Below are positions 1 through 64,000 of a stretch of DNA of 64,000 nucleotides, piece by piece (within the stretch, counting starts at the first letter, position 1; every line of letters begins with the position of its first letter). The notes under the pieces are model-generated. The model did not search any database. It was given only the letters and a program-made list of their open reading frames with translations, and was not told the origin of the DNA. The position numbers and the translations under genes were made by a program. This stretch comes from Planctomycetaceae bacterium (GTDB taxonomy: Bacteria; Planctomycetota; Planctomycetia; Pirellulales; Pirellulaceae): NCBI GenBank assembly GCA_027487485.1, contig JAIYDN010000048.1, positions 1-64,000 of the forward strand, read 5' to 3'.

Positions 1-2761
1 CATGGATCACAAACTTGGCATTGGCGCTCGCATCCCGGACTTGATTCCAAACTGCGGTAAAGTCCGCGAACGTTTGTTCTGGAACCGTGCAGGTAATGGT
101 TCGAATAAGAGTCCCGTCGCTGGCTCGATAACCATAATACTTTCTTCGTCCGTACGGATCTTGGTCGTAGAAAAGCTGGTTGCTCAAGTAAGCCTTTTGG
201 CTAACCAGCGTTTTTCCAACTCGTGGGGAAACACTAGTCGTCAAAGGACGGTTGCTGGCGTCGTAAGTAATGTCGGTTGCTGCCCCATTGATCTTCGTTT
301 TGGTCACGATTGTCGTGCTCCCTTCCAGGTAGATATAGTCCGCGACTGTTCGAAGGTTCGGGTCAGTAATTGGGATGTCGTCGGCTTGGCCGTCAAGTAT
401 ATTAGCGTCGATTGCGGACGGAGTGATTTTCTGAATGAGCCTGCCAACACTATCGTAGGTGGAACTACTTACGACGTTCAATCGGTCTTTGGTCTTAAGA
501 ACTTTGCCGACGTTTGCGGTGCCGGACGCACCATACAGAGTCTGCTCAGTTGTTCCGTCTGGGTAGGTCGTTTTTACAAGTCGATCGTTGTTGTCGTACT
601 CGAAGTTTGTGATCCGTCCTTCAGGGTCGGTCGTCTGCGTCTTTCGATTGCTTGCGTCGTACGCGATTAGCGTGACGGGTCGGGTTCCACCAGAGGTATC
701 GGCTGAGTCGGTCACTTTAGTCACGAAGCCAGCTGAGTTGTACTCGTAATCCTTTCGGAAAACAGTGGGAGTGGAGGCGCTGTAAAGCGAGTTGAACTCC
801 GTTTTGAGTAGTCCTTTGTTCGCGTGTGTGGACGGATAGTATTCAAAGGATGATTGGGCAAACGCGGCGGTCTGGACATCATTTCCATTCTGCTCGATCA
901 GGCCAACTTGTTTGGTGAGCATGTGCCCTTGTGCGTCATAAGTGTATTTGATGACGTTGCCAGCCCGATCGCGTTCGCGAGTCGTGAGTCCAATCGTGTT
1001 GTAGGCATAATCTGCGTAAGAACCGTCGGCAGCGTACGTGATTCGAGTTGCTCGGCCAGCAGAATCGTATTGTAGATTGTAAAGGTTCCCCCTTGAATTT
1101 GTGTAGCTTGGCGATGTGCTGGTGTATAGCTGCGATTGGGTGATGGACGAGGGAGGGCCAACAATTTGCGGATTGAGAGTCCCTTCGATTCCCGGAAACG
1201 ATTGTTGTTCGGCAAAGGGGCCACCTCCAGAACCTCCCACGGTTACCATTTGCCATTGATCGTAAACTTGTTGCTGAAGATTACCTGCAAGAACGATCGC
1301 GCGATTGCCGCTTGTGTAGATGAATCGCAAATCGACTGAAGGGTTGGAAGCAGGAATCAACATCCATTCAACATCTGTATTAGGATGTTCGACCATGCGC
1401 CGAACACCAAGAGGTTGATTGATTACGAGTGCCTGATTCGAAATGGTTAATGTCATGTAGTCGTTGGTGAGATGATACTTCATTTCACGATTATCGTTTA
1501 CCGTATCACGGACGGTAACCGTTGCAGTTTGTGCTACGGGATCTTGGCCGTAGACGAAGGTCGATTGATCACCGTTCTTGTAGGTAACGTTGGAAAGCAT
1601 TCCGCTGCCGTAACCATAGGTAATGAACTGGCCATCGTTTCGATCGATTCGACTTACCGACCATCGACCGCTTTGTTGAGCCGAGTTGTATGTGAAAGTA
1701 AGTGTGCTACCGAATGAATCGGTGACGTTATCGATTTGCCATTGCCGATCGGGGGCAGCTGCCAATTGAGCCGGGGTCCAGGTTTTGTAGTTCACCGTCA
1801 GTTCATTGCCGTCGAGGTCAACTCGTTTTTTGAACCGTCCAACAAGTAAGGTTGCTGATGTCGCATCCAAGTCGACGAACTCAAATACTTCTTTGCCGCC
1901 ACTCCAATGGGTAACTTCGCCGGTTGCTGCCGAAAGGGGATTGGTGGTGCTTGCACCGGTCGACGTGTAGAGTCTCAGGTCTTTGAAGTGCTTGTTTTTG
2001 ACATTGTAGTAGACTCCGTCCAAAGAATCGCCTTCCAAACCATCAAAAGCTTGGTAGACAGCGCCCGAGTAGACATCGAAGAATGAGATAGCATTTCCGC
2101 TTGCTTCTGGAAACACATGCAGTTGGCTATCGAACTGGGTGTAGTAACCAGGGGACAAATTGGAATTGTTGGCGCGATTATTTGGCAACCAAACGCGACT
2201 TATGAAATTGGCTCGCATGGATCCCATTGGGCCCACCCCCCTTCCGGCTCCCCCTCCACCACTGTTTCCCGCTCCGCCGCCGCAAGTGTTGCAAGGCGGC
2301 ATCCCTCCGCGTCCGCCGGAGTTATTTCCCATGTCTGTTGAACCACCTGCAGGTGATGTGCAAATACTGCCACAGGACGTTCCACATCCTCCACCATAAA
2401 GATCTCCAACAGAAGTTCCACCCTCTTCGTGGAAGGTATAACAAGTAGCTCCGTATTTGCATTGATCGGACGTGCTTCCAGTCCCTGAACCAACTCCCGG
2501 ACTTGACGAACGTATCGGTGAACTTCCAACCGCACCTCCTCCAGCACCCCCTCCGGCGCCACCTTCGCCGGGACCACCATTACCACCTCCTACAACTTGA
2601 CCTTGAGCAGCCGGGCTACTTGCAAACATCAACACAGGCAAGGCAACGAGGCAAAACTGCACAATCCGCTGGAATAAACCAATAACTTGGTGGCCAATCA
2701 CGCAACTTCCACTCGAAGCGCTGCTTTCGGCAAGCCTGACCAAGGGTATTAATCGTGTCAT
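1..2761 (-). CDS. RHS/YD-repeat protein, 3' end beyond the window edge
   Basis: A reading frame stays open for 920 codons from an ATG at 2761 to the left edge, so the C-terminus is missing. Residues 1-50 hold a hydrophobic stretch resembling a signal or anchor (LFQRIVQFCLVALPVLMFAS). Residues about 55-180 are very rich in Gly, Ser and Cys (GGNGGPGEGG, GGGCGTSCGS). After that come many YD-type repeats, such as YDASNRKTQTTDPEGRITNFEYD and FYDQDPYGRRKYYGYRA, which define the RHS family. RHS proteins build a beta-cage shell and often carry a C-terminal toxin or adhesive tip; that part is not in the window. The family is clear; the role (surface protein or polymorphic toxin) is inference. The membrane protein gene at 2849-3685 lies directly upstream on the same strand and may be co-transcribed. 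Confidence 0.9.
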   Translation of the reverse strand, partial: MTRLIPLVRLAESSASSGSCVIGHQVIGLFQRIVQFCLVALPVLMFASSPAAQGQVVGGGNGGPGEGGAGGGAGGGAVGSSPIRSSSPGVGSGTGSTSDQCKYGATCYTFHEEGGTSVGDLYGGGCGTSCGSICTSPAGGSTDMGNNSGGRGGMPPCNTCGGGAGNSGGGGAGRGVGPMGSMRANFISRVWLPNNRANNSNLSPGYYTQFDSQLHVFPEASGNAISFFDVYSGAVYQAFDGLEGDSLDGVYYNVKNKHFKDLRLYTSTGASTTNPLSAATGEVTHWSGGKEVFEFVDLDATSATLLVGRFKKRVDLDGNELTVNYKTWTPAQLAAAPDRQWQIDNVTDSFGSTLTFTYNSAQQSGRWSVSRIDRNDGQFITYGYGSGMLSNVTYKNGDQSTFVYGQDPVAQTATVTVRDTVNDNREMKYHLTNDYMTLTISNQALVINQPLGVRRMVEHPNTDVEWMLIPASNPSVDLRFIYTSGNRAIVLAGNLQQQVYDQWQMVTVGGSGGGPFAEQQSFPGIEGTLNPQIVGPPSSITQSQLYTSTSPSYTNSRGNLYNLQYDSAGRATRITYAADGSYADYAYNTIGLTTRERDRAGNVIKYTYDAQGHMLTKQVGLIEQNGNDVQTAAFAQSSFEYYPSTHANKGLLKTEFNSLYSASTPTVFRKDYEYNSAGFVTKVTDSADTSGGTRPVTLIAYDASNRKTQTTDPEGRITNFEYDNNDRLVKTTYPDGTTEQTLYGASGTANVGKVLKTKDRLNVVSSSTYDSVGRLIQKITPSAIDANILDGQADDIPITDPNLRTVADYIYLEGSTTIVTKTKINGAATDITYDASNRPLTTSVSPRVGKTLVSQKAYLSNQLFYDQDPYGRRKYYGYRASDGTLIRTITCTVPEQTFADFTAVWNQVRDASANAKFVIH

Positions 2762-2848
2762 GATGAGGCCTTTGATGGATAAAGGTTGATTGAGTCGAGT
2801 ATTGTTGATTGAGTAAAAAGATAGGAAACCATCTTGGGATTCAAATGA

Positions 2849-3685
2849 TTATCTTGCTGGCAATGCTACATTGACACTGAACGCTATTTGGCCGGAGTTG
2901 ATTGGTCCGGCCGCCAGAATCTGTACCAAGTCGATCGTGCCTTCCCCTGCAGTAAAATTCGCTGTTGCGATTCCCTTATCGTCAGCCAAGACAGTTTGGC
3001 TAGTCAGTAGATTGTCAAAGAATCCAAGAGCCTGACTGGTAAATGTTACTGGGGCTCCAGCATCGGCGACCACCGACAATCGAACACTTTCCCCTTGAAC
3101 AACACGAAAGTAACGCTTGTCGGCCGCTCGAATGGGATTAACTCCCTCAGCAGGTTCTGCAGGTGCGAAGACACGCGCTGGTTCAACCGTATCGAGATAG
3201 GCTTGAGGATTCTCCGCGTACGCCTTCGCATCAAATGGCTCAGAAGGCACAAACGAACTAAATCGACTTGGTTTAGACCTGTCCTTCAATGCTGCAAAGA
3301 CGGCTTTTGTGTTGGCATTGGAATCTGGCTCCACGGCAGGTGAAAAACCATGCGGAACTTTGGGCGGATTTTCAATCAACGATGGTTCACGCGACTCGTC
3401 CTTAACGGAGACAACGTCGGTGCCTGGCCTTGCAACACCACCTTGGGTTACCCAACCTTCAGGCACCGAGGGCGTTTCCTGAGCGACAGCATTTTCTTGT
3501 TTAGCAACGACAACATCACGCACTGGCGTAGCATCCGGTTGCATTAGCCATAGCCCCGCACCAATCAAGGCCAACACGGAGAGCCCCACCAGCACTCGTG
3601 AATCAATCGCGGCGTACCGGTCGCAACTCAAGCGAGACCATCTAGTCCGTCGCAAGCGAAACACACCATCATTGAATAGACCCAA
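2849..3685 (-). CDS. Single-pass membrane protein of unknown function upstream of the RHS gene
   Basis: 278 residues. A basic N-terminus (RLRRTRWSRLSCDRY) is followed by one hydrophobic helix at about residues 32-48 (VLVGLSVLALIGAGLWLM). The rest is a hydrophilic, Pro/Glu-rich linker and then a C-terminal part of about 90 residues that looks like a beta-sandwich (VVQGESVRLSVVADAGAPVTFTSQALGFFDN). This predicts an inside-to-outside type II topology with the C-terminal domain outside the cytoplasm. I do not recognise a named family. It is read in the same direction as the RHS gene, 87 nt upstream of it, so a shared transcript and joint surface function are plausible but inferred. Confidence 0.75.
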   Translation of the reverse strand: MGLFNDGVFRLRRTRWSRLSCDRYAAIDSRVLVGLSVLALIGAGLWLMQPDATPVRDVVVAKQENAVAQETPSVPEGWVTQGGVARPGTDVVSVKDESREPSLIENPPKVPHGFSPAVEPDSNANTKAVFAALKDRSKPSRFSSFVPSEPFDAKAYAENPQAYLDTVEPARVFAPAEPAEGVNPIRAADKRYFRVVQGESVRLSVVADAGAPVTFTSQALGFFDNLLTSQTVLADDKGIATANFTAGEGTIDLVQILAAGPINSGQIAFSVNVALPAR

Positions 3686-4189
3686 GATCGTTCAACTCCG
3701 TGGCGAGAAAGGTCAGTTCGTTTAGCATTGGCTCCAAGCAGAGCAGCAATGCAACTTGTGAATTCGTCAACCAAGGTTAGCGGTGCGAAAAAGTAAAGCA
3801 AGGGTTTACAACTGGAATTTCTCAATAATTTATAATTCACTTTTTTCGAAAAAAAAAAAAAAAAAATATCGGTCGGTAGTGGTTGCTTGAGGGGGAATTT
3901 GATAGGCCCTTCTGACTCAGAGATTCCAATCGGTTCACGCCGATTGCGCAATCTAGTTAGTGCCGTCTAGAAAACGAAGTCTGGCCTTGAGATTTGACTG
4001 ACCGCACGGTCATGAATTTAGGGATGAGACCGCTTGTGAACCAACAGGATCGGCTCGAATGATTTTGGAGGAAGGTCGACCGGGCTGTTCGAGAATCCCT
4101 CGTTGGATGATTGCAGTGTCGCGGATCGATTTCATCCGATATAGACTGAGGTTTGATTGTCAGTGCACTCCTTAGAAACGTTGCGGTAA
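3686..4189. other. Divergent intergenic region with an A18 tract
   Basis: No convincing gene is visible in these 504 bases between two divergently read genes, so promoters for both must lie here. At 3849-3866 there are 18 consecutive A bases, directly preceded by TTTTTTCG, giving a TTTTTTCGAAAAAA palindrome. Short reading frames on the minus strand across this stretch have no ribosome site and no protein-like composition. Confidence 0.6.
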
Positions 4190-5707
4190 ATGCTTGATCC
4201 AGTTTCCAACGCGAATCAAAAACATCGTATAGCTCAGGAATTCTTTTCAACTGTACCTATCGAACTTTGCCGCAAGCATTTGCTCTGCCTTGATACCGAG
4301 CATGATGAATCACTTCGTTTGTTGGTTTGCGACCTGACTCCGTCGTTTACAGCAGATTCCGTTCGAAGGCAATTGAGGACGTCGTTACCTACGGTTTGCG
4401 TTGATGAGCGTACTTTGCGAGAAAAGATTGACAAAGCATTCGAGGTATTTCGCGCGACGGGGGGATCGGCCAACCAATCGGAAACAATCTTGGATACAGC
4501 CGCAGAACGAGTCGTATTAACAGCCAATGACGATTCGATGGACTTGCTTCAGGATCAATCGGAATCTCCTGTCATCGATGTCGTGAATCGGATCTTGTTC
4601 GAGGCTGTCCAGCAGCAAGCATCGGATATTCACTTTCAACCAAATGAGCAATCACTGACGGTAAGAATGCGAATGGACGGTGTACTGTTTGACGTACGGG
4701 ATGTTCCCAAAAGCTTGCAGGAAGAAGTACTCACTCGGATCAAAGTAGCTGGACGGATGGACATCGCTGAAAAGCGATTACCTCAAGACGGCCGGGCAAC
4801 GGTCCGTGTGGGCTCGCGTGTGATCGATTTGCGGATTGCGTCGATGCCATCTAGTCATGGGGAACGTATCGTTGTTCGATTGCTCGATAAGAGTGCAAGG
4901 CTGTATCAGCTTAAAGAGCTTGGGATGGACCCGCTGTCGCTCGAGCGGTTTCGCAACGCGATCTCCGTCGAGCATGGATTGATTCTAGTGACCGGCCCAA
5001 CCGGCAGTGGTAAAAGTACGACTCTCTATTCGGCCCTTCAGGAACTGGATACGACCGAACGCAATGCGGTGACGCTCGAAGATCCGATTGAGTACCAGCT
5101 AGTGGGTGTTTCGCAGACTCAGATCAATCTTAAGAAGGGGATGACGTTTGCAAGCGGACTGCGGAGCGTGCTCCGGCAAGACCCGGACATCATCATGGTG
5201 GGGGAGATACGAGATGCAGAAACGGCCATGATGGCGGTTCAAGCAGCTCTGACTGGGCACTTGGTGTTTAGTACGTTGCATACTAATGATGCAGCAAGCG
5301 CGGTGACGCGGATGATGGATTTGGGGATTGAGCCCTATCTGTTGGCTAGTAGTTTGGTTTCGGTTTTGGCTCAACGGTTGGTGAGGAGGGTTTGTTCGTG
5401 TGGGTTGAGAGTTGAGGGTTTAGGGTTGAGAGTGGAGGGAGAGCAGACGATTGAGGGTGGGAAGGTGGTGGGGTGTTTGGCTTGTCGGGGGACGGGGTAT
5501 AAGGGGCGGTTGGGGATTTATGAACTGCTGATCGTGGACGAAGAGATTCGAGGTTTGATAACTCGGCGGGCACATTCGTCAGCTATCCGTGATGAAGCGG
5601 TTAAACAGGGGATGCAGTTGCTGAAGACTTCCGGGGAGATCAAAGTTGCAGAAGGGGTGACGTCGCGTGAAGAAGTGGAAAGGGTGACGATGAGGGCGAA
5701 AATGTAG
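4190..5707 (+). CDS. gspE: GspE/PilB-family secretion ATPase
   Basis: 505 residues. This family of hexameric ATPases drives pseudopilus assembly in type II secretion or pilus extension in type IV pili, on the inner face of the cytoplasmic membrane. The Walker A motif GPTGSGKST is at residues 269-277, the Asp-box region PDIIMVGEIRD is at 332-342, and a His box (TGHLVFSTLHTNDA) follows. A metal-binding tetracysteine lies near the C-terminus: C402-x-C404 and C429-x-x-C432 (GCLACRGTGYKGR). The loop between the Cys pairs, GLRVEGLGLRVEG, is encoded by a G-rich heptad repeat also found elsewhere in this window, so the zinc loop carries an in-frame insertion. The secretin gene converges from the right, which supports a secretion role. 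The family cannot be separated into type II versus type IV from this gene alone. Confidence 0.9.
   Translation: MLDPVSNANQKHRIAQEFFSTVPIELCRKHLLCLDTEHDESLRLLVCDLTPSFTADSVRRQLRTSLPTVCVDERTLREKIDKAFEVFRATGGSANQSETILDTAAERVVLTANDDSMDLLQDQSESPVIDVVNRILFEAVQQQASDIHFQPNEQSLTVRMRMDGVLFDVRDVPKSLQEEVLTRIKVAGRMDIAEKRLPQDGRATVRVGSRVIDLRIASMPSSHGERIVVRLLDKSARLYQLKELGMDPLSLERFRNAISVEHGLILVTGPTGSGKSTTLYSALQELDTTERNAVTLEDPIEYQLVGVSQTQINLKKGMTFASGLRSVLRQDPDIIMVGEIRDAETAMMAVQAALTGHLVFSTLHTNDAASAVTRMMDLGIEPYLLASSLVSVLAQRLVRRVCSCGLRVEGLGLRVEGEQTIEGGKVVGCLACRGTGYKGRLGIYELLIVDEEIRGLITRRAHSSAIRDEAVKQGMQLLKTSGEIKVAEGVTSREEVERVTMRAKM
5402..5457 (+). repeat. G-rich heptad repeat inside gspE
   Basis: Degenerate 7-nt units TTGAGAG, TTGAGGG, TTTAGGG and TTGAGAG run in tandem within the coding sequence and keep the reading frame, giving the protein repeat LRVEG-LGLRVEG. 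The same units recur at 5708-5760, 6170-6205 and 7163-7215. Confidence 0.8.
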
Positions 5708-5760
5708 GTTGGTTTAGGGTTGAGGGTGAACAGCCAACACTTGGTTGAGGGTTTAGGGAT
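5708..5760 (+). repeat. G-rich heptad repeat copy left of the four-helix-bundle gene
   Basis: Directly after the gspE stop codon the sequence carries GGTTTAGGGTTGAGGG and, after a short spacer, GGTTGAGGGTTTAGGG. Runs of three G are spaced by four bases as in telomere-type repeats. The orientation matches the copy in gspE. Confidence 0.75.
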
Positions 5761-5792
5761 ATGAGTTATTAGGCGAGTTGGGAGACTTGGAT

Positions 5793-6152
5793 ATGTTCGG
5801 ATTTGAGAAGCTTGACGTTTGGCGGATGTCTGTAGATTTTGCCACTAGTATTTATGAGCATACAAGCAAGTTCCCAGACCACGAAAAGTTTGGACTCAGC
5901 AATCAACTGAGGCGAGCGTCGGTATCGATCTCGTCCAATATTGCCGAAGGGAGCGGCCGTAATTCACCGAGCGACTTCGGACGATTCGTGAGTATTGCAT
6001 ATGGTTCCTTGATGGAGAGTGTTTCGCAACTCCACATCGCTGCTCGATTGAAGTACATTGACGAGAGTTCGCTCAATCAACTTTTTACTCAGGCTGAATC
6101 TATCGCCAAGATGCTGAGCCGCCTTCGGTCTAGCTTGAAAGAAAACCCATAG
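5793..6152 (+). CDS. Four-helix-bundle protein (23S rRNA intervening-sequence / S23 family)
   Basis: 119 residues from the ATG at 5793, which is preferred over an upstream in-frame TTG at 5778. The sequence FEKLDVWRMSVDF...IYEHTSKFPDHEKFGLSNQLRRASVSISSNIAEGSGR matches the four-helix-bundle family first described from 23S rRNA intervening sequences and related to the bAvd accessory proteins of diversity-generating retroelements. The motif SNIAEGSGR is the family hallmark. Family members form small helical oligomers and their cellular role is poorly known. No reverse transcriptase lies near it. The gene is bracketed by heptad-repeat copies in opposite orientation and sits between two converging secretion genes, so gene plus repeats look like an inserted cassette (inference). 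Confidence 0.85.
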   Translation: MFGFEKLDVWRMSVDFATSIYEHTSKFPDHEKFGLSNQLRRASVSISSNIAEGSGRNSPSDFGRFVSIAYGSLMESVSQLHIAARLKYIDESSLNQLFTQAESIAKMLSRLRSSLKENP

Positions 6153-6169
6153 CGCTTTTAAGATTTTGC

Positions 6170-6205
6170 CGCCTCAACCCTCAACTCTAAACCCTCAACC
6201 CTAAC
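6170..6205 (-). repeat. Heptad repeat copy right of the four-helix-bundle gene, inverted
   Basis: On the plus strand this reads as C-rich units (CTCAACC, CTCAACT, CTAAACC, CTCAACC, CTAACC), the reverse complement of the copy at 5708-5760. It directly abuts the gspD stop codon at 6206. Confidence 0.8.
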
Positions 6206-8680
6206 CTACTTCATCATCACCGGTGAGCTGGCGGGGAAGTTGTGACCGTCGTCGGCGTGATTCGAGGATCGCTTTGACAAGAATTTCAAGTCGCGAAACT
6301 TGTCTTCCTCTAGAATGATCGGCCGCAAAAATACGAAGAGCGAATTATCGCGATTGCTGTTGGTGGTTAGACTTGTTATGTCGCGAATGATGGGGATACG
6401 CTCCAAATATGGAATCCCGTTCAGACTTGACGAAACGTTTTTCTGGGTGAGTCCGCCTACGATGATTGTGTAACCATCGGGGACAGTAACACGGGAGCTG
6501 ATCTCGTTGGTTTGGCGAGGTGGTGGTACTCCGGCGGATCCAGAACCTGTAAAAGAGTTCAATGTTACGTTGTAGTCGAGATTAACGTGCTTACCCTCGC
6601 TGATGGTAGGAGTGACGGTAATGGACGTACCCGCTTTGGCAAATCCTGCAAAACTGGTGGTTGCTACTGTTTGCGAGGCATTGACGCTCGTAAAGGGGAC
6701 TTCATTAACGCTTTCCAATGTCCCTTCAGCATTGTCGTCTACGAGGATCTTAGGTGAGCTCAGAACTCGCGATCTTCGATGGGCTGCGAGTGCGCGGACG
6801 ACAATGTCGGCTGTTTGTGGATCTACCAAGGCAGCGTTAAAGCCAGTACCAGGCGTAATCGCTAAGGACCCGTTGGTAGGTGTGACGGTGCTGAGCCCAT
6901 AACTGCTGAATGAGAATAATCTTCGAGCACCAGTTCGATCCCCTCCGGATACTTCTACCCCGAGTGTATAGTCGTCGGTAGTGTCGATGATCACGATACG
7001 AGCCTCGATCATGACTTGCGGGCGTCGCTTGTCCAGGAACTCAATCAGTTGTTGGTAGGCTTGCTGAACTTCCGGTTCGGCAATGATGATCAGTGTGTTG
7101 CTACCTAGATCGGCGGTGACTTGAGCGTTACCCAATGGGGATTGGATGCCTCGTTCATAAAACTGAGGGTTTAGAGGGAGTTGAGAGTTGAGGGGTGAGA
7201 GTTGAGGGTTGAGGCCAAAACCGTTAAAGCCAGCCCCAAAAGTAAATTGGCCGTTTTGATTGTTGTTGAAATTGGGATTGTTTGTGTTAACGTCGACTAA
7301 CCCGTTTCGTTGAGTGGCGAGAGGGAACGGCGCGACAAGGCCTGGCTGTGCGGTGTTGGCCCCGACAACGAAGGGATTATTGGGGCCCGTGACGGCTCGG
7401 TCGTTTGTCGTTCGGCCACGTTGCTGCTGACCACTGTTACGATTGTTTTGAAACGGGTTCTGCCCGAATCCACCCTGAAGGCTGTTTAGTGTTTCGAGAA
7501 TGTCTTGGACAGGGACGTTTTTGATCTCGTAGAAGCGGATCGGGCTTTGCCGAGCACTCGTTTCGCGGGAATCGAATTGTGGAATGAGTTTTGCGATTTG
7601 CTGTTGTACCAATTCTGTCGTTGAAACAACCAATTGTGCCCCTTCAACCCGAGAGTCGTAATTTGGCTTCGGGGATTGGGAATCGACCCATTGCTGGAGA
7701 ATTTCTTCGAGTTGCTTCGGACTAATGAATTGTGGCCGATAGCTTTGAGTTGATGTCGCGAGTGGAACGTCAAGAGACTTCAAGAGCTCGATGGCTGCTT
7801 GGATCTGTGAGGGAAGACCGATCAGGATCAGCTGGCTTGTGCGGGGTTCGACGGCAATTTCGATTCCAGGTGCTGATCGAATTGAATTGGAGTCGTTGGA
7901 GTTTGGGCCGCCGTTTCCGCCCGCGGCAGGCTGACCATCCGCTCGGGCTCGGGCGGCCAGGATCGATTGCAGCCGCTGGGCCAATTCGTCGACGGTAACG
8001 TGCTCGGCCCGGACAAATCGGATGGACGATGTGTTTTGCTCGGCGTCTAGAATATCGATGAGCCGTTGGATACGTTTGAGGTTGTTGGTGGTGTCAGTGA
8101 CGATCAGCGTTCGGTTTGCAGGTACAGCGATCGTGTTGGCTCCTGCGCCAGTGAGGAAGGGACCGATGAGCGTTTTGATTTGGTTTGGGTCTCCTCGTTT
8201 TAGCGAGAAGACTTGTGTCACTGGAATGGCAGGTCCGAGGCGATCTAGTTCCGCGTTGGTCGGGGTTGGTAGGGAAACCTGCGGCATACTTGCCAAAGGA
8301 ACGATCTTGTACCAGTTTGGGGTTTCTGTTTGGGCGACAGCAAAGCCGTTGAACTGTAGTGCGCTTTGCAGCAAATTGAACAAACTGTCGACAGGTAATT
8401 CGTCTGGTACCTGGAGATTGATTTTCTTTTGGTTCAGTGTTTCATCATACAGGAAGCGGATGTTCAGACGCTGACTAATGTATTCTACTAGCGTGACCAT
8501 TGGCGTCTCGCCTCGGAGATTGATTCGAATCGTCGATGTTTTTGGATCGGTGGGGGCCTGAGTTGCGACAGGCCGAAGGGGCTGGGGTTGAGCATGTGCG
8601 ACCGACATAAGCAATATACCATTCCCCAGTACAAAAGCGAACAGAAGAACCCTCAAACGATGCGAATACAAAGGGATCAT
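6206..8680 (-). CDS. gspD: GspD-like secretin (type II/III secretion system outer-membrane pore)
   Basis: 824 residues with an N-terminal signal peptide (residues 1-31, hydrophobic core LLFAFVLGNGILLMSVAHA). The protein has the modular N0/N1/N2/N3 periplasmic repeats (for example TRTLIVTDTTNNLKRIQRLIDILD at about 190-215), then the secretin pore domain with VTVPDGYTIIVGGLTQ and GIPYLERIPIIRDI near residues 740-775. Secretins form the outer-membrane channel for folded proteins or pili. Around residues 489-506 the chain reads NPQLSPLNSQLPLNPQ, encoded by the same G-rich heptad repeat found in gspE, inside a low-complexity Asn/Gln/Gly-rich linker before the pore domain. The start codon overlaps the stop of the upstream TPR lipoprotein gene by 4 nt (ATGA), indicating translational coupling. 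Confidence 0.92.
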   Translation of the reverse strand: MIPLYSHRLRVLLFAFVLGNGILLMSVAHAQPQPLRPVATQAPTDPKTSTIRINLRGETPMVTLVEYISQRLNIRFLYDETLNQKKINLQVPDELPVDSLFNLLQSALQFNGFAVAQTETPNWYKIVPLASMPQVSLPTPTNAELDRLGPAIPVTQVFSLKRGDPNQIKTLIGPFLTGAGANTIAVPANRTLIVTDTTNNLKRIQRLIDILDAEQNTSSIRFVRAEHVTVDELAQRLQSILAARARADGQPAAGGNGGPNSNDSNSIRSAPGIEIAVEPRTSQLILIGLPSQIQAAIELLKSLDVPLATSTQSYRPQFISPKQLEEILQQWVDSQSPKPNYDSRVEGAQLVVSTTELVQQQIAKLIPQFDSRETSARQSPIRFYEIKNVPVQDILETLNSLQGGFGQNPFQNNRNSGQQQRGRTTNDRAVTGPNNPFVVGANTAQPGLVAPFPLATQRNGLVDVNTNNPNFNNNQNGQFTFGAGFNGFGLNPQLSPLNSQLPLNPQFYERGIQSPLGNAQVTADLGSNTLIIIAEPEVQQAYQQLIEFLDKRRPQVMIEARIVIIDTTDDYTLGVEVSGGDRTGARRLFSFSSYGLSTVTPTNGSLAITPGTGFNAALVDPQTADIVVRALAAHRRSRVLSSPKILVDDNAEGTLESVNEVPFTSVNASQTVATTSFAGFAKAGTSITVTPTISEGKHVNLDYNVTLNSFTGSGSAGVPPPRQTNEISSRVTVPDGYTIIVGGLTQKNVSSSLNGIPYLERIPIIRDITSLTTNSNRDNSLFVFLRPIILEEDKFRDLKFLSKRSSNHADDGHNFPASSPVMMK
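7163..7215 (+). repeat. Heptad repeat copy inside gspD
   Basis: Plus-strand units CTGAGGG, TTTAGAG, TTGAGAG, TTGAGGG and TTGAGGG run in tandem with small gaps. The gspD frame reads through on the opposite strand and gives the LNPQLSPLNSQLPLNPQ segment. Units are more degenerate than the intergenic copies. Confidence 0.75.
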
Positions 8681-9561
8681 GGTTGGCTAGGTTTAACCAC
8701 AAAGGGAGCAATACCGTTTGGGATACTCGGGATGTCCATCAAGGTAGGGAGTGAGCGTGGAGCACTTTGAACAGGTTGAGGGAGATCCTCGATCGGCAGT
8801 TGCGTCTGAATCGGTTCTTGTTGCGATGGAGGTACTGGAAATTGAAGAGTTCCTTGTTCCATCCATTGAACCGCATTCTGGCCGAGAGGCATTTGTGGCC
8901 CAGGAACTGATGGTTTGACGCCATAATCGTCGCGGTATCGGGTTGCTAAAAGTTCTTGAGCCCAGTCGAGCCAATCAGGACGTGTTTCCAAAAAGACAAG
9001 TTCTCGAAGTAAGCCTTGAATTTCCGTCGGATCGTATTCTTGTTTGATGCGTACTCGGGCCAGATTCCCGATTGCGATTGTGTTGCGAGGATCGATTTCG
9101 AGTGCTTGCAGGTAAAAGTCTGCTGCCTCTTCCAACCTGTCTGCTTCATCGTGAAGCATGCCCAGATTGAGTAGTGGCTCGACACTGTTTGGGGCAATTT
9201 GAGAGGCGCGTTGAAACTCCCAAGCGGCTTGGTAAAGGTCGCGGCGCGATAGGTACATGTTTCCTAGATTGTTGTGTGCAGCTGCAAAACCTGGATCGTA
9301 CTCAACAGCTTTAAGAAAATGTGTTTCCGCTTTGCCTGTTTTGCCGTGAGCCAAGTACTTGAGTCCACGATTATTGTGGTACAGGGCCTTCGGAGATGTC
9401 TGGCGAGCGTCAACCGTGGACATATCACTGAACGCATCCCACTCGACCAGTTGGCAGCCTGGGGTGAGTAGGAGGCATAGGCAGTATAGAATTTTTGCCC
9501 ACGACGCCAAGCGAGATGGTTTTGATAGCGAATGATCTCGTTTTTTGATCAGGATTCGCAT
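8677..9561 (-). CDS. TPR-repeat lipoprotein, secretin partner
   Basis: 294 residues. The N-terminus is basic and then hydrophobic, ending in LLLTPGC with the lipobox Cys at residue 36, so it should be a lipid-anchored envelope protein. Residues about 60-190 contain at least three tetratricopeptide repeats (NNRGLKYLAHGKTGKAETHFLKAVEYDPGFAAAHNNLGNMYLSRRDLYQAAWEFQRA...). The C-terminal 100 residues are Pro/Gln-rich and probably unstructured. It overlaps the secretin start by 4 nt. TPR lipoproteins of the PilF/PilW type act as pilotins that help secretins insert and assemble, so that role is a reasonable inference here. Confidence 0.88.
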   Translation of the reverse strand: MRILIKKRDHSLSKPSRLASWAKILYCLCLLLTPGCQLVEWDAFSDMSTVDARQTSPKALYHNNRGLKYLAHGKTGKAETHFLKAVEYDPGFAAAHNNLGNMYLSRRDLYQAAWEFQRASQIAPNSVEPLLNLGMLHDEADRLEEAADFYLQALEIDPRNTIAIGNLARVRIKQEYDPTEIQGLLRELVFLETRPDWLDWAQELLATRYRDDYGVKPSVPGPQMPLGQNAVQWMEQGTLQFPVPPSQQEPIQTQLPIEDLPQPVQSAPRSLPTLMDIPSIPNGIAPFVVKPSQP

Positions 9562-9817
9562 GCTGGTTCGCTGGGTCGATCCGTTGCAAAGGGCGTTGAT
9601 GGAAACAACCTAGCTTGTGTCAAAGAGGGGGCCGCACGTCAAGAGAGAACCAGTCGTGGCAAGCAGGACTTTGCTGTCATTTGGATGTGATGAATGGGCC
9701 TATTGTGTGGCCCGGGTACTTGAATACTTCCCAAAAACCCTCGCGTTGACTTTGGCAACGTTCGGATTTTGTCGATGCATTTTGTGTTCGTTAAACTGGC
9801 ATTCAATCAAGGGACTG

Positions 9818-10732
9818 ATGATGCGTCTATTTGCTTTCATGTTGATTTCGTTGTTCGTGGGCTGTGTTCATGTTCCGCTCCGCAAGAACACGTTAAAACA
9901 AGCACAATCACTTTCGGACCTTCATGAGCAGCAAGTTCTAAGCAATATAGCGAAGTCGATTGCTGAACCGAATTCCGTTCCTTACTTTGCGATACCGAAA
10001 GCAGGTAGTACTCAGGTAACGGGGACCGGCGGATCGACTCTGTCCCTTGTCTGGAATCCACGAACGATCGTATCGGAAACCCTTGGACTCAATGCATCTG
10101 GGACGTTGTCGGAAAATTGGACGCTGGAACCCATCAACAATCCAGACAAGCTAAACCTTATGTCATGCTTGTTAAAGCATGTTTCGTGCAAAACCTACGG
10201 CGAATGCGAAGATTGTGAAAAGCGACTTACAACGTTTTTTAAAGAAAAGTACCCGACATGTTTACCTCAGTGCTGGTTCCATCACGGCTGCAAGTCTGAT
10301 GTTCCGAAACATTGCAGGAAAGTAGGAAGGCATGATTCGACTTATGTCTGGGTGACTCCGCAGTACTACGGAGAGCTCAACATCATTACGCTTGCGTTCT
10401 TAGACATTGCGACCGCTGATCTTACCGCATTTCAGCCGAGCAAGCCGTTCAAGGTTACACAGACATTTAAAGGAGCAAACGGTAACGAGATCAAGGGCGA
10501 ATACAACGTTTCGAAAGACGACTACGACAAGATGATAAAGACGATGACTGGCGTGGAAAAAACGATGAATGCAACATCGACGAGTGACTCCAATCCAGAA
10601 GCTACTTTACCGATCATACCATTTGACATCCTCACGCCGAGTACTCCGTTGGAAGACTCATCCCGCGAGTTCAAGAAGAGGACAGAGCCATTTGGTGGGC
10701 TCGACAGCTTGCTTCTCCTCCCGCGTCAATAG
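9818..10732 (+). CDS. Putative lipoprotein, Cys-rich central region, unknown function
   Basis: 304 residues from the ATG at 9818, preceded by an AAGGGA ribosome site; the frame stays open upstream but that part is not protein-like. The N-terminus MMRLFAFMLISLFVGC is a short lipoprotein-type signal with Cys at 16 (lipobox-like, Phe at -3). Residues about 120-170 contain many Cys (CLLKHVSCKTYGECEDCEKR, CLPQCWFHHGCKSDVPKHC), which suggests disulfides or a metal site outside the cytoplasm. No family recognised. It is divergent from the TPR-secretin operon and convergent with the ankyrin gene. Confidence 0.75.
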   Translation: MMRLFAFMLISLFVGCVHVPLRKNTLKQAQSLSDLHEQQVLSNIAKSIAEPNSVPYFAIPKAGSTQVTGTGGSTLSLVWNPRTIVSETLGLNASGTLSENWTLEPINNPDKLNLMSCLLKHVSCKTYGECEDCEKRLTTFFKEKYPTCLPQCWFHHGCKSDVPKHCRKVGRHDSTYVWVTPQYYGELNIITLAFLDIATADLTAFQPSKPFKVTQTFKGANGNEIKGEYNVSKDDYDKMIKTMTGVEKTMNATSTSDSNPEATLPIIPFDILTPSTPLEDSSREFKKRTEPFGGLDSLLLLPRQ

Positions 10733-10802
10733 AAATCGAGGGATCCCGTCACACGTTCGGGGCGTTAATGAGATATCCGAATCATGTTTCAGACGGTTAG
10801 CA

Positions 10803-11525
10803 TTAGCGACCATTGCCACCCAGGGGCACAAAGGAAACACGAGTGGATTGCACTCGTTTCGAGAATGAGTTAGCTTCTACTTTGCCGTTGCTGCTTTCCC
10901 TAACAGGACTAAGCGTATCGGAAGAAGCGGCGTTCATCTTGGAAGGTTCGTTCCTGTGTAGGTCCAGAGTTTCGTAAAGGCCGCTTTGTGCCGTCCTTCG
11001 AGTATCCAATGGTTCGAGCAATCGAACAAGCTCCGATCGATCTGCAGCTATTGCTAGGTCAAGTGGCGTTCGCCCTGCCGAATCTTGAATGACGGCATTG
11101 GCACCATGTTTAAGTAGATACTTTGCCAAGTAGGCTTGACCCGTGCGAGCAGCGATGTGCAATGGAGTTTCCCCCTTTGCGTTTTGAAGGTTTGGCGACA
11201 TGCCTGCTTCGAGAAGAACACACACGAATCCGACGTTTTCGTTCCGAGCGGCACGGTGCAACAAGTAATCGCCCTTGTTGCCAATGAGTTCATGAAAATT
11301 TGCTCCGTACTCAAGAAGGAGAGGTACAACCTCATTTGCATGATACTTTTCGGTCAATTGCAACATGGACATTTTATAAAAGGTCCGCCCATTGGGATCA
11401 GCATGCTTCTCCAATGCCGATTTTGCATCGGTTACGCTTTTTCGTTCAATAGCGTCGATCAATTCGTACAGTGGGAGCACAACTACCTCGAATGTTGTTG
11501 CAATCCCTATCCCGTTTTTGGTCAA
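10803..11525 (-). CDS. Ankyrin-repeat protein
   Basis: About 240 residues. Three to four ankyrin repeats occupy residues about 50-175, with clear consensus stretches such as GETPLHIAARTGQAYLAKYLLKHGANAVIQDSAGRTPLDLAIA. Ankyrin repeats mediate protein-protein contacts. The C-terminal 65 residues are Ser/Arg-rich and probably disordered. The furthest start is TTG at 11525, and no strong ribosome site decides the start. No signal peptide is seen, so it is probably cytoplasmic. Binding partner unknown. Confidence 0.8.
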   Translation of the reverse strand: MTKNGIGIATTFEVVVLPLYELIDAIERKSVTDAKSALEKHADPNGRTFYKMSMLQLTEKYHANEVVPLLLEYGANFHELIGNKGDYLLHRAARNENVGFVCVLLEAGMSPNLQNAKGETPLHIAARTGQAYLAKYLLKHGANAVIQDSAGRTPLDLAIAADRSELVRLLEPLDTRRTAQSGLYETLDLHRNEPSKMNAASSDTLSPVRESSNGKVEANSFSKRVQSTRVSFVPLGGNGR

Positions 11526-11544
11526 ATAGCAAATGTCTTTTCAC

Positions 11545-11569
11545 TTAGTCCGACTGGATGTCGGACTAA
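11545..11569. other. Perfect 10-bp inverted repeat (hairpin)
   Basis: TTAGTCCGAC, a five-base loop TGGAT, then GTCGGACTAA. It lies just upstream of the ankyrin gene and may be an operator or a terminator stem. Confidence 0.5.
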
Positions 11570-11591
11570 ACACTGTCAAAGATGATAAGAC

Positions 11592-11607
11592 CGGCGCGGC
11601 AGCGCCG
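11592..11607. terminator. GC-rich hairpin followed by A/T bases
   Basis: CGGCGC, loop GGCA, GCGCCG, followed on the plus strand by AAAATTTTG. It is a terminator-like stem in the gap between the ankyrin gene and the gene ending at 11774. Confidence 0.35.
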
Positions 11608-11630
11608 AAAATTTTGCTTCTGTTCAACCC

Positions 11631-11661
11631 AACCGCCCATCCCGCAAGAGGATAGGCGGTT
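11631..11661 (+). terminator. Candidate rho-independent terminator
   Basis: AACCGCC-C-ATCC pairs with GGAT-A-GGCGGTT around a short loop, followed by GTTCTGTCTT. No gene reads into it from the left on the plus strand, so it may instead serve minus-strand traffic or be a repeat remnant. Confidence 0.35.
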
Positions 11662-11773
11662 GTTCTGTCTTCGATCGGTACATCTATAAATCTTCGTCTT
11701 CAAATCGTCTGCAATTCGAGCAGGCGCCTAGGTGGGAAGCCTGCGAATAATCGGCGGCAAAGTCAATTCCGAC

Positions 11774-12055
11774 TCATCCCTCCTCGATTGCTTGTTTGAG
11801 ACCTGTAATGATGTCCCCCGCATCGCAATAGCTACATTGGATACTGCGGAAGGGAAAGCTCAAAGAGGCCGGAAGGTATACTGGTCTCAATACGCGAGCA
11901 AGCACGATTTGGACATCGTTTCCCTCGAAACCGGTTGGGCGGAATCCTCCCGAATCGAGCCAGCCCTTAAGGAACATGTCATGTTCACGAGCAAGTGCAT
12001 AGTCGTGGTCGCGAATTGAATCCAAGATGGTGATATAGCAAATTGTAGGGTCCAT
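11774..12055 (-). CDS. Small hypothetical protein downstream of ardC
   Basis: 93 residues (MDPTICYITILDSIRDHDYALAREHDMFLKGWLDSGG...). An AGGAAAGGA ribosome site lies before the ATG at 12055, which makes this frame more credible than the overlapping plus-strand frame. It contains a Cys pair CSYC near residue 74. No family is recognised. It starts 20 nt after the ardC stop codon on the same strand, so the two are probably one operon. Confidence 0.6.
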   Translation of the reverse strand: MDPTICYITILDSIRDHDYALAREHDMFLKGWLDSGGFRPTGFEGNDVQIVLARVLRPVYLPASLSFPFRSIQCSYCDAGDIITGLKQAIEEG

Positions 12056-12075
12056 GATTGTTGTTCCTTTCCTGT

Positions 12076-13041
12076 CTATGCCATGAATTCGTTTGTGGAT
12101 GATTCGTCAGAACGCGGCTGCAAGCCGTGCATGAATTCCACAGCCTTGGATGCGTAGGAAGCGGCTGTAAAGATGGCTCGCTTATCGTTTTTCAAGACTT
12201 GTAGCCAGGTTGCCAGATACTCGGCGTGGTCTGCTCGAAGCTCGGGTGTGATGCTCAAATCTGCACATAGAAATGCGGATCCAAGTTCGGCCACTAGCTC
12301 TTCCATGGCATAACCTTCATCGCCGAAGCGTTTGCGGCCTAAATCGCGATCAAGCCGTTTTGGGTGGCGTGTCCAGTGGCAAAGCTCGTGGGCCATGGTA
12401 GCGGCATGGGTTTCGGAATCGCGAAACGTTTCCAAAAACGGCATGCGAACATAATCATGGGTGATGGTGTAATAGGCCTTGTCGCCTCCTTCGCGGATGT
12501 CGGCGTTTAGGTTCTTAAAGAACCGGTCCGCTTGTTCGACCCGTTCGATTGTCGAGTTGGGTTTCCCCTTGGTGGCGTAGTACTGTTCGGGCAAGCCTTC
12601 ACATTGCTCGGCATTGAATACGGTGTATTGTTTCAAGAACGGGATTTCTCGCTCGACTTCATCCCCTTTTTCGTCCGCTTCCGACTTCTTGAAGGTCGAA
12701 GCGTAAACAACGGTGGAACCGTTTTCTCCCTTCTTGACGAATCCGCCAAGCTCTTTGGATTGGTTGAAGGTCAGCCACAATGGGCAGGAATACCCTTTGT
12801 CCTCGGCTTCGGCCCATAGCATCAAGATATTGATGCCAGAGTAGGGCAAGCCATTGAAGCGAAGCGGTCTTGTGATACGACCGGCGGCATGCTCGGCGTT
12901 CCATGGCTTCATCCAAGGCCTTACACCCTGTTCAAGCTGTTCGACGATACGGTTGGTCACTCGCTCGTAAACATCGATTCGAGTGAGTTTGGTTTCGGCG
13001 GTGGCACTAGTAGTTTCGGAAGTAGAAACGGTCGACGACAT
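12076..13041 (-). CDS. ardC: ArdC-like antirestriction protein
   Basis: 321 residues from the ATG at 13041, chosen because AGGGGAG lies upstream; an in-frame ATG at 13071 would add 10 residues. The N-terminal half (YERVTNRIVEQLEQGVRPWMKPW...LPYSGINILMLW) is the single-strand DNA-binding domain of ArdC (DUF1738). The C-terminal half is the zincin-like domain with HELCH at residues 218-222 and a downstream Glu in ELVAELGSAFLC. ArdC proteins protect incoming conjugative DNA from host restriction. Presence here supports the view that the region 11.8-29.9 kb arrived by horizontal transfer. Confidence 0.9.
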   Translation of the reverse strand: MSSTVSTSETTSATAETKLTRIDVYERVTNRIVEQLEQGVRPWMKPWNAEHAAGRITRPLRFNGLPYSGINILMLWAEAEDKGYSCPLWLTFNQSKELGGFVKKGENGSTVVYASTFKKSEADEKGDEVEREIPFLKQYTVFNAEQCEGLPEQYYATKGKPNSTIERVEQADRFFKNLNADIREGGDKAYYTITHDYVRMPFLETFRDSETHAATMAHELCHWTRHPKRLDRDLGRKRFGDEGYAMEELVAELGSAFLCADLSITPELRADHAEYLATWLQVLKNDKRAIFTAASYASKAVEFMHGLQPRSDESSTNEFMA

Positions 13042-14334
13042 AGAAAGGTTCTCCCCTAAAGTGAATGACATGAACGCGGTTTTGGTCTGCTTGCTGAGAA
13101 GCAGCCCCGCTGTTTTTCAAACAGCCGGGGGGCGAATGCCAAAGGCCTAGGGGGAAGGGCAGTCAAGGCCGAGCAAATGAGGAGGGGACCCGTCTGCACA
13201 AGCGAAGGTACGAAGCGCGGAAGATGGGGAGGCAGCCGCATTGGCTCGCGTGGCTCCGAGCCTTGACGGCCCTGGGGTCTCCCCTGATTTTGAAAAAGAA
13301 AGTGCCTTCCGCGCCCAACGAGGCATCTCAATTGGGAACGACTAAACGGCGAACTTAAGGTGTGATCGCGAATGCGTCTCACTCCGCAAGTGTTACGCCA
13401 CAAAGGGAAATAGGCGGGTCCAGCGGAGAGTTGCAACGGACGTTGATGTTGCTAAGAACCGCAAAGTAACCGGTGTTAGGTCGATGATGGATCAAAGGTT
13501 GCAGTACCAGCAGGAGCAGGGTGACGTGATCTAAGTCACCGAGGGAAGCCCAGGATCACGCGGTCGGGAGGTGGTGCTGGAAACTACAAACCTGTATCTG
13601 GGGATCGTTCATTGTTGAAATTGGTTTTGGCATGTGGATTCATCAAGGTCGATTGCAAGCAAAAACAGCGAGAATGAATGTGGTTTCCGTGAACGGACTC
13701 GCGGATCCCACGTATTTTGCTGGACCGCTTCATTTTGACAAAAGGCACGAAATGCGAACTTTTTACTTGCAATTTGTGACTTCAGCTCTAGCCTATTGAC
13801 TTATTAGGTCGAGTTACCATAGGATACCATGGTGAAGCGACAGGCCTTTGATTTGGACCGATGCATTGGAGTTTTGGTCTAAGGTTCCGGAAGGTTCTCC
13901 TGCTTAGAAGTTCGAAAATGACTTTGGAAAAAGACTTATTGTTTACTAAATCGACGGTTGCGGTTATCTCTATTGCGTCAGGATTTTCGTGTCCAACTCC
14001 CGAGGAGAATCGCCCTAAAACAGCTGAGGCCGCGTGTCTCAGAGTGTCGCACAAGGATATGAGCGTGGGTCAATCCCAAAACAAAGAATCTGTGTCTCCT
14101 GTGCTCGATAGGGTTTGATAAGTCCATCACAGATGCGACCGTGAGCCTGTACGCAATAGCTGAAAATCGCCAAGCTCACGGGTGCGGATCTGGGTGAATG
14201 CCAGGAGAGTTTATTGTTTTGTTCGCCTAGCTAATTTGCTACAAAACTCAGGCATGCCGTTGGTTTAGTACTCAGGGATTCGAATAATGACTTATCCCCA
14301 CGGTCAAAAAACATCGGAATTCTGGTTGCGATTG
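13042..14334. other. Long non-coding stretch with inverted repeats
   Basis: About 1.3 kb without a convincing gene. At 13157-13169 (GGGCAGTCAAGGC) and 13260-13272 (GCCTTGACGGCCC) there are arms of a 13-bp inverted repeat with one mismatch, about 90 nt apart. Inside and after it are GGGGACC and GGTCTCCCC, which could pair across the first stem. The region from 13100 to 13600 is richer in G and C than the flanking gene-free part at 13600-14330. A weak frame at 13918-14118 (MTLEKDLLFTKSTVAV...) cannot be supported. An origin, a transfer site or a structured RNA are all possible. Confidence 0.5.
13105..13130. other. Strong hairpin upstream of ardC
   Basis: CCCCG-CTGTTT, loop TTC, AAACAG-C-CGGGG, with one bulged base. 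It lies 64 nt upstream of the ardC start, within its likely leader. Confidence 0.5.
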
Positions 14335-14583
14335 TTATCGCTCACGCTCCTTGAACAACTCCAGCTCCATTGAATAGTCGTTTTTATGCCCATGGCTCAC
14401 CCGTCCACTTTCGAGGAGGTTATCCTTCTCAATTGCTCGAACTTCTTCTAGAGTGAGCGGAACGCCACGCTGGTGACGAGCACGAGCAACACATGCGGTG
14501 ATCGCAGTTCTTAACTCAATTTCCTTCTGTACCTCGTTTGCTCTTACGATTGCTCCCCATGATGGGTTTTTATTGTCGGTCAT
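14335..14583 (-). CDS. Small hypothetical protein
   Basis: 82 residues from the ATG at 14583, chosen because GGAGGA lies 6 nt before it; a longer frame starts at 14676 but its first 31 residues are not supported. The sequence MTDNKNPSWGAIVRANEVQKEIELRTAITACVARARHQRGVPLTLEEVRAIEKDNLLESG is mostly helical and charged. I do not recognise the family. Its compact size and strong ribosome site resemble other small genes of this island. Confidence 0.6.
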   Translation of the reverse strand: MTDNKNPSWGAIVRANEVQKEIELRTAITACVARARHQRGVPLTLEEVRAIEKDNLLESGRVSHGHKNDYSMELELFKERER

Positions 14584-14869
14584 TGGGCTCCTCCGATTGC
14601 AGTTGACGTCTATGTCTAACAGAAGCAACTTAACGATCAAGTAAAAATACTTCTGGGGAATCAAAATGGGGGCCAACTTGTGAGGAACGCGTACGATTTA
14701 ACGTGAAATCGCGCCAAAGATGCTGGTTATCCCGAATTGCCGAGCCTTCTCCAATGCGATTTCAAACACATTTGCGAACTCAAAACGGGTTGACGTGGCG
14801 AAAATCAACCTCACAATCCGTGTTTGAACCTGCATCCGCAGGCCATTCGACAATCCAAGAAAGCTCGCG

Positions 14870-17788
14870 ATGACGATCGGTGTTCAGCTAAATCTAACGT
14901 ATGCGTTTAACCCGCACTTCGGTGTTGCACAACACTCGATTCGATTGCCTACGTGGCTTGTTTTGGGTGACCCTGATTATCTTGAACTTAGGAACATCGA
15001 ATCATTTTCCGACTTCTTCCAGCCGGCGAGACGCGAGCCTACTTTAAATGGTTCGCATGAAGACTCCCCGGTATTTGAATGGGTACGAGAGCGACTAGGC
15101 TGTGAGAAGCATATCAACCTAGTTCATAATCCTTTTGAACCCAACGAATCCGCTATTGCGGACGCCAAATCTCTTTGTACCAATGACGATAGTTTTTTGT
15201 TTTGGATCCAGCTAACAGCGTCCCCGACCTGGCTAGACTTCTCAACCGACTTTGAGATGGTGAGAAAACAACTCATTCGAATCGAAACGTATGTTAGAGA
15301 GACATATGGCAAGAAATTTGGCTTTACCGTTCTTTGGTCTCTTGGCAGTTTTGATTTAGCATTGCTTCGTACGTCCAATAGAGAGAATGACGTTCAGCTT
15401 TGCCATCAGTTTGTGAATTTACTACGGACGCTTAAGTATGGAGATGTCTTCGGTTCTGAGTCCAATGGATCAAGATTCGAATATGAGCTTTTGGCTGAAA
15501 GGAGAAAAGGTATTGAGAATGAGCTTAAGGACGAGTTTGTTTTCACTACAGTCACTGCGAGCCTTGCCTGCAATTTGACGAAAGAATTTACGTCTACAGG
15601 CTCAGAGGGGGATCTCGTTGTCCGAACGCGATTCAAAGCAAAGAAAGGTTTCGAAAAATTGCTTGCAGGGAGCAATACTCCCCTTCTGGGACTTGAGCCA
15701 AAATGGATTCACAGGGACTTCCATTCCGTCAGCGCCTTTGTTAAATGGTTCAAGACACATTGCTGGAGCGAGGGCGGGTGTCGGATAGAGGATTTCGGCA
15801 GCAGCTTTACTGAAATCTTGTTACACCCCGATAATGCTAATACTCTCGACATGAATAATGTGCGCCAAACTGCGACTCAAGTTCATTCAAAAAGCGTGGC
15901 GGAAGCAAAGTTGGTGACGAGCGAGTCATTTTCAGCATCACAACGGGCGATCGACAACGGGTTGAAGGCATTTGCAGACTCGCAGATTGGTCCTACACAA
16001 GGTACAGAGCTTGTGAAGGTACTAACGACATACTATCAGGCACTTGCAAGAACAGATCGACTAAGCGCGATGCGTGATCTCACCCCTTTCTTTCTTCAGC
16101 TTTCGGATGTGTTAGGAGACTCTGAATGGGGTGAGTATCTAGCGTCTACAGACTATTCACGAGAGCTAACTTCTGTTGATCTTTCCTACTTAACAAATCA
16201 TCTCTGGCGAGCGATTAGAAACAGAATTGAATCGCACTGCGAACACACAGACCCACTACTTCCCGCCTCATCTGAAAATGTCGCGGTCAAGCTGCTGAAC
16301 GCCTACACAGTAGCGGCTTGGTTGTGTTCGGATTTGCTTCTTCAAGAGCGAATAGACCGGTCGACTGATTGCGACGCAAGGACGTTTGGTGTCTGCGTTT
16401 GCACGGGCAGTGCAGGACGAGTCGAAGGAAAAGAACTGTTTCGAGAATTTCGCAATCATTGCGAGAGAGTTAGATTGTCAAAAGGCGGTTCGACAGACAA
16501 AGAAGTTTCGCCGCTTTTGCTTCTAAATATATCGGGCCCAATTCTGTTTCGCCCGGAAGCAGCTTTCGCACATTGCCTACACGAGATGGCTGAATTTTCT
16601 AACTGGCTTGCTACAGATAACAACGGCATAAAGGCTGGATTCTCATGGCATTCGTATCGATGCATTGAAAGTCTTTTCTTTAGCTTGGTTCAGGCTACGC
16701 CCGGTATTGATCAACTCGATGATCAGTTTGCATTTGACGTAAAGTGTCTGTTAAGGTTGTCGGTTGTTGATTTGCCTGTAGACGGCACAACATCAAATCC
16801 ACGAAATTGGGAGGACGTTGATTCACTGCTTATGGCACAATTGAGCTTGAAGGATCCCCTAAGAGTGAGTTCCTTTGTGCTATCGAGGTGGCTGGAACTT
16901 GCTAGTGAGGATCGATGGGAAAAACTATGCAGAAGCCCACTCATGAACCATAGATTTTTTGCAGCAAGGAAGCTGATATCGAATGTTATTCGTCAGTCAG
17001 ATAGACCAGGTCCAGGTTTTGGGATAAGGGAATTCCGACGTCGTATTGAGGAGTATGACGTCCTTATCCGGGAAATAGCAGCTGACTTTGGTATGATACT
17101 TATGCTAAGGAAGTTGAAACTCGAGCGTCCAGGGACTGTTCCAGCATCATTTTCAATGCAGGAAGACATTAACTACGCTTTTTATTGTCTTTTGGAAGGA
17201 GCGATGGCTTGGCTTCCAGAAGAAGCAAGAATCCCTAAAGTAATTGGGACAATAATTGCGAGATGGGCTACGCTTCATCGAGGCGTATCATTTGAATTAC
17301 CATTCGATGAGTGGAGGAAAGGTTTTCGTGAACAGCTATTGAATAGCATGTGTCGCGTAAGTCCAATTTATTCGAACGACACGGATCCCGCTATCAGCGA
17401 GAATTTCAAAACTCTCAATAAGGATTTCGACGCAGTAATAGATAATTTTCAAGATTTTTGCCTATTCGACGACCTGCCTGGTCGAGATAGGTTTTACTGT
17501 CTTGCAAGCGTTCTGTTTGAGAGAGTCAATAAGTCCTTTTCCGCAACAAATACGAGCAGCAACTCTCGTCGCAATGAAACAGATGAGAAATACATCACGA
17601 GGTTACACGAGATTTTTGTGGATACTTGGGATGCAGCCGTGAAAGCACACAGTAGTCAGCAACATTCTGCGGACGCCGATCAACGAAGGCTTGTAATGGT
17701 ACTCGAGTTCTGGGCCAAATCACAGAAATTCTGTGTAAAGGAATTGTTCGAGTTGGTAGTGTCAGATCCAAGCAAAGATGTCACTTAA
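14870..17788 (+). CDS. Large soluble protein of unknown function, first gene of a two-gene operon
   Basis: 972 residues, with no signal peptide and no membrane helix. No P-loop, nuclease or protease motif could be identified by eye. A conserved-looking segment near residue 560 (LLLLNISGPILFRPEAAFAHCLHEMAEFSNWL) holds HExxE rather than the HExxH of zincins, so catalysis should not be assumed. The remainder looks predominantly helical. Codon use seems more A/T-rich than the ribosomal genes in this window. The stop codon is 21 nt before the next start, a 258-residue protein with two C-terminal membrane helices, so the two were probably inherited as one unit. The setting (ArdC, toxin-antitoxin, recombinases) suggests a defence or conflict system, but that is inference. 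Confidence 0.75.
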   Translation: MTIGVQLNLTYAFNPHFGVAQHSIRLPTWLVLGDPDYLELRNIESFSDFFQPARREPTLNGSHEDSPVFEWVRERLGCEKHINLVHNPFEPNESAIADAKSLCTNDDSFLFWIQLTASPTWLDFSTDFEMVRKQLIRIETYVRETYGKKFGFTVLWSLGSFDLALLRTSNRENDVQLCHQFVNLLRTLKYGDVFGSESNGSRFEYELLAERRKGIENELKDEFVFTTVTASLACNLTKEFTSTGSEGDLVVRTRFKAKKGFEKLLAGSNTPLLGLEPKWIHRDFHSVSAFVKWFKTHCWSEGGCRIEDFGSSFTEILLHPDNANTLDMNNVRQTATQVHSKSVAEAKLVTSESFSASQRAIDNGLKAFADSQIGPTQGTELVKVLTTYYQALARTDRLSAMRDLTPFFLQLSDVLGDSEWGEYLASTDYSRELTSVDLSYLTNHLWRAIRNRIESHCEHTDPLLPASSENVAVKLLNAYTVAAWLCSDLLLQERIDRSTDCDARTFGVCVCTGSAGRVEGKELFREFRNHCERVRLSKGGSTDKEVSPLLLLNISGPILFRPEAAFAHCLHEMAEFSNWLATDNNGIKAGFSWHSYRCIESLFFSLVQATPGIDQLDDQFAFDVKCLLRLSVVDLPVDGTTSNPRNWEDVDSLLMAQLSLKDPLRVSSFVLSRWLELASEDRWEKLCRSPLMNHRFFAARKLISNVIRQSDRPGPGFGIREFRRRIEEYDVLIREIAADFGMILMLRKLKLERPGTVPASFSMQEDINYAFYCLLEGAMAWLPEEARIPKVIGTIIARWATLHRGVSFELPFDEWRKGFREQLLNSMCRVSPIYSNDTDPAISENFKTLNKDFDAVIDNFQDFCLFDDLPGRDRFYCLASVLFERVNKSFSATNTSSNSRRNETDEKYITRLHEIFVDTWDAAVKAHSSQQHSADADQRRLVMVLEFWAKSQKFCVKELFELVVSDPSKDVT

Positions 17789-17809
17789 GTTTAGGCCTAG
17801 TTGTAAATT

Positions 17810-18586
17810 ATGAAATGTATTATCATTGGAGACTTGAAAGACACTAATGCAATATCTTGCATTAGCAGTTTTGCGTTTATTGAACATCAGCTTGATATTC
17901 CGCTTGGTAACGAAGCGTTTGCAAATGCGAAATCAAAACTTGAAGGTTTTTTTGGCGCAAAGCCGTCTGTTTGGTGGCTTATAGATCTTCCAAAGCGGTT
18001 TGCGAAATCATTCCTGCAAAACAGCCAAGAGTTCGATCGCTTTGTTATTGTCTTCTTGCCTTTGCATTTGCCCCTAGAGCTTCAACAGCAACTTGGCGTA
18101 TGTTCTCATGAGGAAGTTGCCAAGCGGATAGGAAGTACCATTCGAGAGTCTTCCACAATGCAGATGTTTCTTTCGATCCTAGTGACGTCCGACTTGGCCT
18201 TACTGGAGAACCCCAGCAGGGTGTTTAGAGAGTTTAGCGGTGTCCTAGACTACAAATCATTTGGGGAAAGCAACCTTGTCGTCAAGTCAATTCTCCAGTC
18301 AAACATTGAATGTTTTAAGGAAGGGGCCAACGAATTCAAGCGGCTGGTAAAGTGGGACCAAAGCAAGAGGATTCTCGACTTTATTTGTTTGACGGTGGTT
18401 TTCCCAGTTGTAGTAGGAATAGCGAGTGGATTCGGGGAAACAGTTTATAAAGAGAGTAAAGAGTTAGCAACGCAGGGAATGACGTTTTTCTTAACGCTCG
18501 CTCACTCGATTCAACTAGCAATTGTTGTTTGCGTTTTTCTTTCCGCTTCGTACGTCATTTACAAATTTTTTGCTATATGGAAGTAA
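17810..18586 (+). CDS. Protein with cytoplasmic alpha/beta-like domain and two C-terminal membrane helices
   Basis: 258 residues. Residues 1-180 are soluble and begin with a beta-strand-like run (MKCIIIGDLKD). The hydrophobic segments at about 188-207 (ILDFICLTVVFPVVVGIASG) and 230-254 (LAHSIQLAIVVCVFLSASYVIYKFF) are good transmembrane helices separated by a charged loop. A soluble N-terminal domain joined to two C-terminal helices is the layout of many membrane-acting effectors in bacterial immunity. No named family is recognised. It follows the 972-aa gene by 21 nt on the same strand. Confidence 0.75.
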   Translation: MKCIIIGDLKDTNAISCISSFAFIEHQLDIPLGNEAFANAKSKLEGFFGAKPSVWWLIDLPKRFAKSFLQNSQEFDRFVIVFLPLHLPLELQQQLGVCSHEEVAKRIGSTIRESSTMQMFLSILVTSDLALLENPSRVFREFSGVLDYKSFGESNLVVKSILQSNIECFKEGANEFKRLVKWDQSKRILDFICLTVVFPVVVGIASGFGETVYKESKELATQGMTFFLTLAHSIQLAIVVCVFLSASYVIYKFFAIWK

Positions 18587-18811
18587 CTTTGAGAGGATGT
18601 TAGGCAAGTCCAAAGCAACTTAGACGTCCAGTTAAGAGTTCCCTAATCGACGATAGTCGCATCGAAGTACAACTGGGATAAATAAAAGTGGTTATTTAGC
18701 GTCCGTGGGATGCCTCCCAGAATGCCCACGAGCACGGGATGAAGAAACTGCTTGACGCAGATGATTTGTTATGGCATCGTGAACTTAATGCCACATCAGG
18801 GAGGTCAAGTC

Positions 18812-19084
18812 ATGCATCTATTAGAAGGGGAAAGCGAGCGCGTCTTCCGTTCCAAGCTGGATTCGTCAGGCCGCATCGTTTTGCCACGGGAAGTCCGTGA
18901 GCGCATGTCATTGAAGTTCGGCGATGGCGTATTGCTAATCGATGATGCCGAAGGGGTGCGTCTTGAAACACCGGAGCAGTCGCTTCGTGAAGCGCAAGCT
19001 TATTTCTCAAAGCTTGTTGAACCTGGTGTAAGCGTGGTGGACGAATTGCTTCGCGAGCGTCGTGAAGAGGCGGCACGTGAATAA
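18812..19084 (+). CDS. AbrB/MazE/SpoVT-fold antitoxin
   Basis: 90 residues from the ATG at 18812, preceded by AGGGAGG; an in-frame start at 18752 is less likely. The segment RSKLDSSGRIVLPREVRERMSLKFGDGVLLIDDAEGVRLETPE is a swapped-hairpin AbrB-type DNA-binding domain, as in VapB and MazE antitoxins. The C-terminal helix (EAQAYFSKLVEPGVSVVDELLRERREEAARE) would neutralise the toxin. Its last codons overlap the start of the PIN toxin gene by 8 nt. Such pairs usually repress their own promoter. Confidence 0.9.
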   Translation: MHLLEGESERVFRSKLDSSGRIVLPREVRERMSLKFGDGVLLIDDAEGVRLETPEQSLREAQAYFSKLVEPGVSVVDELLRERREEAARE

Positions 19085-19475
19085 GGTTGTGCTCGACGCT
19101 TCGGCAGTGCTTGCCGTATTCTTCTTGGAAGAAGGCAAGCAAGCAGTCGAGCCCGTCCTGTTTGGAGCCAGCATGTCTGCTGTGAATTATAGCGAGGTTT
19201 TGAAGAAAGCGGTTGAGAAGCGAGGAAGCCTTCAGCAAGCACGGTACTTTCTCGATCGACAATCGATCAGTATTGTTCCATTCGACGCTTCGCAAGCAGT
19301 CCTTGCCGCGTCGATACTGCCGCAAACATCACCCTTTGGATTGTCGTTTGCTGATCGAGCGTGTCTGAGCCTTGGAATGAAGCTGCAATATAAGGTCTAC
19401 ACTGCTGAGCAGCGTATGGGTGAAACTCAACTCGATGTGAAGGTGAAGTTGATTCGAAAACGAACCCTTGTTTAG
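19077..19475 (+). CDS. vapC: VapC-type PIN-domain toxin ribonuclease
   Basis: 132 residues from a GTG at 19077 that overlaps the antitoxin stop. The PIN fold is shown by VVLDASAVLAVFFLEEG (first acidic residue in LDASA), SAVNYSEVLKKAVEKRG (second acidic) and GLSFADRACLSLGMKL (third acidic, ADRACL). PIN toxins of the VapC family cut tRNA or rRNA with Mg2+ when the antitoxin is lost. All key acidic residues are visible. Together with the antitoxin it should help retain the island. Confidence 0.92.
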   Translation: MNKVVLDASAVLAVFFLEEGKQAVEPVLFGASMSAVNYSEVLKKAVEKRGSLQQARYFLDRQSISIVPFDASQAVLAASILPQTSPFGLSFADRACLSLGMKLQYKVYTAEQRMGETQLDVKVKLIRKRTLV

Positions 19476-19545
19476 GAACTTCCCGCACAGAACACGCGGC
19501 GAGCAGGGCAATTCCGCCGACAATTGGTAAGGAGGGAGATTGTCT

Positions 19546-20514
19546 ATGCAGGAACTTGAAGTCATCGGCAACGCGGCGTTGCCAGTTGCGAAGATCGAAG
19601 TATTGCCAAATGCCATTTTGCAGTTGGGAGCACAGGGACAATTTGCATGGGAAGAATTTTTCGCCGCCCAGATCCGAAACAAGCATACGCGGTCGGCTTA
19701 CCTTCACGCGGTGAAGGCATTTCTAACCTGGATTGAACCGCAGGAGCCGCAATTGGCAAGGATCACGCCCGGGATGGTTGGTCGTTATTTCGATCAATTG
19801 CAGATCTCGATTCCATCAAAGAAACTGCACATGTCGGCGATTCGAGGTTTTTTCGATGTCCTCGTGTTACGCCATATCTGCATGCTCAATCCAGCTTTGT
19901 CAGTACGGACCGAGCGATACTCTGTTAGTGAGGGAAAGACCCCAGAGATTACACCGCAGCAAGCACGCCAATTGCTCGAGTCCATCGACACTGCTTCGCC
20001 GAGCGGAATTCGCGACAAAGCGATCATCGCAACGCTCATCTTTACGGCTGTGCGAGCGGGAGCAATCGCCAAATTACGAGTGCTGGATTTGGTCAATGAA
20101 GGCAACCAGTATTCACTTCGTTTCAGTGAAAAGGGAGGCAAACAACGAGCCATTCCAGTTCGGCACGATCTGCAATTAATGTTGTTCGAATATTTGGATT
20201 TGCTCGGGGGAGGGGAGTCAAAAGATTCCCCGCTGTTTAGGAGCATGAGCCGCAAAGGCTATTACTCCGAGAGCGGTTTGAGTGGCGTCGACATTTGTCG
20301 ATTGGTTAAACGTCGCCTTCGGCTGGCAAAATTGCCGCCGCAGATTTCGCCTCATAGTTTTCGGTCGTGTACCGCAACCAGTCTACTACTACATGGGACC
20401 CCACTTGAGGATGTACAATATTTGCTTGGGCACTCCGACAGTCGTATCACAAAACTTTACGATCGACGTCAGAGGGAAGTCACGAGAAACATCGTTGAGC
20501 GGATATCCGTGTAA
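19546..20514 (+). CDS. Tyrosine recombinase (XerC/D-like integrase)
   Basis: 322 residues from the ATG at 19546 after a GGAGGG ribosome site. The N-terminal SAM-like core-binding domain covers about residues 35-110. The catalytic domain carries the first Arg in FTAVRAGAIAKL, a Lys hairpin SEKGGKQRAIPV, the box II HSFR, LLGHSDSRIT, and the nucleophile Tyr in LYDRR. Family members cut and rejoin DNA at specific sites. It lies 70 nt after vapC and 42 nt before a HEAT-repeat gene on the same strand, and is separate from the integrase at the tRNA end, so the island may hold two elements. Confidence 0.92.
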   Translation: MQELEVIGNAALPVAKIEVLPNAILQLGAQGQFAWEEFFAAQIRNKHTRSAYLHAVKAFLTWIEPQEPQLARITPGMVGRYFDQLQISIPSKKLHMSAIRGFFDVLVLRHICMLNPALSVRTERYSVSEGKTPEITPQQARQLLESIDTASPSGIRDKAIIATLIFTAVRAGAIAKLRVLDLVNEGNQYSLRFSEKGGKQRAIPVRHDLQLMLFEYLDLLGGGESKDSPLFRSMSRKGYYSESGLSGVDICRLVKRRLRLAKLPPQISPHSFRSCTATSLLLHGTPLEDVQYLLGHSDSRITKLYDRRQREVTRNIVERISV

Positions 20515-20556
20515 TCCTGCCTTACGATCGGTGCTTGAACATCAAGGAAAACGAAT

Positions 20557-22491
20557 ATGGACGAATGGGTTGAAGATGGGCAAATTCGATCGAAGATGCT
20601 TTCTTTATTGGAACTTTTGGATGGAAACTCTACCCAGGATGTAGATCAGCTACTTTCGGAATTCCGTGAGATGAACACCGTATATGGCGCAGAGAGTTGT
20701 TTTCAAACTCTCGAAAATCTGACGGAAGACTGCGATCAGCGAACGAGAATTCTTGGGAGCGTATTCCTGTTGCTTTGCAATCGAGATTCGCCCAAAGCAC
20801 ATCGAGCAATCGAAAATCTGAACGAAGGTCTAATGAGCGAGGTTGAAGCGCGAAGAAACTTCTGCCTAGTCTGGATGTTTAACATCGGTTGTTCGGGTCC
20901 AGCGTCGATTCCTTATTTGGGGCCATTGCTTTCTGTCGACGTACCAATTGAGAAACCTGATTCTCTCCGAAGTTGGGCAGCGGCATGTGTTCTTGATGCA
21001 AACGATGGGCAAGGCGAGCACGCCTTCGTCGTAACAGCAGCATTTAGGATTCTTCATGCATGTTTGCTTCACGGAGACATCACATCTGCAATAGTCGCGG
21101 GGCGTGCTTTCATTAAGCACGGGAAGCTACGTGACCAACGAAAAGCTTTGCAAACACTTCTCGATCTCTATGATGCGCACGAACCTTTAGACGCAAAAGC
21201 AACGATACTTGGGCAAATTGGAAAATTTGAGGTTGATTCTTCACGAGTTCGTAAAACTCTATCGGAAGCGGCCCTGTCGAACGGCCATCCTGTATCTTTT
21301 AGGACGATGGCCCTCCACGCAATTCATCAACTCAACAGTTCCGGCAGTTGGGTTGACGGTGTGCTCTTGCAGGTTCTAGCATCAGAAGATGCAGACCTGA
21401 TATGGCAATCGGCCATCCGGCTTTTTGATCGGCACAAGTCAATTCCGGAAGAAGGCTGGGTAACAATCATCCAGTTTCTCCATCACCACAATCGAGTCAT
21501 GAGACAAGTTGCAGCCAGCTTGATAGGTGATTTAGGAAGACGGCATGAGAATGCGGTTTCCGCATTATGGGAGCAACTGTTTTTAGAACCGGATCAGGAA
21601 ACTCTGATACGACTAATTGATGCGGTCGCAGCTTTAGGGGCATCGATTGTGCATAGAGCGGTGTCTGCGCTTGAGGCCTGTGACGCCCGCAATATTCCAC
21701 TGATACAAACGATACTGTTTCGCGTTGGCGAAAAATGTATCGAAGAAGTAGTCAAGACTTGTTTTGAATCACCCAATCCTATTGTACGGAATGCGGCGTC
21801 GGCGGTATTGCATTCCTTGGGCGCAAAAGCACAAGAGGCAATTCCGGTCATCAAGATAATACTTGCTGACATCAACTCCGAAAGCATTGAGGACGCACTA
21901 AACGCATGTACTTACATGGGGCCTTACGCAAAGGACGCTGCTCCAGAGTTGTGCAGACTGCTCGATCATAAGGATGTCCCGGTGCAAAGACTGGCAGAAC
22001 ATGTTTTGGAAAACATGGGTTCCTTTTGCATCGAGCCCCTGTTGGATTACTTGCCGATGGCCTCTATCGGATTGGAGCGGGCGGAAAGACTGCTCGATCG
22101 AGTGGAGGAACGGTTCACTAGACTTGCTAGCCGAAGCAGAGATATACATGGCATCACAAACAGGAAAGAGCTAGAGCTCTTTTATTGGATTGCCCGTTTG
22201 CTGATCAGCAACAGCAAACTTTCGAATAGAGATATCTCCGCGAGACTTAAAAATTTGAAAATCGAGGGAAAGGTTAACTCGAAGTTACCCTCAAGCGAAT
22301 CGAAGATACGTCAACTAATCGAGAAGCTAGAGAAGGAGCTAACAATCAACACGAAGAGCGCAAATCCAATTCGATTGATTGATCGGGAGAGTCGTCGCAA
22401 GGAAGGGCTTACAAGTTTCGGCAAAGCACTCTATCAGCGAATTCGGAACGGACTCGGTTCGGAGATCGATCCGCATTTCATATCAATTTGA
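20557..22491 (+). CDS. HEAT/ARM-repeat protein with a possible C-terminal winged helix
   Basis: 644 residues, ATG at 20557 after an AAGGA site. Residues about 150-530 contain repeated helical pairs typical of HEAT repeats (for example VMRQVAASLIGDLGRRHENAVSALWEQLF and PIVRNAASAVLHSLGAKAQEAIPVIKIIL). These form a curved scaffold for protein contacts. Residues about 550-620 (ELFYWIARLLISNSKLSNRDISARLKNLKIEGKVNSKLPSSESKIRQLIEKL) look like a helix-turn-helix, which is inference. No enzymatic motif is seen. It follows the recombinase on the same strand, so it may be its partner or an independent cargo gene. Confidence 0.75.
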   Translation: MDEWVEDGQIRSKMLSLLELLDGNSTQDVDQLLSEFREMNTVYGAESCFQTLENLTEDCDQRTRILGSVFLLLCNRDSPKAHRAIENLNEGLMSEVEARRNFCLVWMFNIGCSGPASIPYLGPLLSVDVPIEKPDSLRSWAAACVLDANDGQGEHAFVVTAAFRILHACLLHGDITSAIVAGRAFIKHGKLRDQRKALQTLLDLYDAHEPLDAKATILGQIGKFEVDSSRVRKTLSEAALSNGHPVSFRTMALHAIHQLNSSGSWVDGVLLQVLASEDADLIWQSAIRLFDRHKSIPEEGWVTIIQFLHHHNRVMRQVAASLIGDLGRRHENAVSALWEQLFLEPDQETLIRLIDAVAALGASIVHRAVSALEACDARNIPLIQTILFRVGEKCIEEVVKTCFESPNPIVRNAASAVLHSLGAKAQEAIPVIKIILADINSESIEDALNACTYMGPYAKDAAPELCRLLDHKDVPVQRLAEHVLENMGSFCIEPLLDYLPMASIGLERAERLLDRVEERFTRLASRSRDIHGITNRKELELFYWIARLLISNSKLSNRDISARLKNLKIEGKVNSKLPSSESKIRQLIEKLEKELTINTKSANPIRLIDRESRRKEGLTSFGKALYQRIRNGLGSEIDPHFISI

Positions 22492-22545
22492 CAATTGCCT
22501 TTACAACTGCTATCCGATTTAAGTCATCTTAGTTCGGAGGCATGA

Positions 22546-22923
22546 ATGAGTTCAAATCGAATCGGAATCGATGTTCCAAGCGCCAAAATCCAACGCGATC
22601 AGATCTTTGACCGCAACTTAGGCGAACATCCTCAGCATCGCGGCATAAATACGACTCGTTCCAATCAACAAGCTCTGCTGAGCGGGCACTATGTTGCAAT
22701 GGTCATGTTAGAAGACCACCTAGCTTTCGGAGCATATTACCAGGAACTTGGAATTGCCAGTCCTTTCCCGATCGTCAGTCGTCCGGATGCGATAGCCCAG
22801 CTAAACGAGGAGTACGTGTTTTTCGGCATTTCCTCTGGTCTGAACCAGACCGGACAGTTGGTACGAGATTTTGAGAAAGCAGCAAAAGGGAAGGCAAGCG
22901 AAGTTGCCGGACGTAAACGATGA
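22546..22923 (+). CDS. Small hypothetical protein
   Basis: 125 residues with a good GGAGG site just before the ATG at 22546. The sequence (MSSNRIGIDVPSAKIQRDQIFDRNLGEHPQHRGINTTRSNQQALLSGHYVAMVMLEDHLAFGAYYQELG) has no family I recognise. It has no signal peptide or membrane helix. The C-terminus is basic. It stands between the HEAT-repeat gene and a predicted promoter. Confidence 0.6.
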   Translation: MSSNRIGIDVPSAKIQRDQIFDRNLGEHPQHRGINTTRSNQQALLSGHYVAMVMLEDHLAFGAYYQELGIASPFPIVSRPDAIAQLNEEYVFFGISSGLNQTGQLVRDFEKAAKGKASEVAGRKR

Positions 22924-22963
22924 GGTCTTTTGCAAATTCCCCTGCGCACAAAAAAAGTTTTTT

Positions 22964-22992
22964 TTGACATGTACTTGGTCATTTAGATATTT
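22964..22992 (+). promoter_or_regulatory. Candidate sigma70-type promoter
   Basis: TTGACA at 22964-22969, a 17-base spacer, then ATATTT at 22987-22992. It follows an A7-GT8 tract and would drive the gene starting at 23102. Confidence 0.5.
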
Positions 22993-23101
22993 TCCCCACA
23001 GTCGCACAGAAGAGCTTTGACCGTTCGTCAGGCCACTTTTTGTTACTTGAAGCAGTGCATTTGTCGTTGGAACGCTGTTCGTGAAGCGGGGAGACCAATT
23101 A

Positions 23102-23566
23102 ATGATTAAAGAGGACGTTGAAGAGTTGGCCCTTGAAGGCCTTGTTACAGTTGTGGCCACCAACCTGAAATTGTTTCGAACCTTCGTTGACATAGTGCTT
23201 TGCTACGAAGCGGGTGCCCGATCCCAAAACGCAGTTGCCAGCGTTTTTGAGTCTATTTCAATGGAATCCATTTCAAGTAGTCAGAGGTTCAGTCCAGCGA
23301 CTGTCTGTCGAGCAATACACGGCGTGGAAGTGTTGTTGCAGGAGGCAAACCTATGCAGTGCTCACGAGTCGCTTTTTGTTAGCAAAGGTGTTGGACGCCA
23401 GCGAGTACCTTCGCTGACAGGCAGTAAATGGTGCAGCCGAATTCAAAATATCATGGTTCAACTGAGAATTGTAAGTGAAGATCAATTCGCGGAAGCGTTG
23501 GAGTCCTTCAGGACGGTTTTGGCTACCGGTAGTTCGACAGGCACCGCAGCGAGTGGGAAGAGATAG
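23102..23566 (+). CDS. Hypothetical helical protein
   Basis: 154 residues from the ATG at 23102, with GGGGAG about 8 nt before it; an in-frame GTG at 23081 is less likely. The sequence (MIKEDVEELALEGLVTVVATNLKLFRTFVDIVLCYEAGARSQNAVASVFESISMESISSSQRFSPATVCRAIHGVEVLLQEANL) is largely helical, with no recognised family. Residues 60-85 might be a helix-turn-helix. It is the first gene of a run of closely spaced small island genes extending to 27894. Confidence 0.6.
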   Translation: MIKEDVEELALEGLVTVVATNLKLFRTFVDIVLCYEAGARSQNAVASVFESISMESISSSQRFSPATVCRAIHGVEVLLQEANLCSAHESLFVSKGVGRQRVPSLTGSKWCSRIQNIMVQLRIVSEDQFAEALESFRTVLATGSSTGTAASGKR

Positions 23567-23757
23567 GTATTTCAAGTTTTGAAAAACTAGGCAACGGGCT
23601 TCGGATAGGAACAATGGGATAACGCAAGTCGGGCTGCAGAGTGGTACTGAAGTAATTGTAGATCATATCACTCAAGTCCGCTCGCGATGTTTTTACCTTG
23701 GCGGCCAACGTGGACGCCAAAATTGGTTTGGAAAGCTTGTTTTAAGAGGAATTCATT

Positions 23758-23904
23758 ATGTCGCACGGGTGGCTTCACACTGTTTTGCACGTAATTGGTC
23801 ACGTCGCTGAGCACGAGCGCAAAAGCGGCCATACTAAAAATGCAAACGGCTTATCGTTACTTGCACTCGGTCTTTGGGGTGCTTCGTTGTTTAAAAAGAA
23901 GTAG
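23758..23904 (+). CDS. Small 48-residue protein
   Basis: The ATG at 23758 follows AAGAGGAA at good spacing, and the frame runs to TAG at 23902-23904. The sequence begins MSHGWLHTVLHVIGHVAEHERK, with several His, and ends in a short hydrophobic run (LSLLALGLWGASLFKKK) that could associate with the membrane. Function unknown. The ribosome site and the position between other small island genes argue that it is real. Confidence 0.55.
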   Translation: MSHGWLHTVLHVIGHVAEHERKSGHTKNANGLSLLALGLWGASLFKKK

Positions 23905-23938
23905 TCTCAAGTACCGATTGCGATGAAGGAGAAAAGCC

Positions 23939-24364
23939 ATGTATTGGCTATTTAACAAGCAAAAGCGGTTTGATTGGAAGTCAAGCCGCTTTGTTCGGGC
24001 CCTTGGGCTCGATTGTAAAAGAAATGGCATAGGTCAATTCACGGTTCGGGTTGCCATTGACCGTGGTTACCTGATTCGAATCCATAACCAAGATTCATGC
24101 GTTCATTTCATTGGCCTTCCAGGTATTGCATTTTGCCCAAAGGCTTTCCCTTGGAAGCTGCTCGCATGGTTGCTTATTCGCAACAGTGAATTGAAAAACG
24201 GCGCGTGGCATCTGGTGGCTGAGGATGGAAACGTGACTTGCCGGTTCTGCTGCGTTGTCCCGATGAACGGATTCAATAGGGCTTCGACCAAGCGAGCCAT
24301 CGAAACGACCTTGAGCGAGATCACCTCTGCCAAGCGTAAGTATCAAGCCGTTCAATCGGTTTGA
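23939..24364 (+). CDS. Hypothetical protein, possibly of the YbjN/secretion-chaperone fold
   Basis: 141 residues, ATG at 23939 after AAGGAG. The alternating pattern of strands and helices (FTVRVAIDRGYLIRIHNQDSCVHFIGLPG...LLAWLLIRNSELKNGAWHLVAEDGNVTCRFCCVVPMNGFNRASTKRAIETTLSEI) resembles YbjN-like or type III chaperone-like proteins. This is an impression from the pattern, not a firm assignment. Those proteins are usually small dimeric binding partners. It belongs to the run of small island genes. Confidence 0.55.
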   Translation: MYWLFNKQKRFDWKSSRFVRALGLDCKRNGIGQFTVRVAIDRGYLIRIHNQDSCVHFIGLPGIAFCPKAFPWKLLAWLLIRNSELKNGAWHLVAEDGNVTCRFCCVVPMNGFNRASTKRAIETTLSEITSAKRKYQAVQSV

Positions 24365-24408
24365 TCCAATTCAAACCATTTTGTGTCTGTTTAATGTGGA
24401 GCTAAGAA

Positions 24409-24630
24409 ATGAAACCGCTAAAGACCAGGTGCGCCATTTGGGACGCAATCATCATTCCGTCGTTTGTCGCGAGGCTACGATTCGGCCATCGGACCCCCTT
24501 GAGACGATGGCCCTTATTCGGCCCCTATATCAATCATCCCGAACCCAACAGCGTGTGGCCATTACTGGATGGCTCATTTTGTTTCCCGTTCCCAAAATTG
24601 GGATTCTGGCCAAGCTTTAATGCCATATAA
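24409..24630 (+). CDS. Small hypothetical protein
   Basis: 73 residues from an ATG at 24409 after GGAG. The sequence is rich in Pro, Trp and Phe (RRWPLFGPYINHPEPNSVWPLLDGSFCFPFPKLGFWPSF). No family recognised. An overlapping frame at 24381 lacks a ribosome site. It is followed 18 nt later by the ParB-like gene. Confidence 0.45.
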   Translation: MKPLKTRCAIWDAIIIPSFVARLRFGHRTPLRRWPLFGPYINHPEPNSVWPLLDGSFCFPFPKLGFWPSFNAI

Positions 24631-24648
24631 GGAAAGGGTGGGATCCTC

Positions 24649-25470
24649 ATGAACATGAAGAATCAGAAAATCGAGTTAGTGGACATTCACCTGCTTAGAG
24701 TATCGGAAAATCTGAGAGGCGAAGTTACCCCAGCCTCCGTTCAAGATATTGCGGAAAGCCTGCCGAAGGTTGGCATGATACATGCCATCTTGGCAAGAAA
24801 ATGTGATATGCAGGTTGAAGATGGGGCGCGAAGACTTCTGGCCGCAAAACTAGCTGGCTGGACACAAGTCCCTGTTCTGTTCGTTGATGAATTGGAATCG
24901 GATTCGCATGCAGTTCAGCGGCAAATCATTGCCAACACGCAACGCGAGGCCTTGCCGCCAACGGTCGTAGCCAAAGGGATTTTTGAGTTGATGGAAAGTG
25001 CTAAATGCCCTGCTCGCGAAGCGGCAGCCCTAGTTGGCCTGTCTACAAATGCGGGGAAACTCACTCGCATGATGCGACTGCCTGCCGAGCAGTTGGCGTT
25101 GATTGATGAAGGAAAGATACCTCCGAGTAGTGGTTACCTTTTGAGCCAAGTGGAGGACCCGGCCAAACAAGCGGAGCTCGCAAGTCAGATAGTCGAGAAG
25201 AAACTAACGCGAGACGGCTTGCAACGAATCATCCAAGCGATGAAGTCGTCGAATCCGGTTAAAACGACGAAGACAATTAGGAAATCAACAATTGTCATGG
25301 ATGGCGGTCGATCCGTTACGATTGCAGCTCCAGGGCTCAACCTTACCGCAATGATTTCGTGCTTGGAAGCACTCTTGAAACGAGCGAAACAAGAACGAAA
25401 AAGAGGAATCGAGTTGGAAACGTTCGTAAAGATGCTTCTCGATCAATCACAGAAGGTGGCTGAGCAATGA
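24649..25470 (+). CDS. ParB/RepB/Spo0J-like protein
   Basis: 273 residues. The N-terminal ParB/sulfiredoxin-like domain contains ENLRGE and GARRLLAAKLAGWTQVPVLFVDE (canonical GERRxxAAxxAG), then a helix-turn-helix (AREAAALVGLSTNAGKLTRMMRLP). ParB proteins bind a centromere-like site and hydrolyse CTP, but some plasmid versions are nucleases or transcription regulators. No ParA lies beside it. The gene overlaps the downstream coupling-type ATPase by 4 nt (ATGA), which ties it to transfer or DNA handling rather than classical partition. The specific role is inference. Confidence 0.88.
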   Translation: MNMKNQKIELVDIHLLRVSENLRGEVTPASVQDIAESLPKVGMIHAILARKCDMQVEDGARRLLAAKLAGWTQVPVLFVDELESDSHAVQRQIIANTQREALPPTVVAKGIFELMESAKCPAREAAALVGLSTNAGKLTRMMRLPAEQLALIDEGKIPPSSGYLLSQVEDPAKQAELASQIVEKKLTRDGLQRIIQAMKSSNPVKTTKTIRKSTIVMDGGRSVTIAAPGLNLTAMISCLEALLKRAKQERKRGIELETFVKMLLDQSQKVAEQ

Positions 25471-26990
25471 ACATGGCTCGATCAATGAAAGCGCAGATTA
25501 GTCAAAAACTGGTTTCTCTTAGGCGTCGCTTGTTTTGGAACCAAGCATCCGCGATCACCCCTTGGAGCCTTTCAACGGTTCTGCTGAAGTTTAACGATGG
25601 TGAACTGTGGACCATCCAAGATGCATGCCAAGGAACTCAGTGCTTCGGTTCGACTGGATCAGGTAAAACGACAGGCAGCGTTGCCGCAATCGCTGAGTCG
25701 TTCTTGCTGGCGGGATTTGGTGGGCTGTTTCTTACAGCCAAGCCAGACGATGCGAGCACGTATCTCCGGCTGTGCGAAAAAGCCGGACGCAGTTCCGATG
25801 TGATGCTGTTTCGTCCCAACGGCACGTATCGATTCAATCCATTTGATTCGGAACTAAAACGACGGGACGCGGGTGCAGGGCTTACGCACAACGTGGTTGC
25901 AATGCTTAGTGCATTGTTGGAAGTAAGTGAACGCAATCAAGCAAATGGCGGGGGCGACAGTGACGGTTATTGGAAGCGGGCGAATCGACAGTTATGCCTA
26001 AACTGTGTTGATCTGAGCGTCATGGCAATGGATCGTATCTCGGTACCAGATCTCTATCGTATCGCAATCTCGGCTCCGACTTCGCTTGAACAACTTCAAT
26101 TGGATAGTTGGAAGGCAAGCTCCTTTTGTTATCAATGCTTGATGGACGCAGACAAGGTGGCCAAAGGCGCATCTCGAAAGCTCGATTTTAAGCTAGTTGC
26201 AGATTACTTCTGCTTGGAATGGCCCTGCCTATCAGATCGCACACGTTCGGTCGTGCTAAGCACCTTTACGAGCATGCTCGATGTGTTAAATCGCGGGTTG
26301 ATACGAGACCTGATGTCAGGGGAGACAAACATATCCCCAGAGATGGCTCAAGATGGCAAGATCATCATTGTTGATTTGCCCACGATGTTGTTCGGGGAGG
26401 TAGGGGTTTTCACTCAGGTTCTTTGGAAGTATTGCATGCAGAGAGCCCAAGAGCGACGCGATGTTCAACAGAATCCGCGTCCAGTATTCATTGTGAGCGA
26501 CGAGAGTCATTTGACCGTAGTGAAGCAAGACCAAGTCTTTCAAACCACTGCACGAAGCACCCGGACTGCGGTAGTTTACGCGACACAATCGATCAGTAAC
26601 TACTTGGCAACTTTTGGTAGTGATTCTGAAGCCGAAGTCCATTCGCTGCTAGGGAACCTTCAGTCAAAGTTCTTCCATCAGCAATCGGATATCAAAACCA
26701 ATCAATATGCAGCCGAACTTATTGGCCGCTCGCGGCAGTACCTAATCAATGCAAGTAGCTCGAAATCGGACACCGACTATTTTGCTTCTCTATTCGGTCA
26801 ACGGCAGGGTCAATCGACTGGAGGGGTGAGCGAGTGTTACGAGTTCGAAGTTCATCCAAATGATTTTGCCATGCTTCGTAAAGGCGGACCGCCCCATTGG
26901 ATAGTCGATGCGATTCTCTATCAGGGAGGACGGAAGTTTGGGCCAAGTGGCAAATCATGGGTGCCAGTGTCGTTTAAGCAAAGTGTTTAA
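25467..26990 (+). CDS. VirD4/TraG-TraD-type coupling ATPase, soluble form
   Basis: 507 residues. Walker A is GSTGSGKTT near residue 60, and the Walker B-like stretch is IIIVDLP with a second acidic stretch FIVSDESH. The segment LTAKPDDASTYLRL and the TraM-recognition-like region towards the C-terminus (RSTRTAVVYATQSISNYLATF) match the type IV coupling protein family, which pumps DNA-protein substrates to a conjugation channel. Unlike VirD4 it has no N-terminal membrane helices; the ATPase starts within 60 residues of the N-terminus. The next gene encodes a membrane protein that could supply the anchor (inference). No relaxase or other type IV secretion gene is nearby. Confidence 0.88.
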   Translation: MNMARSMKAQISQKLVSLRRRLFWNQASAITPWSLSTVLLKFNDGELWTIQDACQGTQCFGSTGSGKTTGSVAAIAESFLLAGFGGLFLTAKPDDASTYLRLCEKAGRSSDVMLFRPNGTYRFNPFDSELKRRDAGAGLTHNVVAMLSALLEVSERNQANGGGDSDGYWKRANRQLCLNCVDLSVMAMDRISVPDLYRIAISAPTSLEQLQLDSWKASSFCYQCLMDADKVAKGASRKLDFKLVADYFCLEWPCLSDRTRSVVLSTFTSMLDVLNRGLIRDLMSGETNISPEMAQDGKIIIVDLPTMLFGEVGVFTQVLWKYCMQRAQERRDVQQNPRPVFIVSDESHLTVVKQDQVFQTTARSTRTAVVYATQSISNYLATFGSDSEAEVHSLLGNLQSKFFHQQSDIKTNQYAAELIGRSRQYLINASSSKSDTDYFASLFGQRQGQSTGGVSECYEFEVHPNDFAMLRKGGPPHWIVDAILYQGGRKFGPSGKSWVPVSFKQSV

Positions 26991-27019
26991 CAAGAATCAA
27001 GTGAAAAAGGATTTCTAGA

Positions 27020-27610
27020 ATGAATGGTCAAGTCGACGAACAGACTAACTGGATGGGCGCATCGCGAGGTCAACTCAACTTTATCTTTTGGGTTGTCACG
27101 GTTTGGTCCACATCGCTTGAGGTGTTCCTTCATAAGGATTTTGGCAGTCGTTATCTAGGTCCCAACGCTTTAGCTGCCTTTTTGCTGATTCCATTTTTCT
27201 TGATATTCTGGGAGGGCTATGACGCATGGCCGCTTCTGTGCTTTTGGTTCGCGTACATCTTTATGTGCGCCATATCGAGGTGGTCATTTTTATGGCGAAG
27301 ACCGATGCGACACCATACGTTTTACTCTGGCTGGCCTCGCTTGCTTTTGAAAAAATACGCTCGCTACGAAGTTAAATTCAAGCAGCTCCACGAGCCGTTT
27401 TTGGTTGCTTTGGTCGCTATGTTCGCTACTGGATTCAACCCTCCATTAGGGTTTTTTCTATTCGGTGGAGCTGCATCGCTTTGTATCAAGGTTCTAGTCA
27501 CCGAGTTTGCGATGGAGCAACGATCATTGGATCTGGGTGATTCGATTATTGAACAAGAGCAGCTGGTTCAGCGTTTTCGGCATCATAACAATGACGCAAT
27601 TCAATACTAA
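27020..27610 (+). CDS. Multi-pass membrane protein paired with the coupling ATPase
   Basis: 196 residues with an AAGGA site before the ATG. Hydrophobic segments are at about residues 14-34 (LNFIFWVVTVWSTSLEVFL), 48-66 (NALAAFLLIPFFLIFW), 70-90 (WPLLCFWFAYIFMCAIS) and 133-162 (FLVALVAMFATGFNPPLGFFLFGGAASLCIKVLV), so four membrane helices are likely. It follows the ATPase by 29 nt. No family recognised, but some membrane partner is needed for a soluble coupling ATPase, and this is the obvious candidate. Confidence 0.75.
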   Translation: MNGQVDEQTNWMGASRGQLNFIFWVVTVWSTSLEVFLHKDFGSRYLGPNALAAFLLIPFFLIFWEGYDAWPLLCFWFAYIFMCAISRWSFLWRRPMRHHTFYSGWPRLLLKKYARYEVKFKQLHEPFLVALVAMFATGFNPPLGFFLFGGAASLCIKVLVTEFAMEQRSLDLGDSIIEQEQLVQRFRHHNNDAIQY

Positions 27611-27621
27611 GGAGCGAGAAG

Positions 27622-27894
27622 ATGGCCAAAATTGGTGATGGACATGTTGAGGCAATGGCACGGCAAGGACTTAGAGAGCTAAGGAATACCATTTATCCTA
27701 GCTCAAACATTTCGAACGTGACGGAGCTTGGTGTATTTGGGACGCAAACTCCTGGCGAGATAGCGGAAGCTCGTCGAGAGGACGTACGAGCCCCGGAAGA
27801 GGAGGGACCGTCCGTGTTGCAGGAAAAGATGCAACAAGCTGCCGAAAAGAGTAAAGACGTGAAACAGGTTAAGGAGCGAGGCCTTGATCGATGA
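27622..27894 (+). CDS. Small charged hypothetical protein
   Basis: 90 residues starting 11 nt after the membrane protein gene, with GGAG before the ATG. The sequence has a helical N-terminus (MAKIGDGHVEAMARQGLRELRNTIYPSS) and a Glu/Lys-rich C-terminal half that is probably a coiled coil or disordered. No family recognised. It is the last gene of the ParB-like/ATPase/membrane cluster. Confidence 0.6.
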   Translation: MAKIGDGHVEAMARQGLRELRNTIYPSSNISNVTELGVFGTQTPGEIAEARREDVRAPEEEGPSVLQEKMQQAAEKSKDVKQVKERGLDR

Positions 27895-27949
27895 ATCTTT
27901 GCGTTTTCCGCCATGAAATCAAATCTACAGTAACGAACGGACAGATGTA

Positions 27950-28168
27950 ATGAGTTCTGAAATGCGACGAGAAACAAACTCCATTGGGCCAATTCTCGTT
28001 ACCGCGACTGAAGTTGCAAAGATGCTACAAATATCGACTCGCACCCTATGGCGACTTCGAAGTGCTGGACATCTTCCAGCGCCAATTCGATTAGGCAATG
28101 CGGTTCGTTGGAATTTGGACGCTATCAGTACCTGGATAACCAATGGATGCCCATTATCGAATTCATAA
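27950..28168 (+). CDS. Excisionase-like helix-turn-helix protein
   Basis: 72 residues. ILVTATEVAKMLQISTRTLWRLRSAGHLPAPIRLGNAVRWNLDAISTWI is a MerR/excisionase-type winged helix (DNA-binding domain, helix_turn_helix_17 family). Such proteins set the direction of tyrosine-integrase recombination and can repress nearby genes. It lies 375 nt before the integrase on the same strand. Confidence 0.88.
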   Translation: MSSEMRRETNSIGPILVTATEVAKMLQISTRTLWRLRSAGHLPAPIRLGNAVRWNLDAISTWITNGCPLSNS

Positions 28169-28248
28169 GTCAACGAGTATTCCGTTCGTACGAATTCATC
28201 CAAACCAGCATAAGCACAATCAAAAAATGAAGCAGGAAGAGCTCCGCA

Positions 28249-28380
28249 ATGATTGCAACCTCTGCCCCAAGCCCAAACAATGGTGACAACGATCTTGCGA
28301 AGCTCTTGAACCGTTTGGTTGCTAGTATTTTGATCGATGTAGTTGCGACGATCGCTTCTAATGTACGCAGGAAATCTTAG
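28249..28380 (+). CDS. Small 43-residue protein between excisionase and integrase
   Basis: An ATG at 28249 (AGGA lies upstream) opens a frame to TAG at 28378-28380. The protein (MIATSAPSPNNGDNDLAKLL...) ends in an amphipathic or hydrophobic helix, RLVASILIDVVATIASNVRRKS. Composition is protein-like and the gene lies in an otherwise empty gap. Function unknown; support is moderate because no homolog could be checked. Confidence 0.45.
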   Translation: MIATSAPSPNNGDNDLAKLLNRLVASILIDVVATIASNVRRKS

Positions 28381-28543
28381 AGAAACTCTTTTCTGCGATG
28401 CGCTTGGTATCCACGAGAAATCCATGTTAGATCGGCAAAGCGAAGGCATTACCTTTGGGCTGATTCGCCTCCAAATCTAGATCTAAAACAGTTGTCTTCC
28501 CAATCACTAACGCGACAATGGGTTATCAAGGAGTACCAAGGCC

Positions 28544-29896
28544 ATGGCATCGATTTTTAAGCGTCGCAAAGGGAAAAATGTTCCCTATACAATTCAATAC
28601 GTTGACCATCTTGGAAACCGGAAGACAGTACAAGGTTTTACCGACAAGGGGCTTTCCGAACAGCTGGCTGCAAAACTTGAATCCGAGGCGAGGTTGCGGA
28701 AAACGGGATTGGTGGATCCGGAGTTGGATCGGCTCAATGTCGAAAAAGCGCGTCCCATAGTTGAGCAACTATCGGAGTTCGAAAGCAGTATCGCAGATAA
28801 CTCCGCGTATTACATCGAACAACTAATGTTTCGAGTGCGTCGAATCATTGACGGATGTGACTTTAGTGATTTGCGAAGCATAGCCCCAGAGAAAACCCGT
28901 GATTTTTTGAGGGGTTTGCGTACCAATGAGAACCTAGGACACAAGACGTACAACCATTACCTTCAAGCGATGGATACGTTTTTAAACTGGTGCGTGCGTA
29001 CAGGCCGAATGCTCTCAAACCCGCTCAAAGGATTGGAACGGCTAAACACAGAGGTGGATATCCGACATCAGCGGCGGGCATTAACACCGGATGAAATGCA
29101 GCGGTTGATTTCGGCCGCGAAGAATTGCGGTAAGTTTCAGCAGGAGATGTCCCCTGACTTGAGAGCAAAGCTCTACTTGCTTGCTTATTTGACGGGGTTA
29201 CGAAAGAGCGAGATCGCTAGCCTTCGTGCCAAGAACTTCCAGCTCGATGAGAATCCGCCAAGGCTGCTACTGCAAGCTATAAGCTCAAAGCATCGGAAAA
29301 ACGATACGTTACCGCTTCACCCTGATCTTGTTGCGATGCTTCGAGAATGGTTGCCAATGATTGGAAGCGATTACCTGTTCCCCAATCTTTCAAAAAAGAG
29401 GATGGCCGAGGTAATTCAATCGGATCTCAAAAGAGCTGGAATTCCCTACAAAACCGATGAAGGCATTGCAGATTTCCATGCTGCTGGTCGGCACACCTAC
29501 ATCACCCAACTTATTCGATCAGGGGCCTCGCTGCCGGAGGCGAAGGAACTAGCCAGGCACAGTGAAATCAAGATGACATTGCGATATACGCATATTGGTA
29601 TTGTCGACCAAGCCAAGGCATTAGCAAATTTGCCAACCAATCAGGGTGCGCTGCACGAGCGCTGCACTCCGGGTGGCGCGGCGAGTCTCCGCTCGACAAC
29701 GGATGGCACGGATGAAGATCGAAGCTCAACGATCTGCCAAGAAAAAACCAAGGATTTGACAAAGTCTGTCGCACCAAGTCGTTCGCTGTCATCCTCAAAA
29801 TTAGTGGTCGCTCGGGGAGTTGAACCCCGACGCCTCTCGGCACCAGATCCTAAGTCTGGCGTGTCTGCCAATTTCACCAAGCGACCAATTTCTTGA
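28544..29896 (+). CDS. int: Tyrosine integrase reading through the tRNA-Leu gene
   Basis: 450 residues. The N-terminal Arm-type domain (MASIFKRRKGKNVPYTIQYVDHLGNRKTVQGF), core-binding domain (about 90-180) and catalytic domain are present. The catalytic residues include Arg in YLTGLRKSEIASLR, the HAAGRHTYITQ box, ELARHSEIKMT and the Tyr in LRYTHI. The catalytic core ends near residue 365; after that the frame continues through low-complexity residues and finally translates the antisense strand of the tRNA-Leu gene (residues about 422-449). Integrases adjacent to tRNA genes usually integrate into the tRNA 3' end. The long tail may not be functional protein. Confidence 0.93.
   Translation: MASIFKRRKGKNVPYTIQYVDHLGNRKTVQGFTDKGLSEQLAAKLESEARLRKTGLVDPELDRLNVEKARPIVEQLSEFESSIADNSAYYIEQLMFRVRRIIDGCDFSDLRSIAPEKTRDFLRGLRTNENLGHKTYNHYLQAMDTFLNWCVRTGRMLSNPLKGLERLNTEVDIRHQRRALTPDEMQRLISAAKNCGKFQQEMSPDLRAKLYLLAYLTGLRKSEIASLRAKNFQLDENPPRLLLQAISSKHRKNDTLPLHPDLVAMLREWLPMIGSDYLFPNLSKKRMAEVIQSDLKRAGIPYKTDEGIADFHAAGRHTYITQLIRSGASLPEAKELARHSEIKMTLRYTHIGIVDQAKALANLPTNQGALHERCTPGGAASLRSTTDGTDEDRSSTICQEKTKDLTKSVAPSRSLSSSKLVVARGVEPRRLSAPDPKSGVSANFTKRPIS
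29805..29886 (-). tRNA. tRNA-Leu(TAG)
   Basis: 82 nt without an encoded CCA. The 7-bp acceptor stem GGTCGCT/AGCGACC closes with discriminator A. The anticodon arm reads CCAGA-CTTAGGA-TCTGG, giving anticodon TAG, and the long variable arm is the class II type expected of tRNA-Leu. The T arm CGGGG-TTCAACT-CCCCG is complete. It is the likely integration target of the island, because the integrase frame ends in it. Confidence 0.95.
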
Positions 29897-29991
29897 ATGA
29901 ACGGGCCTTCGACCCATTCAATACTCCAGATTCTAGCCAGGAATCGGCAAAAGTGCGACACCCTTCAATTCGTGTCACGCTTATTTTTAGG

Positions 29992-30267
29992 CTACTTTTC
30001 TTCAGTTGGGGGAGAAGCTGGCGGAGGCGAGAACCGCGGAGCGCTGGTTTCTACCGACTCGGTCTCGTCGACTTGCTTCGGGGCGGCGATTCGAGGCTCG
30101 TAGGTTTCTACAGCTTGGAATTCCCGTTTGAATTCGTCTACACTCTTTTTAAGCCCCCGGTAAGTTCCGCCCAGATTACGAGCCACCTCGGGCAGCTTTG
30201 AGCCAAATAGCATCAAGGCCAACATGCCAAACAGAATCATTTCGGTCGTGCCGATACCGCCAAACAT
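29992..30267 (-). CDS. TatA/B-family Sec-independent translocation protein, longer form
   Basis: 91 residues. MFGGIGTTEMILFGMLALMLFGSKLPEVARNLGGTYRGLKKSVDEFKRE shows the single short membrane helix, the FG hinge and the amphipathic helix of TatA/TatB. The long Pro-rich acidic tail is more TatB-like. The family moves folded proteins with twin-arginine signals across the membrane. It lies 8 nt downstream of the second Tat gene. No tatC is in the window. Confidence 0.88.
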   Translation of the reverse strand: MFGGIGTTEMILFGMLALMLFGSKLPEVARNLGGTYRGLKKSVDEFKREFQAVETYEPRIAAPKQVDETESVETSAPRFSPPPASPPTEEK

Positions 30268-30275
30268 AGGATGTA

Positions 30276-30461
30276 TTAGCTCTTTTTGTCGGTGCTTGTT
30301 GAATCAGTGGGAACGTCAGAATCTTCTTCTCGCATCCCTTTTTTGAACTCGGTGGCACTTCGCCCAAGGTTTCGCATGAGCGTTGGGAGTCTCGCGCTGC
30401 CAAAGAGCACCATTGCAATCACCAAGAATATGAGAATTTCGGTTTGGCCGATGCCGAACAT
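30276..30461 (-). CDS. TatA-family protein
   Basis: 61 residues from the ATG at 30461; a frame open from 30608 adds an implausible Arg/Pro-rich extension. MFGIGQTEILIFLVIAMVLFGSARLPTLMRNLGRSATEFKKGMREE is a typical TatA, with membrane helix (about 5-20), FG hinge and amphipathic helix. TatA oligomers form the protein-conducting patch. It precedes the longer Tat gene in one operon. Confidence 0.88.
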   Translation of the reverse strand: MFGIGQTEILIFLVIAMVLFGSARLPTLMRNLGRSATEFKKGMREEDSDVPTDSTSTDKKS

Positions 30462-30820
30462 AGAGCAATTCCAGTAGCGGGTGGGAGGGGGAGGTCGATC
30501 GATTAGAACCAATCCAAAAGCCACCTCTATTCTATTGCGGCCCTGGCCAGTGTCAAACGACCGACTCCGCCAGATGGTCGATTCGGGCCAGTAATCGGGG
30601 CAGGTCACTTCCCTGGATCTTCACCCAGGCTGTTCCCATTGGGCCTCGGTCGATCCCCTAGATTTTTCAGGGCTTTCAATCTGAGCCATATGCCTTAGCA
30701 GCGATTTGCGTTTTTTACAGGGAATTCGCAACTTGGTCGGCGCAAATGGCTCAGCGCGAATACGCCGGGCAGGCCAAATGGAACGCTCAGGAATGCTCAG
30801 TGGGCGGAGCAAGGAGCTCG
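30462..30820. other. Gene-free stretch
   Basis: 359 bases between the methyltransferase stop and the TatA start, both minus strand. Short frames on both strands have no ribosome site and are not protein-like. I see no RNA gene, repeat or clear promoter. Confidence 0.5.
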
Positions 30821-31519
30821 TCAAAGCTTGCGGGCCAGAATCATATACTGAGCCCCCAGAGGAAGCTTGGCTAGCATGGGTTCCGTTGATCGAAGCCAGC
30901 TCAGGAACTTGGGAAAATAAAAGCAACTGTCGACCGAAACGACTTCAAACCCGTTTTGGCTCAAAAGACGTTTCGCGTTGGGAATCGAGATCTTGATTGC
31001 ATCGCGATCAAAGGGAATGCGGCTCATGACGTACTGAGTTCCTGGATTCCAAGGATTGTTCTCCCAGAATGCAAACCAGCCCCCCGGGATCAATCGCTGA
31101 TGTATGTACCTGATCGCTTCTGCGCGTTGATCGATTGGGATGTGGTGGAACACTCCGTTACAGTATGCAAGCTCCATCACCGTGTCTTTCGTCTGGTCCG
31201 AAGAAAGGTAAAAGGTGGCTTGTTCTGGACGGTACCGAAGTCTGGCTTGAACAAGCGATTGAGCCGATGTGTCGACGCCGGTTACATGCTCGGCAGGTAG
31301 TTCGTTTAGTAAATGTACGACGCTGTTCCCTGTGCCGCAGCCAAAGTCAAGAACTTGCGAGAAACGCTGTCGAGTTGGCTCACGCGACGCGAGTCTTCGC
31401 TTCAACCATCGAACTCGGTGGATTGCAAAGTAATCGGATGACTCGCCCGAGACGGAGAGTCCTTGCTGGAGAGCCGATTCATAGTCGGAGGCGTATTGAT
31501 CAAACTGTGCTTCTTCCAC
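30821..31519 (-). CDS. SAM-dependent methyltransferase (class I)
   Basis: 232 residues with a GTG start at 31519. Motif I is VLDFGCGTGNSVVHLL near residue 57, followed by TGVDTSAQSLVQAR and the post-motif AYCNGVFHHIPIDQRAEAIRYIHQRLIPGGWFAFWENNPWNPG, which is the classic Methyltransf_11/25 pattern. The substrate cannot be inferred. It begins 38 nt after the nucleoside transporter stop and is probably co-transcribed with it. Confidence 0.88.
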   Translation of the reverse strand: MEEAQFDQYASDYESALQQGLSVSGESSDYFAIHRVRWLKRRLASREPTRQRFSQVLDFGCGTGNSVVHLLNELPAEHVTGVDTSAQSLVQARLRYRPEQATFYLSSDQTKDTVMELAYCNGVFHHIPIDQRAEAIRYIHQRLIPGGWFAFWENNPWNPGTQYVMSRIPFDRDAIKISIPNAKRLLSQNGFEVVSVDSCFYFPKFLSWLRSTEPMLAKLPLGAQYMILARKL

Positions 31520-31557
31520 GATTGCATTTCGTTGGTGAGTGATGCATGGGCGTTCAT

Positions 31558-33003
31558 CTAGGGCAGCAGCAATCCAGCGATGGCAGCGTTGAGAAGCGTC
31601 GCTAGGAAGCCGACGAAAAGGGCAGTTAAACCCAGGCGAGCCAGGTCCCCGCGTCGCTCTGGAGCCAAAGCACCGATTCCGCCCAGCTGGATTCCGATGG
31701 ATGAGAAATTCGCAAAACCAGTTAAGGCATACACGGCAAGAATCTTGGCGCGTTCGGATAGCATGGCATATTCTGGGTCCTTGGTCAGCGTTATGTAGGC
31801 AACGTGTTCGTTCGCCGCTAGTTTGATTCCGAGCAAGCTTCCCACCTGGGAGGTTTCTGACATGGGCACGCCGAGCAACATGGCAACAGGTTGAAAAATC
31901 CCGCCAAGAATTTGCGATAGTGTCAAGTTATCTGGAATCCAGGCGACTGATTCCGCAGATATCCTGAATGCGAGAAGCATCGGTTTCACGCCACCAATCA
32001 AGGCATCGAACAGTGCGATAAAGGCCAAGAAGCCGATCAGCATGGCTGCCACGTTCATGGCGAGCATCAATCCATCTTTGACTCCGGATGCTGCCGCATC
32101 AATCGGGTTTTCATGCATTCGTGGGACTACAATCTCCGTGTCGCCCGACGTGACTGGAGTTTCGGTTTCCGGCATGACCAGCTTGGCAAGGTATAAGCTG
32201 CATGGGCATGCCATAACGCAAGTGCAAAGAATGGCCACCGGGTCCGCGCCGTAGCTAATGTAAACCGCCATCATGCCACCGGAAATATGAGCCATGCCGC
32301 TGGCCATCAAGGTCAATAGCTCGGACTGGGTCATTTTAGGAACGAATGGCTTCACGATCAGAGGGGCTTCGGTTTGGCCCATAAACACGTTGGCGGAAAC
32401 CGAAAGCGTTTCGGCGCCGGATGTGCCCATCAAATACTTCATAACCCACGCAAAGGCTTTGACGACAACTTGAAGAACTCCAAAGTAATACAGTACGCTG
32501 AAAAAGGAGGAAATAAAGATGATCGGTGGTAATGCCTTGAAGGCAAAGATAAATCCAGAAGGTCCGTCGACTTTCGCAAGAGAGCCAAACACAAATTCGC
32601 CACCCTTATCGGAACAGTCGATCAGAACGCGAATACCGCTTCCTATCCCTTCGAAGATCGATTGAACCCACTCAAACTTCGTAACCATCACCGCCAAGAG
32701 TAGCTGAATTGCAATCCCCCATCCGATTGTCTTGCGACTGACTTTTCGAAGATCGGTGCTCATTGCAGCCGCAAGTGAAAGAAAGGCAAAGATCCCGAAT
32801 ATCGCTTGCCCGCGAGGGCCTGTTTGCGGCGCAAGAACATAAGCAAGCAAAGTCAAAACGACCACCGCCGAAAACAGTCCGATCCGGATTGGTAGCGGCG
32901 TCTGGGAACGGAAGAAGCTCGGTCGAGCTAGATTTACTCCGTTTTCAGAAGTTTCAGTACTGTTTACAGAACTCGAATTGGGCGGCTCGGTCGGTTGTTG
33001 CAT
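31558..33003 (-). CDS. nupC: Concentrative nucleoside transporter (CNT/NupC family)
   Basis: 481 residues from the ATG at 33003 (upstream residues in the same frame are not protein-like). About 10 hydrophobic segments are present. The CNT signature stretches are visible: PPIIFISSFFSVLYYFGVLQ, VFMGQTEAPLIVKPF, MASGMAHISGGMMAVYISYGADPVA and GFANFSSIGIQLGGIGALAPERR. These proteins import nucleosides with Na+ or H+ across the inner membrane. The first 40 residues are a hydrophilic extension rich in Ser/Thr. The gene faces a divergent promoter region at 33004-33360 that otherwise holds no gene. Confidence 0.93.
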   Translation of the reverse strand: MQQPTEPPNSSSVNSTETSENGVNLARPSFFRSQTPLPIRIGLFSAVVVLTLLAYVLAPQTGPRGQAIFGIFAFLSLAAAMSTDLRKVSRKTIGWGIAIQLLLAVMVTKFEWVQSIFEGIGSGIRVLIDCSDKGGEFVFGSLAKVDGPSGFIFAFKALPPIIFISSFFSVLYYFGVLQVVVKAFAWVMKYLMGTSGAETLSVSANVFMGQTEAPLIVKPFVPKMTQSELLTLMASGMAHISGGMMAVYISYGADPVAILCTCVMACPCSLYLAKLVMPETETPVTSGDTEIVVPRMHENPIDAAASGVKDGLMLAMNVAAMLIGFLAFIALFDALIGGVKPMLLAFRISAESVAWIPDNLTLSQILGGIFQPVAMLLGVPMSETSQVGSLLGIKLAANEHVAYITLTKDPEYAMLSERAKILAVYALTGFANFSSIGIQLGGIGALAPERRGDLARLGLTALFVGFLATLLNAAIAGLLLP

Positions 33004-33302
33004 CGGTGCATCCCGAAATAAATTTTTATCAAATAGGGAGGGCGTAGTATGGCGCACGGAAAGAATACTGCAACATACCCCAGCCCATAATCGCTTCCTT
33101 CGACCACTTCTCGTTCGCAAGGTTTGATATCAAACAATTCAAGTCTCAATTCCAAGACGGGGCTAGCCCGAGAAAGCTGAACTCGCGGCCATTTTTCCAA
33201 ATTTGGCCCGCCGATCCATCGCCTGCCTCAATAGGGGGCCGTTGAGTTTACCAACTTCGCAAAGTCTTGATCGCCACATTGCGTTCTGTTTTCAGGTTTC
33301 CC

Positions 33303-33331
33303 TTGTTTGGAAACGGCCGTTTTGCTATTCA
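33303..33331 (+). promoter_or_regulatory. Candidate promoter with an internal palindrome
   Basis: TTGTTT at 33303-33308, a 17-base spacer, then TATTCA at 33326-33331, ahead of the gene at 33361. The spacer contains the perfect palindrome AAACGGCCGTTT (33311-33322), a possible operator. Confidence 0.45.
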
Positions 33332-33360
33332 GAACATTGTAAAACTAGGTTTCTCTCGCA

Positions 33361-34740
33361 ATGGGCTGGCTCGTTCGGATGGCATCCAAGGCTTGGAGCA
33401 AAAAAATTCGACTACACGAAACGATGCAGCGTGAACTGTGTCGAGTTGTGTTTTTGTTGATTGCGTTGCTGCCATGCTTGTTCGTGTTGGGCTATACCGC
33501 CTTGCGATCAACTCCATGGTACCAGGCCTACCAGCTGAATCTGTGGCAACAACGCATTAGCGATAACTTGGGCGTGCATTGTCGCTTCAGCTCCATCACG
33601 TTTCCAAGCCCCGATCGCTTCCGAGCGAACAACTTCGTTTGCTTGCATCCTGAGACCGGTAAAGAAATTCTGAAGGTGGCGCATGTGGATGCTGCCATGG
33701 ACCGATCGGGATGGAGCGTCACGCTGAGCAAACCCGAATTGAATGGCCAAGAAATTCAGAACGCCATGCAGATCATGCATGATTGGTTTTTGTGCCGTCC
33801 ACAGAAATCCGCAAGCTTGTTGAGGCTTAGCGTTCCTGAATTAGCAGTCTTTGATGGAGTCGCTACCACCACTTTTCAAAACATTGATGTCGGACTCAAA
33901 CCGACCGAATCGCTTTCGACCGTCTATGTGAAGTTCTCGGTGGAAGGCCAAAAATTCGCGGAGCCCGGAATTCTCGTCGTCGAACGAAATCATGCACTCG
34001 AGAACCCGACAACAACTTGGACGTTGAAGTCCCAGGATATCTCCATTCCCTGCAATGCCATCGCGTCGCGTTTCCCTATCTTGAAATCCTTGGGCCAGGA
34101 CGCCTCCTTCAAGGGCAAAATGGCTTGGATCCAAAACGATGTGAATTGGATAGCGAACGTTAATGGCATTTTCAGCTCCGTGGATATGGCGGTGCTGTCG
34201 CTGCCCCTGGGGGCTCCTCTACGTGGCAAGGGTCAGCTAGCAATCCACCACGCTGAGATCATCGACTCGAAGCTGCAGTTTGCTCAAGGCAGTATGGATG
34301 TCGAAATGACGGGCCATGAGTCCGTCGATGGCCAGTGGGTCAACCGGACGTACGAAAGCGGGTTGATGGTCGCAGAAAAACGCATCAAAGAAGTCACCGA
34401 CAAACGAGCTCCGCTTCAATATTTCGGAATGTCATTCGAGCTCGACGACCGAGGCTTGTTGATCGAAGGCAAGCGTGCTCCACCGCGTGAAGATTGGCCA
34501 AGAATCGCGATGATCGTGGATGGCAAGCATATCGCTGGTCCAATCGATAACGCTACCGGCAACGGTTTGCGAGTTGACTTGAAAACAGTGGCTGCATGGC
34601 TCCAGTCCAGCTACGGTACCAACGCCGAAGGGACGCTGGTCCAAAACGACCAACTAGGTCGCTTTCTCAGCCAAGCGCTGCCTTGGGCTGGTTCGACAAA
34701 AACAACGGTGGCTACTCGAGTAGCCACCGATCATCGCTAG
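33361..34740 (+). CDS. Membrane-anchored protein of unknown function
   Basis: 459 residues with one strong N-terminal membrane helix (about residues 28-48, VVFLLIALLPCLFVLGYTAL). The rest is hydrophilic with a beta-rich character (LRFNNIDVGLKPT..., LPLGAPLRGKGQLAIHHAEIIDSKLQFAQGSMDVEMTG), suggesting an AsmA/DUF-type envelope protein facing outward. The AsmA resemblance is only an impression. It is transcribed away from nupC and towards glnS, with a 73-bp tandem repeat after its stop codon. Confidence 0.72.
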   Translation: MGWLVRMASKAWSKKIRLHETMQRELCRVVFLLIALLPCLFVLGYTALRSTPWYQAYQLNLWQQRISDNLGVHCRFSSITFPSPDRFRANNFVCLHPETGKEILKVAHVDAAMDRSGWSVTLSKPELNGQEIQNAMQIMHDWFLCRPQKSASLLRLSVPELAVFDGVATTTFQNIDVGLKPTESLSTVYVKFSVEGQKFAEPGILVVERNHALENPTTTWTLKSQDISIPCNAIASRFPILKSLGQDASFKGKMAWIQNDVNWIANVNGIFSSVDMAVLSLPLGAPLRGKGQLAIHHAEIIDSKLQFAQGSMDVEMTGHESVDGQWVNRTYESGLMVAEKRIKEVTDKRAPLQYFGMSFELDDRGLLIEGKRAPPREDWPRIAMIVDGKHIAGPIDNATGNGLRVDLKTVAAWLQSSYGTNAEGTLVQNDQLGRFLSQALPWAGSTKTTVATRVATDHR

Positions 34741-34770
34741 CCTGATTGGCTAGGCGAGCACTGCTTGTAG

Positions 34771-34961
34771 CTTGCAGTTGTGCGCTCCGCCGAGATAAAC
34801 TCGACGGAAGCGAAATTCCGAGTGGTGCTGGTGGGCTTGGTAGCTTGCAGTTGTGCGGTCCGCCGAGATGAACTCGACGGAAGCGGAATTCCGGGCGGTG
34901 CTGATGGGCTTGGTAGCTTGCAGTTGTGCGTTCCGCCGAGATGAACTCGACGGAAGCGGCC
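34771..34961. repeat. 73-bp tandem repeat, 2.6 copies, with internal hairpin
   Basis: Units begin at 34771, 34844 and 34917 with CTTGCAGTTGTGCG and differ at a few positions only. Each unit contains CCGCCGAG-ATGAA-CTCGACGG (first copy ATAAA), a hairpin with one mismatch. It sits between two convergent genes and could work as a bidirectional terminator. Confidence 0.85.
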
Positions 34962-34969
34962 ATTTGGCC

Positions 34970-36712
34970 CTAGGCTTTGTTGGCGATCTTGGCCCAGGTG
35001 TCTTTCAGCGTAACGATGCGATTGAAGATCGGAGCGTTGGATTGGGAGTCTTTCACGTCGACGCAGAAATACCCGTTGCGTTCGAATTGAACTCGAGCTC
35101 CAGGTTCTTGTTTCGCGAGCTCGTGCTCCACGACGGCTGTCACCGTTCGAACGCTGTCGGGATTGATGTTGTCTAAGAAGGTTTTTCCTTCCGGTGCGTC
35201 TTCGGGAGTCTCGCTTAAAAACAGCCGATCGTACAACCGGACCTCGACATGCGATGCCTGCCGAGCGTTAACCCAATGGATGGTTCCTTTGACCTTGCGA
35301 TCGATGGCCGTGGGCGAACCGCTCTTGGTTTGTTCGTCGTAGGTGCAGTTCAAATGGGTGATGTTGCCATCGGAGTCCTTCACCACTTCGTTGCACTTGA
35401 TAATGTAGCCGTAGCGCAATCGAACCTCTCCGCCTGGCTTCAGCCGAAAGAACTTCGACGGAGGTGTTTCCATGAAGTCATCCCGTTCAATAAACAGTTC
35501 TCTTGAGAATGGGATTTGACGGGAGCCGCCATTTGGGTCTTCCGGGTTGTTGACTGCTTCGAGCAGTTCTTCCTTGCCTTCAGGGTAGTTTGTCAAAACG
35601 ATCTTAATCGGGTCTAGCACCGCCATGTAACGAGGGGCAATCGGATTCAGATGCTCCCGAATGCTGTTCTCCAAAACGATCACATCGATCAAGCTGCTGA
35701 ATCGAGCGACCCCGATTTTTTCACAGAACAAACGAAGACTTTCTGGCGTGTAGCCTCGTCGGCGCAAGCCACTGATGGTGGGCATGCGTGGATCGTCCCA
35801 GCCCGACACGTGTTTTTCAGTAACAAGTTGCAACAGCTTTCGCTTGCTCATCACCGTGTACGACAGGTTCATTCTGGCAAACTCCATCTGACGAGGATGA
35901 TGGATTTTCAGGGTCTTGCAGAACCAATCGTAAAGAGGGCGATGGTTCTCGAATTCGAGAGTACATATCGAATGGGTAATGCCCTCGATCGAATCGCTTT
36001 GTCCGTGAGCCCAATCGTACATGGGGTAAATGCACCACTGGTCCCCTGTGCGATGATGATGTGCATGCATGATTCGGACCATGACGGGGTCTCGCAAATT
36101 CAGATTGGGCGAGCTCATGTCGATCTTAGCTCGAAGCGTTCGAGCACCGTCGGGGAATTCCCCTTGTTTCATTCTGGTAAACAGATCCAGGTTTTCTTCG
36201 ACGGAACGATCTCGATAAGGGCTGTTCTTGCCTGGTTCCGTAAGCGTTCCTCGGTACTCCCGCATTTGCTCTGCGTTCAGATCGCAGACGAACGCATGGC
36301 CTTCGCGAATCAGTTGGACCGACCAATCGTACAACTGGCCAAAGTAGTCCGAGGCATAAAGCAATTTGTCCCATTGAAAACCAAGCCATTGCACGTCCGT
36401 CTTGATGGAGTTGACGTACTCTTCGCTTTCTTTGGTTGGATTCGTGTCATCGAAACGAAGGTTGCACGTACCCCCGTAGGTTTTTGCCAAGCCAAAGTTC
36501 AAGCAGATGCTTTTGGCGTGTCCGATGTGCAGGTAGCCGTTGGGCTCCGGTGGAAAGCGTGTGGCCACGTGCTTACCAATCAGCTCGGTCTTGGTTGCCA
36601 TGTCCTTTTCGATTTCGACTTCGATAAAGTTCTTGTGGCTGGCTGATTCGCTCGATTCGCTTTTTTCGTTCACTTGCTGTTCGTCCTTGGTTCGGTAATA
36701 TGCATTCGGCAC
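34970..36712 (-). CDS. glnS: Glutaminyl-tRNA synthetase
   Basis: 580 residues, GTG start at 36712 with CGGAG 7 nt upstream. The class I synthetase signatures are HIGH within [21 protein letters not shown] (residues 62-65) and MSKRK (KMSKS-like VMSKRK). [32 protein letters not shown] is the GlnRS-specific middle region that separates it from GluRS. The C-terminal anticodon-binding beta-barrels are present. It attaches Gln to tRNA-Gln; a direct GlnRS route means this organism need not rely on GatCAB for Gln. Confidence 0.96.
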
Positions 36713-36987
36713 GAAGCTCCGTCCGGGATATGGCGAGCGTTGCTAGCCTTCCAACATTATCGCGGAAAACCAGAAAAGCCAATAGGAACCCTACCCCAAA
36801 ATCAGCTCAAGTCGTTCGAATCGAGCTCTCCAATTCCAGTTGCTTGGGTACAATACGCAATCGGAGCCTCAAGCCGGTTTGTCCGGTTGGCGTTCTCGCG
36901 TTGGTTTGTTCCTGGTCCGTTTTTATCCGACGGCAGTATTCGTCCTCATCATCCACTTACCGTATCCTTCTACAGGGAGAGTCTATC

Positions 36988-38325
36988 GTGTTTCGTCTAG
37001 AAGTCATTGACTACATCGACCAAAGCAATCAGTCGCTGGTAGCAAGAGTTCCCGAAGCTGGTACGGCCGCGATTCAATTCGGAGCACAGCTGATTGTCCA
37101 GCAGTCGCAAGAAGCGATCTTCTTTCGCGATGGTCGTGCTATGGACAGTTTCGGCCCCGGTAGATACACGCTAACAACCGCGAATCTGCCCATCATTGGC
37201 GGCATCTTGACGGCTCCTTTTGAGCGTTCGCCGTTCCAGGCCTGTGTTTACTTTATCGGCAAGCAAACTTTTATCGACCAGCGTTGGGGAACTCGCAACC
37301 CTATCACTGTTCGCGATCCTCAATTCGGAGTTGTTCGGCTGCGTGGGTATGGCAAATTCGCTTATCGCGTTGCGGATGGGGCTCTTTTGCTAAACACGAT
37401 TGTTGGAACCCAGGGCAAGTTCACAACGGAAGAGATCGTAAACTACCTGCGTGACATTATCGTTGCGGGGCTGACGGACTTGTTGGGGACAGCAGGGATC
37501 GGTCTGTTGGATATGCCTGCCCGCATGGACGACATCAGCGCCGCGGCTCGCGTAAAGCTGGGGGATCAGTTCTCCAAGTATGGGCTGGAGCTGACGGAGT
37601 TCTTCATCAGCAACATTTCGCCGCCAGATGAAGTTCAAAAAGCAATCGACGCCCGATCCAGTATGGCTGTTCTTGGCGACCTGAAATCGTATTCGATGTA
37701 CGCAACCGCCAACGCGATTCAAGCAGCAGGCAATGCAAGCGGTGGCAATCCGCTTGGCTTCGGGCTCGGAATGGCGATTCCCCAAATTTTACAGCAGCAA
37801 GCCAACGCCCCTGCCATGGCAGCTCCTTCGTTTTCACCCAACGCGCCAGCGAACAAAGCGGCAGGCAATTTACTATCTCCATTGGATTTTTCCGGTGTAA
37901 AGCCCACCACCCCAGAAGATTTGCACGGGCAAATGAAGACGATGGCTCAGCAATTTGGCTGGCCTATGGAAGAATTAGACCAAAACAGCTTAGCGATTAC
38001 CGTTCAATTGGCTTCGGCCCGTCGCCAAAAAGTCTATCTGGAGCTTGATCGAAAGGATAATGATGGAAACCGCGTTCTAGGAATCTGGAGTACATGCGGC
38101 ACCATCAATCCAGCAGCCGCCATGACCGTTCTTCGCAACAATGACTCTGTGGTGCACGGCGCGTTCGCGATTCGTCGAACTACCGATGGCGAAGTGCTGG
38201 TGTTGCGTTCCAACGTATTGGCCGATCTGACCGATCCAGGGGAGATGGCCAAGATTATCTCAGCGGTTGCATGGCAAGCAGACCAAGTCGAGCAGCAACT
38301 GAGCGGAGCCGGGGATCAGTATTGA
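36988..38325 (+). CDS. SPFH-domain protein with a C-terminal YbjN-like domain
   Basis: 445 residues from a GTG at 36988 after AGGGAGAG. The N-terminal half (VPEAGTAAIQFGAQLIVQQSQEAIFFRDGRAMDSFGPGRYTLTTANLPII) is the SPFH/virion-core-like family (COG4260, YdjI-type). It includes KLGDQFSKYGLELTEFFISNISPPDEVQKAIDARSSM, the helical end of the SPFH unit. Residues about 275-345 are Ala/Gln/Pro-rich. The C-terminal 100 residues (VYLELDRKDNDGNRVLGIWSTCGTINPAAAMTVLRNNDSVVHGAFAIRRTTDGEVLVLRS) look like a YbjN/chaperone-type fold. The function is not defined for this family. It overlaps the tapT operon direction, with 22 nt between. Confidence 0.85.
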   Translation: MFRLEVIDYIDQSNQSLVARVPEAGTAAIQFGAQLIVQQSQEAIFFRDGRAMDSFGPGRYTLTTANLPIIGGILTAPFERSPFQACVYFIGKQTFIDQRWGTRNPITVRDPQFGVVRLRGYGKFAYRVADGALLLNTIVGTQGKFTTEEIVNYLRDIIVAGLTDLLGTAGIGLLDMPARMDDISAAARVKLGDQFSKYGLELTEFFISNISPPDEVQKAIDARSSMAVLGDLKSYSMYATANAIQAAGNASGGNPLGFGLGMAIPQILQQQANAPAMAAPSFSPNAPANKAAGNLLSPLDFSGVKPTTPEDLHGQMKTMAQQFGWPMEELDQNSLAITVQLASARRQKVYLELDRKDNDGNRVLGIWSTCGTINPAAAMTVLRNNDSVVHGAFAIRRTTDGEVLVLRSNVLADLTDPGEMAKIISAVAWQADQVEQQLSGAGDQY

Positions 38326-38347
38326 TCTCTATCCAATTCGAAACGCC

Positions 38348-38989
38348 ATGCGACCTTTTCTTTCACCCAAGCGTTGTCCAGGATGCGAGATTCGCAAGGC
38401 TCTTTGCTTCTGCGACCTAATCCCAAAACTGGAAACGAAAACTCGTGTCCTGATTCTGATGCATACGTGCGAAGAGGTACTTACGTCCAACACTGCCAAG
38501 CTAGCAGCGAAGTCTCTGACGAACAGCGAGCTTCGAATTCATGGCAGAGAACATACGCCAATGAGTTTCGACGGGTTGGTAAGTCCTGATAGCACCTCGC
38601 TTCTCTTGTTTCCAAGCGCCAAAGCAATCGTGCTCGACGCAGATTGGGTTAGCACCATCGACAAACCAATCCAGTTGATTGTGCCCGATGCCAGCTGGAG
38701 ACAAACAACACGATTCGTACGTCGCACTCATGGGCTCGCCGGTATCCAACATGTTAAGCTGCCACCGGGCCCGCCGTCGGAATACCTGCTTCGAGCGCAG
38801 GCTACCGACGAAAATCTATGTACTCTGGAAGCCATTGCTCGCGCCCTTGGGATCCTGGAATCCGAATCGCTGCAGAGCCAGCTGGAGCGGATTCTGCGAG
38901 TGCTCGTGGAGCGAACGCTTTGGTCGCGTGGCCAGCTGAAGGCAAGCGAATGCAAAGTCGCCGGAATTCCAATCGAAGCTCAATGCTAG
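38348..38989 (+). CDS. tapT: DTW-domain tRNA-uridine aminocarboxypropyltransferase
   Basis: 213 residues. The N-terminal zinc-type pattern CPGCEIRKALCFC (residues 10-22) and the central VPDASWRQT, a variant of the DTW motif (DxxW here), identify the TapT/DTW family, which transfers an aminocarboxypropyl group from SAM to uridine in tRNA (acp3U). The Asp is kept and the Thr of DTW is changed to Ser (DASW). It starts 22 nt after the SPFH gene and is probably in one operon. Confidence 0.88.
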   Translation: MRPFLSPKRCPGCEIRKALCFCDLIPKLETKTRVLILMHTCEEVLTSNTAKLAAKSLTNSELRIHGREHTPMSFDGLVSPDSTSLLLFPSAKAIVLDADWVSTIDKPIQLIVPDASWRQTTRFVRRTHGLAGIQHVKLPPGPPSEYLLRAQATDENLCTLEAIARALGILESESLQSQLERILRVLVERTLWSRGQLKASECKVAGIPIEAQC

Positions 38990-39157
38990 CATGCGGTTTG
39001 CGACTTTGACGGTTCCGACGATTAGTCAGGGTTCTTGGTCAATTGCAATGGATAGTCCACTCGATTGCCGATGTCGTGAGATAGAGGATGCACATGGAAT
39101 GTGCTCTTCCTGCTGTTCTATTAGGGTCTATCGATCCGCCGTAAAAGGATTTACGAG

Positions 39158-39727
39158 ATGCGTCGAACAATCGGTTCATTAGCAAGCCTTGGGCTTTTGG
39201 TCTCCTTGGTCAATCCATGCTTGGCTGGTTGGCCAGAGGTGAGACATTCGATGGGGCGGGACTATGCACGCAACAATTGCTGGCCTCAGCCTTTCCGAGG
39301 TATGGACGCGAACTCGGTGGTTGCACCCTTTGAAATCATGCGAAACAATGGTTGGCGCGAGCACAACACCGTTGGTAGTGCCCTGTTTTCCAGCAATGGC
39401 TTGAACGATGCGGGCCATTTGAAGGTCGAATGGATCGTAACACAGGCTCCATTGAATCAGCGCATCGTCTACGTAAAATCGGGTCGGTCGTCGGAAGAGA
39501 CGGCCGCTCGAGTGGAAAGCGTACAGCTGGCTGTCTCCCAATTGATCCCAACGGGGCCACTGCCACAGATTCTTGTGACAAGCATCGAGCCAACGACCTC
39601 ATCGGGAGCATACCAAACTCGCGTCACAAGAGCGATCGATAACTCGACACCAGTGCCAAGGCTCAGCAAGTTCACGGGACTTAACGCGCCTTCGGAACAG
39701 CAAGTGGCTGCACCCGCAACGAAATAA
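39158..39727 (+). CDS. Secreted protein of unknown function
   Basis: 189 residues. A signal peptide (MRRTIGSLASLGLLVSLVNPCLA-G) precedes a mature domain with RNNGWREHNTVGSALFSSNGLNDAGHLKVEWIVTQAP and IVYVKSGRSSEETAARVESVQLAV. The latter part resembles BON/secretin-like short repeats in planctomycete secreted proteins, but I do not recognise a firm family. An AAAGGA site lies before the ATG. Predicted to be periplasmic or outer-membrane associated. Confidence 0.72.
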   Translation: MRRTIGSLASLGLLVSLVNPCLAGWPEVRHSMGRDYARNNCWPQPFRGMDANSVVAPFEIMRNNGWREHNTVGSALFSSNGLNDAGHLKVEWIVTQAPLNQRIVYVKSGRSSEETAARVESVQLAVSQLIPTGPLPQILVTSIEPTTSSGAYQTRVTRAIDNSTPVPRLSKFTGLNAPSEQQVAAPATK

Positions 39728-39780
39728 TGCTTTCCTGATGCTAGACGGGGCCAAGCGACATGGCCCCTGTTTTCGCCGCG

Positions 39781-39823
39781 CAACGGGTCTTTCTCGTGTC
39801 GGCTAACGTTCGCAAACCCGTTG
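39781..39823. terminator. Candidate stem-loop between convergent genes
   Basis: CAACGGGT (39781-39788) pairs with ACCCGTTG (39816-39823) around a 27-base loop, directly before the protease stop codon. It could end transcription from either side. The loop is long and there is no U-run, so support is modest. Confidence 0.35.
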
Positions 39824-41272
39824 CTAGTCCGGTTTCTCAGCAAAAAATCTCAAGTCGACTGGACGCTTGCCTTCCATGTCATAGGCTGCGGTTAGGGCAA
39901 GTCCCCGGTCGCCACCGACTTCGATGTACTCGACTCGAAACGGTACTAGACCTTTGGGAACACGGACCCATCGTGTTAACGTCTGAAAGCCGTGAGCCAA
40001 ATCGTTATCAATGACTAAATTGCCATTGATGTAGAGCTTACTGCCATCGTCAGAACCAATCCCGATTCGCAGCAAACTCGCCTCCGGAAAATCGATATAG
40101 CCTGAATACACAATGGAATAACTTCGCTTATCCGATGTGTCTACAAGGTTCAGCTCCACTTTCTCAACAATTCCTTGATCTACCGACTCGAGCGTCTCAT
40201 AGTCCGGAATAGAAGGGAACAAACCGTCATACAGTTCATAATGGACGCCAGGGACTTTGTCTTCTTTTTGAACAAGCGACTCCCCCGAAGCCGCTCGTAA
40301 TTCAAGCTGAACGTTTTCGGATTTCGTACCGCGAGAGAATATTACGGGAACAGCATCCCCAGCCTTTCGGCCCCAGAGCCCTATCAACCACTCGTGCCCC
40401 TGTCGGATAAGTTGTTGATCGACTTGCTGAATGACGTCACCGCTACGGATTCCCGCCTCCCAAGCGGACGAACCTTCAAGCACTTGCAAAACAACCGCTT
40501 GGTCGCCTAGCATGTCAACTTGCAACCCCACTTCAAAACCACCGATCTCTTCCGCTGGTATCAAATAAGGCATCAGCATACGAATCCGGTCCACTGGAAT
40601 GCCCCAATTCGTTCCCTCTTCATTCGTGCTTTTGGAAACTGCTAAGCCAATCAGTGCTCCGTCAAAATTCACGACGGGACCGCCCGAGTTTCCTTTGTTG
40701 GTGGTGGCATCAAATTGAATGAAGTCCGGTCGCCCACCTGTGCTGCGTTCCCGCTTTCCAAGTAGGTCGTCTGTTTCATTCCGCCAAAATGATTTGACCA
40801 AAATGTTGGGCCACGATGGCTCAATGGAGGCAGCGTTGATAATGCCTTGCGAGTACACAATTCCTCGCCCCCCAGGATTGCCGCCCACAATGATCGGTTC
40901 ACCGAGCTGAAGATCGTTACTGCGACCGATACGGATTGCAGTCTTGAGCGCCGATAGGTCGCTGACTTTTAAGACAGCCAAGTCCCGTTCGGGAACTCTG
41001 CCCACAATCTCGTAATCAGCTCGGTGCAAACCAAAAAGGGCGAGCCCCTTCGCATTGGTGGTCACATGATCGGCCGTCAAAATGTAACCCGACTCATGGA
41101 ACACTGCACCGGTCCCCGCACTGTTTGTTGCCGTGAAGATAGGCACAACACCTGCCTGAATCTGTTGGATCACTTTGACGGAGGGTGTCACCCGAGCCGA
41201 ATCTTGGCTCCAACCATTTGTGTCATACGGGATTGCCAGGAACAGAGACATCACCAAGATCTTTAGCTTCAT
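39824..41272 (-). CDS. Trypsin-like serine protease with PDZ and PA14-like C-terminal domain
   Basis: 482 residues with an N-terminal signal peptide (KLKILVMSLFLAIPYDTNG). The catalytic triad of the Do/HtrA type is H69 (LTADHV), D97 (ERDLAVLK) and S196 (GNSGGP). A PDZ domain lies at about 240-330 (AVVLQVLEGSSAWEAGIRSGDVIQQVDQQL). The C-terminal 140 residues (GIGSDDGSKLYINGNLVIDND...FRVEYIEVGGDRGLALTAAY) are a PA14-type carbohydrate- or ligand-binding fold. Expected in the periplasm or at the cell surface. The PA14 attachment is not part of a normal HtrA. Confidence 0.88.
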   Translation of the reverse strand: MKLKILVMSLFLAIPYDTNGWSQDSARVTPSVKVIQQIQAGVVPIFTATNSAGTGAVFHESGYILTADHVTTNAKGLALFGLHRADYEIVGRVPERDLAVLKVSDLSALKTAIRIGRSNDLQLGEPIIVGGNPGGRGIVYSQGIINAASIEPSWPNILVKSFWRNETDDLLGKRERSTGGRPDFIQFDATTNKGNSGGPVVNFDGALIGLAVSKSTNEEGTNWGIPVDRIRMLMPYLIPAEEIGGFEVGLQVDMLGDQAVVLQVLEGSSAWEAGIRSGDVIQQVDQQLIRQGHEWLIGLWGRKAGDAVPVIFSRGTKSENVQLELRAASGESLVQKEDKVPGVHYELYDGLFPSIPDYETLESVDQGIVEKVELNLVDTSDKRSYSIVYSGYIDFPEASLLRIGIGSDDGSKLYINGNLVIDNDLAHGFQTLTRWVRVPKGLVPFRVEYIEVGGDRGLALTAAYDMEGKRPVDLRFFAEKPD

Positions 41273-41380
41273 GTCAGTTCTCTCTTATTTGCTTTCAGAA
41301 AGTCAGGTTCCTAGGAACATTCCCCCGATTGCTTACTCAGCTGCTTGCTCAGCAGCGTGGGTCAGCAGAACTAGACTATG

Positions 41381-41953
41381 CTATTCTAGATGCTTCTCGA
41401 CACAAACGCGTATTGCATCAAATACCTGCTCTGCCGACTGCATTCCGTCGACGGTCTCTAGCTTGCCTTGTGCCGCATAATATTCCGTCAGCGGTGCCGT
41501 TTGCGTCTTAAATACATGCAGACGCTCACGAATGGTCTCGTAGTTGTCATCGACTCTGCCATCAATCTGGGCCCGCTTGAGCAATCGCTGAATCAATTCC
41601 TCTTCCACCACTTGAAGCTCCAACGCCATATCGAGCTTTAAGTTCTGTTCCGCAAGATAATCATCCAGCAATTGAGCTTGGATGATGGTGCGTGGAAAGC
41701 CGTCGAACAGTGCACCGTTCTTGCAATCATCGGCCTGCAATCGTTGAGCCACAATCCGCATCACCAAGTGATCCGGGGCTAGCTTCCCGGCGTCGATGTA
41801 AGAAGCAATCCAACGCGATAATGCGGAGTCTTGCTTCTTCACGGTGCGAAGCATTTCCCCCGTGGAAAGATGGGGGATTTGAAGCAGCTCCAGCAGCTTT
41901 TTGCACTGCGTTCCTTTTCCCGCGCCCGGCGGACCGATGAATACCAATCGCAT
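41381..41953 (-). CDS. adk: Adenylate kinase, short form
   Basis: 190 residues. Walker A GPPGAGKGT is at residues 7-15, followed by STGEMLR, the FDGFPRT motif and KRAQIDGRVDDNYETIRERL. The long LID insertion of the E. coli-type enzyme is missing, so this is the short form. It interconverts AMP, ADP and ATP and is essential. The position after secY follows the conserved order of the ribosomal cluster. Confidence 0.95.
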   Translation of the reverse strand: MRLVFIGPPGAGKGTQCKKLLELLQIPHLSTGEMLRTVKKQDSALSRWIASYIDAGKLAPDHLVMRIVAQRLQADDCKNGALFDGFPRTIIQAQLLDDYLAEQNLKLDMALELQVVEEELIQRLLKRAQIDGRVDDNYETIRERLHVFKTQTAPLTEYYAAQGKLETVDGMQSAEQVFDAIRVCVEKHLE

Positions 41954-42009
41954 TTCAGCGGCCTTCTAAACTCACCGTGGTCGAAAACAAGTAAACCTCA
42001 AACCGTAAA

Positions 42010-43383
42010 CTATTGCTCCAAGAGCCCCTTGTAGTTGCGCATCAGCAGATGACTATCGATCTTTTGAATCAAATCGAAAGCCACGCTCACGGCAATCAAC
42101 AGGCCGGTGCCACCGTAGAACCCGGCAACACTTTGCGATACGCCAAACTGTGACGTGATGATGGTAGGAACAATCGCAACCAACGCCAAGAATGCCGCTC
42201 CGACGTAAGTAATCCGAATCATCACCTTTTCCAAGTAGTCCGCAGTTCGCTTGCCAGGACGGTATCCAGGAATGAACGCGCCAGAGTCTTGCAAATTCTG
42301 CGACATTTCCTTTGGATTGAACATGATCGATGTCCAGAAAAAGCAGAAGAAGAAGATGAAAGCGATGTAAAGCACGTTATAAGTGAACGAAGATCCGGTC
42401 GTGAACATCGATGAAAGTGAACTAAAGGCGCTTGCAACATTCTGAGTCCATTCCGCATCACCGGCAAAGGCACCTGCCAGCATGCCAAACAACAATCCTG
42501 GAATCATCAACATGCTGCTTGCGAAAATGATCGGCATAACGCCTGATTGATTGATCTTCAAAGGCAAGAACTGCTTGGTACCACCAAATACTCGACGACC
42601 ACGGACATGCTTTGCACTTTGCATCTGAATGCGGCGCTGAGCCATGGTGATGAACACAACAGCAAAGACAACCCCAACAAATAAGAACGCTAGTACGATC
42701 AACACGTCTGGTCCAATCGCGTTGTTGGACATTCCGGTGAGCGAGCCCGACATGTTTTGTCGGAGATCCCACAAGGCTTTTGGCATCTGAGCCAAAATAC
42801 CAGCCATGATCAAAAGCGAAACGCCGTTCCCGATACCATACTCATCGATCTGCTCACCCAACCACATCAGGAACATCGATCCTGCAGTCATGATCGCGAC
42901 GGTGGTGAAAATCCAGCCCCAAGCAAGGGAGCTGCCACCAGAAGCGTAAAACTCCTTGGAAAGCGGAGCATTCGGGTCTTGAATCACGCTGAATTGCAAG
43001 TATGCCCAGCTTTGAATGACGCAAATAAACAGAGTCAAATACCGAGTGTACTCGTTGATTTTCTTTCGACCAACCGCACCCTCTTTTCGCAGTTGTTCAA
43101 TAGGAGCCCAAACGGTTCCCAACAACTGGAAAATGATCGAGGCCGAAATGTACGGTGCAATTCCCAAACCGAAGATCGTTAGCGATCTTAAATCGGTTGC
43201 AGAGAAGACTGCCACCTTGTCTAGGAACGAAGCCATCTCGCCCGAATACGCAAGATTCCCATCCGTAAGGATGGGCAAGCGGACGTGATAGCCGATTCGG
43301 TAAACTGCGAGAAGAAACAGTGTCAGAAAGATCTTCTGTCGCAATTCCGGGATCGAGAAAACAATCCTTAATTTTTCCAGCAT
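42010..43383 (-). CDS. secY: SecY translocase subunit
   Basis: 457 residues with about 10 membrane helices. The N-terminus (IPELRQKIFLTLFLLAVYRIGYHVRLPILT) and GIAPYISASIIFQLLG..., YTRYLTLFICVIQSWAYL, IGNGVSLLIMAGILA and FFCFFWTSIMFNPKEMSQNLQDSGAFIPGYRPG are SecY hallmarks. It is the protein-conducting channel of the Sec system in the inner membrane. It lies between rplO and adk as expected for the spc operon. Confidence 0.97.
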   Translation of the reverse strand: MLEKLRIVFSIPELRQKIFLTLFLLAVYRIGYHVRLPILTDGNLAYSGEMASFLDKVAVFSATDLRSLTIFGLGIAPYISASIIFQLLGTVWAPIEQLRKEGAVGRKKINEYTRYLTLFICVIQSWAYLQFSVIQDPNAPLSKEFYASGGSSLAWGWIFTTVAIMTAGSMFLMWLGEQIDEYGIGNGVSLLIMAGILAQMPKALWDLRQNMSGSLTGMSNNAIGPDVLIVLAFLFVGVVFAVVFITMAQRRIQMQSAKHVRGRRVFGGTKQFLPLKINQSGVMPIIFASSMLMIPGLLFGMLAGAFAGDAEWTQNVASAFSSLSSMFTTGSSFTYNVLYIAFIFFFCFFWTSIMFNPKEMSQNLQDSGAFIPGYRPGKRTADYLEKVMIRITYVGAAFLALVAIVPTIITSQFGVSQSVAGFYGGTGLLIAVSVAFDLIQKIDSHLLMRNYKGLLEQ

Positions 43384-43432
43384 GTCGTCATGTTCCTGAA
43401 AGTGATTGAGGACTTGTCCTCACTTAAAGCAT

Positions 43433-43462
43433 GTGGCCGACGTTGAATCCAACGCCGGCCAC
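43433..43462. other. Hairpin in the rplO-secY gap
   Basis: GTGGCCG-A-CGTTG, loop AATC, CAACG-C-CGGCCAC: a 12-bp stem with one mismatch. It is not followed by a T-run, so a regulatory or processing role fits better than a terminator. Confidence 0.55.
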
Positions 43463-43559
43463 CATTGTTTCGAATATTCTGGATTACTGCTAGGCTAATT
43501 CTTGGAACAGCGACCGCAGTTCGCAAAACAGGCCGGAAGGGTAGCAGAAAAGAAACGAA

Positions 43560-44054
43560 TTAAGCTTCGCTCTTCAACGCTGCGACTCGTTCCTTCGGTG
43601 TACGCTTTGCAGCAATGATCTCAACCGAACCACCGGCCGCTTCAACTTTTGCCTTCGCGGATTCGCTCATTCGGGTGACCACGAACTTCAAGCTTTTGGT
43701 AACTTCGCCATCTCCGAGAATCTTGATCTCGTCGCAGCGAACCTTAACCAATCCCTTTTCGCGGATCGTAGTCGCTGTCACTTCTTCGCCTGCTGCAAAA
43801 GCAGCATCGATGACACCGATGTTGACACCGAAAACCGTCACAGCAAATCTGTTATGGAAACCACGCTTTGGAATCCGGCGAACCATCGGCAAATCCCCAC
43901 CATTGAAAATGGGGTGACGCGAGTATCCGCTTCGGGACTTAGCACCATTGTGGCCTCGACCCGATGTTTTGCCTGTCTTGCTACCGATACCACGTCCAAC
44001 GCGCTTGCGAGCTTTGTTGGTAACAATGTCTGTGTTGACTTCTTCTAGATTCAT
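43560..44054 (-). CDS. rplO: Ribosomal protein uL15
   Basis: 164 residues. [26 protein letters not shown] at the N-terminus is the glycine-rich L15 signature; the C-terminal half is the L15 globular domain ([47 protein letters not shown]). Its ATG overlaps the rpsE stop by 4 nt, leaving no room for the L30 gene that normally lies between them. It binds 23S rRNA in the large subunit. Confidence 0.96.
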
Positions 44055-44542
44055 GACAGTTTTACGCCTCGGAGTCGTTCGACATCTTCGCGCGTTCTCA
44101 ATTGAGACAGTGCGTCAAATGTCGCCTTGATTAATACAGTTGGATTGTTGGAGCGGAAGCTCTTGGTCAAAATATCTTGAATTCCGACGGCTTCGCAAAC
44201 CGATCGGACAGCTTGTCCCGCGATGATACCGGTACCTGGACTTGCAGGCATCAGAAGCACGTGAGCAGCACCGAAACGACCAGAAACCGCATGTGGAATG
44301 GTACCATTGACCAAGGGAATCTTGATCATGGCTCGATTAGCACCCTTTTGAGCCTTTGCAACGCTAGGCGGAACTTCGTTCGCCTTGCCATATCCATAGC
44401 CCACGCTGCCTTTACCATCGCCAACTACCACGAGCGCTGCGAAGCTGAAACGGCGTCCGCCCTTCACCACAGCAGCACAACGTTTGATCTTCAGTACTCG
44501 GTCGATCAAGCCGTTTTGGTCAACATTGTTTTGATTTGACAT
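44051..44542 (-). CDS. rpsE: Ribosomal protein uS5
   Basis: 163 residues from the ATG at 44542; the frame is open to a TTG at 44560 but the ATG is more likely. [30 protein letters not shown] is the S5 double-stranded RNA-binding signature, and [20 protein letters not shown] the C-terminal domain. It acts in the small subunit's decoding fidelity and mRNA entry. Stop overlaps rplO by 4 nt. Confidence 0.95.
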
Positions 44543-44560
44543 TCTATCATTCGATCCCAA

Positions 44561-44929
44561 TTAGAATTCCAGTCCGGCTTCGCGAGCCGCATCAGCGAAA
44601 GCGGCAACACGACCATGATACTTGCATGAACCGCGGTCCATAGCAACTTGTTTAACTCCGGCCTTGATAGCTCGCTCTGCAAGAATCTTGCCTAGCTTCT
44701 TGGCCGCTTCACAGTTTCCGCCGTAACCGACTTCACTGCGAAGGTCTTTATCTCTCGACGTGACGGAAACGATTGTTCGCCCAGTCGAATCATCGATGAC
44801 TTGGCAACCAAAGTTCTGAAGCGAACGATAAACGCACAAGCGAGGACGTTCCGTAGTACCACGGACACGCTTCCTTACTCGAAACGCACGACGCTCGCGT
44901 TGACCATCGACAACTCTTCGAATATCCAC
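44561..44929 (-). CDS. rplR: Ribosomal protein uL18
   Basis: 122 residues with a GTG start. RRAFRVRKRVRGTTERPRLCVYRSLQNFGCQVIDDSTGRTIVSVTS...KYHGRVAAFADAAREAGLEF is the L18 pattern, which binds 5S rRNA. It lies between rplF and rpsE. Confidence 0.95.
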   Translation of the reverse strand: MDIRRVVDGQRERRAFRVRKRVRGTTERPRLCVYRSLQNFGCQVIDDSTGRTIVSVTSRDKDLRSEVGYGGNCEAAKKLGKILAERAIKAGVKQVAMDRGSCKYHGRVAAFADAAREAGLEF

Positions 44930-45028
44930 AACAAACCTCTGTCATCTTGACGCAAAATCTGCGTCCAACAAAAACCAAATCCAATGTATGTATTCTTGCC
45001 AGATCCACGATCGAAGCAAGTCCGAAAA

Positions 45029-45571
45029 CTAAGTAGCGCTCTTGCCTGGCTTGAGCTTGATCTTCTCGCCAAGATACCGAACACCCTTGCCCTTGTAAGG
45101 CTCAGGCTTCCTAAGCGATCGAATGTAGGCAGCGAACTGACCTACCGCTTGCTTGTCGCAACCCTTGATATTCACGTGCGTTTGATCTGGGCAAACCACA
45201 TCCAAACCTTCAGGAATATCCAAATGCAACTCGTTGGCAAAACCAACACGCAGTTGAAGAACTTTGCCTTTGATAGCCGCCAAGTAGCCCACACCAATGA
45301 TTTCAAGCTTCTTTTCGTACCCGTTCTTTACACCCAAGATCATGTTGTTGACTAGGGCACGTGTCAATCCATGATAGGCACGCGAGTCACGCTCGTCATT
45401 TTCACGGGAAACTACGATGGTCTTGCCATCTTCGCTTAAGGCAAGCGAAACTTCTTCGCGATGCGTGAACGACAACTTGCCCTTCGGGCCTTCGACATGA
45501 ACAGTTCGATTTTCGATCGAAACCTTCACACCATCAACAACCGGAATCGGGGCTTTACCTACTCGGGACAT
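45029..45571 (-). CDS. rplF: Ribosomal protein uL6
   Basis: 180 residues. MSRVGKAPIPVVDGV and the conserved C-terminal RSLRKPEPYKGKGVRYLGEKIKLKPGKSA identify L6, which has two related RNA-binding halves and lies near the factor-binding site of the large subunit. A 71-nt gap separates it from rpsH and a 99-nt gap from rplR. Confidence 0.96.
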   Translation of the reverse strand: MSRVGKAPIPVVDGVKVSIENRTVHVEGPKGKLSFTHREEVSLALSEDGKTIVVSRENDERDSRAYHGLTRALVNNMILGVKNGYEKKLEIIGVGYLAAIKGKVLQLRVGFANELHLDIPEGLDVVCPDQTHVNIKGCDKQAVGQFAAYIRSLRKPEPYKGKGVRYLGEKIKLKPGKSAT

Positions 45572-45642
45572 GGATCAATCTTTTCTTTAACGGAATGTAT
45601 TGGACAAGCAAATCGCTTGCAGTCTTCCTGGTACTTACTCTA

Positions 45643-46038
45643 CTAGCAAATCTCGCAAAGGACTTCGCCACCCAGCTTCTGCTGGCGTGCTTCTCGATCG
45701 CTCACAACACCCTTGGAGGTGCTAACGATCGAAATACCTAGGCCATTCAAAACAGGCTTCAACTCAGCGCACTTTGCGTACACTCGACGGCCTGGCTTGC
45801 TGACACGGCGAACGGTTTGAATTACCTTCTCACCATTTGGTCCATACTTTAGTTCAATACGAAGCATCTTGACAGGAACAGCTTCGACTTCAGAAAAGTC
45901 CCAGATGTAACCTTCTCGCTTCAGAACATCAGCTACCCCCACTCGCAACCGCGAAAGAGGCACATCCACGAACGGTCGTTCAATTCGAACGGCGTTGCGA
46001 ATGCGTGTTATCATATCAGAAATTGGGTCATGAATCAT
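45643..46038 (-). CDS. rpsH: Ribosomal protein uS8
   Basis: 131 residues. HDPISDMITRIRNAVRIERPFVDVPLSRLRVGVADVLKREGYI and the C-terminal GISIVSTSKGVVSDREARQQKLGGEVLCEIC are typical of S8, which binds the central domain of 16S rRNA and can repress the spc operon in some bacteria. Confidence 0.96.
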   Translation of the reverse strand: MIHDPISDMITRIRNAVRIERPFVDVPLSRLRVGVADVLKREGYIWDFSEVEAVPVKMLRIELKYGPNGEKVIQTVRRVSKPGRRVYAKCAELKPVLNGLGISIVSTSKGVVSDREARQQKLGGEVLCEIC

Positions 46039-46059
46039 AATGTGGATACCCCAGAAACT

Positions 46060-46245
46060 CTACCAACTAGCCTTACGAACACCGGGAATCAGCCCTTTGT
46101 CTGCCAACTGTCGAAAACAAATTCGACAGATGCCAAACTTGCGATACACCGCACGTGGGCGACCACACAATTTACAACGGTTCTCTCGGCGAGTTGAAAA
46201 TTTTGGCTCGCGATTGGCTTTTGCAATTTTGCTTTTGCTGGCCAC
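46060..46245 (-). CDS. rpsN: Ribosomal protein uS14, zinc-binding form
   Basis: 61 residues with a GTG start ([22 protein letters not shown]). [25 protein letters not shown] has the two CxxC pairs of the C+ zinc form. It belongs to the small-subunit head. The start is 78 nt after the rplE stop. Confidence 0.95.
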
Positions 46246-46323
46246 AGGTCGTTTCCGATTAGTTCAAGGTGATACGGGTGAGTAACTATGTTGAAGACAG
46301 TCCGAATTGAACTGTCAAAAAAA

Positions 46324-46887
46324 TTAAGCTGTCTTTTTAACTTTAGGTGCGCGGAATGGCATTCCGAACATTTCAAGCAATCTTCGAGCGTGATCGTTCT
46401 GTGTCGCGGTCGTAACAATCGCGATGTTCATCCCTTGGGGACGAGCGAACTTATCTGGATTGAGTTCAGGGAACACCAACCATTCCGAAAGACCCATGGA
46501 GTAATTACCATGTCCGTCAAATGCGTTTCGATTCACACCGCGAAAGTCACGCACCCGCGGCAGAACAATACTGATGACTCGGTCCAAAAACTCGTACATT
46601 CTCTCGCGTCGCAAAGTCACTTTGCAACCGATGGCAACTCCCTCACGGAGCTTAAAACCAGCGATCGAGTTCCGAGCGAGCGTTAGCACAGGCTTCTGGC
46701 CAGAAATATCCGCCATTGCTTCAGCAGCAAGCTCCAGATACTTCTTGTCTTGCATCGCTTCTCCAACACCCATGTTGATGGAGATCTTTTCAATCTTTGG
46801 AATTGCGAAGACATTCTTGATACCTAGCTCTTCACGAAGTGCTGGTAGAATGGTTTCGTTATAGTGTGTTTGAAGTCTTGGAGCCAT
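46324..46887 (-). CDS. rplE: Ribosomal protein uL5
   Basis: 187 residues. HYNETILPALREELGIKNVFAIPKIEKISINMGVGEAMQDKK and the C-terminal RDFRGVNRNAFDGHGNYSMGLSEWLVFPELN are L5 hallmarks. L5 binds 5S rRNA and contacts the P-site tRNA. Confidence 0.96.
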   Translation of the reverse strand: MAPRLQTHYNETILPALREELGIKNVFAIPKIEKISINMGVGEAMQDKKYLELAAEAMADISGQKPVLTLARNSIAGFKLREGVAIGCKVTLRRERMYEFLDRVISIVLPRVRDFRGVNRNAFDGHGNYSMGLSEWLVFPELNPDKFARPQGMNIAIVTTATQNDHARRLLEMFGMPFRAPKVKKTA

Positions 46888-46916
46888 TTTGAAATGCTTC
46901 TTGATTACCTAATTGA

Positions 46917-47267
46917 TTAACTCTTGGCCGCGTGTGCTGCTCGGGCTGGTGCAACAACACTAATCGTCAGACCACTCTTTTTGCTGTATCGCTCTTTCGA
47001 TCCATCAGGCAAGTACCGAACCCCAATTCGAGTTGGAACGTTCATGCTTGGGCAAACCAACATGACCTTGGATACATTGATGAAGGCCTCTTTGGACAAT
47101 CGTCCGCCTTGTGGATTTCGTTGGGAACGCTTCACGTGCTTGTAGACACGATTCAGGCCCTCAACGACAACCAATCCCTTGACGCGATCGACTTTCAAAA
47201 CTTTCCCACGCTGACCTTTGTCTTTGCCGGAAATCACTTCCACCATATCGTCTGTTTTGATCAACAT
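46917..47267 (-). CDS. rplX: Ribosomal protein uL24
   Basis: 116 residues. The KOW motif is seen in DDMVEVISGKDKGQRGKVLKVDRVKGLVVVEGLNRVYKHVKRSQ. L24 starts 50S assembly. Its ATG follows the rplN stop with no gap (TAAATG). Confidence 0.95.
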   Translation of the reverse strand: MLIKTDDMVEVISGKDKGQRGKVLKVDRVKGLVVVEGLNRVYKHVKRSQRNPQGGRLSKEAFINVSKVMLVCPSMNVPTRIGVRYLPDGSKERYSKKSGLTISVVAPARAAHAAKS

Positions 47268-47636
47268 TTAAACTACCTCACTAGCCAACGATACGATCTT
47301 GGTAAAACTCTTCTCTCTCAGTTCCCGAGCAACTGCACCGAAAATCCGAGTTCCGCGAGGATTGTCGTCTTTGTCGACCAACACAACCGCGTTCGAATCA
47401 AACCGGACATAGCTACCGTCTACCCTTCGCACTGATTGCGAAACGCGAACGATCACCGCTCGTACCACTGCCTTTTTCTTAACTTCACTTCCGGGAATCA
47501 CGCTCTTCACTGAGCAAATGATAACGTCTCCCAGACTTGCATAGCGACGACGTGTTCCGCCAAGAACTTTGATGCACATGACTTCCCGTGCACCGGTGTT
47601 GTCAGCGACTTGAAGTCGACTTTCTTGCTGAATCAT
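47268..47636 (-). CDS. rplN: Ribosomal protein uL14
   Basis: 122 residues. [44 protein letters not shown] and [19 protein letters not shown] are the L14 pattern, at the 50S face that meets the small subunit. Confidence 0.96.
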
Positions 47637-47711
47637 GATGGACTAAGTTTCAAAAAACAAAATGTGAATTTCGACACCTGAACCGTAACACACGTTCGGT
47701 TCGTGATGCTA

Positions 47712-48002
47712 TTAAGTTGCAGCTTGTTGATCCGCTCTCAAGCTTGCCAAGTCAATCTCGCGGCTCTTTTCAACCACGCGGATTAACCGCCATCGCTTGA
47801 GCTTCGACAAAGGTCGGGATTCTTCAATCTCAACCTTGTCTCCTACGTGCGATTCATTGTTCTCATCATGAACGTGACAAACCGTCTTTTTACGGATGAT
47901 CTTCGAGTAACGCGGGTGGCGAACCAACCGCTCGATTTCAACTCGACGTGTCTTTGCAGCTTTGTCGCTGGTGACGACACCGACTAGGATTCGACGTGGC
48001 AT
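47712..48002 (-). CDS. rpsQ: Ribosomal protein uS17
   Basis: 96 residues. [77 protein letters not shown] is the OB-fold S17, a primary 16S rRNA binder. The C-terminal 15 residues are an extension. Confidence 0.95.
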
Positions 48003-48046
48003 AATAAACTTTGAACCGTACTGGCTAAATTAATTGGACTACGAAA

Positions 48047-48241
48047 CTAAGCTTTCTTCAAACGCTGTGTTTGAAGAGTGCGAACGCGTGCGATCAAGCG
48101 GCGATTCAGCTTCATTTGGCTTGGAACATCCACTCGATCGGTTTGAGATTGAAGTCTCAAGCGAAACATGGTCTCGGCAGCCTCTTGGGCTGTCAGTTCC
48201 AGTTGCTCATCACTCATCTCTCGAAGTTCAGCGGCTTTCAT
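48047..48241 (-). CDS. rpmC: Ribosomal protein uL29
   Basis: 64 residues from the ATG at 48241 (MKAAELREMSDEQLELTAQEAAETMFRLRLQSQTDRVDVPSQMKLNRRLIARVRTLQTQR). A GTG at 48256 would add five residues but typical L29 starts at MKA. It is a two-helix protein near the exit tunnel. Confidence 0.92.
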   Translation of the reverse strand: MKAAELREMSDEQLELTAQEAAETMFRLRLQSQTDRVDVPSQMKLNRRLIARVRTLQTQRLKKA

Positions 48242-48271
48242 TTTCGATTCGTTCACTCGTTAATGGACAAA

Positions 48272-48688
48272 CTATGCAGGACGGCGTCGGACCAACCTGA
48301 CAGGGATCGGCATCTTCGCAGCAAGTCGCGCGAAACATACCTTGGCTTGTTGTTCTGTTACACCAGCAAGCTCGTACAAAACGGTACCCGGTCTTACGAC
48401 CGCGACCCAGTACTCAGGCTCCCCTTTACCTTTACCCATCCGGGTCTCCAAAGGCTTCGAAGATACTGGCTTATCTGGAAAAATTCGTATGTAAAGTCGA
48501 CCTTCACCACGAACGTATTGATTGGCAGCGATCCGGCCCGCTTCGATTGTTGTTGCTCGTATCCAGCCGCCTTGCAGAGCCTGGAGTCCGAAATCACCAA
48601 AAACAACCTTATTGCCGCGGGTCGCGTTACCTTTTATACGTCCTCTTTGGCTTTTTCGGTGCTTGACCCGTTTGGGCATCAGCGCCAT
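48272..48688 (-). CDS. rplP: Ribosomal protein uL16
   Basis: 138 residues starting MALMPKRVKHRKSQRGRIKGNATRGN. EPEYWVAVVRPGTVLYELAGV is conserved L16 sequence. It binds tRNA in the A-site region of the large subunit. Its first 62 bases lie inside the 3' end of rpsC in another frame; that overlap encodes the basic S3 tail and the essential L16 N-terminus at once. Confidence 0.95.
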   Translation of the reverse strand: MALMPKRVKHRKSQRGRIKGNATRGNKVVFGDFGLQALQGGWIRATTIEAGRIAANQYVRGEGRLYIRIFPDKPVSSKPLETRMGKGKGEPEYWVAVVRPGTVLYELAGVTEQQAKVCFARLAAKMPIPVRLVRRRPA

Positions 48689-49340
48689 CGTTAGCGTCTC
48701 CCGCGTAAGAACCTTGATTTACCCAGACCTGCACCCCGATATTCCCCTGTGGAGTAGCGGCTTCTGCAAGTCCATAGCTAATTTTCGCTTGGATCGTGCT
48801 CAACGGCAAAGATCCGGCGTTGCCTTTTTCGCAACGTGCCATTTCCGCTCCGCCTAACCGACCCGACATCTGGATCTTGATGCCCTTAGCACCAGCATCC
48901 ATAGCCGTTTCAATCGAACGCTTCATCGTTCGTCGGAAGCTAGACCGCTTTGCAAGCTGCTTAGCGATGTCTTCCGCGATCAACTGAGCCTGAATCTCAG
49001 GACGATAAACTTCCTCAACCTTCAGATTGACTCTTCGTCCGATCAAGTTCTGCAGTTCTTCCTGCAAAACTTCGATCTCCGTACCCTTCTTGCCGATGAT
49101 CAAACCCGGCTTGGCAACGAAAACCATCAATCGAACTTCATCTCGTGTTCGTTCAATTTCAATCCGATCAATGCCTGCTTCTCGATAAGCTGACTTTGTT
49201 GGATGAAACTTAATGAACTTGCGAATCTTTTGGTCTTCGACCAACAACTCAGCAAATTCTTTCTTGCTCGCATACCATCGACTCTTCCAGCCCATGACGA
49301 TGCCGGTACGGAAACCGATTGGATTTACCTTTTGTCCCAT
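48627..49340 (-). CDS. rpsC: Ribosomal protein uS3
   Basis: 237 residues. The KH domain is seen in PGLIIGKKGTEIEVLQEELQNLIGRRVNLKVEEV, and the C-terminal domain in GRLGGAEMARCEKGNAGSLPLSTIQAKISYGLAEAATPQGNIGVQVWVNQG. An added tail (about 25 residues, DANDGADAQTGQAPKKPKRTYKR) overlaps rplP. S3 forms the mRNA entry site of the 30S subunit. Confidence 0.96.
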   Translation of the reverse strand: MGQKVNPIGFRTGIVMGWKSRWYASKKEFAELLVEDQKIRKFIKFHPTKSAYREAGIDRIEIERTRDEVRLMVFVAKPGLIIGKKGTEIEVLQEELQNLIGRRVNLKVEEVYRPEIQAQLIAEDIAKQLAKRSSFRRTMKRSIETAMDAGAKGIKIQMSGRLGGAEMARCEKGNAGSLPLSTIQAKISYGLAEAATPQGNIGVQVWVNQGSYAGDANDGADAQTGQAPKKPKRTYKR

Positions 49341-49353
49341 AATGCAGCGTTTC

Positions 49354-49710
49354 CTACAGCTCTTCGAGTCTCTTGAGTTCTACGGAAATGTGACTGGATC
49401 GCTTGAGGATCGTAAACGCCTGCCCCCGCGACATCGGACGAAAACGCTTCATGATCGGCCCGCCATCAATGCGAGCATCCACCACGACAAGCTCTTCGGC
49501 TCCATACGACCGACCACTATTCTGATCGATATCTTGTGCACTTCCAACAGCACTCTTGATGACCTTCTCCAACATCCGAGCTCCTCGGTTGGGTTGGTAG
49601 CGAAGCATCTCCAGTGCTTCGTCCGCAAACTTTCCTCGCACTAAATCGGCCAGGGGTCTGACCTTTCTAGCACTGATGCGTGCGTAACGATGAACGGCTC
49701 GGTAAGCCAT
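49354..49710 (-). CDS. rplV: Ribosomal protein uL22
   Basis: 118 residues. HRYARISARKVRPLADLVRGKFADEALEMLRYQPNRGARMLEKVIKSAVGSAQD is the L22 core; the rest forms the tunnel-lining hairpin. It ends 14 nt before the rpsC start. Confidence 0.95.
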   Translation of the reverse strand: MAYRAVHRYARISARKVRPLADLVRGKFADEALEMLRYQPNRGARMLEKVIKSAVGSAQDIDQNSGRSYGAEELVVVDARIDGGPIMKRFRPMSRGQAFTILKRSSHISVELKRLEEL

Positions 49711-49736
49711 GATTGTTTCCTATGAACTAAAAACGA

Positions 49737-50009
49737 TTACTTCTTGCCGCCCTTGCCACCGTGCCCGCGGAAAGTACGCGTTGGCGCGAATTCCCCGAGC
49801 TTGTGGCCGACCATATCTTCGGTAACGAAGACTCGAAGGTGAGCCTTGCCGTTATGTACCATGAAAGTAGCGCCAACAAACTCAGGAACGATCGTGCAAC
49901 GACGCGCCCATGTAGTAATTGGCTGGCTGTCGTTCTTCTCGCGTGCCTTAAGCAGCTTGGCAAACAACTTGGGGTCTACAAACGGACCCTTTTTTGTCGA
50001 ACGTCCCAT
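49737..50009 (-). CDS. rpsS: Ribosomal protein uS19
   Basis: 90 residues. [20 protein letters not shown] and [45 protein letters not shown] are the S19 pattern, in the 30S head. Confidence 0.96.
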
Positions 50010-50033
50010 ACGTCAGAGCTCTTCCCTTGCAAA

Positions 50034-50891
50034 CTATCTCAGTTTCAATTGACCGTAACGAACCGACTTGCGTCGACGAATAATTGCTGTATTGCTTGGC
50101 TTTCGAGGACGCCGAGTGAAACCACCCTTCGCCAACTTGCCAGTAGGACTCACTGGGTGACGTCCACCCTTCGTTCGTCCTTCACCACCACCGTGCGGGT
50201 GATCAACCGGATTCATTGCTGTTCCGCGAACGTGAGGTCTCCAGCCCTTCCAACGATTTCGACCGGCTTTACCGATTCGGATCGCGTCATGGTCAGGATT
50301 GCTCATCTTGCCAATGGTCGCACGACATTGAATCGGTACTCGTCGCACTTCGCCGCTCGGCAACTGCAACTGAGCCCACCCCGATTCACGTGCCATCAAG
50401 ACTGCCGAGGAACCAGCGGAACGGCAAAGAGCAGCTCCACGGCCTGGCGTCATCTCAACGCAACATACTTCAGTTCCAGGTGGAATATTCCGCATCGGAA
50501 GGCAGTTCCCCAACACTGGTGCTGCCTCAGGGCCATTCACCAACGTTGCTCCAGCCTTCAACCCGTCTGGTGCCAAAATGTAGGTTTTGGTACCGTCCGC
50601 ATAGTGCAACAATGCAATCCGAGCCGATCGATTCGGGTCGTATTGAATCGAATCCACTTTGGCCGAAACACCATCTTTCATTCGCTTAAAGTCGATGATG
50701 CGATACATCTGCTTGTGTCCACCACCACGATGTCGCGCGGTAATGAAACCTTGATTGTTTCGCCCACCGTGTCGCTTCAATCGCTTGAGCAGACTCTTTT
50801 CTGGCTTAGCGCCAGGCGTCAACTCAGCAAAGTCGCTGACCGAAGAATTTCTTCTTCCGGCTGATGTCGGCTTGTATACTCGAATTCCCAT
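50034..50891 (-). CDS. rplB: Ribosomal protein uL2
   Basis: 285 residues. [21 protein letters not shown] at the start and the peptidyl-transferase-region motif [27 protein letters not shown] near the C-terminus identify L2, needed for subunit association and peptide-bond formation. Confidence 0.97.
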
Positions 50892-50928
50892 GCTTGTGTC
50901 CTAATTTAGTCTTTTACGAAGGCTGATC

Positions 50929-51246
50929 CTAGAAGAAGTCGATCTTGTGCTCATCACTGAGCTTCACAATTGCCTTCTTCCACGATTTGGTGACACCAAG
51001 CTTTTGCTTGTATCGCCGAGACTTACCTTGTCGATTTTGTGTTGCAACCGCAACAACCTTTACATTGAACAGCTCTTCAATCGCAGCCTTGATATCGGTC
51101 TTATCCGCTAGCGGATTCACCTCGAAGGCATATCGATTGTGTCGAGTTGCTTTGTGTACGCCCTTTTCCGTTACAAGCGTGCGAAGCACTACTTGATGCG
51201 GTGTCAGAACAATTTTGCTTTTGGGTGGTTGCTTTGCCATTTTCAT
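50929..51246 (-). CDS. rplW: Ribosomal protein uL23
   Basis: 105 residues from the ATG at 51246; a second ATG at 51240 is also possible. VLRTLVTEKGVHKATRHNRYAFEVNPLADKTDIKAAIEELFNVKVVAV is the L23 core, at the exit tunnel where SRP and trigger factor bind. Confidence 0.93.
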   Translation of the reverse strand: MKMAKQPPKSKIVLTPHQVVLRTLVTEKGVHKATRHNRYAFEVNPLADKTDIKAAIEELFNVKVVAVATQNRQGKSRRYKQKLGVTKSWKKAIVKLSDEHKIDFF

Positions 51247-51289
51247 TACCAACTTAATCGTTGTTGTCTTGAGCTACTTTCGACTGACC

Positions 51290-51919
51290 TTACGCACTTG
51301 TTCGCGACTTCAGCCAGTCCATTGCGTCCTTCGTTACAACCACTTTCCGAGGTCGCAAGATAATCAACGCATTCAAATCTGTAACAGGACTTACTGTCAA
51401 ACCCTGGATGTTGCGGCCGCTCAGATAAATGTTCTTATCCAAACCGTTGGTCACAAGAGTCTTGGTCTGACCTTCCAAGCCAATAGCCTTGAACGCTGAC
51501 GCCAATGTCTTTGTCTTCGGAGCGTCCATCGTGTACTGATCGACGATCATAACCGAGCCCGAAGAAATCTTCGCAGCAATCGCCATTCGCGTGGCAGCTT
51601 GAACGGCCTTGCGTGGCAAACGGTAGTAATAGGATCTTGGCTGACGAGCGTTCGCATGGCCACCGCCTCGACGAACCGGAGTTCGCTTGGCACCCATACG
51701 GGCGTTACCAGTGCCCTTTTGCTTGTACATCTTTTTGGTCGAACCCGACACTTCGCCACGGGACTTGGTCTTATTGCTTCCCTGACGGGCATTTGCCAAA
51801 TACATCACCACGACGTCGTGAAGCAATTGCTTGCTCACTCGTGGGGCCAGAACAGCTGGGTCGATTTCGTAATCGCCCACTTTTGCTCCGGACATGTCAT
51901 AAATTGGTAGTGTTGTCAT
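51290..51919 (-). CDS. rplD: Ribosomal protein uL4
   Basis: 209 residues. GSNKTKSRGEVSGSTKKMYKQKGTGNARMGAKRTPVRRGGGHANARQPR is the L4 loop that enters the tunnel. L4 also represses the S10 operon in E. coli; whether it does so here is not known. Confidence 0.96.
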   Translation of the reverse strand: MTTLPIYDMSGAKVGDYEIDPAVLAPRVSKQLLHDVVVMYLANARQGSNKTKSRGEVSGSTKKMYKQKGTGNARMGAKRTPVRRGGGHANARQPRSYYYRLPRKAVQAATRMAIAAKISSGSVMIVDQYTMDAPKTKTLASAFKAIGLEGQTKTLVTNGLDKNIYLSGRNIQGLTVSPVTDLNALIILRPRKVVVTKDAMDWLKSRTSA

Positions 51920-51987
51920 CTTCAGTTACGCCTAGTTTTTGCCCCCGCAGGTGAAGCCTGCGACAGATAACTTGTTTCAGTAATGCC

Positions 51988-52674
51988 TTAGCCGACTTTG
52001 TTCGTTTCGCGAATCATCACGTATCCGCCGTTCGGACCAGGTATCGCACCCCGAACCAAAAGAAGATTGTTTTCGCTGTCTATGCGAACAACCTTGAGAT
52101 TTCGCATTGTGATTTGGTCATTACCGTACTGACCCGCACCCTTTTTCCCCTTGCGAACTCGTCCAGGGTAAGTACCAGCACTGGTACCACCGGGATGGCG
52201 GTGAACCTTCTTTACACCGTGCGTTGCTCGCTGACCGGCATAGTTGTGTCGTTTCATCCAACCAGAGAAACCGCACCCCTTAGAGATGCCAGTAACATCA
52301 ACCGACTTCATGCCTTCTAGCACGGTCACTTTGATTTCTGCACCGACAGCGTCAGAAACTGGTCCGCGAAACTCGCGAACAAATCGCTTTGGCTCGCACT
52401 CTGGCTTTTCAACCGCGGCGACGCCAGCGTCTTTCAGTTTGTTAGATCGCTTGCTCGGAATTGACGCGACTTGACCACGCTCTGCACGAGAGGCCAAGCG
52501 TCTAGGCTTATCCAAAAAGCCTAATTGAACTGCTTCATATCCATCACGATCGACGGTTTTCACCTGAAGAACATGGCAAGGTCCAGCCTGAATGACTGTA
52601 ACAGGGACTGCTCTTCCGTCCTGTTCATACACTTGCGTCATACCGACCTTGCGGCCGAGAATACCTTTGCTCAT
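51988..52674 (-). CDS. rplC: Ribosomal protein uL3
   Basis: 228 residues from the ATG at 52674 (MSKGILGRKVGMTQVYEQDGRAVPVTVIQAGP); the longer frame to 52719 is not supported. The motif HPGGTSAGTYPGRVRKGKKGAGQYGNDQ is the conserved L3 loop near the peptidyl transferase centre. Confidence 0.95.
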   Translation of the reverse strand: MSKGILGRKVGMTQVYEQDGRAVPVTVIQAGPCHVLQVKTVDRDGYEAVQLGFLDKPRRLASRAERGQVASIPSKRSNKLKDAGVAAVEKPECEPKRFVREFRGPVSDAVGAEIKVTVLEGMKSVDVTGISKGCGFSGWMKRHNYAGQRATHGVKKVHRHPGGTSAGTYPGRVRKGKKGAGQYGNDQITMRNLKVVRIDSENNLLLVRGAIPGPNGGYVMIRETNKVG

Positions 52675-52843
52675 TCGTTTTATTCCGTAAATCGTGACCG
52701 TGAAGGACTCATCAAACAACCCCGCTAGGGAAACCTGTAAAGATAGCGATTCACGCAGCTTACAGGTCTAAGTCGATGGTTACCTTCAGGGTTTCCGTTT
52801 CATATGGGGAAAACCTGATGGATGCCGTTTAAGCGTTAATTTC

Positions 52844-53167
52844 CTACCGCGATGTTGCCTTGATCTTAATGTCAACACCGGCTGGCAAGCTCAATTTGTT
52901 TAGAGCTTCAATCGTTCGTGCAGTTGCTTGCTTGATGTCAATCAAACGCTTGTGCGTTCGAATTTCAAATTGCTGACGAGCCTTCTTGTCGATATTCGGT
53001 CCCGAAAGTACCGTGTAACGCTCAATCCGAGTTGGCAATGGAATCGGTCCGTGCACTTCGGAGTGGGTCCGCTTGGCGGTTTCCACTATTTCCAATGCGC
53101 TTTGGTCCAATACAGCATGATCATAAGCTTCCATACGAATTCTGATGACTTCATGCGATCCGGACAC
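52844..53167 (-). CDS. rpsJ: Ribosomal protein uS10
   Basis: 107 residues with a GTG start ([78 protein letters not shown]). S10 is in the 30S head and also works in transcription antitermination with NusB. It is first in this cluster, behind a recognisable promoter. Confidence 0.96.
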
Positions 53168-53201
53168 GGTGATTATCTGCCTTGGTTGAGTCGAAAACTG
53201 G

Positions 53202-53218
53202 CCTCTTTTTTAAAGAGG
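53202..53218 (-). other. Leader hairpin of the S10 operon
   Basis: CCTCTTT-TTT-AAAGAGG on the plus strand, a perfect 7-bp stem about 35 nt upstream of the rpsJ start codon within the likely leader. Confidence 0.45.
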
Positions 53219-53258
53219 ATCTGCAAAATCAAGCCCTACGACGAACGTGGGAGGGGAA

Positions 53259-53287
53259 AAGATATGGAGGAGAGTATTTGTCGTCAA
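53259..53287 (-). promoter_or_regulatory. Candidate promoter of the S10-spc cluster
   Basis: On the minus strand: TTGACG (53287-53282), a 17-base spacer, then TATCTT (53264-53259). The predicted start of transcription, near 53252, lies about 85 nt before the rpsJ start codon. From there to 53565 the sequence holds no gene that I can support. Confidence 0.55.
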
Positions 53288-53565
53288 CGCCAAATCTTCG
53301 TTTTTGCTTGTTCCCGCTGGTTTTCTTTGCGAAATAGCCTTTTCCAGCCGCAGTTCGCATTGCTTTTTACCAGGGTTTTGCTGTATCGACCGTATTTTTC
53401 CAAGTCTGTTATGAATCTGGCGGTATTCGCCGTGTTTGCCTCGGCTGGCCTTGATGAATCCTTATTGCTTACCTAGCTTGCCGAATTTTGGGCTGGTTAT
53501 CCGTGTTTGCAGGGAATCTGCTAGGGGAAGCGCGCGTTTCCGCTGCGAAAACTGCGGATCCCCTG

Positions 53566-54306
53566 CTATTTGTTGGCCCAAGTTGCAAGTTCGATGTTCT
53601 TGAATTCGACCCACATCGGTTTTCCCGCATGCAATTGCAGCGCAATGATTCCTTCAGCAAGCGTTAATTTAGGGTCGTTGTCGGAAAAGTCCAGAACAAG
53701 CTGGTTGTTCAGGTAGTGTTGGAAGTTGTTTCCCTTGGCAAAAATCATGACATCGTTCCAATCGTCTAGGCGGAACAGCTGTTGAAATTCGGTGGGCTTG
53801 AACAGGTTGGCGAGCACTTTTTTGCCCTCCGCAGTCCAGATCGCCTTTTCCCCGGCTAAGCACAACCGGCCTCGCTTTCCTCCTTCGTCGTAAATGAACC
53901 CACTTACGTTGGGAAGGGTGACTTCATTTCGCAGTTCATGCTGATATCCACGTACTACCCAGGGGTTGGGTGCGTCCTGGGAAGTGATATGCTTGGATCG
54001 GTATTGTATGCCGGAGTTGTTGCTTGCATTGCAGCGAAAAGTTAGTCGGATTGCGAAATCTCGTATCGGCTCCCCTTTCCAAACAAGAAAAGTGTTACCT
54101 TTGGCAACTTTCTCGGTGGTGGTTTCCCCACGTATTACGCCATCTTGCACAGACCACAACCGCGGGTCGCCGTCCCAGCCGGATAGATCCTTCCCATTAA
54201 ATAACGGCTGAAACTCGACGCCATTCGGTAGGAACCCGTCTGGCGACTGGCCGTATCCTGATACCGCCAAAAACATCGCGAAGAATGCGAGAAAAACGTT
54301 TCGCAT
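53566..54306 (-). CDS. DUF1080 / 3-keto-disaccharide hydrolase-type secreted protein
   Basis: 246 residues. A signal peptide (MRNVFLAFFAMFLAVSGYG) is followed by the DUF1080 jelly-roll: FQPLFNGKDLSGWDGDPRLWSVQDGVIRGETT, FLVWKGEPIRDFAIRLTFRCNASNNSGIQYRSKH and DDWNDVMIFAKGNNFQHYLNNQLVLDFSD...GIIALQLHAGKPMWVEFKNIEL. The family is widely expanded in planctomycetes and includes 3-keto-glycoside hydrolases that act on oxidised disaccharides. It likely works in the periplasm. The family assignment is strong; the specific substrate is not visible. Confidence 0.93.
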   Translation of the reverse strand: MRNVFLAFFAMFLAVSGYGQSPDGFLPNGVEFQPLFNGKDLSGWDGDPRLWSVQDGVIRGETTTEKVAKGNTFLVWKGEPIRDFAIRLTFRCNASNNSGIQYRSKHITSQDAPNPWVVRGYQHELRNEVTLPNVSGFIYDEGGKRGRLCLAGEKAIWTAEGKKVLANLFKPTEFQQLFRLDDWNDVMIFAKGNNFQHYLNNQLVLDFSDNDPKLTLAEGIIALQLHAGKPMWVEFKNIELATWANK

Positions 54307-54682
54307 CGGATCATTTCCCTACGGGTTGGAGGAGGAGGATCATGGCGATTTTCGCTAGGTCCAATCAATTTAAAACTAGGTAGATCTGGCGTGCCTTGCT
54401 TGGTTATACCCCAAACAGGCTTACTCGATTAGAACACCGACTGAATTTCTTTGCCTCGTGGGAGGCCATTTTATGCATCTTCGCCGATGACTTGCATCGT
54501 TTTTTGAGAATGGAATGTTTCTCTCTTGGGAAATACAATGGCGTACCATGAAGCTCGGGGCAAGCCATGCAACGCGCGCTAATTCTGCATGGTGTTCCGG
54601 TGTCCGCCCATAGGACTCTACGCGCGTGCACTTGTTTCGCACGCGGCTTTAGGCAGCCCGTTCAAGAAAGTTGTAACGCACC
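54307..54682. other. Divergent intergenic region
   Basis: 376 bases between a minus-strand gene and the giant plus-strand gene, so both promoters should be here. One perfect 7-bp hairpin, CGCGTGC/GCACGCG with a 9-base loop, lies at 54623-54645, about 40 nt before the giant gene's start. No protein-like frame is supported. Confidence 0.5.
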
Positions 54683-57600
54683 ATGAAGAAGCGAAGTGGG
54701 ATTCGTGGTAATCGCGCGAAACGCCGACGGTTGCGTATCGAGCCCCTCGAGGGGCGATTTGCTCTAGCGAGTTCCGTGGATGCTCTTGCGAATGTCCCCG
54801 ACCCGAATTGGTTCGCAAGTTTCGAGGCCCCTGCATCCATTGCGTTTGCTTCAGAGAACGCCAGAGGGCTTTCGTCGGGGCTTTCATCTGAGCTTTCATC
54901 GGGGACCCAACGCACACCGTTCGTGGGACCAAGATTCAGCCATCCATCGGATTGGATCGTGCGTTTGAACGAGTCGTCCATGATCGATGTCGGTTTCGAA
55001 CAGCTCGACCATCTTCTTAGCTCCAACGGAGTGCACTTCGAGACAATCCGAGGACTAGGCCTGCCAGGCCTTGTTCAAGTACGAGCTTTTGCTGCAACCG
55101 AGGATGCCGCCGAATCGGCTCTGAATAGCAACCGAAACGTAGCCTCGTTCGAACCCAACGCTCTAATATCCGGGAAGAGGTTTCCGAATGATTCGGACTT
55201 TGGCAACCTAGTAGGGCTTCATAATGTAGGGCAATTCGGTGGGGTGGCAGATGCTGACATTGATGCGGTTGATGCTTGGGATCAAACGACAGGTAGTTCG
55301 TCGGTCGTGGTGGGGGTTATCGATTCGGGAATGGATGTTTCTCATCCTGACCTCTATCTCAATGTTTGGTTGAATCAAGGTGAGATCCGAGCAGAAACGA
55401 AAACAGCATTGGTCGACATCGATGGCGACGGTCTCTTCACTTTTTATGACTTAAATTCGACCCTCAATGCAAGCTTGGTCCGTGACTTGAACTTGAATGG
55501 CTACATCGATGCCATCGATCTCTTAGAAGACCCTCTGTGGTCGGATGGACTCGATTCCGATCGCAATGGGTTCATCGATGATTTCTTCGGTTGGAACTTT
55601 AGGACGGGGACCAATGAGCCGTACGCCCCGAACAATCCATCGGATAGCCTCGGCCATGGAACTCACGTTGCTGGCACGATCGGAGCCACTGGCGACAACT
55701 CGATCGGAGTAACGGGGGTCAACTGGCGCACTTCCTTGATGTCTTTGAAGTTCCTGGATCAAAACAATCAAGGGGATACGGCCTCAGCAATTGCCGCAGT
55801 GCACTATGCCACTCTGATGCGTTCTCGATACGCTACGAATGTTCGAATCTTAAACAGCAGTTGGGGGCAATCGGGAAGTCCCAATAGTGTGCTTCGCAAC
55901 TCCATCGAAGCCGCTGGCGACGCGGGGATTTTGTTTGTGGCTGCTTCGGGTAACGGGAATGTTCTGGGGCAAGGGGTCGATAATGATCGAACCCCGTTTT
56001 ATCCTGCCAGTTATGACCTTGATAACATTGTTGCTGTCGCGGCCAGTGACAGCTCGGACCGTTTGGCGTCCTTTTCCAACTACGGACTCAAGTCAGTAGA
56101 TATTGCGGCTCCAGGGGTGGGCATTCGCAGCACTTTGCCAGGCGGACGTTATGGCGAAGCGAACGGAACCAGTATGGCCGCACCGTTTGTCTCTGGTGCG
56201 GCTGCTCTGATTTGGGCTCAACTGCCTCAAGCGACCGTTGCAGAAGTGCGAAAGGCGATTCTTGATACAGCCGACGACAGGACGGACTTCTCTGAGGTTG
56301 TCGCTTCAGGCGGTCGATTGAACGCATTTCGCTCGGTGGAGGCTCCGATCTTTGCTCCGGTTGCTGCCGTTGTCGACGTAAAAGATGTCGTATCTAGCGG
56401 AGCGGCCTCTCAGGAAATCGTCATTCAATACTCCGATCGCAATGGATTGGATGCAACGACCATCGGGGATAACGATTTTCGAATCCAGCATCAATGGGGC
56501 GCTCGCGATCAGTTCTCGGTCTCGCTCAAGCAGGGGTCAGTTCAAGTATCCGCCGATCGCAAGTCGATACTCGCAACCTACATCATGAGTCCGCCCGGAG
56601 GCGTGTGGGATCCACTGGACTACGGTGCCTATTCGATTGTAACGACTGCTGGCGCTGTTCTTTCGGAGCGCGCCGGCAATGCAATCCGCTCTCAGGTGAT
56701 TGGTGAGTTCGCCGTGAAGATCATCGATCCATCTGTTATTTATGTCGACACCCTGAGGGACTCAGACGCTGGTATGTCGCTGCGCAATGCGATTGAGATT
56801 TCGAATGCAAATCCATTGTCGCCTCGGACGATCATTCTCCAAGCGGAAAGATACACGTTGGAGTTAACTCACCAATCCAATACCTCAGCTGGATTTTTTA
56901 CTCCGTCATCACAGAATTTTTGCACCTCGTCTCCGTTGTCCAGTGCATGGTCGGATTCTAGTTCAGGAGACTTGGATATTCTCGGGGATTTGACGATCGT
57001 AGGTGATTCCAAGGACTCGAGTACTATCGAGGGGAACAGTTCAGATCGCGTCTTCAAAGTTCATCCGGGAGCGTCGCTCACGTTAAAGCGACTCGCAGTA
57101 ACCGGTGGTGTCTCTCCTGCCGGACAAGGGGGCGGCGGCATCTTGTCGGTTGGGCAACTGCGGCTGGATCAAGTGCGAGTGCAAGACAATCGAGCCTTGG
57201 GTTCGCAAGGCTCTGTTGGCCGAGGTGGAGGGGTTGCTGCCTGGGCAGGTACGCTTGATATCGTTGAGTCGCAAATCACAGAAAATCAAGGAGACTTTGG
57301 TGGTGGAGTCTTTCTGTGTGGCAACTCGATTTCGGTCATCGATCGAAGCACCCTCGATAACAATCGCGGTGGTGGTTTTGTTTCCTACTCCACGAGCAAC
57401 TCCATCCTCCGAAACACCACGGTTGCGTCCAACTTTGGCGGAGCGATTGCAAGTCGTGCTCGTGACTTCGCCGGTGGTACAGGGATCAGCTACTCCCCTG
57501 CCATCAGTCGCGATGGCCAACGTGTCGCGTACCTTTCCAACGCTACCAATCTGATTGCCGGTGATACCAACGCTGTTGTAGATGTGTTCGTCTATGACAT

Positions 57601-60600
57601 GCAATCAGGAAGTGTCGATCGTGCAAGCGTTTCGACATCGCTGCAACAAGCGAACCAGGCAAGCGAATCGCCTGCAATCAGTGGCGATGGAAGCAAGGTC
57701 GCCTTCCTTTCGTCATCTAACAATTTGGTTGGGGGCGATACCCTGTTTTCCAAAGATGTTTTTACAAGGGATCTCACAGGTCGAACGACCAATTTGGAAA
57801 GTACTTCATTCAATGCGAATCGCGACTCGCGAGGTCTTGCAGCTATCAGCGATGATGGCAGCATCTTGGTTTATCAACAATTTGTGGCCGATGATGTCAG
57901 CAATTCTTGGGGTGTTTTCATCGCGGATCAGTTAACCGGAACGCGCGAACGAATCCCGTTAGCGATCAATGGCAACGGTGTCAGTATCGCTTATTTAAAC
58001 GCCAATGAGATCAGTGGCGACGGTCGATTCGTTTCGATTGCATCTGGCGTGTCCGGTACTGCAGACGAAAACTATCATGATGTCTTCGTCTTTGACCGAA
58101 TTGAAAAGACACTGGTCAGGCCGAATCTTAGAACTCTTGGTGCGCCCGCAAATGGTTCCAACTATGATCCTTCCTTGGACGTAAGCGGTCGGTTCATGGC
58201 ATTCACCTCGGATGATTCAGGGATCGTCGTCGGGGACACGAACCAAACGTCCGATGTCTTTATCTATGATGTGCTCTTGGGATCGGTCACGCGGGTAAGC
58301 CAAGCGAAGTCGGGTGTGCAGGCCAATCAGGCCAGTTCCAACGCGTCTGTGAGCGGTGACGGTCGATACGTTGCTTTTGAATCGTTGGCAAGCAACTTAG
58401 TGCCCGGTGATACCAATTCCGTGTCGGATGTGTTTGTCGTCGATCGCTTAACGGGTGACGTGGAGCGGGTGAGTCTGGTAAGTGACTCAACGGAATCGAA
58501 TGGCGCTAGTTACTCGCCATCCATCAGTGGCGACGGTCGGTACATCGCTTTCGAATCGGAAGCGAACAATTTGGATGCAAGCCCGGCCATTCACCGGACG
58601 CCTCCTGGACCATCCCATCGTCAAGTCTATGTGTTCGATCGCTTGAATCGCACGGTAAAGTCGATTTCCGAATTCAATCAGAAATCCACCGTGCAAGTCT
58701 CTAGCTCAACGGTTGTTTTCAACACGGGCGAAGCGACTTTGTCCGGAAATGTTTCCACGATCGACAGCCTGTACGCAGGGAATCTGGTCGGTTTTGATCT
58801 AGGAGCAAAAGCGTATTCCTCCGGTAACAACGTCGTAGCCTCGGCAATCAATACAAGTTTGCTTCAAAGCAACGATATCGTGGAGCGGGTCTCGTCTCTC
58901 CAATTGGGTTCCTTCTCGAGTCAGGGCCAATTACCCCCAGGTTATCCTTTGCTATTGGGCAATCCAGCCATCGATGCCGGTTCAACGTCCAGCTCAGGAA
59001 CGTTCGATCAGTGGAATCAGCTTCGCGTACAATCGGATATCGGCGCGTTGGAAGCCGTGTCGGCCTCCGTCAAGGGATCGGTTTTTGCCGATTTGAACGC
59101 GAACCTAGCCAAGGAAGCTAACGAACAAGGCCTACCGGAGCTGGTCGTTTTCTTGGATGCCAATGGAGATGGTGTTTTGCAAGCGGATGAACGATCGACT
59201 ACAACCTCGCTAGCTTCTGCAAATGCCGGCAATCCGATCGAAGCGGGGGCGTTTGAGTTCCAAAATCTTGCGCCCAGCCAACACAACATTCGAGTTGCTG
59301 TACCCAATAACTGGCAAGCGTCCGCGGATCCCTTGCAGCGAGTCGGAGTTGGCTCGATCCAAGGGAATGGTAACAGCTCGCTCGCGACAGTCAGCCCCAG
59401 TGGTCGAGTCGTTGCATTTGTCTCCACCGCAACCAATCTTGTCGCTGGTGACGACGCTAATCCCAGTGTGTTTGTCTTTGAACGCGATCGCCAACGTATC
59501 GTAAAAGTGCCCATCGATGGCGCCAACCTTCAAGTTTTAGGAATCGTTGGAGGAGAGGAACAGTATGTTCTGCTTCGTAATGATCTTGCCGTCTACTTGT
59601 ACGATCGTAACACGCTTGTTTTAGAACCGATCAGTGTTACCAACTCAGGTGAGTTGGGCGACGCTCGCAGCGATTCGGCGTCCGCAAGCAGCGACGGCCA
59701 ATGGATCGCTTTTTCCTCTTTCGCGAACAATCTCGTAGCGAATGATAACGATAACTTTGCGGATATCTTTCTTTTTAATCGCACCACGAAAACAGTAGAA
59801 AGCATCAGCGTCGCAGCCAACGGAGTTCAAGGGAACAACGATAGCGAGGAACCTCATATCAGCGATGACGGTCGATTCGTAGCCTTCGTTTCGGATGCAA
59901 ACAATCTAGTCTCAGATGATCGGAACGGGCTGGGGGATGTCTTTGTGTACGATCGTATCCAGCGGACCATCCAGCGAGTCAACGCTTCTTCCGCAGGTGC
60001 CGAAAGCAATGGCTTTACCTTTGCCCCAGCCATCAGCGGCAACGGAAGGCACGTCGTTTTTCAATCGTTAGCATCGAATCTGGTGCCTGGCGATACGAAC
60101 GCTAGAAGTGACTTGTTTGTATTTGATCGTGTGCAGCAATCGCTGGAAAAGCTAAACATATCGTTTCCCTTGGGAACTCAAGCATCCAACGTTCTTCCGA
60201 GCATTAGCTCCGATGGGCAATACGTTGCTTTTGAAAGTCGAAACTCGGTCGTCAACCCCGCTGATAATTCCACGACGAAAAACGTGTTTGTTTACGATCG
60301 ATATGTTGATCCCGCTGGATTTGGACTTGACGAAACAGGCAGTGCTTCTTCACCCATTCGTTTGGTGAGCAAGCCACTTGTGGGGGTTGCGAATAATGGG
60401 GATAGCCAGCGAGCTTCACTAAGCGCGGACGGTCGTTCGATTGTGTTTGAATCAAGGTCAAGCAATCTGGTGGCTAGCGATAGCAATGAGCGAAGTGATA
60501 TTTTCATTTCGCCAAACCCATTCGAAACTGCTTCGAGAACATTGGCTTTGCAAGTAGGACAAGAATGGAACCCATTGAATATAGGTCTCGTCCCGAATCC

Positions 60601-63600
60601 AGGAGACATTCGCGGCACCATCTACGATGATCTCAATGCGAACGGTCTTCTGGACGATGGCGAAACAGGACTTTTCGGCTGGGTTGTCTATTTGGATCTG
60701 GATTTCAATGGTCGACGTGATGTCGGCGAACCAATCTCAACCAGTCAATTGGACGGTTCCTACCGCTTTTCAGAAGTTCCTTCGTTCCGTTCCTACGCCA
60801 TTGGAACTGAGATGCCCTCCGGGTGGGAATCGACAACGTTGACGGAGAACCCCAGTTCCAACGCTTTGTTTCTTCCTGCTGGAGGGATCATCGAACAGCG
60901 AGATTTTGGTTTTCGACCTCAATCAACCACGGGTCAGTTCGAGAACGCGAGGATTGAAGGCCGAGTGTTTAACGACACCAATGGTGATGGCATTGCCCAG
61001 TCTAACGAATTGGGATCGAGTGGTATCGAAGTTTATCTGGACCTGAATGGGAACGAGCGCCGCGACTTTGATGAACCAAGAAATGTTACCGATTCGCAGG
61101 GGAACTATTTCTTTGGCAATCTAGGCAGTCGAAGCTATACCGTTCGCACATCGTTGCCTGAAGGGACGCGTCTGACGTCTCCGCTTGGAAACAAGTTCAA
61201 TACGACGAACCAAACCCTTTCCACCAATTCGACTCTTCTTTCCAAACCTCAAGATATCTTGCTGGACGATTTCGACGGAAAGAACGGTCCGGACTCCGTG
61301 GTTGCTTTGTATTCTGGTAATGCGATCTTGGTTCAGCTAAATGATGGGACGGGCAGGTTGCAGCCTAATCCCACCCCGATCAGCTTGGCGCCAAACGGTT
61401 TGGGCCCAATCGCGATCGCCAGTGGGCAGCTAAACGGGTCGGGCTCTAAGGATCTTGTGGTCGCGAATTCGCTCAGCGGTACCGTGTCGGTGCTTTTTGA
61501 CTTTAACGTTTCTGGATTTGCTCAGTCGACGAGTGTTGCTCTTGGGGCGATCCCTTCGGACATCAAGCTAGCCGATATCGATTCGGATGGCGACTTGGAT
61601 ATCCTTGTTGCGACGCAAAACGGGAATCAGACTGGGCAGATTCGAATTCTGCTGAACAACGGCGCAGGAGTTTTTTCGGTCGGGAATTCACTTTCTTCCG
61701 GTGGCAAACGCCCTGCTTCCATTGTGACCGGCGATTTCAATCTTGATCAAAAACTGGATATTGCGGTCGCCAACCAAGGTGATTTTGGACGAGCCAATGA
61801 CAACGGGAACGTGGCAGTACTTTTCGGTCGGGCGAATGGTGCCTTCGAATCGCCTGTCGCGTACTTAGTGGGATCATCGCCGCTGAGTCTCGATGTGGGG
61901 GATCTCAATGGTGACGGTTTTCAAGATTTGGTGACAGCCAATTTTTCGGTGAACACGGCTTCAGTCCTGAGGGGTAGCAATAACGGCGCATTCACTGTTT
62001 TACGTGATCCATTGTCTGTCGGCCAAGGCCCTGTGCAAATTGCATTGTTAGATATCGATGGTGATCGAGATAAAGACATCCTTGTTTCTAACCTTCGTTC
62101 CAAATCGTTATCGATCCTGCGCAATCGATCGAGCCAAGATCAAGTCGATAACCCCAACGGATTAGTCTTTGAACCATCCGAGAGTTTTGGTGTCGCAGAA
62201 TTGTCGATTGGTCCTAGGCTTGTCTTTGATGCAGCAGATATCGACCGTTCCGGAACAATCGATCTGGCCTTGGTCAACAGCGAAACCAATACAATTCAAA
62301 TACTGAGCAATGAGCTTATTGGCGGGGCGAATCGCGTCCAACTCAACGGCGTTGGCACGACTCGCAATCAGAACTTTGGTACCAAGTCGCAAATCCTTCC
62401 TCCCCGATTGAATTCTATCGCAGGACCGGTCGAATTGTTCGAAGATAGCATTGGGGCATCGATTGCGCTGACGGGCATTGCACGGGGCAGGACCAGCGGA
62501 CCACCGCTTCGCATTACCGTTTCTAGTTCTAATCTACTGCTCATTCCTTCGCCGACAATCGACTATACACCAGGTGCGACGGAGGGGCGGATTCAGTTTT
62601 CGCCCACTCCGGATGCAAATGGCACCGCCGTGTTGCAAGTTGTTGTTCGAGATGCAGGGGCCGACGGGGTGTTCGATACCAGTGACGATGGAACTGCCCA
62701 ACAATCGGTCTCGGTCATCGTGAAGCCCGTCAACGATCGACCCGCGATTCAGTTGCGAGGTAACCAACTGGCGACGATGGGTAGCAATCTAAGAACGATC
62801 GCACGCTTTGCAACGGGATTCGAAACGGGTGGAGGAAGTGATGAACAGGCTCAGGCTATGGCTGAGATCATCGTCAATAACAATCGGACGGACTTGTTCC
62901 TGGTTCAGCCTAGTATTGATAACGACGGCAATCTTCGTTTCCAAACCTCGCTAACCAATCAAGGGATTGCCACCATCAGCGTTCAAGTGCGAGACAATGG
63001 TGGGACCGATGCGGGTGGGAATGATCGGTCTGCGATTCAGACTTTTCAAATCACGGTAACTGATCTTGCCGATGGCGAAATCGATTTTGGCGACGCTCCC
63101 TCGTCCGTTCAATCTGCGTTTGTTGCAAGCTATCCAACTCAGATCAAGGATAACGGTGCAAGGCATGTGATTAGCAATTTGTTTTTGGGCTCCTTTGTCG
63201 ACCCGGAACTGGACGGGAATGCATCGACAAACGCGTTAGGAGACGATCTCGCAATTGACGATGAAGATGGGGTTGTTTTTCCTGTCTCAGCCATAGCATC
63301 GTCCAATGTTCCAACCATTTCGAGTGTCGTCGTCACGGGCTCTGGCAATTCCAAGTTGGATGCGTGGTTGGACTTTAATCAAGACGGGGATTGGAACGAC
63401 AGCGGTGAACAGATCTTGTCCGGCGCGAACGTACTTGCGGGGGCTCAATTTCTTAGCTTCACGATTCCTGCGGGGGCGAAGTCGGGAACAACATACGGTC
63501 GATTTCGTTTGAGTTCTGCGGGTGGTTTGTCTCCAACAGGGTTGGCCGAAGATGGAGAAGTGGAAGATTATGCCATTTCGATTTTAGACGGCCAAACGAA

Positions 63601-64000
63601 CCATACGGTAACACTCGATGCGGCCGAGTTTGGGGATCATGATGTGTTGTTATCGGATGGCCAGCTCGTGGTGAGTGCGTTCGGCAAGACGTTGTTCAGT
63701 ACGCCCGCAGGTCGTTTAGACCGAGTTCAATTGGCTGCCTCCACGGGTTCAGCGATTTACGAAATCCAAGCTCCGTCCAGTCACTTGTTTGGCACGCTGC
63801 AATACCGTGAATCTGGGCAGAGTGTCACGATGGTGCCGGCCATTCCAAACGTAGACTTGACGCGAATTCCGAATGGTTCACTGCAGGGGGTAGAAGTCCT
63901 GGATTTTACAGCCTTGTCAGCACAAACATTGATGTTCAATGCAGCCAACATCGCCAGCTTCAATGCAGAGAAAACGTTGCAAATCACGCTTGGTTCGCAA
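54683..64000 (+). CDS. Giant multidomain subtilisin-like (S8) protease, 3' end beyond the window
   Basis: The frame from the ATG at 54683 stays open for 3106 codons to the edge. The N-terminus is basic and has RRLRIEPLEGRFALA, the planctomycete LEPR-XLL-like motif in place of an ordinary signal peptide. An S8 protease domain lies at about 205-550: D214 (VIDSGMD), H325 (GHGTHVAG), S497 (GTSMAAP). Next is a parallel beta-helix (about 685-930, SLRNAIEISNAN), then a beta-propeller of SDGRYVAF-type repeats (932-1345), the rest of the helix ending in DIGALE (1455), and a SdrD B-like repeat (1457-1550). A second propeller (1555-1960), two more SdrD B-like repeats (1970-2185), FG-GAP/VCBS repeats (2190-2555), Ig/cadherin-like units (2570-2790) and a GEVED domain (2798-2968) follow. 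It should be an extracellular or surface protease-adhesin. Domain limits are approximate and read by eye. Confidence 0.9.
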   Translation, partial: MKKRSGIRGNRAKRRRLRIEPLEGRFALASSVDALANVPDPNWFASFEAPASIAFASENARGLSSGLSSELSSGTQRTPFVGPRFSHPSDWIVRLNESSMIDVGFEQLDHLLSSNGVHFETIRGLGLPGLVQVRAFAATEDAAESALNSNRNVASFEPNALISGKRFPNDSDFGNLVGLHNVGQFGGVADADIDAVDAWDQTTGSSSVVVGVIDSGMDVSHPDLYLNVWLNQGEIRAETKTALVDIDGDGLFTFYDLNSTLNASLVRDLNLNGYIDAIDLLEDPLWSDGLDSDRNGFIDDFFGWNFRTGTNEPYAPNNPSDSLGHGTHVAGTIGATGDNSIGVTGVNWRTSLMSLKFLDQNNQGDTASAIAAVHYATLMRSRYATNVRILNSSWGQSGSPNSVLRNSIEAAGDAGILFVAASGNGNVLGQGVDNDRTPFYPASYDLDNIVAVAASDSSDRLASFSNYGLKSVDIAAPGVGIRSTLPGGRYGEANGTSMAAPFVSGAAALIWAQLPQATVAEVRKAILDTADDRTDFSEVVASGGRLNAFRSVEAPIFAPVAAVVDVKDVVSSGAASQEIVIQYSDRNGLDATTIGDNDFRIQHQWGARDQFSVSLKQGSVQVSADRKSILATYIMSPPGGVWDPLDYGAYSIVTTAGAVLSERAGNAIRSQVIGEFAVKIIDPSVIYVDTLRDSDAGMSLRNAIEISNANPLSPRTIILQAERYTLELTHQSNTSAGFFTPSSQNFCTSSPLSSAWSDSSSGDLDILGDLTIVGDSKDSSTIEGNSSDRVFKVHPGASLTLKRLAVTGGVSPAGQGGGGILSVGQLRLDQVRVQDNRALGSQGSVGRGGGVAAWAGTLDIVESQITENQGDFGGGVFLCGNSISVIDRSTLDNNRGGGFVSYSTSNSILRNTTVASNFGGAIASRARDFAGGTGISYSPAISRDGQRVAYLSNATNLIAGDTNAVVDVFVYDMQSGSVDRASVSTSLQQANQASESPAISGDGSKVAFLSSSNNLVGGDTLFSKDVFTRDLTGRTTNLESTSFNANRDSRGLAAISDDGSILVYQQFVADDVSNSWGVFIADQLTGTRERIPLAINGNGVSIAYLNANEISGDGRFVSIASGVSGTADENYHDVFVFDRIEKTLVRPNLRTLGAPANGSNYDPSLDVSGRFMAFTSDDSGIVVGDTNQTSDVFIYDVLLGSVTRVSQAKSGVQANQASSNASVSGDGRYVAFESLASNLVPGDTNSVSDVFVVDRLTGDVERVSLVSDSTESNGASYSPSISGDGRYIAFESEANNLDASPAIHRTPPGPSHRQVYVFDRLNRTVKSISEFNQKSTVQVSSSTVVFNTGEATLSGNVSTIDSLYAGNLVGFDLGAKAYSSGNNVVASAINTSLLQSNDIVERVSSLQLGSFSSQGQLPPGYPLLLGNPAIDAGSTSSSGTFDQWNQLRVQSDIGALEAVSASVKGSVFADLNANLAKEANEQGLPELVVFLDANGDGVLQADERSTTTSLASANAGNPIEAGAFEFQNLAPSQHNIRVAVPNNWQASADPLQRVGVGSIQGNGNSSLATVSPSGRVVAFVSTATNLVAGDDANPSVFVFERDRQRIVKVPIDGANLQVLGIVGGEEQYVLLRNDLAVYLYDRNTLVLEPISVTNSGELGDARSDSASASSDGQWIAFSSFANNLVANDNDNFADIFLFNRTTKTVESISVAANGVQGNNDSEEPHISDDGRFVAFVSDANNLVSDDRNGLGDVFVYDRIQRTIQRVNASSAGAESNGFTFAPAISGNGRHVVFQSLASNLVPGDTNARSDLFVFDRVQQSLEKLNISFPLGTQASNVLPSISSDGQYVAFESRNSVVNPADNSTTKNVFVYDRYVDPAGFGLDETGSASSPIRLVSKPLVGVANNGDSQRASLSADGRSIVFESRSSNLVASDSNERSDIFISPNPFETASRTLALQVGQEWNPLNIGLVPNPGDIRGTIYDDLNANGLLDDGETGLFGWVVYLDLDFNGRRDVGEPISTSQLDGSYRFSEVPSFRSYAIGTEMPSGWESTTLTENPSSNALFLPAGGIIEQRDFGFRPQSTTGQFENARIEGRVFNDTNGDGIAQSNELGSSGIEVYLDLNGNERRDFDEPRNVTDSQGNYFFGNLGSRSYTVRTSLPEGTRLTSPLGNKFNTTNQTLSTNSTLLSKPQDILLDDFDGKNGPDSVVALYSGNAILVQLNDGTGRLQPNPTPISLAPNGLGPIAIASGQLNGSGSKDLVVANSLSGTVSVLFDFNVSGFAQSTSVALGAIPSDIKLADIDSDGDLDILVATQNGNQTGQIRILLNNGAGVFSVGNSLSSGGKRPASIVTGDFNLDQKLDIAVANQGDFGRANDNGNVAVLFGRANGAFESPVAYLVGSSPLSLDVGDLNGDGFQDLVTANFSVNTASVLRGSNNGAFTVLRDPLSVGQGPVQIALLDIDGDRDKDILVSNLRSKSLSILRNRSSQDQVDNPNGLVFEPSESFGVAELSIGPRLVFDAADIDRSGTIDLALVNSETNTIQILSNELIGGANRVQLNGVGTTRNQNFGTKSQILPPRLNSIAGPVELFEDSIGASIALTGIARGRTSGPPLRITVSSSNLLLIPSPTIDYTPGATEGRIQFSPTPDANGTAVLQVVVRDAGADGVFDTSDDGTAQQSVSVIVKPVNDRPAIQLRGNQLATMGSNLRTIARFATGFETGGGSDEQAQAMAEIIVNNNRTDLFLVQPSIDNDGNLRFQTSLTNQGIATISVQVRDNGGTDAGGNDRSAIQTFQITVTDLADGEIDFGDAPSSVQSAFVASYPTQIKDNGARHVISNLFLGSFVDPELDGNASTNALGDDLAIDDEDGVVFPVSAIASSNVPTISSVVVTGSGNSKLDAWLDFNQDGDWNDSGEQILSGANVLAGAQFLSFTIPAGAKSGTTYGRFRLSSAGGLSPTGLAEDGEVEDYAISILDGQTNHTVTLDAAEFGDHDVLLSDGQLVVSAFGKTLFSTPAGRLDRVQLAASTGSAIYEIQAPSSHLFGTLQYRESGQSVTMVPAIPNVDLTRIPNGSLQGVEVLDFTALSAQTLMFNAANIASFNAEKTLQITLGSQ

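Follow-up and report, generated by a model that had tools for sequence, protein, structure and literature searches.

The S23 gene between gspE and gspD

The window, as we call the whole 64,000-nt stretch of planctomycete DNA analysed here, carries gspE, encoding the type II secretion ATPase (4190–5707, forward strand; PF00437, E = 4.5e-130), and gspD, encoding the secretin (6206–8680, reverse strand; PF00263, E = 1.9e-32; TIGR02517). The spacer between their stop codons is filled by two arms of G-rich heptads with a small gene between them (5793–6152, forward strand). The upstream arm (5712–5760, forward; GTTTAGG GTTGAGG ... GTTGAGG GTTTAGG) starts directly 3' of the gspE stop codon, and the downstream arm (6172–6206, reverse; GTTGAGG-GTTTAGA-GTTGAGG-GTTGAGG), inverted relative to the first and with its half-site at 6172–6199, reaches the gspD stop codon. 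Two further, single half-sites lie within the flanking genes, one in the gspE linker between two Cys pairs (5405–5438, forward; a 28-nt match with three mismatches at 5411–5438) and one in an N/Q-rich linker of gspD (7178–7215, forward; a 28-nt match with two mismatches at 7187–7214). The first-pass annotation had described four clusters of TTGAGGG, TTTAGGG and TTGAGAG type at these places, and we confirm them, as we do its observation that the reading frames of gspE and gspD stay open through their clusters; it was also right that the small gene is flanked in opposite orientations, the arms being inverted around it, and missed what that gene encodes.

The product, 119 aa from the ATG at 5793 (an in-frame TTG lies at 5778), is an S23 or four-helix-bundle protein. 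PF05635 is its sole Pfam match (E = 8.8e-38, 129.2 bits against a cut-off of 33.8), TIGR02436 agrees (E = 1.1e-36, 125.3 bits, cut-off 24), and the nearest solved structure is 2gsc, XCC0516 of Xanthomonas campestris (E = 8.1e-25), whose structure paper speaks in its title of five four-helix bundles. A core NIAEG with flanking Q, R, S and E forms invariant columns across 28 aligned proteins, that of the window among them (28 of 40 were kept, those left out being one with a stop codon and 11 others). To our knowledge, S23 has no catalytic activity or catalytic domain, and we observed no transposition, both of which count against the mobile-element reading developed below. According to PMC10053308, the family takes its name from ORFs within 23S rRNA intervening sequences and is similar to the Avd protein of diversity-generating retroelements. 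S23 is present in 75 of 100 genomes of the window's family. The window's own genome has three further S23 matches (L011–L013), of which that on contig C14 has TAAGGGG-type heptads of its own, and those on C74 and C71 are weaker and have an internal stop, the C74 match adjoining GTGCTC repeats. A search for carriers gave no match among 50,697 phage records and 30 matches, mostly cyanobacterial, among 72,556 plasmid records.

A search of the 114 contigs of the genome (7.49 Mb) for two exact adjacent units (TTKAGRGTTKAGRG) gives nine matches, eight of them in the window and one on contig C35, as compared to a single match for the reversed control of this pattern. The 28-nt half-site, taken as a query from the window's downstream arm and allowed up to three mismatches, is found three times in the 7.49 Mb, always in the window (6172–6199 reverse, 7187–7214 forward and 5411–5438 forward), and its reversed control not at all. 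Because genome matches are confined almost wholly to the window and the controls are near zero, the heptads are far beyond chance and strictly local; and because the copies in gspE and gspD both match the 28-nt half-site, we regard them as copies of the arm. Absence of the heptads from the rest of the genome had been named beforehand as a result that would refute the observation; near-absence is what we find, yet a local element, rather than ordinary protein sequence, accounts for the pattern. Genome-wide spread of the window's own unit was sought in the 7.49 Mb and not found, which counts against the mobile-element reading developed below. On C35, near 8181 (L001), the match belongs to a solitary degenerate array of this unit, GTTGAGGGGTTGAGAGTTGAGGGCTGAGGG, with no inverted partner in the 320 nt inspected.

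The closest orthologous locus, L194 of the same genus, is 87% identical over the part of GspE searched and has gspE and gspD arranged as in the window, with ∼260 nt between the aligned ends as compared to ∼510 nt in the window. L194 has no S23 gene, and no heptads in its spacer, gspE or gspD, so that the homolog comparison proposed in the first-pass annotation finds the segments absent from a close relative. The linkers that hold the two coding copies differ in both length and sequence among the relatives compared. A clean in-frame insertion into gspE or gspD is accordingly unsupported, the host stretches being linkers of unequal length. Since both coding copies fall in such variable linkers, their survival in frame need not imply selection on the repeats. 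The earlier inference is right in so far as the state is a derived one.

Predicted as RNA, the window element folds into a structure closed by the arms as a stem (z = −2.5; 1 of 100 shuffles equally stable). The canonical quadruplex motif (four G tracts of at least three, spaced by 1–7 nt) is in none of the four window clusters. The G-skew maxima of the 64 kb are the 150-nt intervals starting at 5371 and 5381 (skew 0.79), and within gspE the intervals with starts between 5311 and 5421 rank with the most C-poor and G-skewed. This C-poor, G/T-rich stretch of gspE (5311–5570) extends well past the heptads, and L194 there often has C-ending synonymous codons. Elsewhere in the window, 34763–34959 is a 73-nt tandem repeat (2.7 copies, 93% matches).

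Arrays and their units at other S23 loci

We have collected other S23 loci by protein similarity alone: 33 from the window's own genome and its family, 80 from GTDB (the best 80 of 576, from many phyla) and 50 from viral contigs, of which 37 were used, 13 near-duplicates or fragments having been left out by hand. Arrays were scored as self-match at a given lag, at least 18 of 28. Within 200 nt of the 80 GTDB genes, lag 7 scores upstream at 41, downstream at 34 and on both sides at 29, and lag 8 at 10, 9 and 5, respectively; lag 14, a multiple of 7, scores at 26, 24 and 11, and the other lags at no more than three loci (lags 4–6 and 9–13) or four (lag 15). Some S23 genes among the 80 have no scored array, a point against the mobile-element reading. 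The arms lie near the ends of the S23 gene: at the GTDB loci, lag-7 positions number 75 per kb within 100 nt, 9 per kb between 100 and 200 nt and 1.7–5.3 per kb further out. The same lag is scored upstream at 24, downstream at 22 and on both sides at 17 of the 33 loci of the window's family, and at 30, 17 and 17 of the 37 viral loci.

Control ORFs of the same loci gave a measure of background (74 of the 80 GTDB loci used). With lags 7 and 8 taken together, arrays lie within 200 nt upstream of 47, downstream of 40 and on both sides of 34 of 74 S23 genes, as compared to 51, 62 and 18 of 480 control ORFs. Inversion was assessed from 8-mers (76 of 80 loci): the upstream flank shares at least three with the reverse-complemented downstream flank at 54 of 76 loci; when the two flanks are compared in direct orientation the number is 19 of 76, and for pairs of flanks from different loci it is 9%. 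The corresponding figures against control ORFs are 52 of 74 and 120 of 480, and because control ORFs reach this level the background of the mark is not small. Half-sites are about four units long: over 151 of them, the next two units share 5.4 and 5.4 of 7 positions with the innermost one and those after them 3.7 and 2.5, a drop that is partly built in, since entry required a match in one of the next two heptads. The inward-reading strand of the arms has G over C in 122 of 141 cases, and the canonical quadruplex motif occurs in 9 of the 141 arms of these other loci. Genomes G244 and G258 had suggested that degeneracy always falls on the second heptad; this fails as a rule, with H1 > H2 in 60 and H2 > H1 in 58 of the 151 half-sites.

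Individual loci show the range of settings. In Anabaena sp. 90, heptad arms lie on both sides of an S23 gene flanked by cas6 and cas4, and in Nostoc edaphicum on both sides of one between two ribonucleotide reductase subunit genes; three other cyanobacterial plasmid loci have an array scored upstream only. At seven of 12 long planctomycete loci (L051–L055, L058 and L061), each with 3 to 29 tRNA genes, the S23 genes and heptad arrays are interspersed with these, one tRNA array holding several S23 genes. Nine loci of the family of G137 (L225, L247, L249, L251, L252, L254–L256 and L266) have the array upstream only and share a conserved downstream flank, which we take to resemble the start of carB. 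Genome G091 (L043–L048) has a 612-bp element with an S23-like ORF as its only ORF, in seven full copies, the others 95.9–99.5% like the first, with sharp ends, differing flanks and inverted GTGCTC hexamers in place of heptads; of all the observations, it points most clearly to an S23 gene being able to move with no partner gene, and we treat it as a separate branch.

Units vary widely among S23 loci, and many have no G-tract. They vary with the protein: over 144 of 150 loci, flank similarity correlates with S23 protein identity at r = 0.31, the best of 1000 permutations reaching 0.06. Flanks 1 kb away give r = 0.12 (best permutation again 0.06) and thus also beat the permutations, a sign of shared taxonomy. 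When only pairs from different phyla are compared (107 of 113 loci, with record titles used to set the phyla by hand), the correlation close to the S23 gene is r = 0.17, the best permutation reaching 0.09; at 1 kb it is 0.001, a value that 470 of 1000 permutations equal or exceed. GTTGAG-type units accompany the proteins nearest to that of the window, in Verrucomicrobia (L063, L064 and L067) and Planctomycetes (L065, L016 and L017); L066, a Bacteroidia locus among the closest proteins, is without the GTTGAG unit and speaks against the tie, its contig ending behind the gene. From these sequence comparisons, we think it probable that each S23 lineage has a unit of its own, which is inherited along with the protein.

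Dispersed arrays and gene-less copies

Own-unit clusters more than 200 nt from the S23 gene are found at 20 of 36 loci (of the 80), a cluster count that has no control. The 8-mers of a locus's own unit occur at 4.1–7.3 per kb between 200 and 2000 nt from its S23 gene, as compared to 2.3–2.6 for the units of other loci, and further out approach the control. Wider dispersal is found in the family of G137, a Pseudoxanthomonas (the genome of L073) whose S23 gene has GGGACCG units and which has 219 overlapping matches to three GGGRNNS units followed by GGG, as compared to 5 for the control. S23 is present in 64 of the 149 genomes of this family. At least 10 net matches of the G-rich heptad pattern are found in 49 of the 64 genomes with S23, as compared to 12 of the 85 without (Fisher p = 9e-15, kinship ignored), and the medians are 87.5 and 0. 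With one S23 locus taken per genome (n = 30), the S23 flank contains the pattern core in 16 of the 21 genomes that reach 10 net matches and in one of the nine that do not.

Some genomes in this family run against the link. At least 10 net matches occur in the 12 S23-negative genomes just counted, 15 S23-positive genomes have fewer, and in 5 of the 21 array-rich genomes the one S23 flank examined is without the pattern. Of the 15 low-match genomes, another abundant unit is found in only five, the remaining 10 being unaccounted for. Two further patterns, GGAASKA and AGGGMWT, were chosen from units beside S23 in exception genomes, and in those tested the dispersed unit is the unit beside S23. GGAASKA is most frequent of all 149 genomes in G204 (83 matches), followed by G269 (40), G137 (38), G244 (21, all GGAAGTA), G258 (16) and G144 (15); nine genomes have at least five matches, eight of them with S23 and the ninth (G153) without. 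AGGGMWT, whose reversed control fits another unit and so serves as no control, is highest in G287 (37 matches), mostly in two long arrays, which counts against the link. The spread predicted for the unit of G174 (AGGGCTT) failed, its three matches all lying at the S23 gene.

The dispersed copies have a definite form. All 20 sites inspected in G244 and G258 are hairpins, in which a heptad arm and a short tail are followed by a loop of ∼25 to 100 nt and then the inverse, and the same arm adjoins the S23 gene of G244. Among close opposite-strand neighbour arrays (entered by hand), 14 point inward and none outward. In the DUF4159–moxR spacer, aligned for 14 of 27 genomes, a hairpin is present in four, and the other 10 have a short spacer without it. 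The four carriers, which are related genomes, have four different unit variants at this one site. Of two other copies in G303, one has GGAACTA, like that genome's moxR copy, and the other GGAAATA/GGAGATA; neither has the GGAAGTA of G244. The variant differences at the moxR site and among the G303 copies (L305–L308, L335 and L336) hint at concerted change of arrays within a genome, as if they were rewritten genome by genome.

Interpretation and comparison with known systems

The reading that we favor, and hold to be probable, is that the window locus is one member of a widespread group of small mobile elements, each consisting of an S23 (Avd-like) gene inside two inverted arms of about four 7- or 8-nt units, from which gene-less copies spread. 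Its architecture, the inversion of the arms, the tie of unit to protein, the co-occurrence with dispersed arrays and the presence or absence at orthologous sites are direct observations. In other hosts the gene-less copies, either two arms around a short loop or one arm, would have spread genome-wide; here the spread would have been local, into gspE and gspD. S23 may act in trans on its own arms, giving gene-bearing and gene-less forms much like RAYT and REPIN, without a transposase. An S23 oligomer could bind the G-rich, inward-reading strand of its arms and hold a hairpin, which the inverted arms can make either as single-stranded DNA or within the transcript; the hairpin might then be passed to a putative host or trans-acting polymerase, nuclease or reverse transcriptase and copied elsewhere. 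A bolder and rather unlikely version makes S23 the protein half of a bacterial repeat-writing system, in which each lineage would set its own 7- or 8-nt unit and arrays would be written or rewritten in place by templated copying of a telomerase-like or retroelement-like (DGR-like) kind, not by cut-and-paste, with 23S rRNA intervening sequences, the Xanthomonas and Nostoc heptamers and the window locus all as products. It is suggested by the DUF4159–moxR site, where hairpins of the same kind have four unit variants in four related genomes.

S23 could instead be an RNA- or DNA-binding regulator, with the arrays as binding sites multiplied by selection and its own arms serving autoregulation. The covariation of unit and protein would fit, as would the closeness of the arms to the ends of the S23 gene and the preference of heptamer sites in Xanthomonas and Nostoc for the vicinity of ORF ends, most being transcribed, in the account of Rehm 2015 (PMC4692102). 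We consider it unlikely all the same: half-sites sit in coding parts of gspE and gspD, hairpins have a clean empty site at DUF4159–moxR, all 14 close opposite-strand pairs point inward, and the same account could find no regulatory role. Still less likely, in our judgment, is that the arrays are made otherwise, by polymerase slippage or another mobile system, and that S23 genes are carried in or insert as passengers. Slippage with 7-nt steps has been proposed by others (cited in PMC4692102), and both gene-less hairpins and the array-rich S23-negative genomes would fit the passenger reading; against this, the unit follows S23 protein similarity across phyla and differs between genomes whose S23 proteins belong to different clades, inverted pairs are not produced by slippage, and the empty orthologous locus L194 has no arrays.

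The first-pass annotation saw a telomere-like repeat whose point might be G-quadruplex formation. TTTAGGG does resemble telomere units, the inward strand of the arms is G-rich, and quadruplex folding in vitro is reported for G-rich heptamers from Xanthomonas and Nostoc (Rehm 2015, PMC4692102); yet the arms are internal, inverted and inward-pointing, their unit changes from locus to locus and often has no G-tract, and the canonical motif is as rare as given above, which leaves a quadruplex function very improbable and the telomere likeness without substance. That we are looking at ordinary variable protein linkers with chance repeats, as the position of both coding copies might suggest, is scarcely credible when one 28-nt half-site occurs three times in 1.8 kb and nowhere else in 7.49 Mb.

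GGGNATC and GGGGAYT are the repeat units that Rehm 2015 reports from Xanthomonas and Nostoc, with four units preferred and convergent pairs numbering 70 and 75 in two Xanthomonas genomes and few in Nostoc (PMC4692102); the 7-nt unit, the preference for four and the convergent pair are shared with the window. That paper, as far as its text was available, names no protein partner, and the window's unit differs and is undispersed in its own genome; genome-wide spread of the Xanthomonas and Nostoc type is absent there and present in the family of G137. It also reports 83% of sites common to two Xanthomonas species and no general link to mobile elements, which speaks against mobility, so that movement of such elements would be slow at best, and says that the role of these abundant heptamers 'remains to be elucidated' (PMC4692102). 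The TAACTGA heptamers of Beggiatoaceae, Cyanobacteria and Bacteroidetes are likewise tandem heptads of patchy distribution, and no link to S23 was found in the available text of PMC4679880, where '23S' and 'helix bundle' have no occurrences. In the open PMC literature searched, no general link of S23 (PF05635) genes with heptad arrays is recognised. Avd is a homologous four-helix-bundle protein (PMC10053308), but unlike a diversity-generating retroelement the window element itself has no reverse transcriptase and no pair of template and variable repeats.

If the mobile-element reading is true, it describes mobile elements of a kind that has no recognisable transposase, at loci from many phyla, and the S23 genes reported in cas loci (PMC3936711) would be insertions, not parts of CRISPR. 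It would tie together two old puzzles, one being the mobility of S23 intervening sequences and the role of S23 itself, the other the heptamers that abound in Xanthomonas and Nostoc, and the S23-element family may be the source of scattered bacterial repeats so far without explanation. Both puzzles are open to experiment: the protein nearest to that of the window, XCC0516 (2gsc), has a solved structure, and the repeat word can be read from the flanks of each S23 gene, so that swaps of the unit would test specificity.

REPIN/RAYT systems, mostly a single gene flanked by its own repeat together with dispersed inverted doublets able to form hairpins (PMC3116915), offer the best working comparison. 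The repeat-flanked gene and the dispersed inverted doublets are alike, the latter being found in G244 and G258 and not in the window's genome. RAYT, however, is a tyrosine transposase acting with palindromic repeats, whereas here there are S23 and tandem-heptad arms, and because the protein differs the window element is not a member. In the 23S rRNA intervening sequence of Coxiella, tandem heptamers precede the S23 ORF, and the terminal stem, which RNase III cuts, measures 28 bp, the length of four heptads; the mobility of such sequences and the role of S23 are unclear according to this 2016 paper, which cites proposals of 1990 and 1993 (PMC4990558). The window element has the same S23 ORF between inverted terminal repeats of ∼28 bp (four-heptad arms), but lies between the protein genes gspE and gspD and not in rRNA. 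The portion of that source available does not describe, for 23S rRNA intervening sequences, a general heptad rule, units that track the protein or dispersed copies without the gene. What is new is the combination of a transposase-less helical-bundle gene, short-tandem-repeat ends of its own and dispersed hairpins, unpaired in the literature searched; on a cautious view, the window element is an intervening sequence of the 23S rRNA kind that lies outside rRNA.
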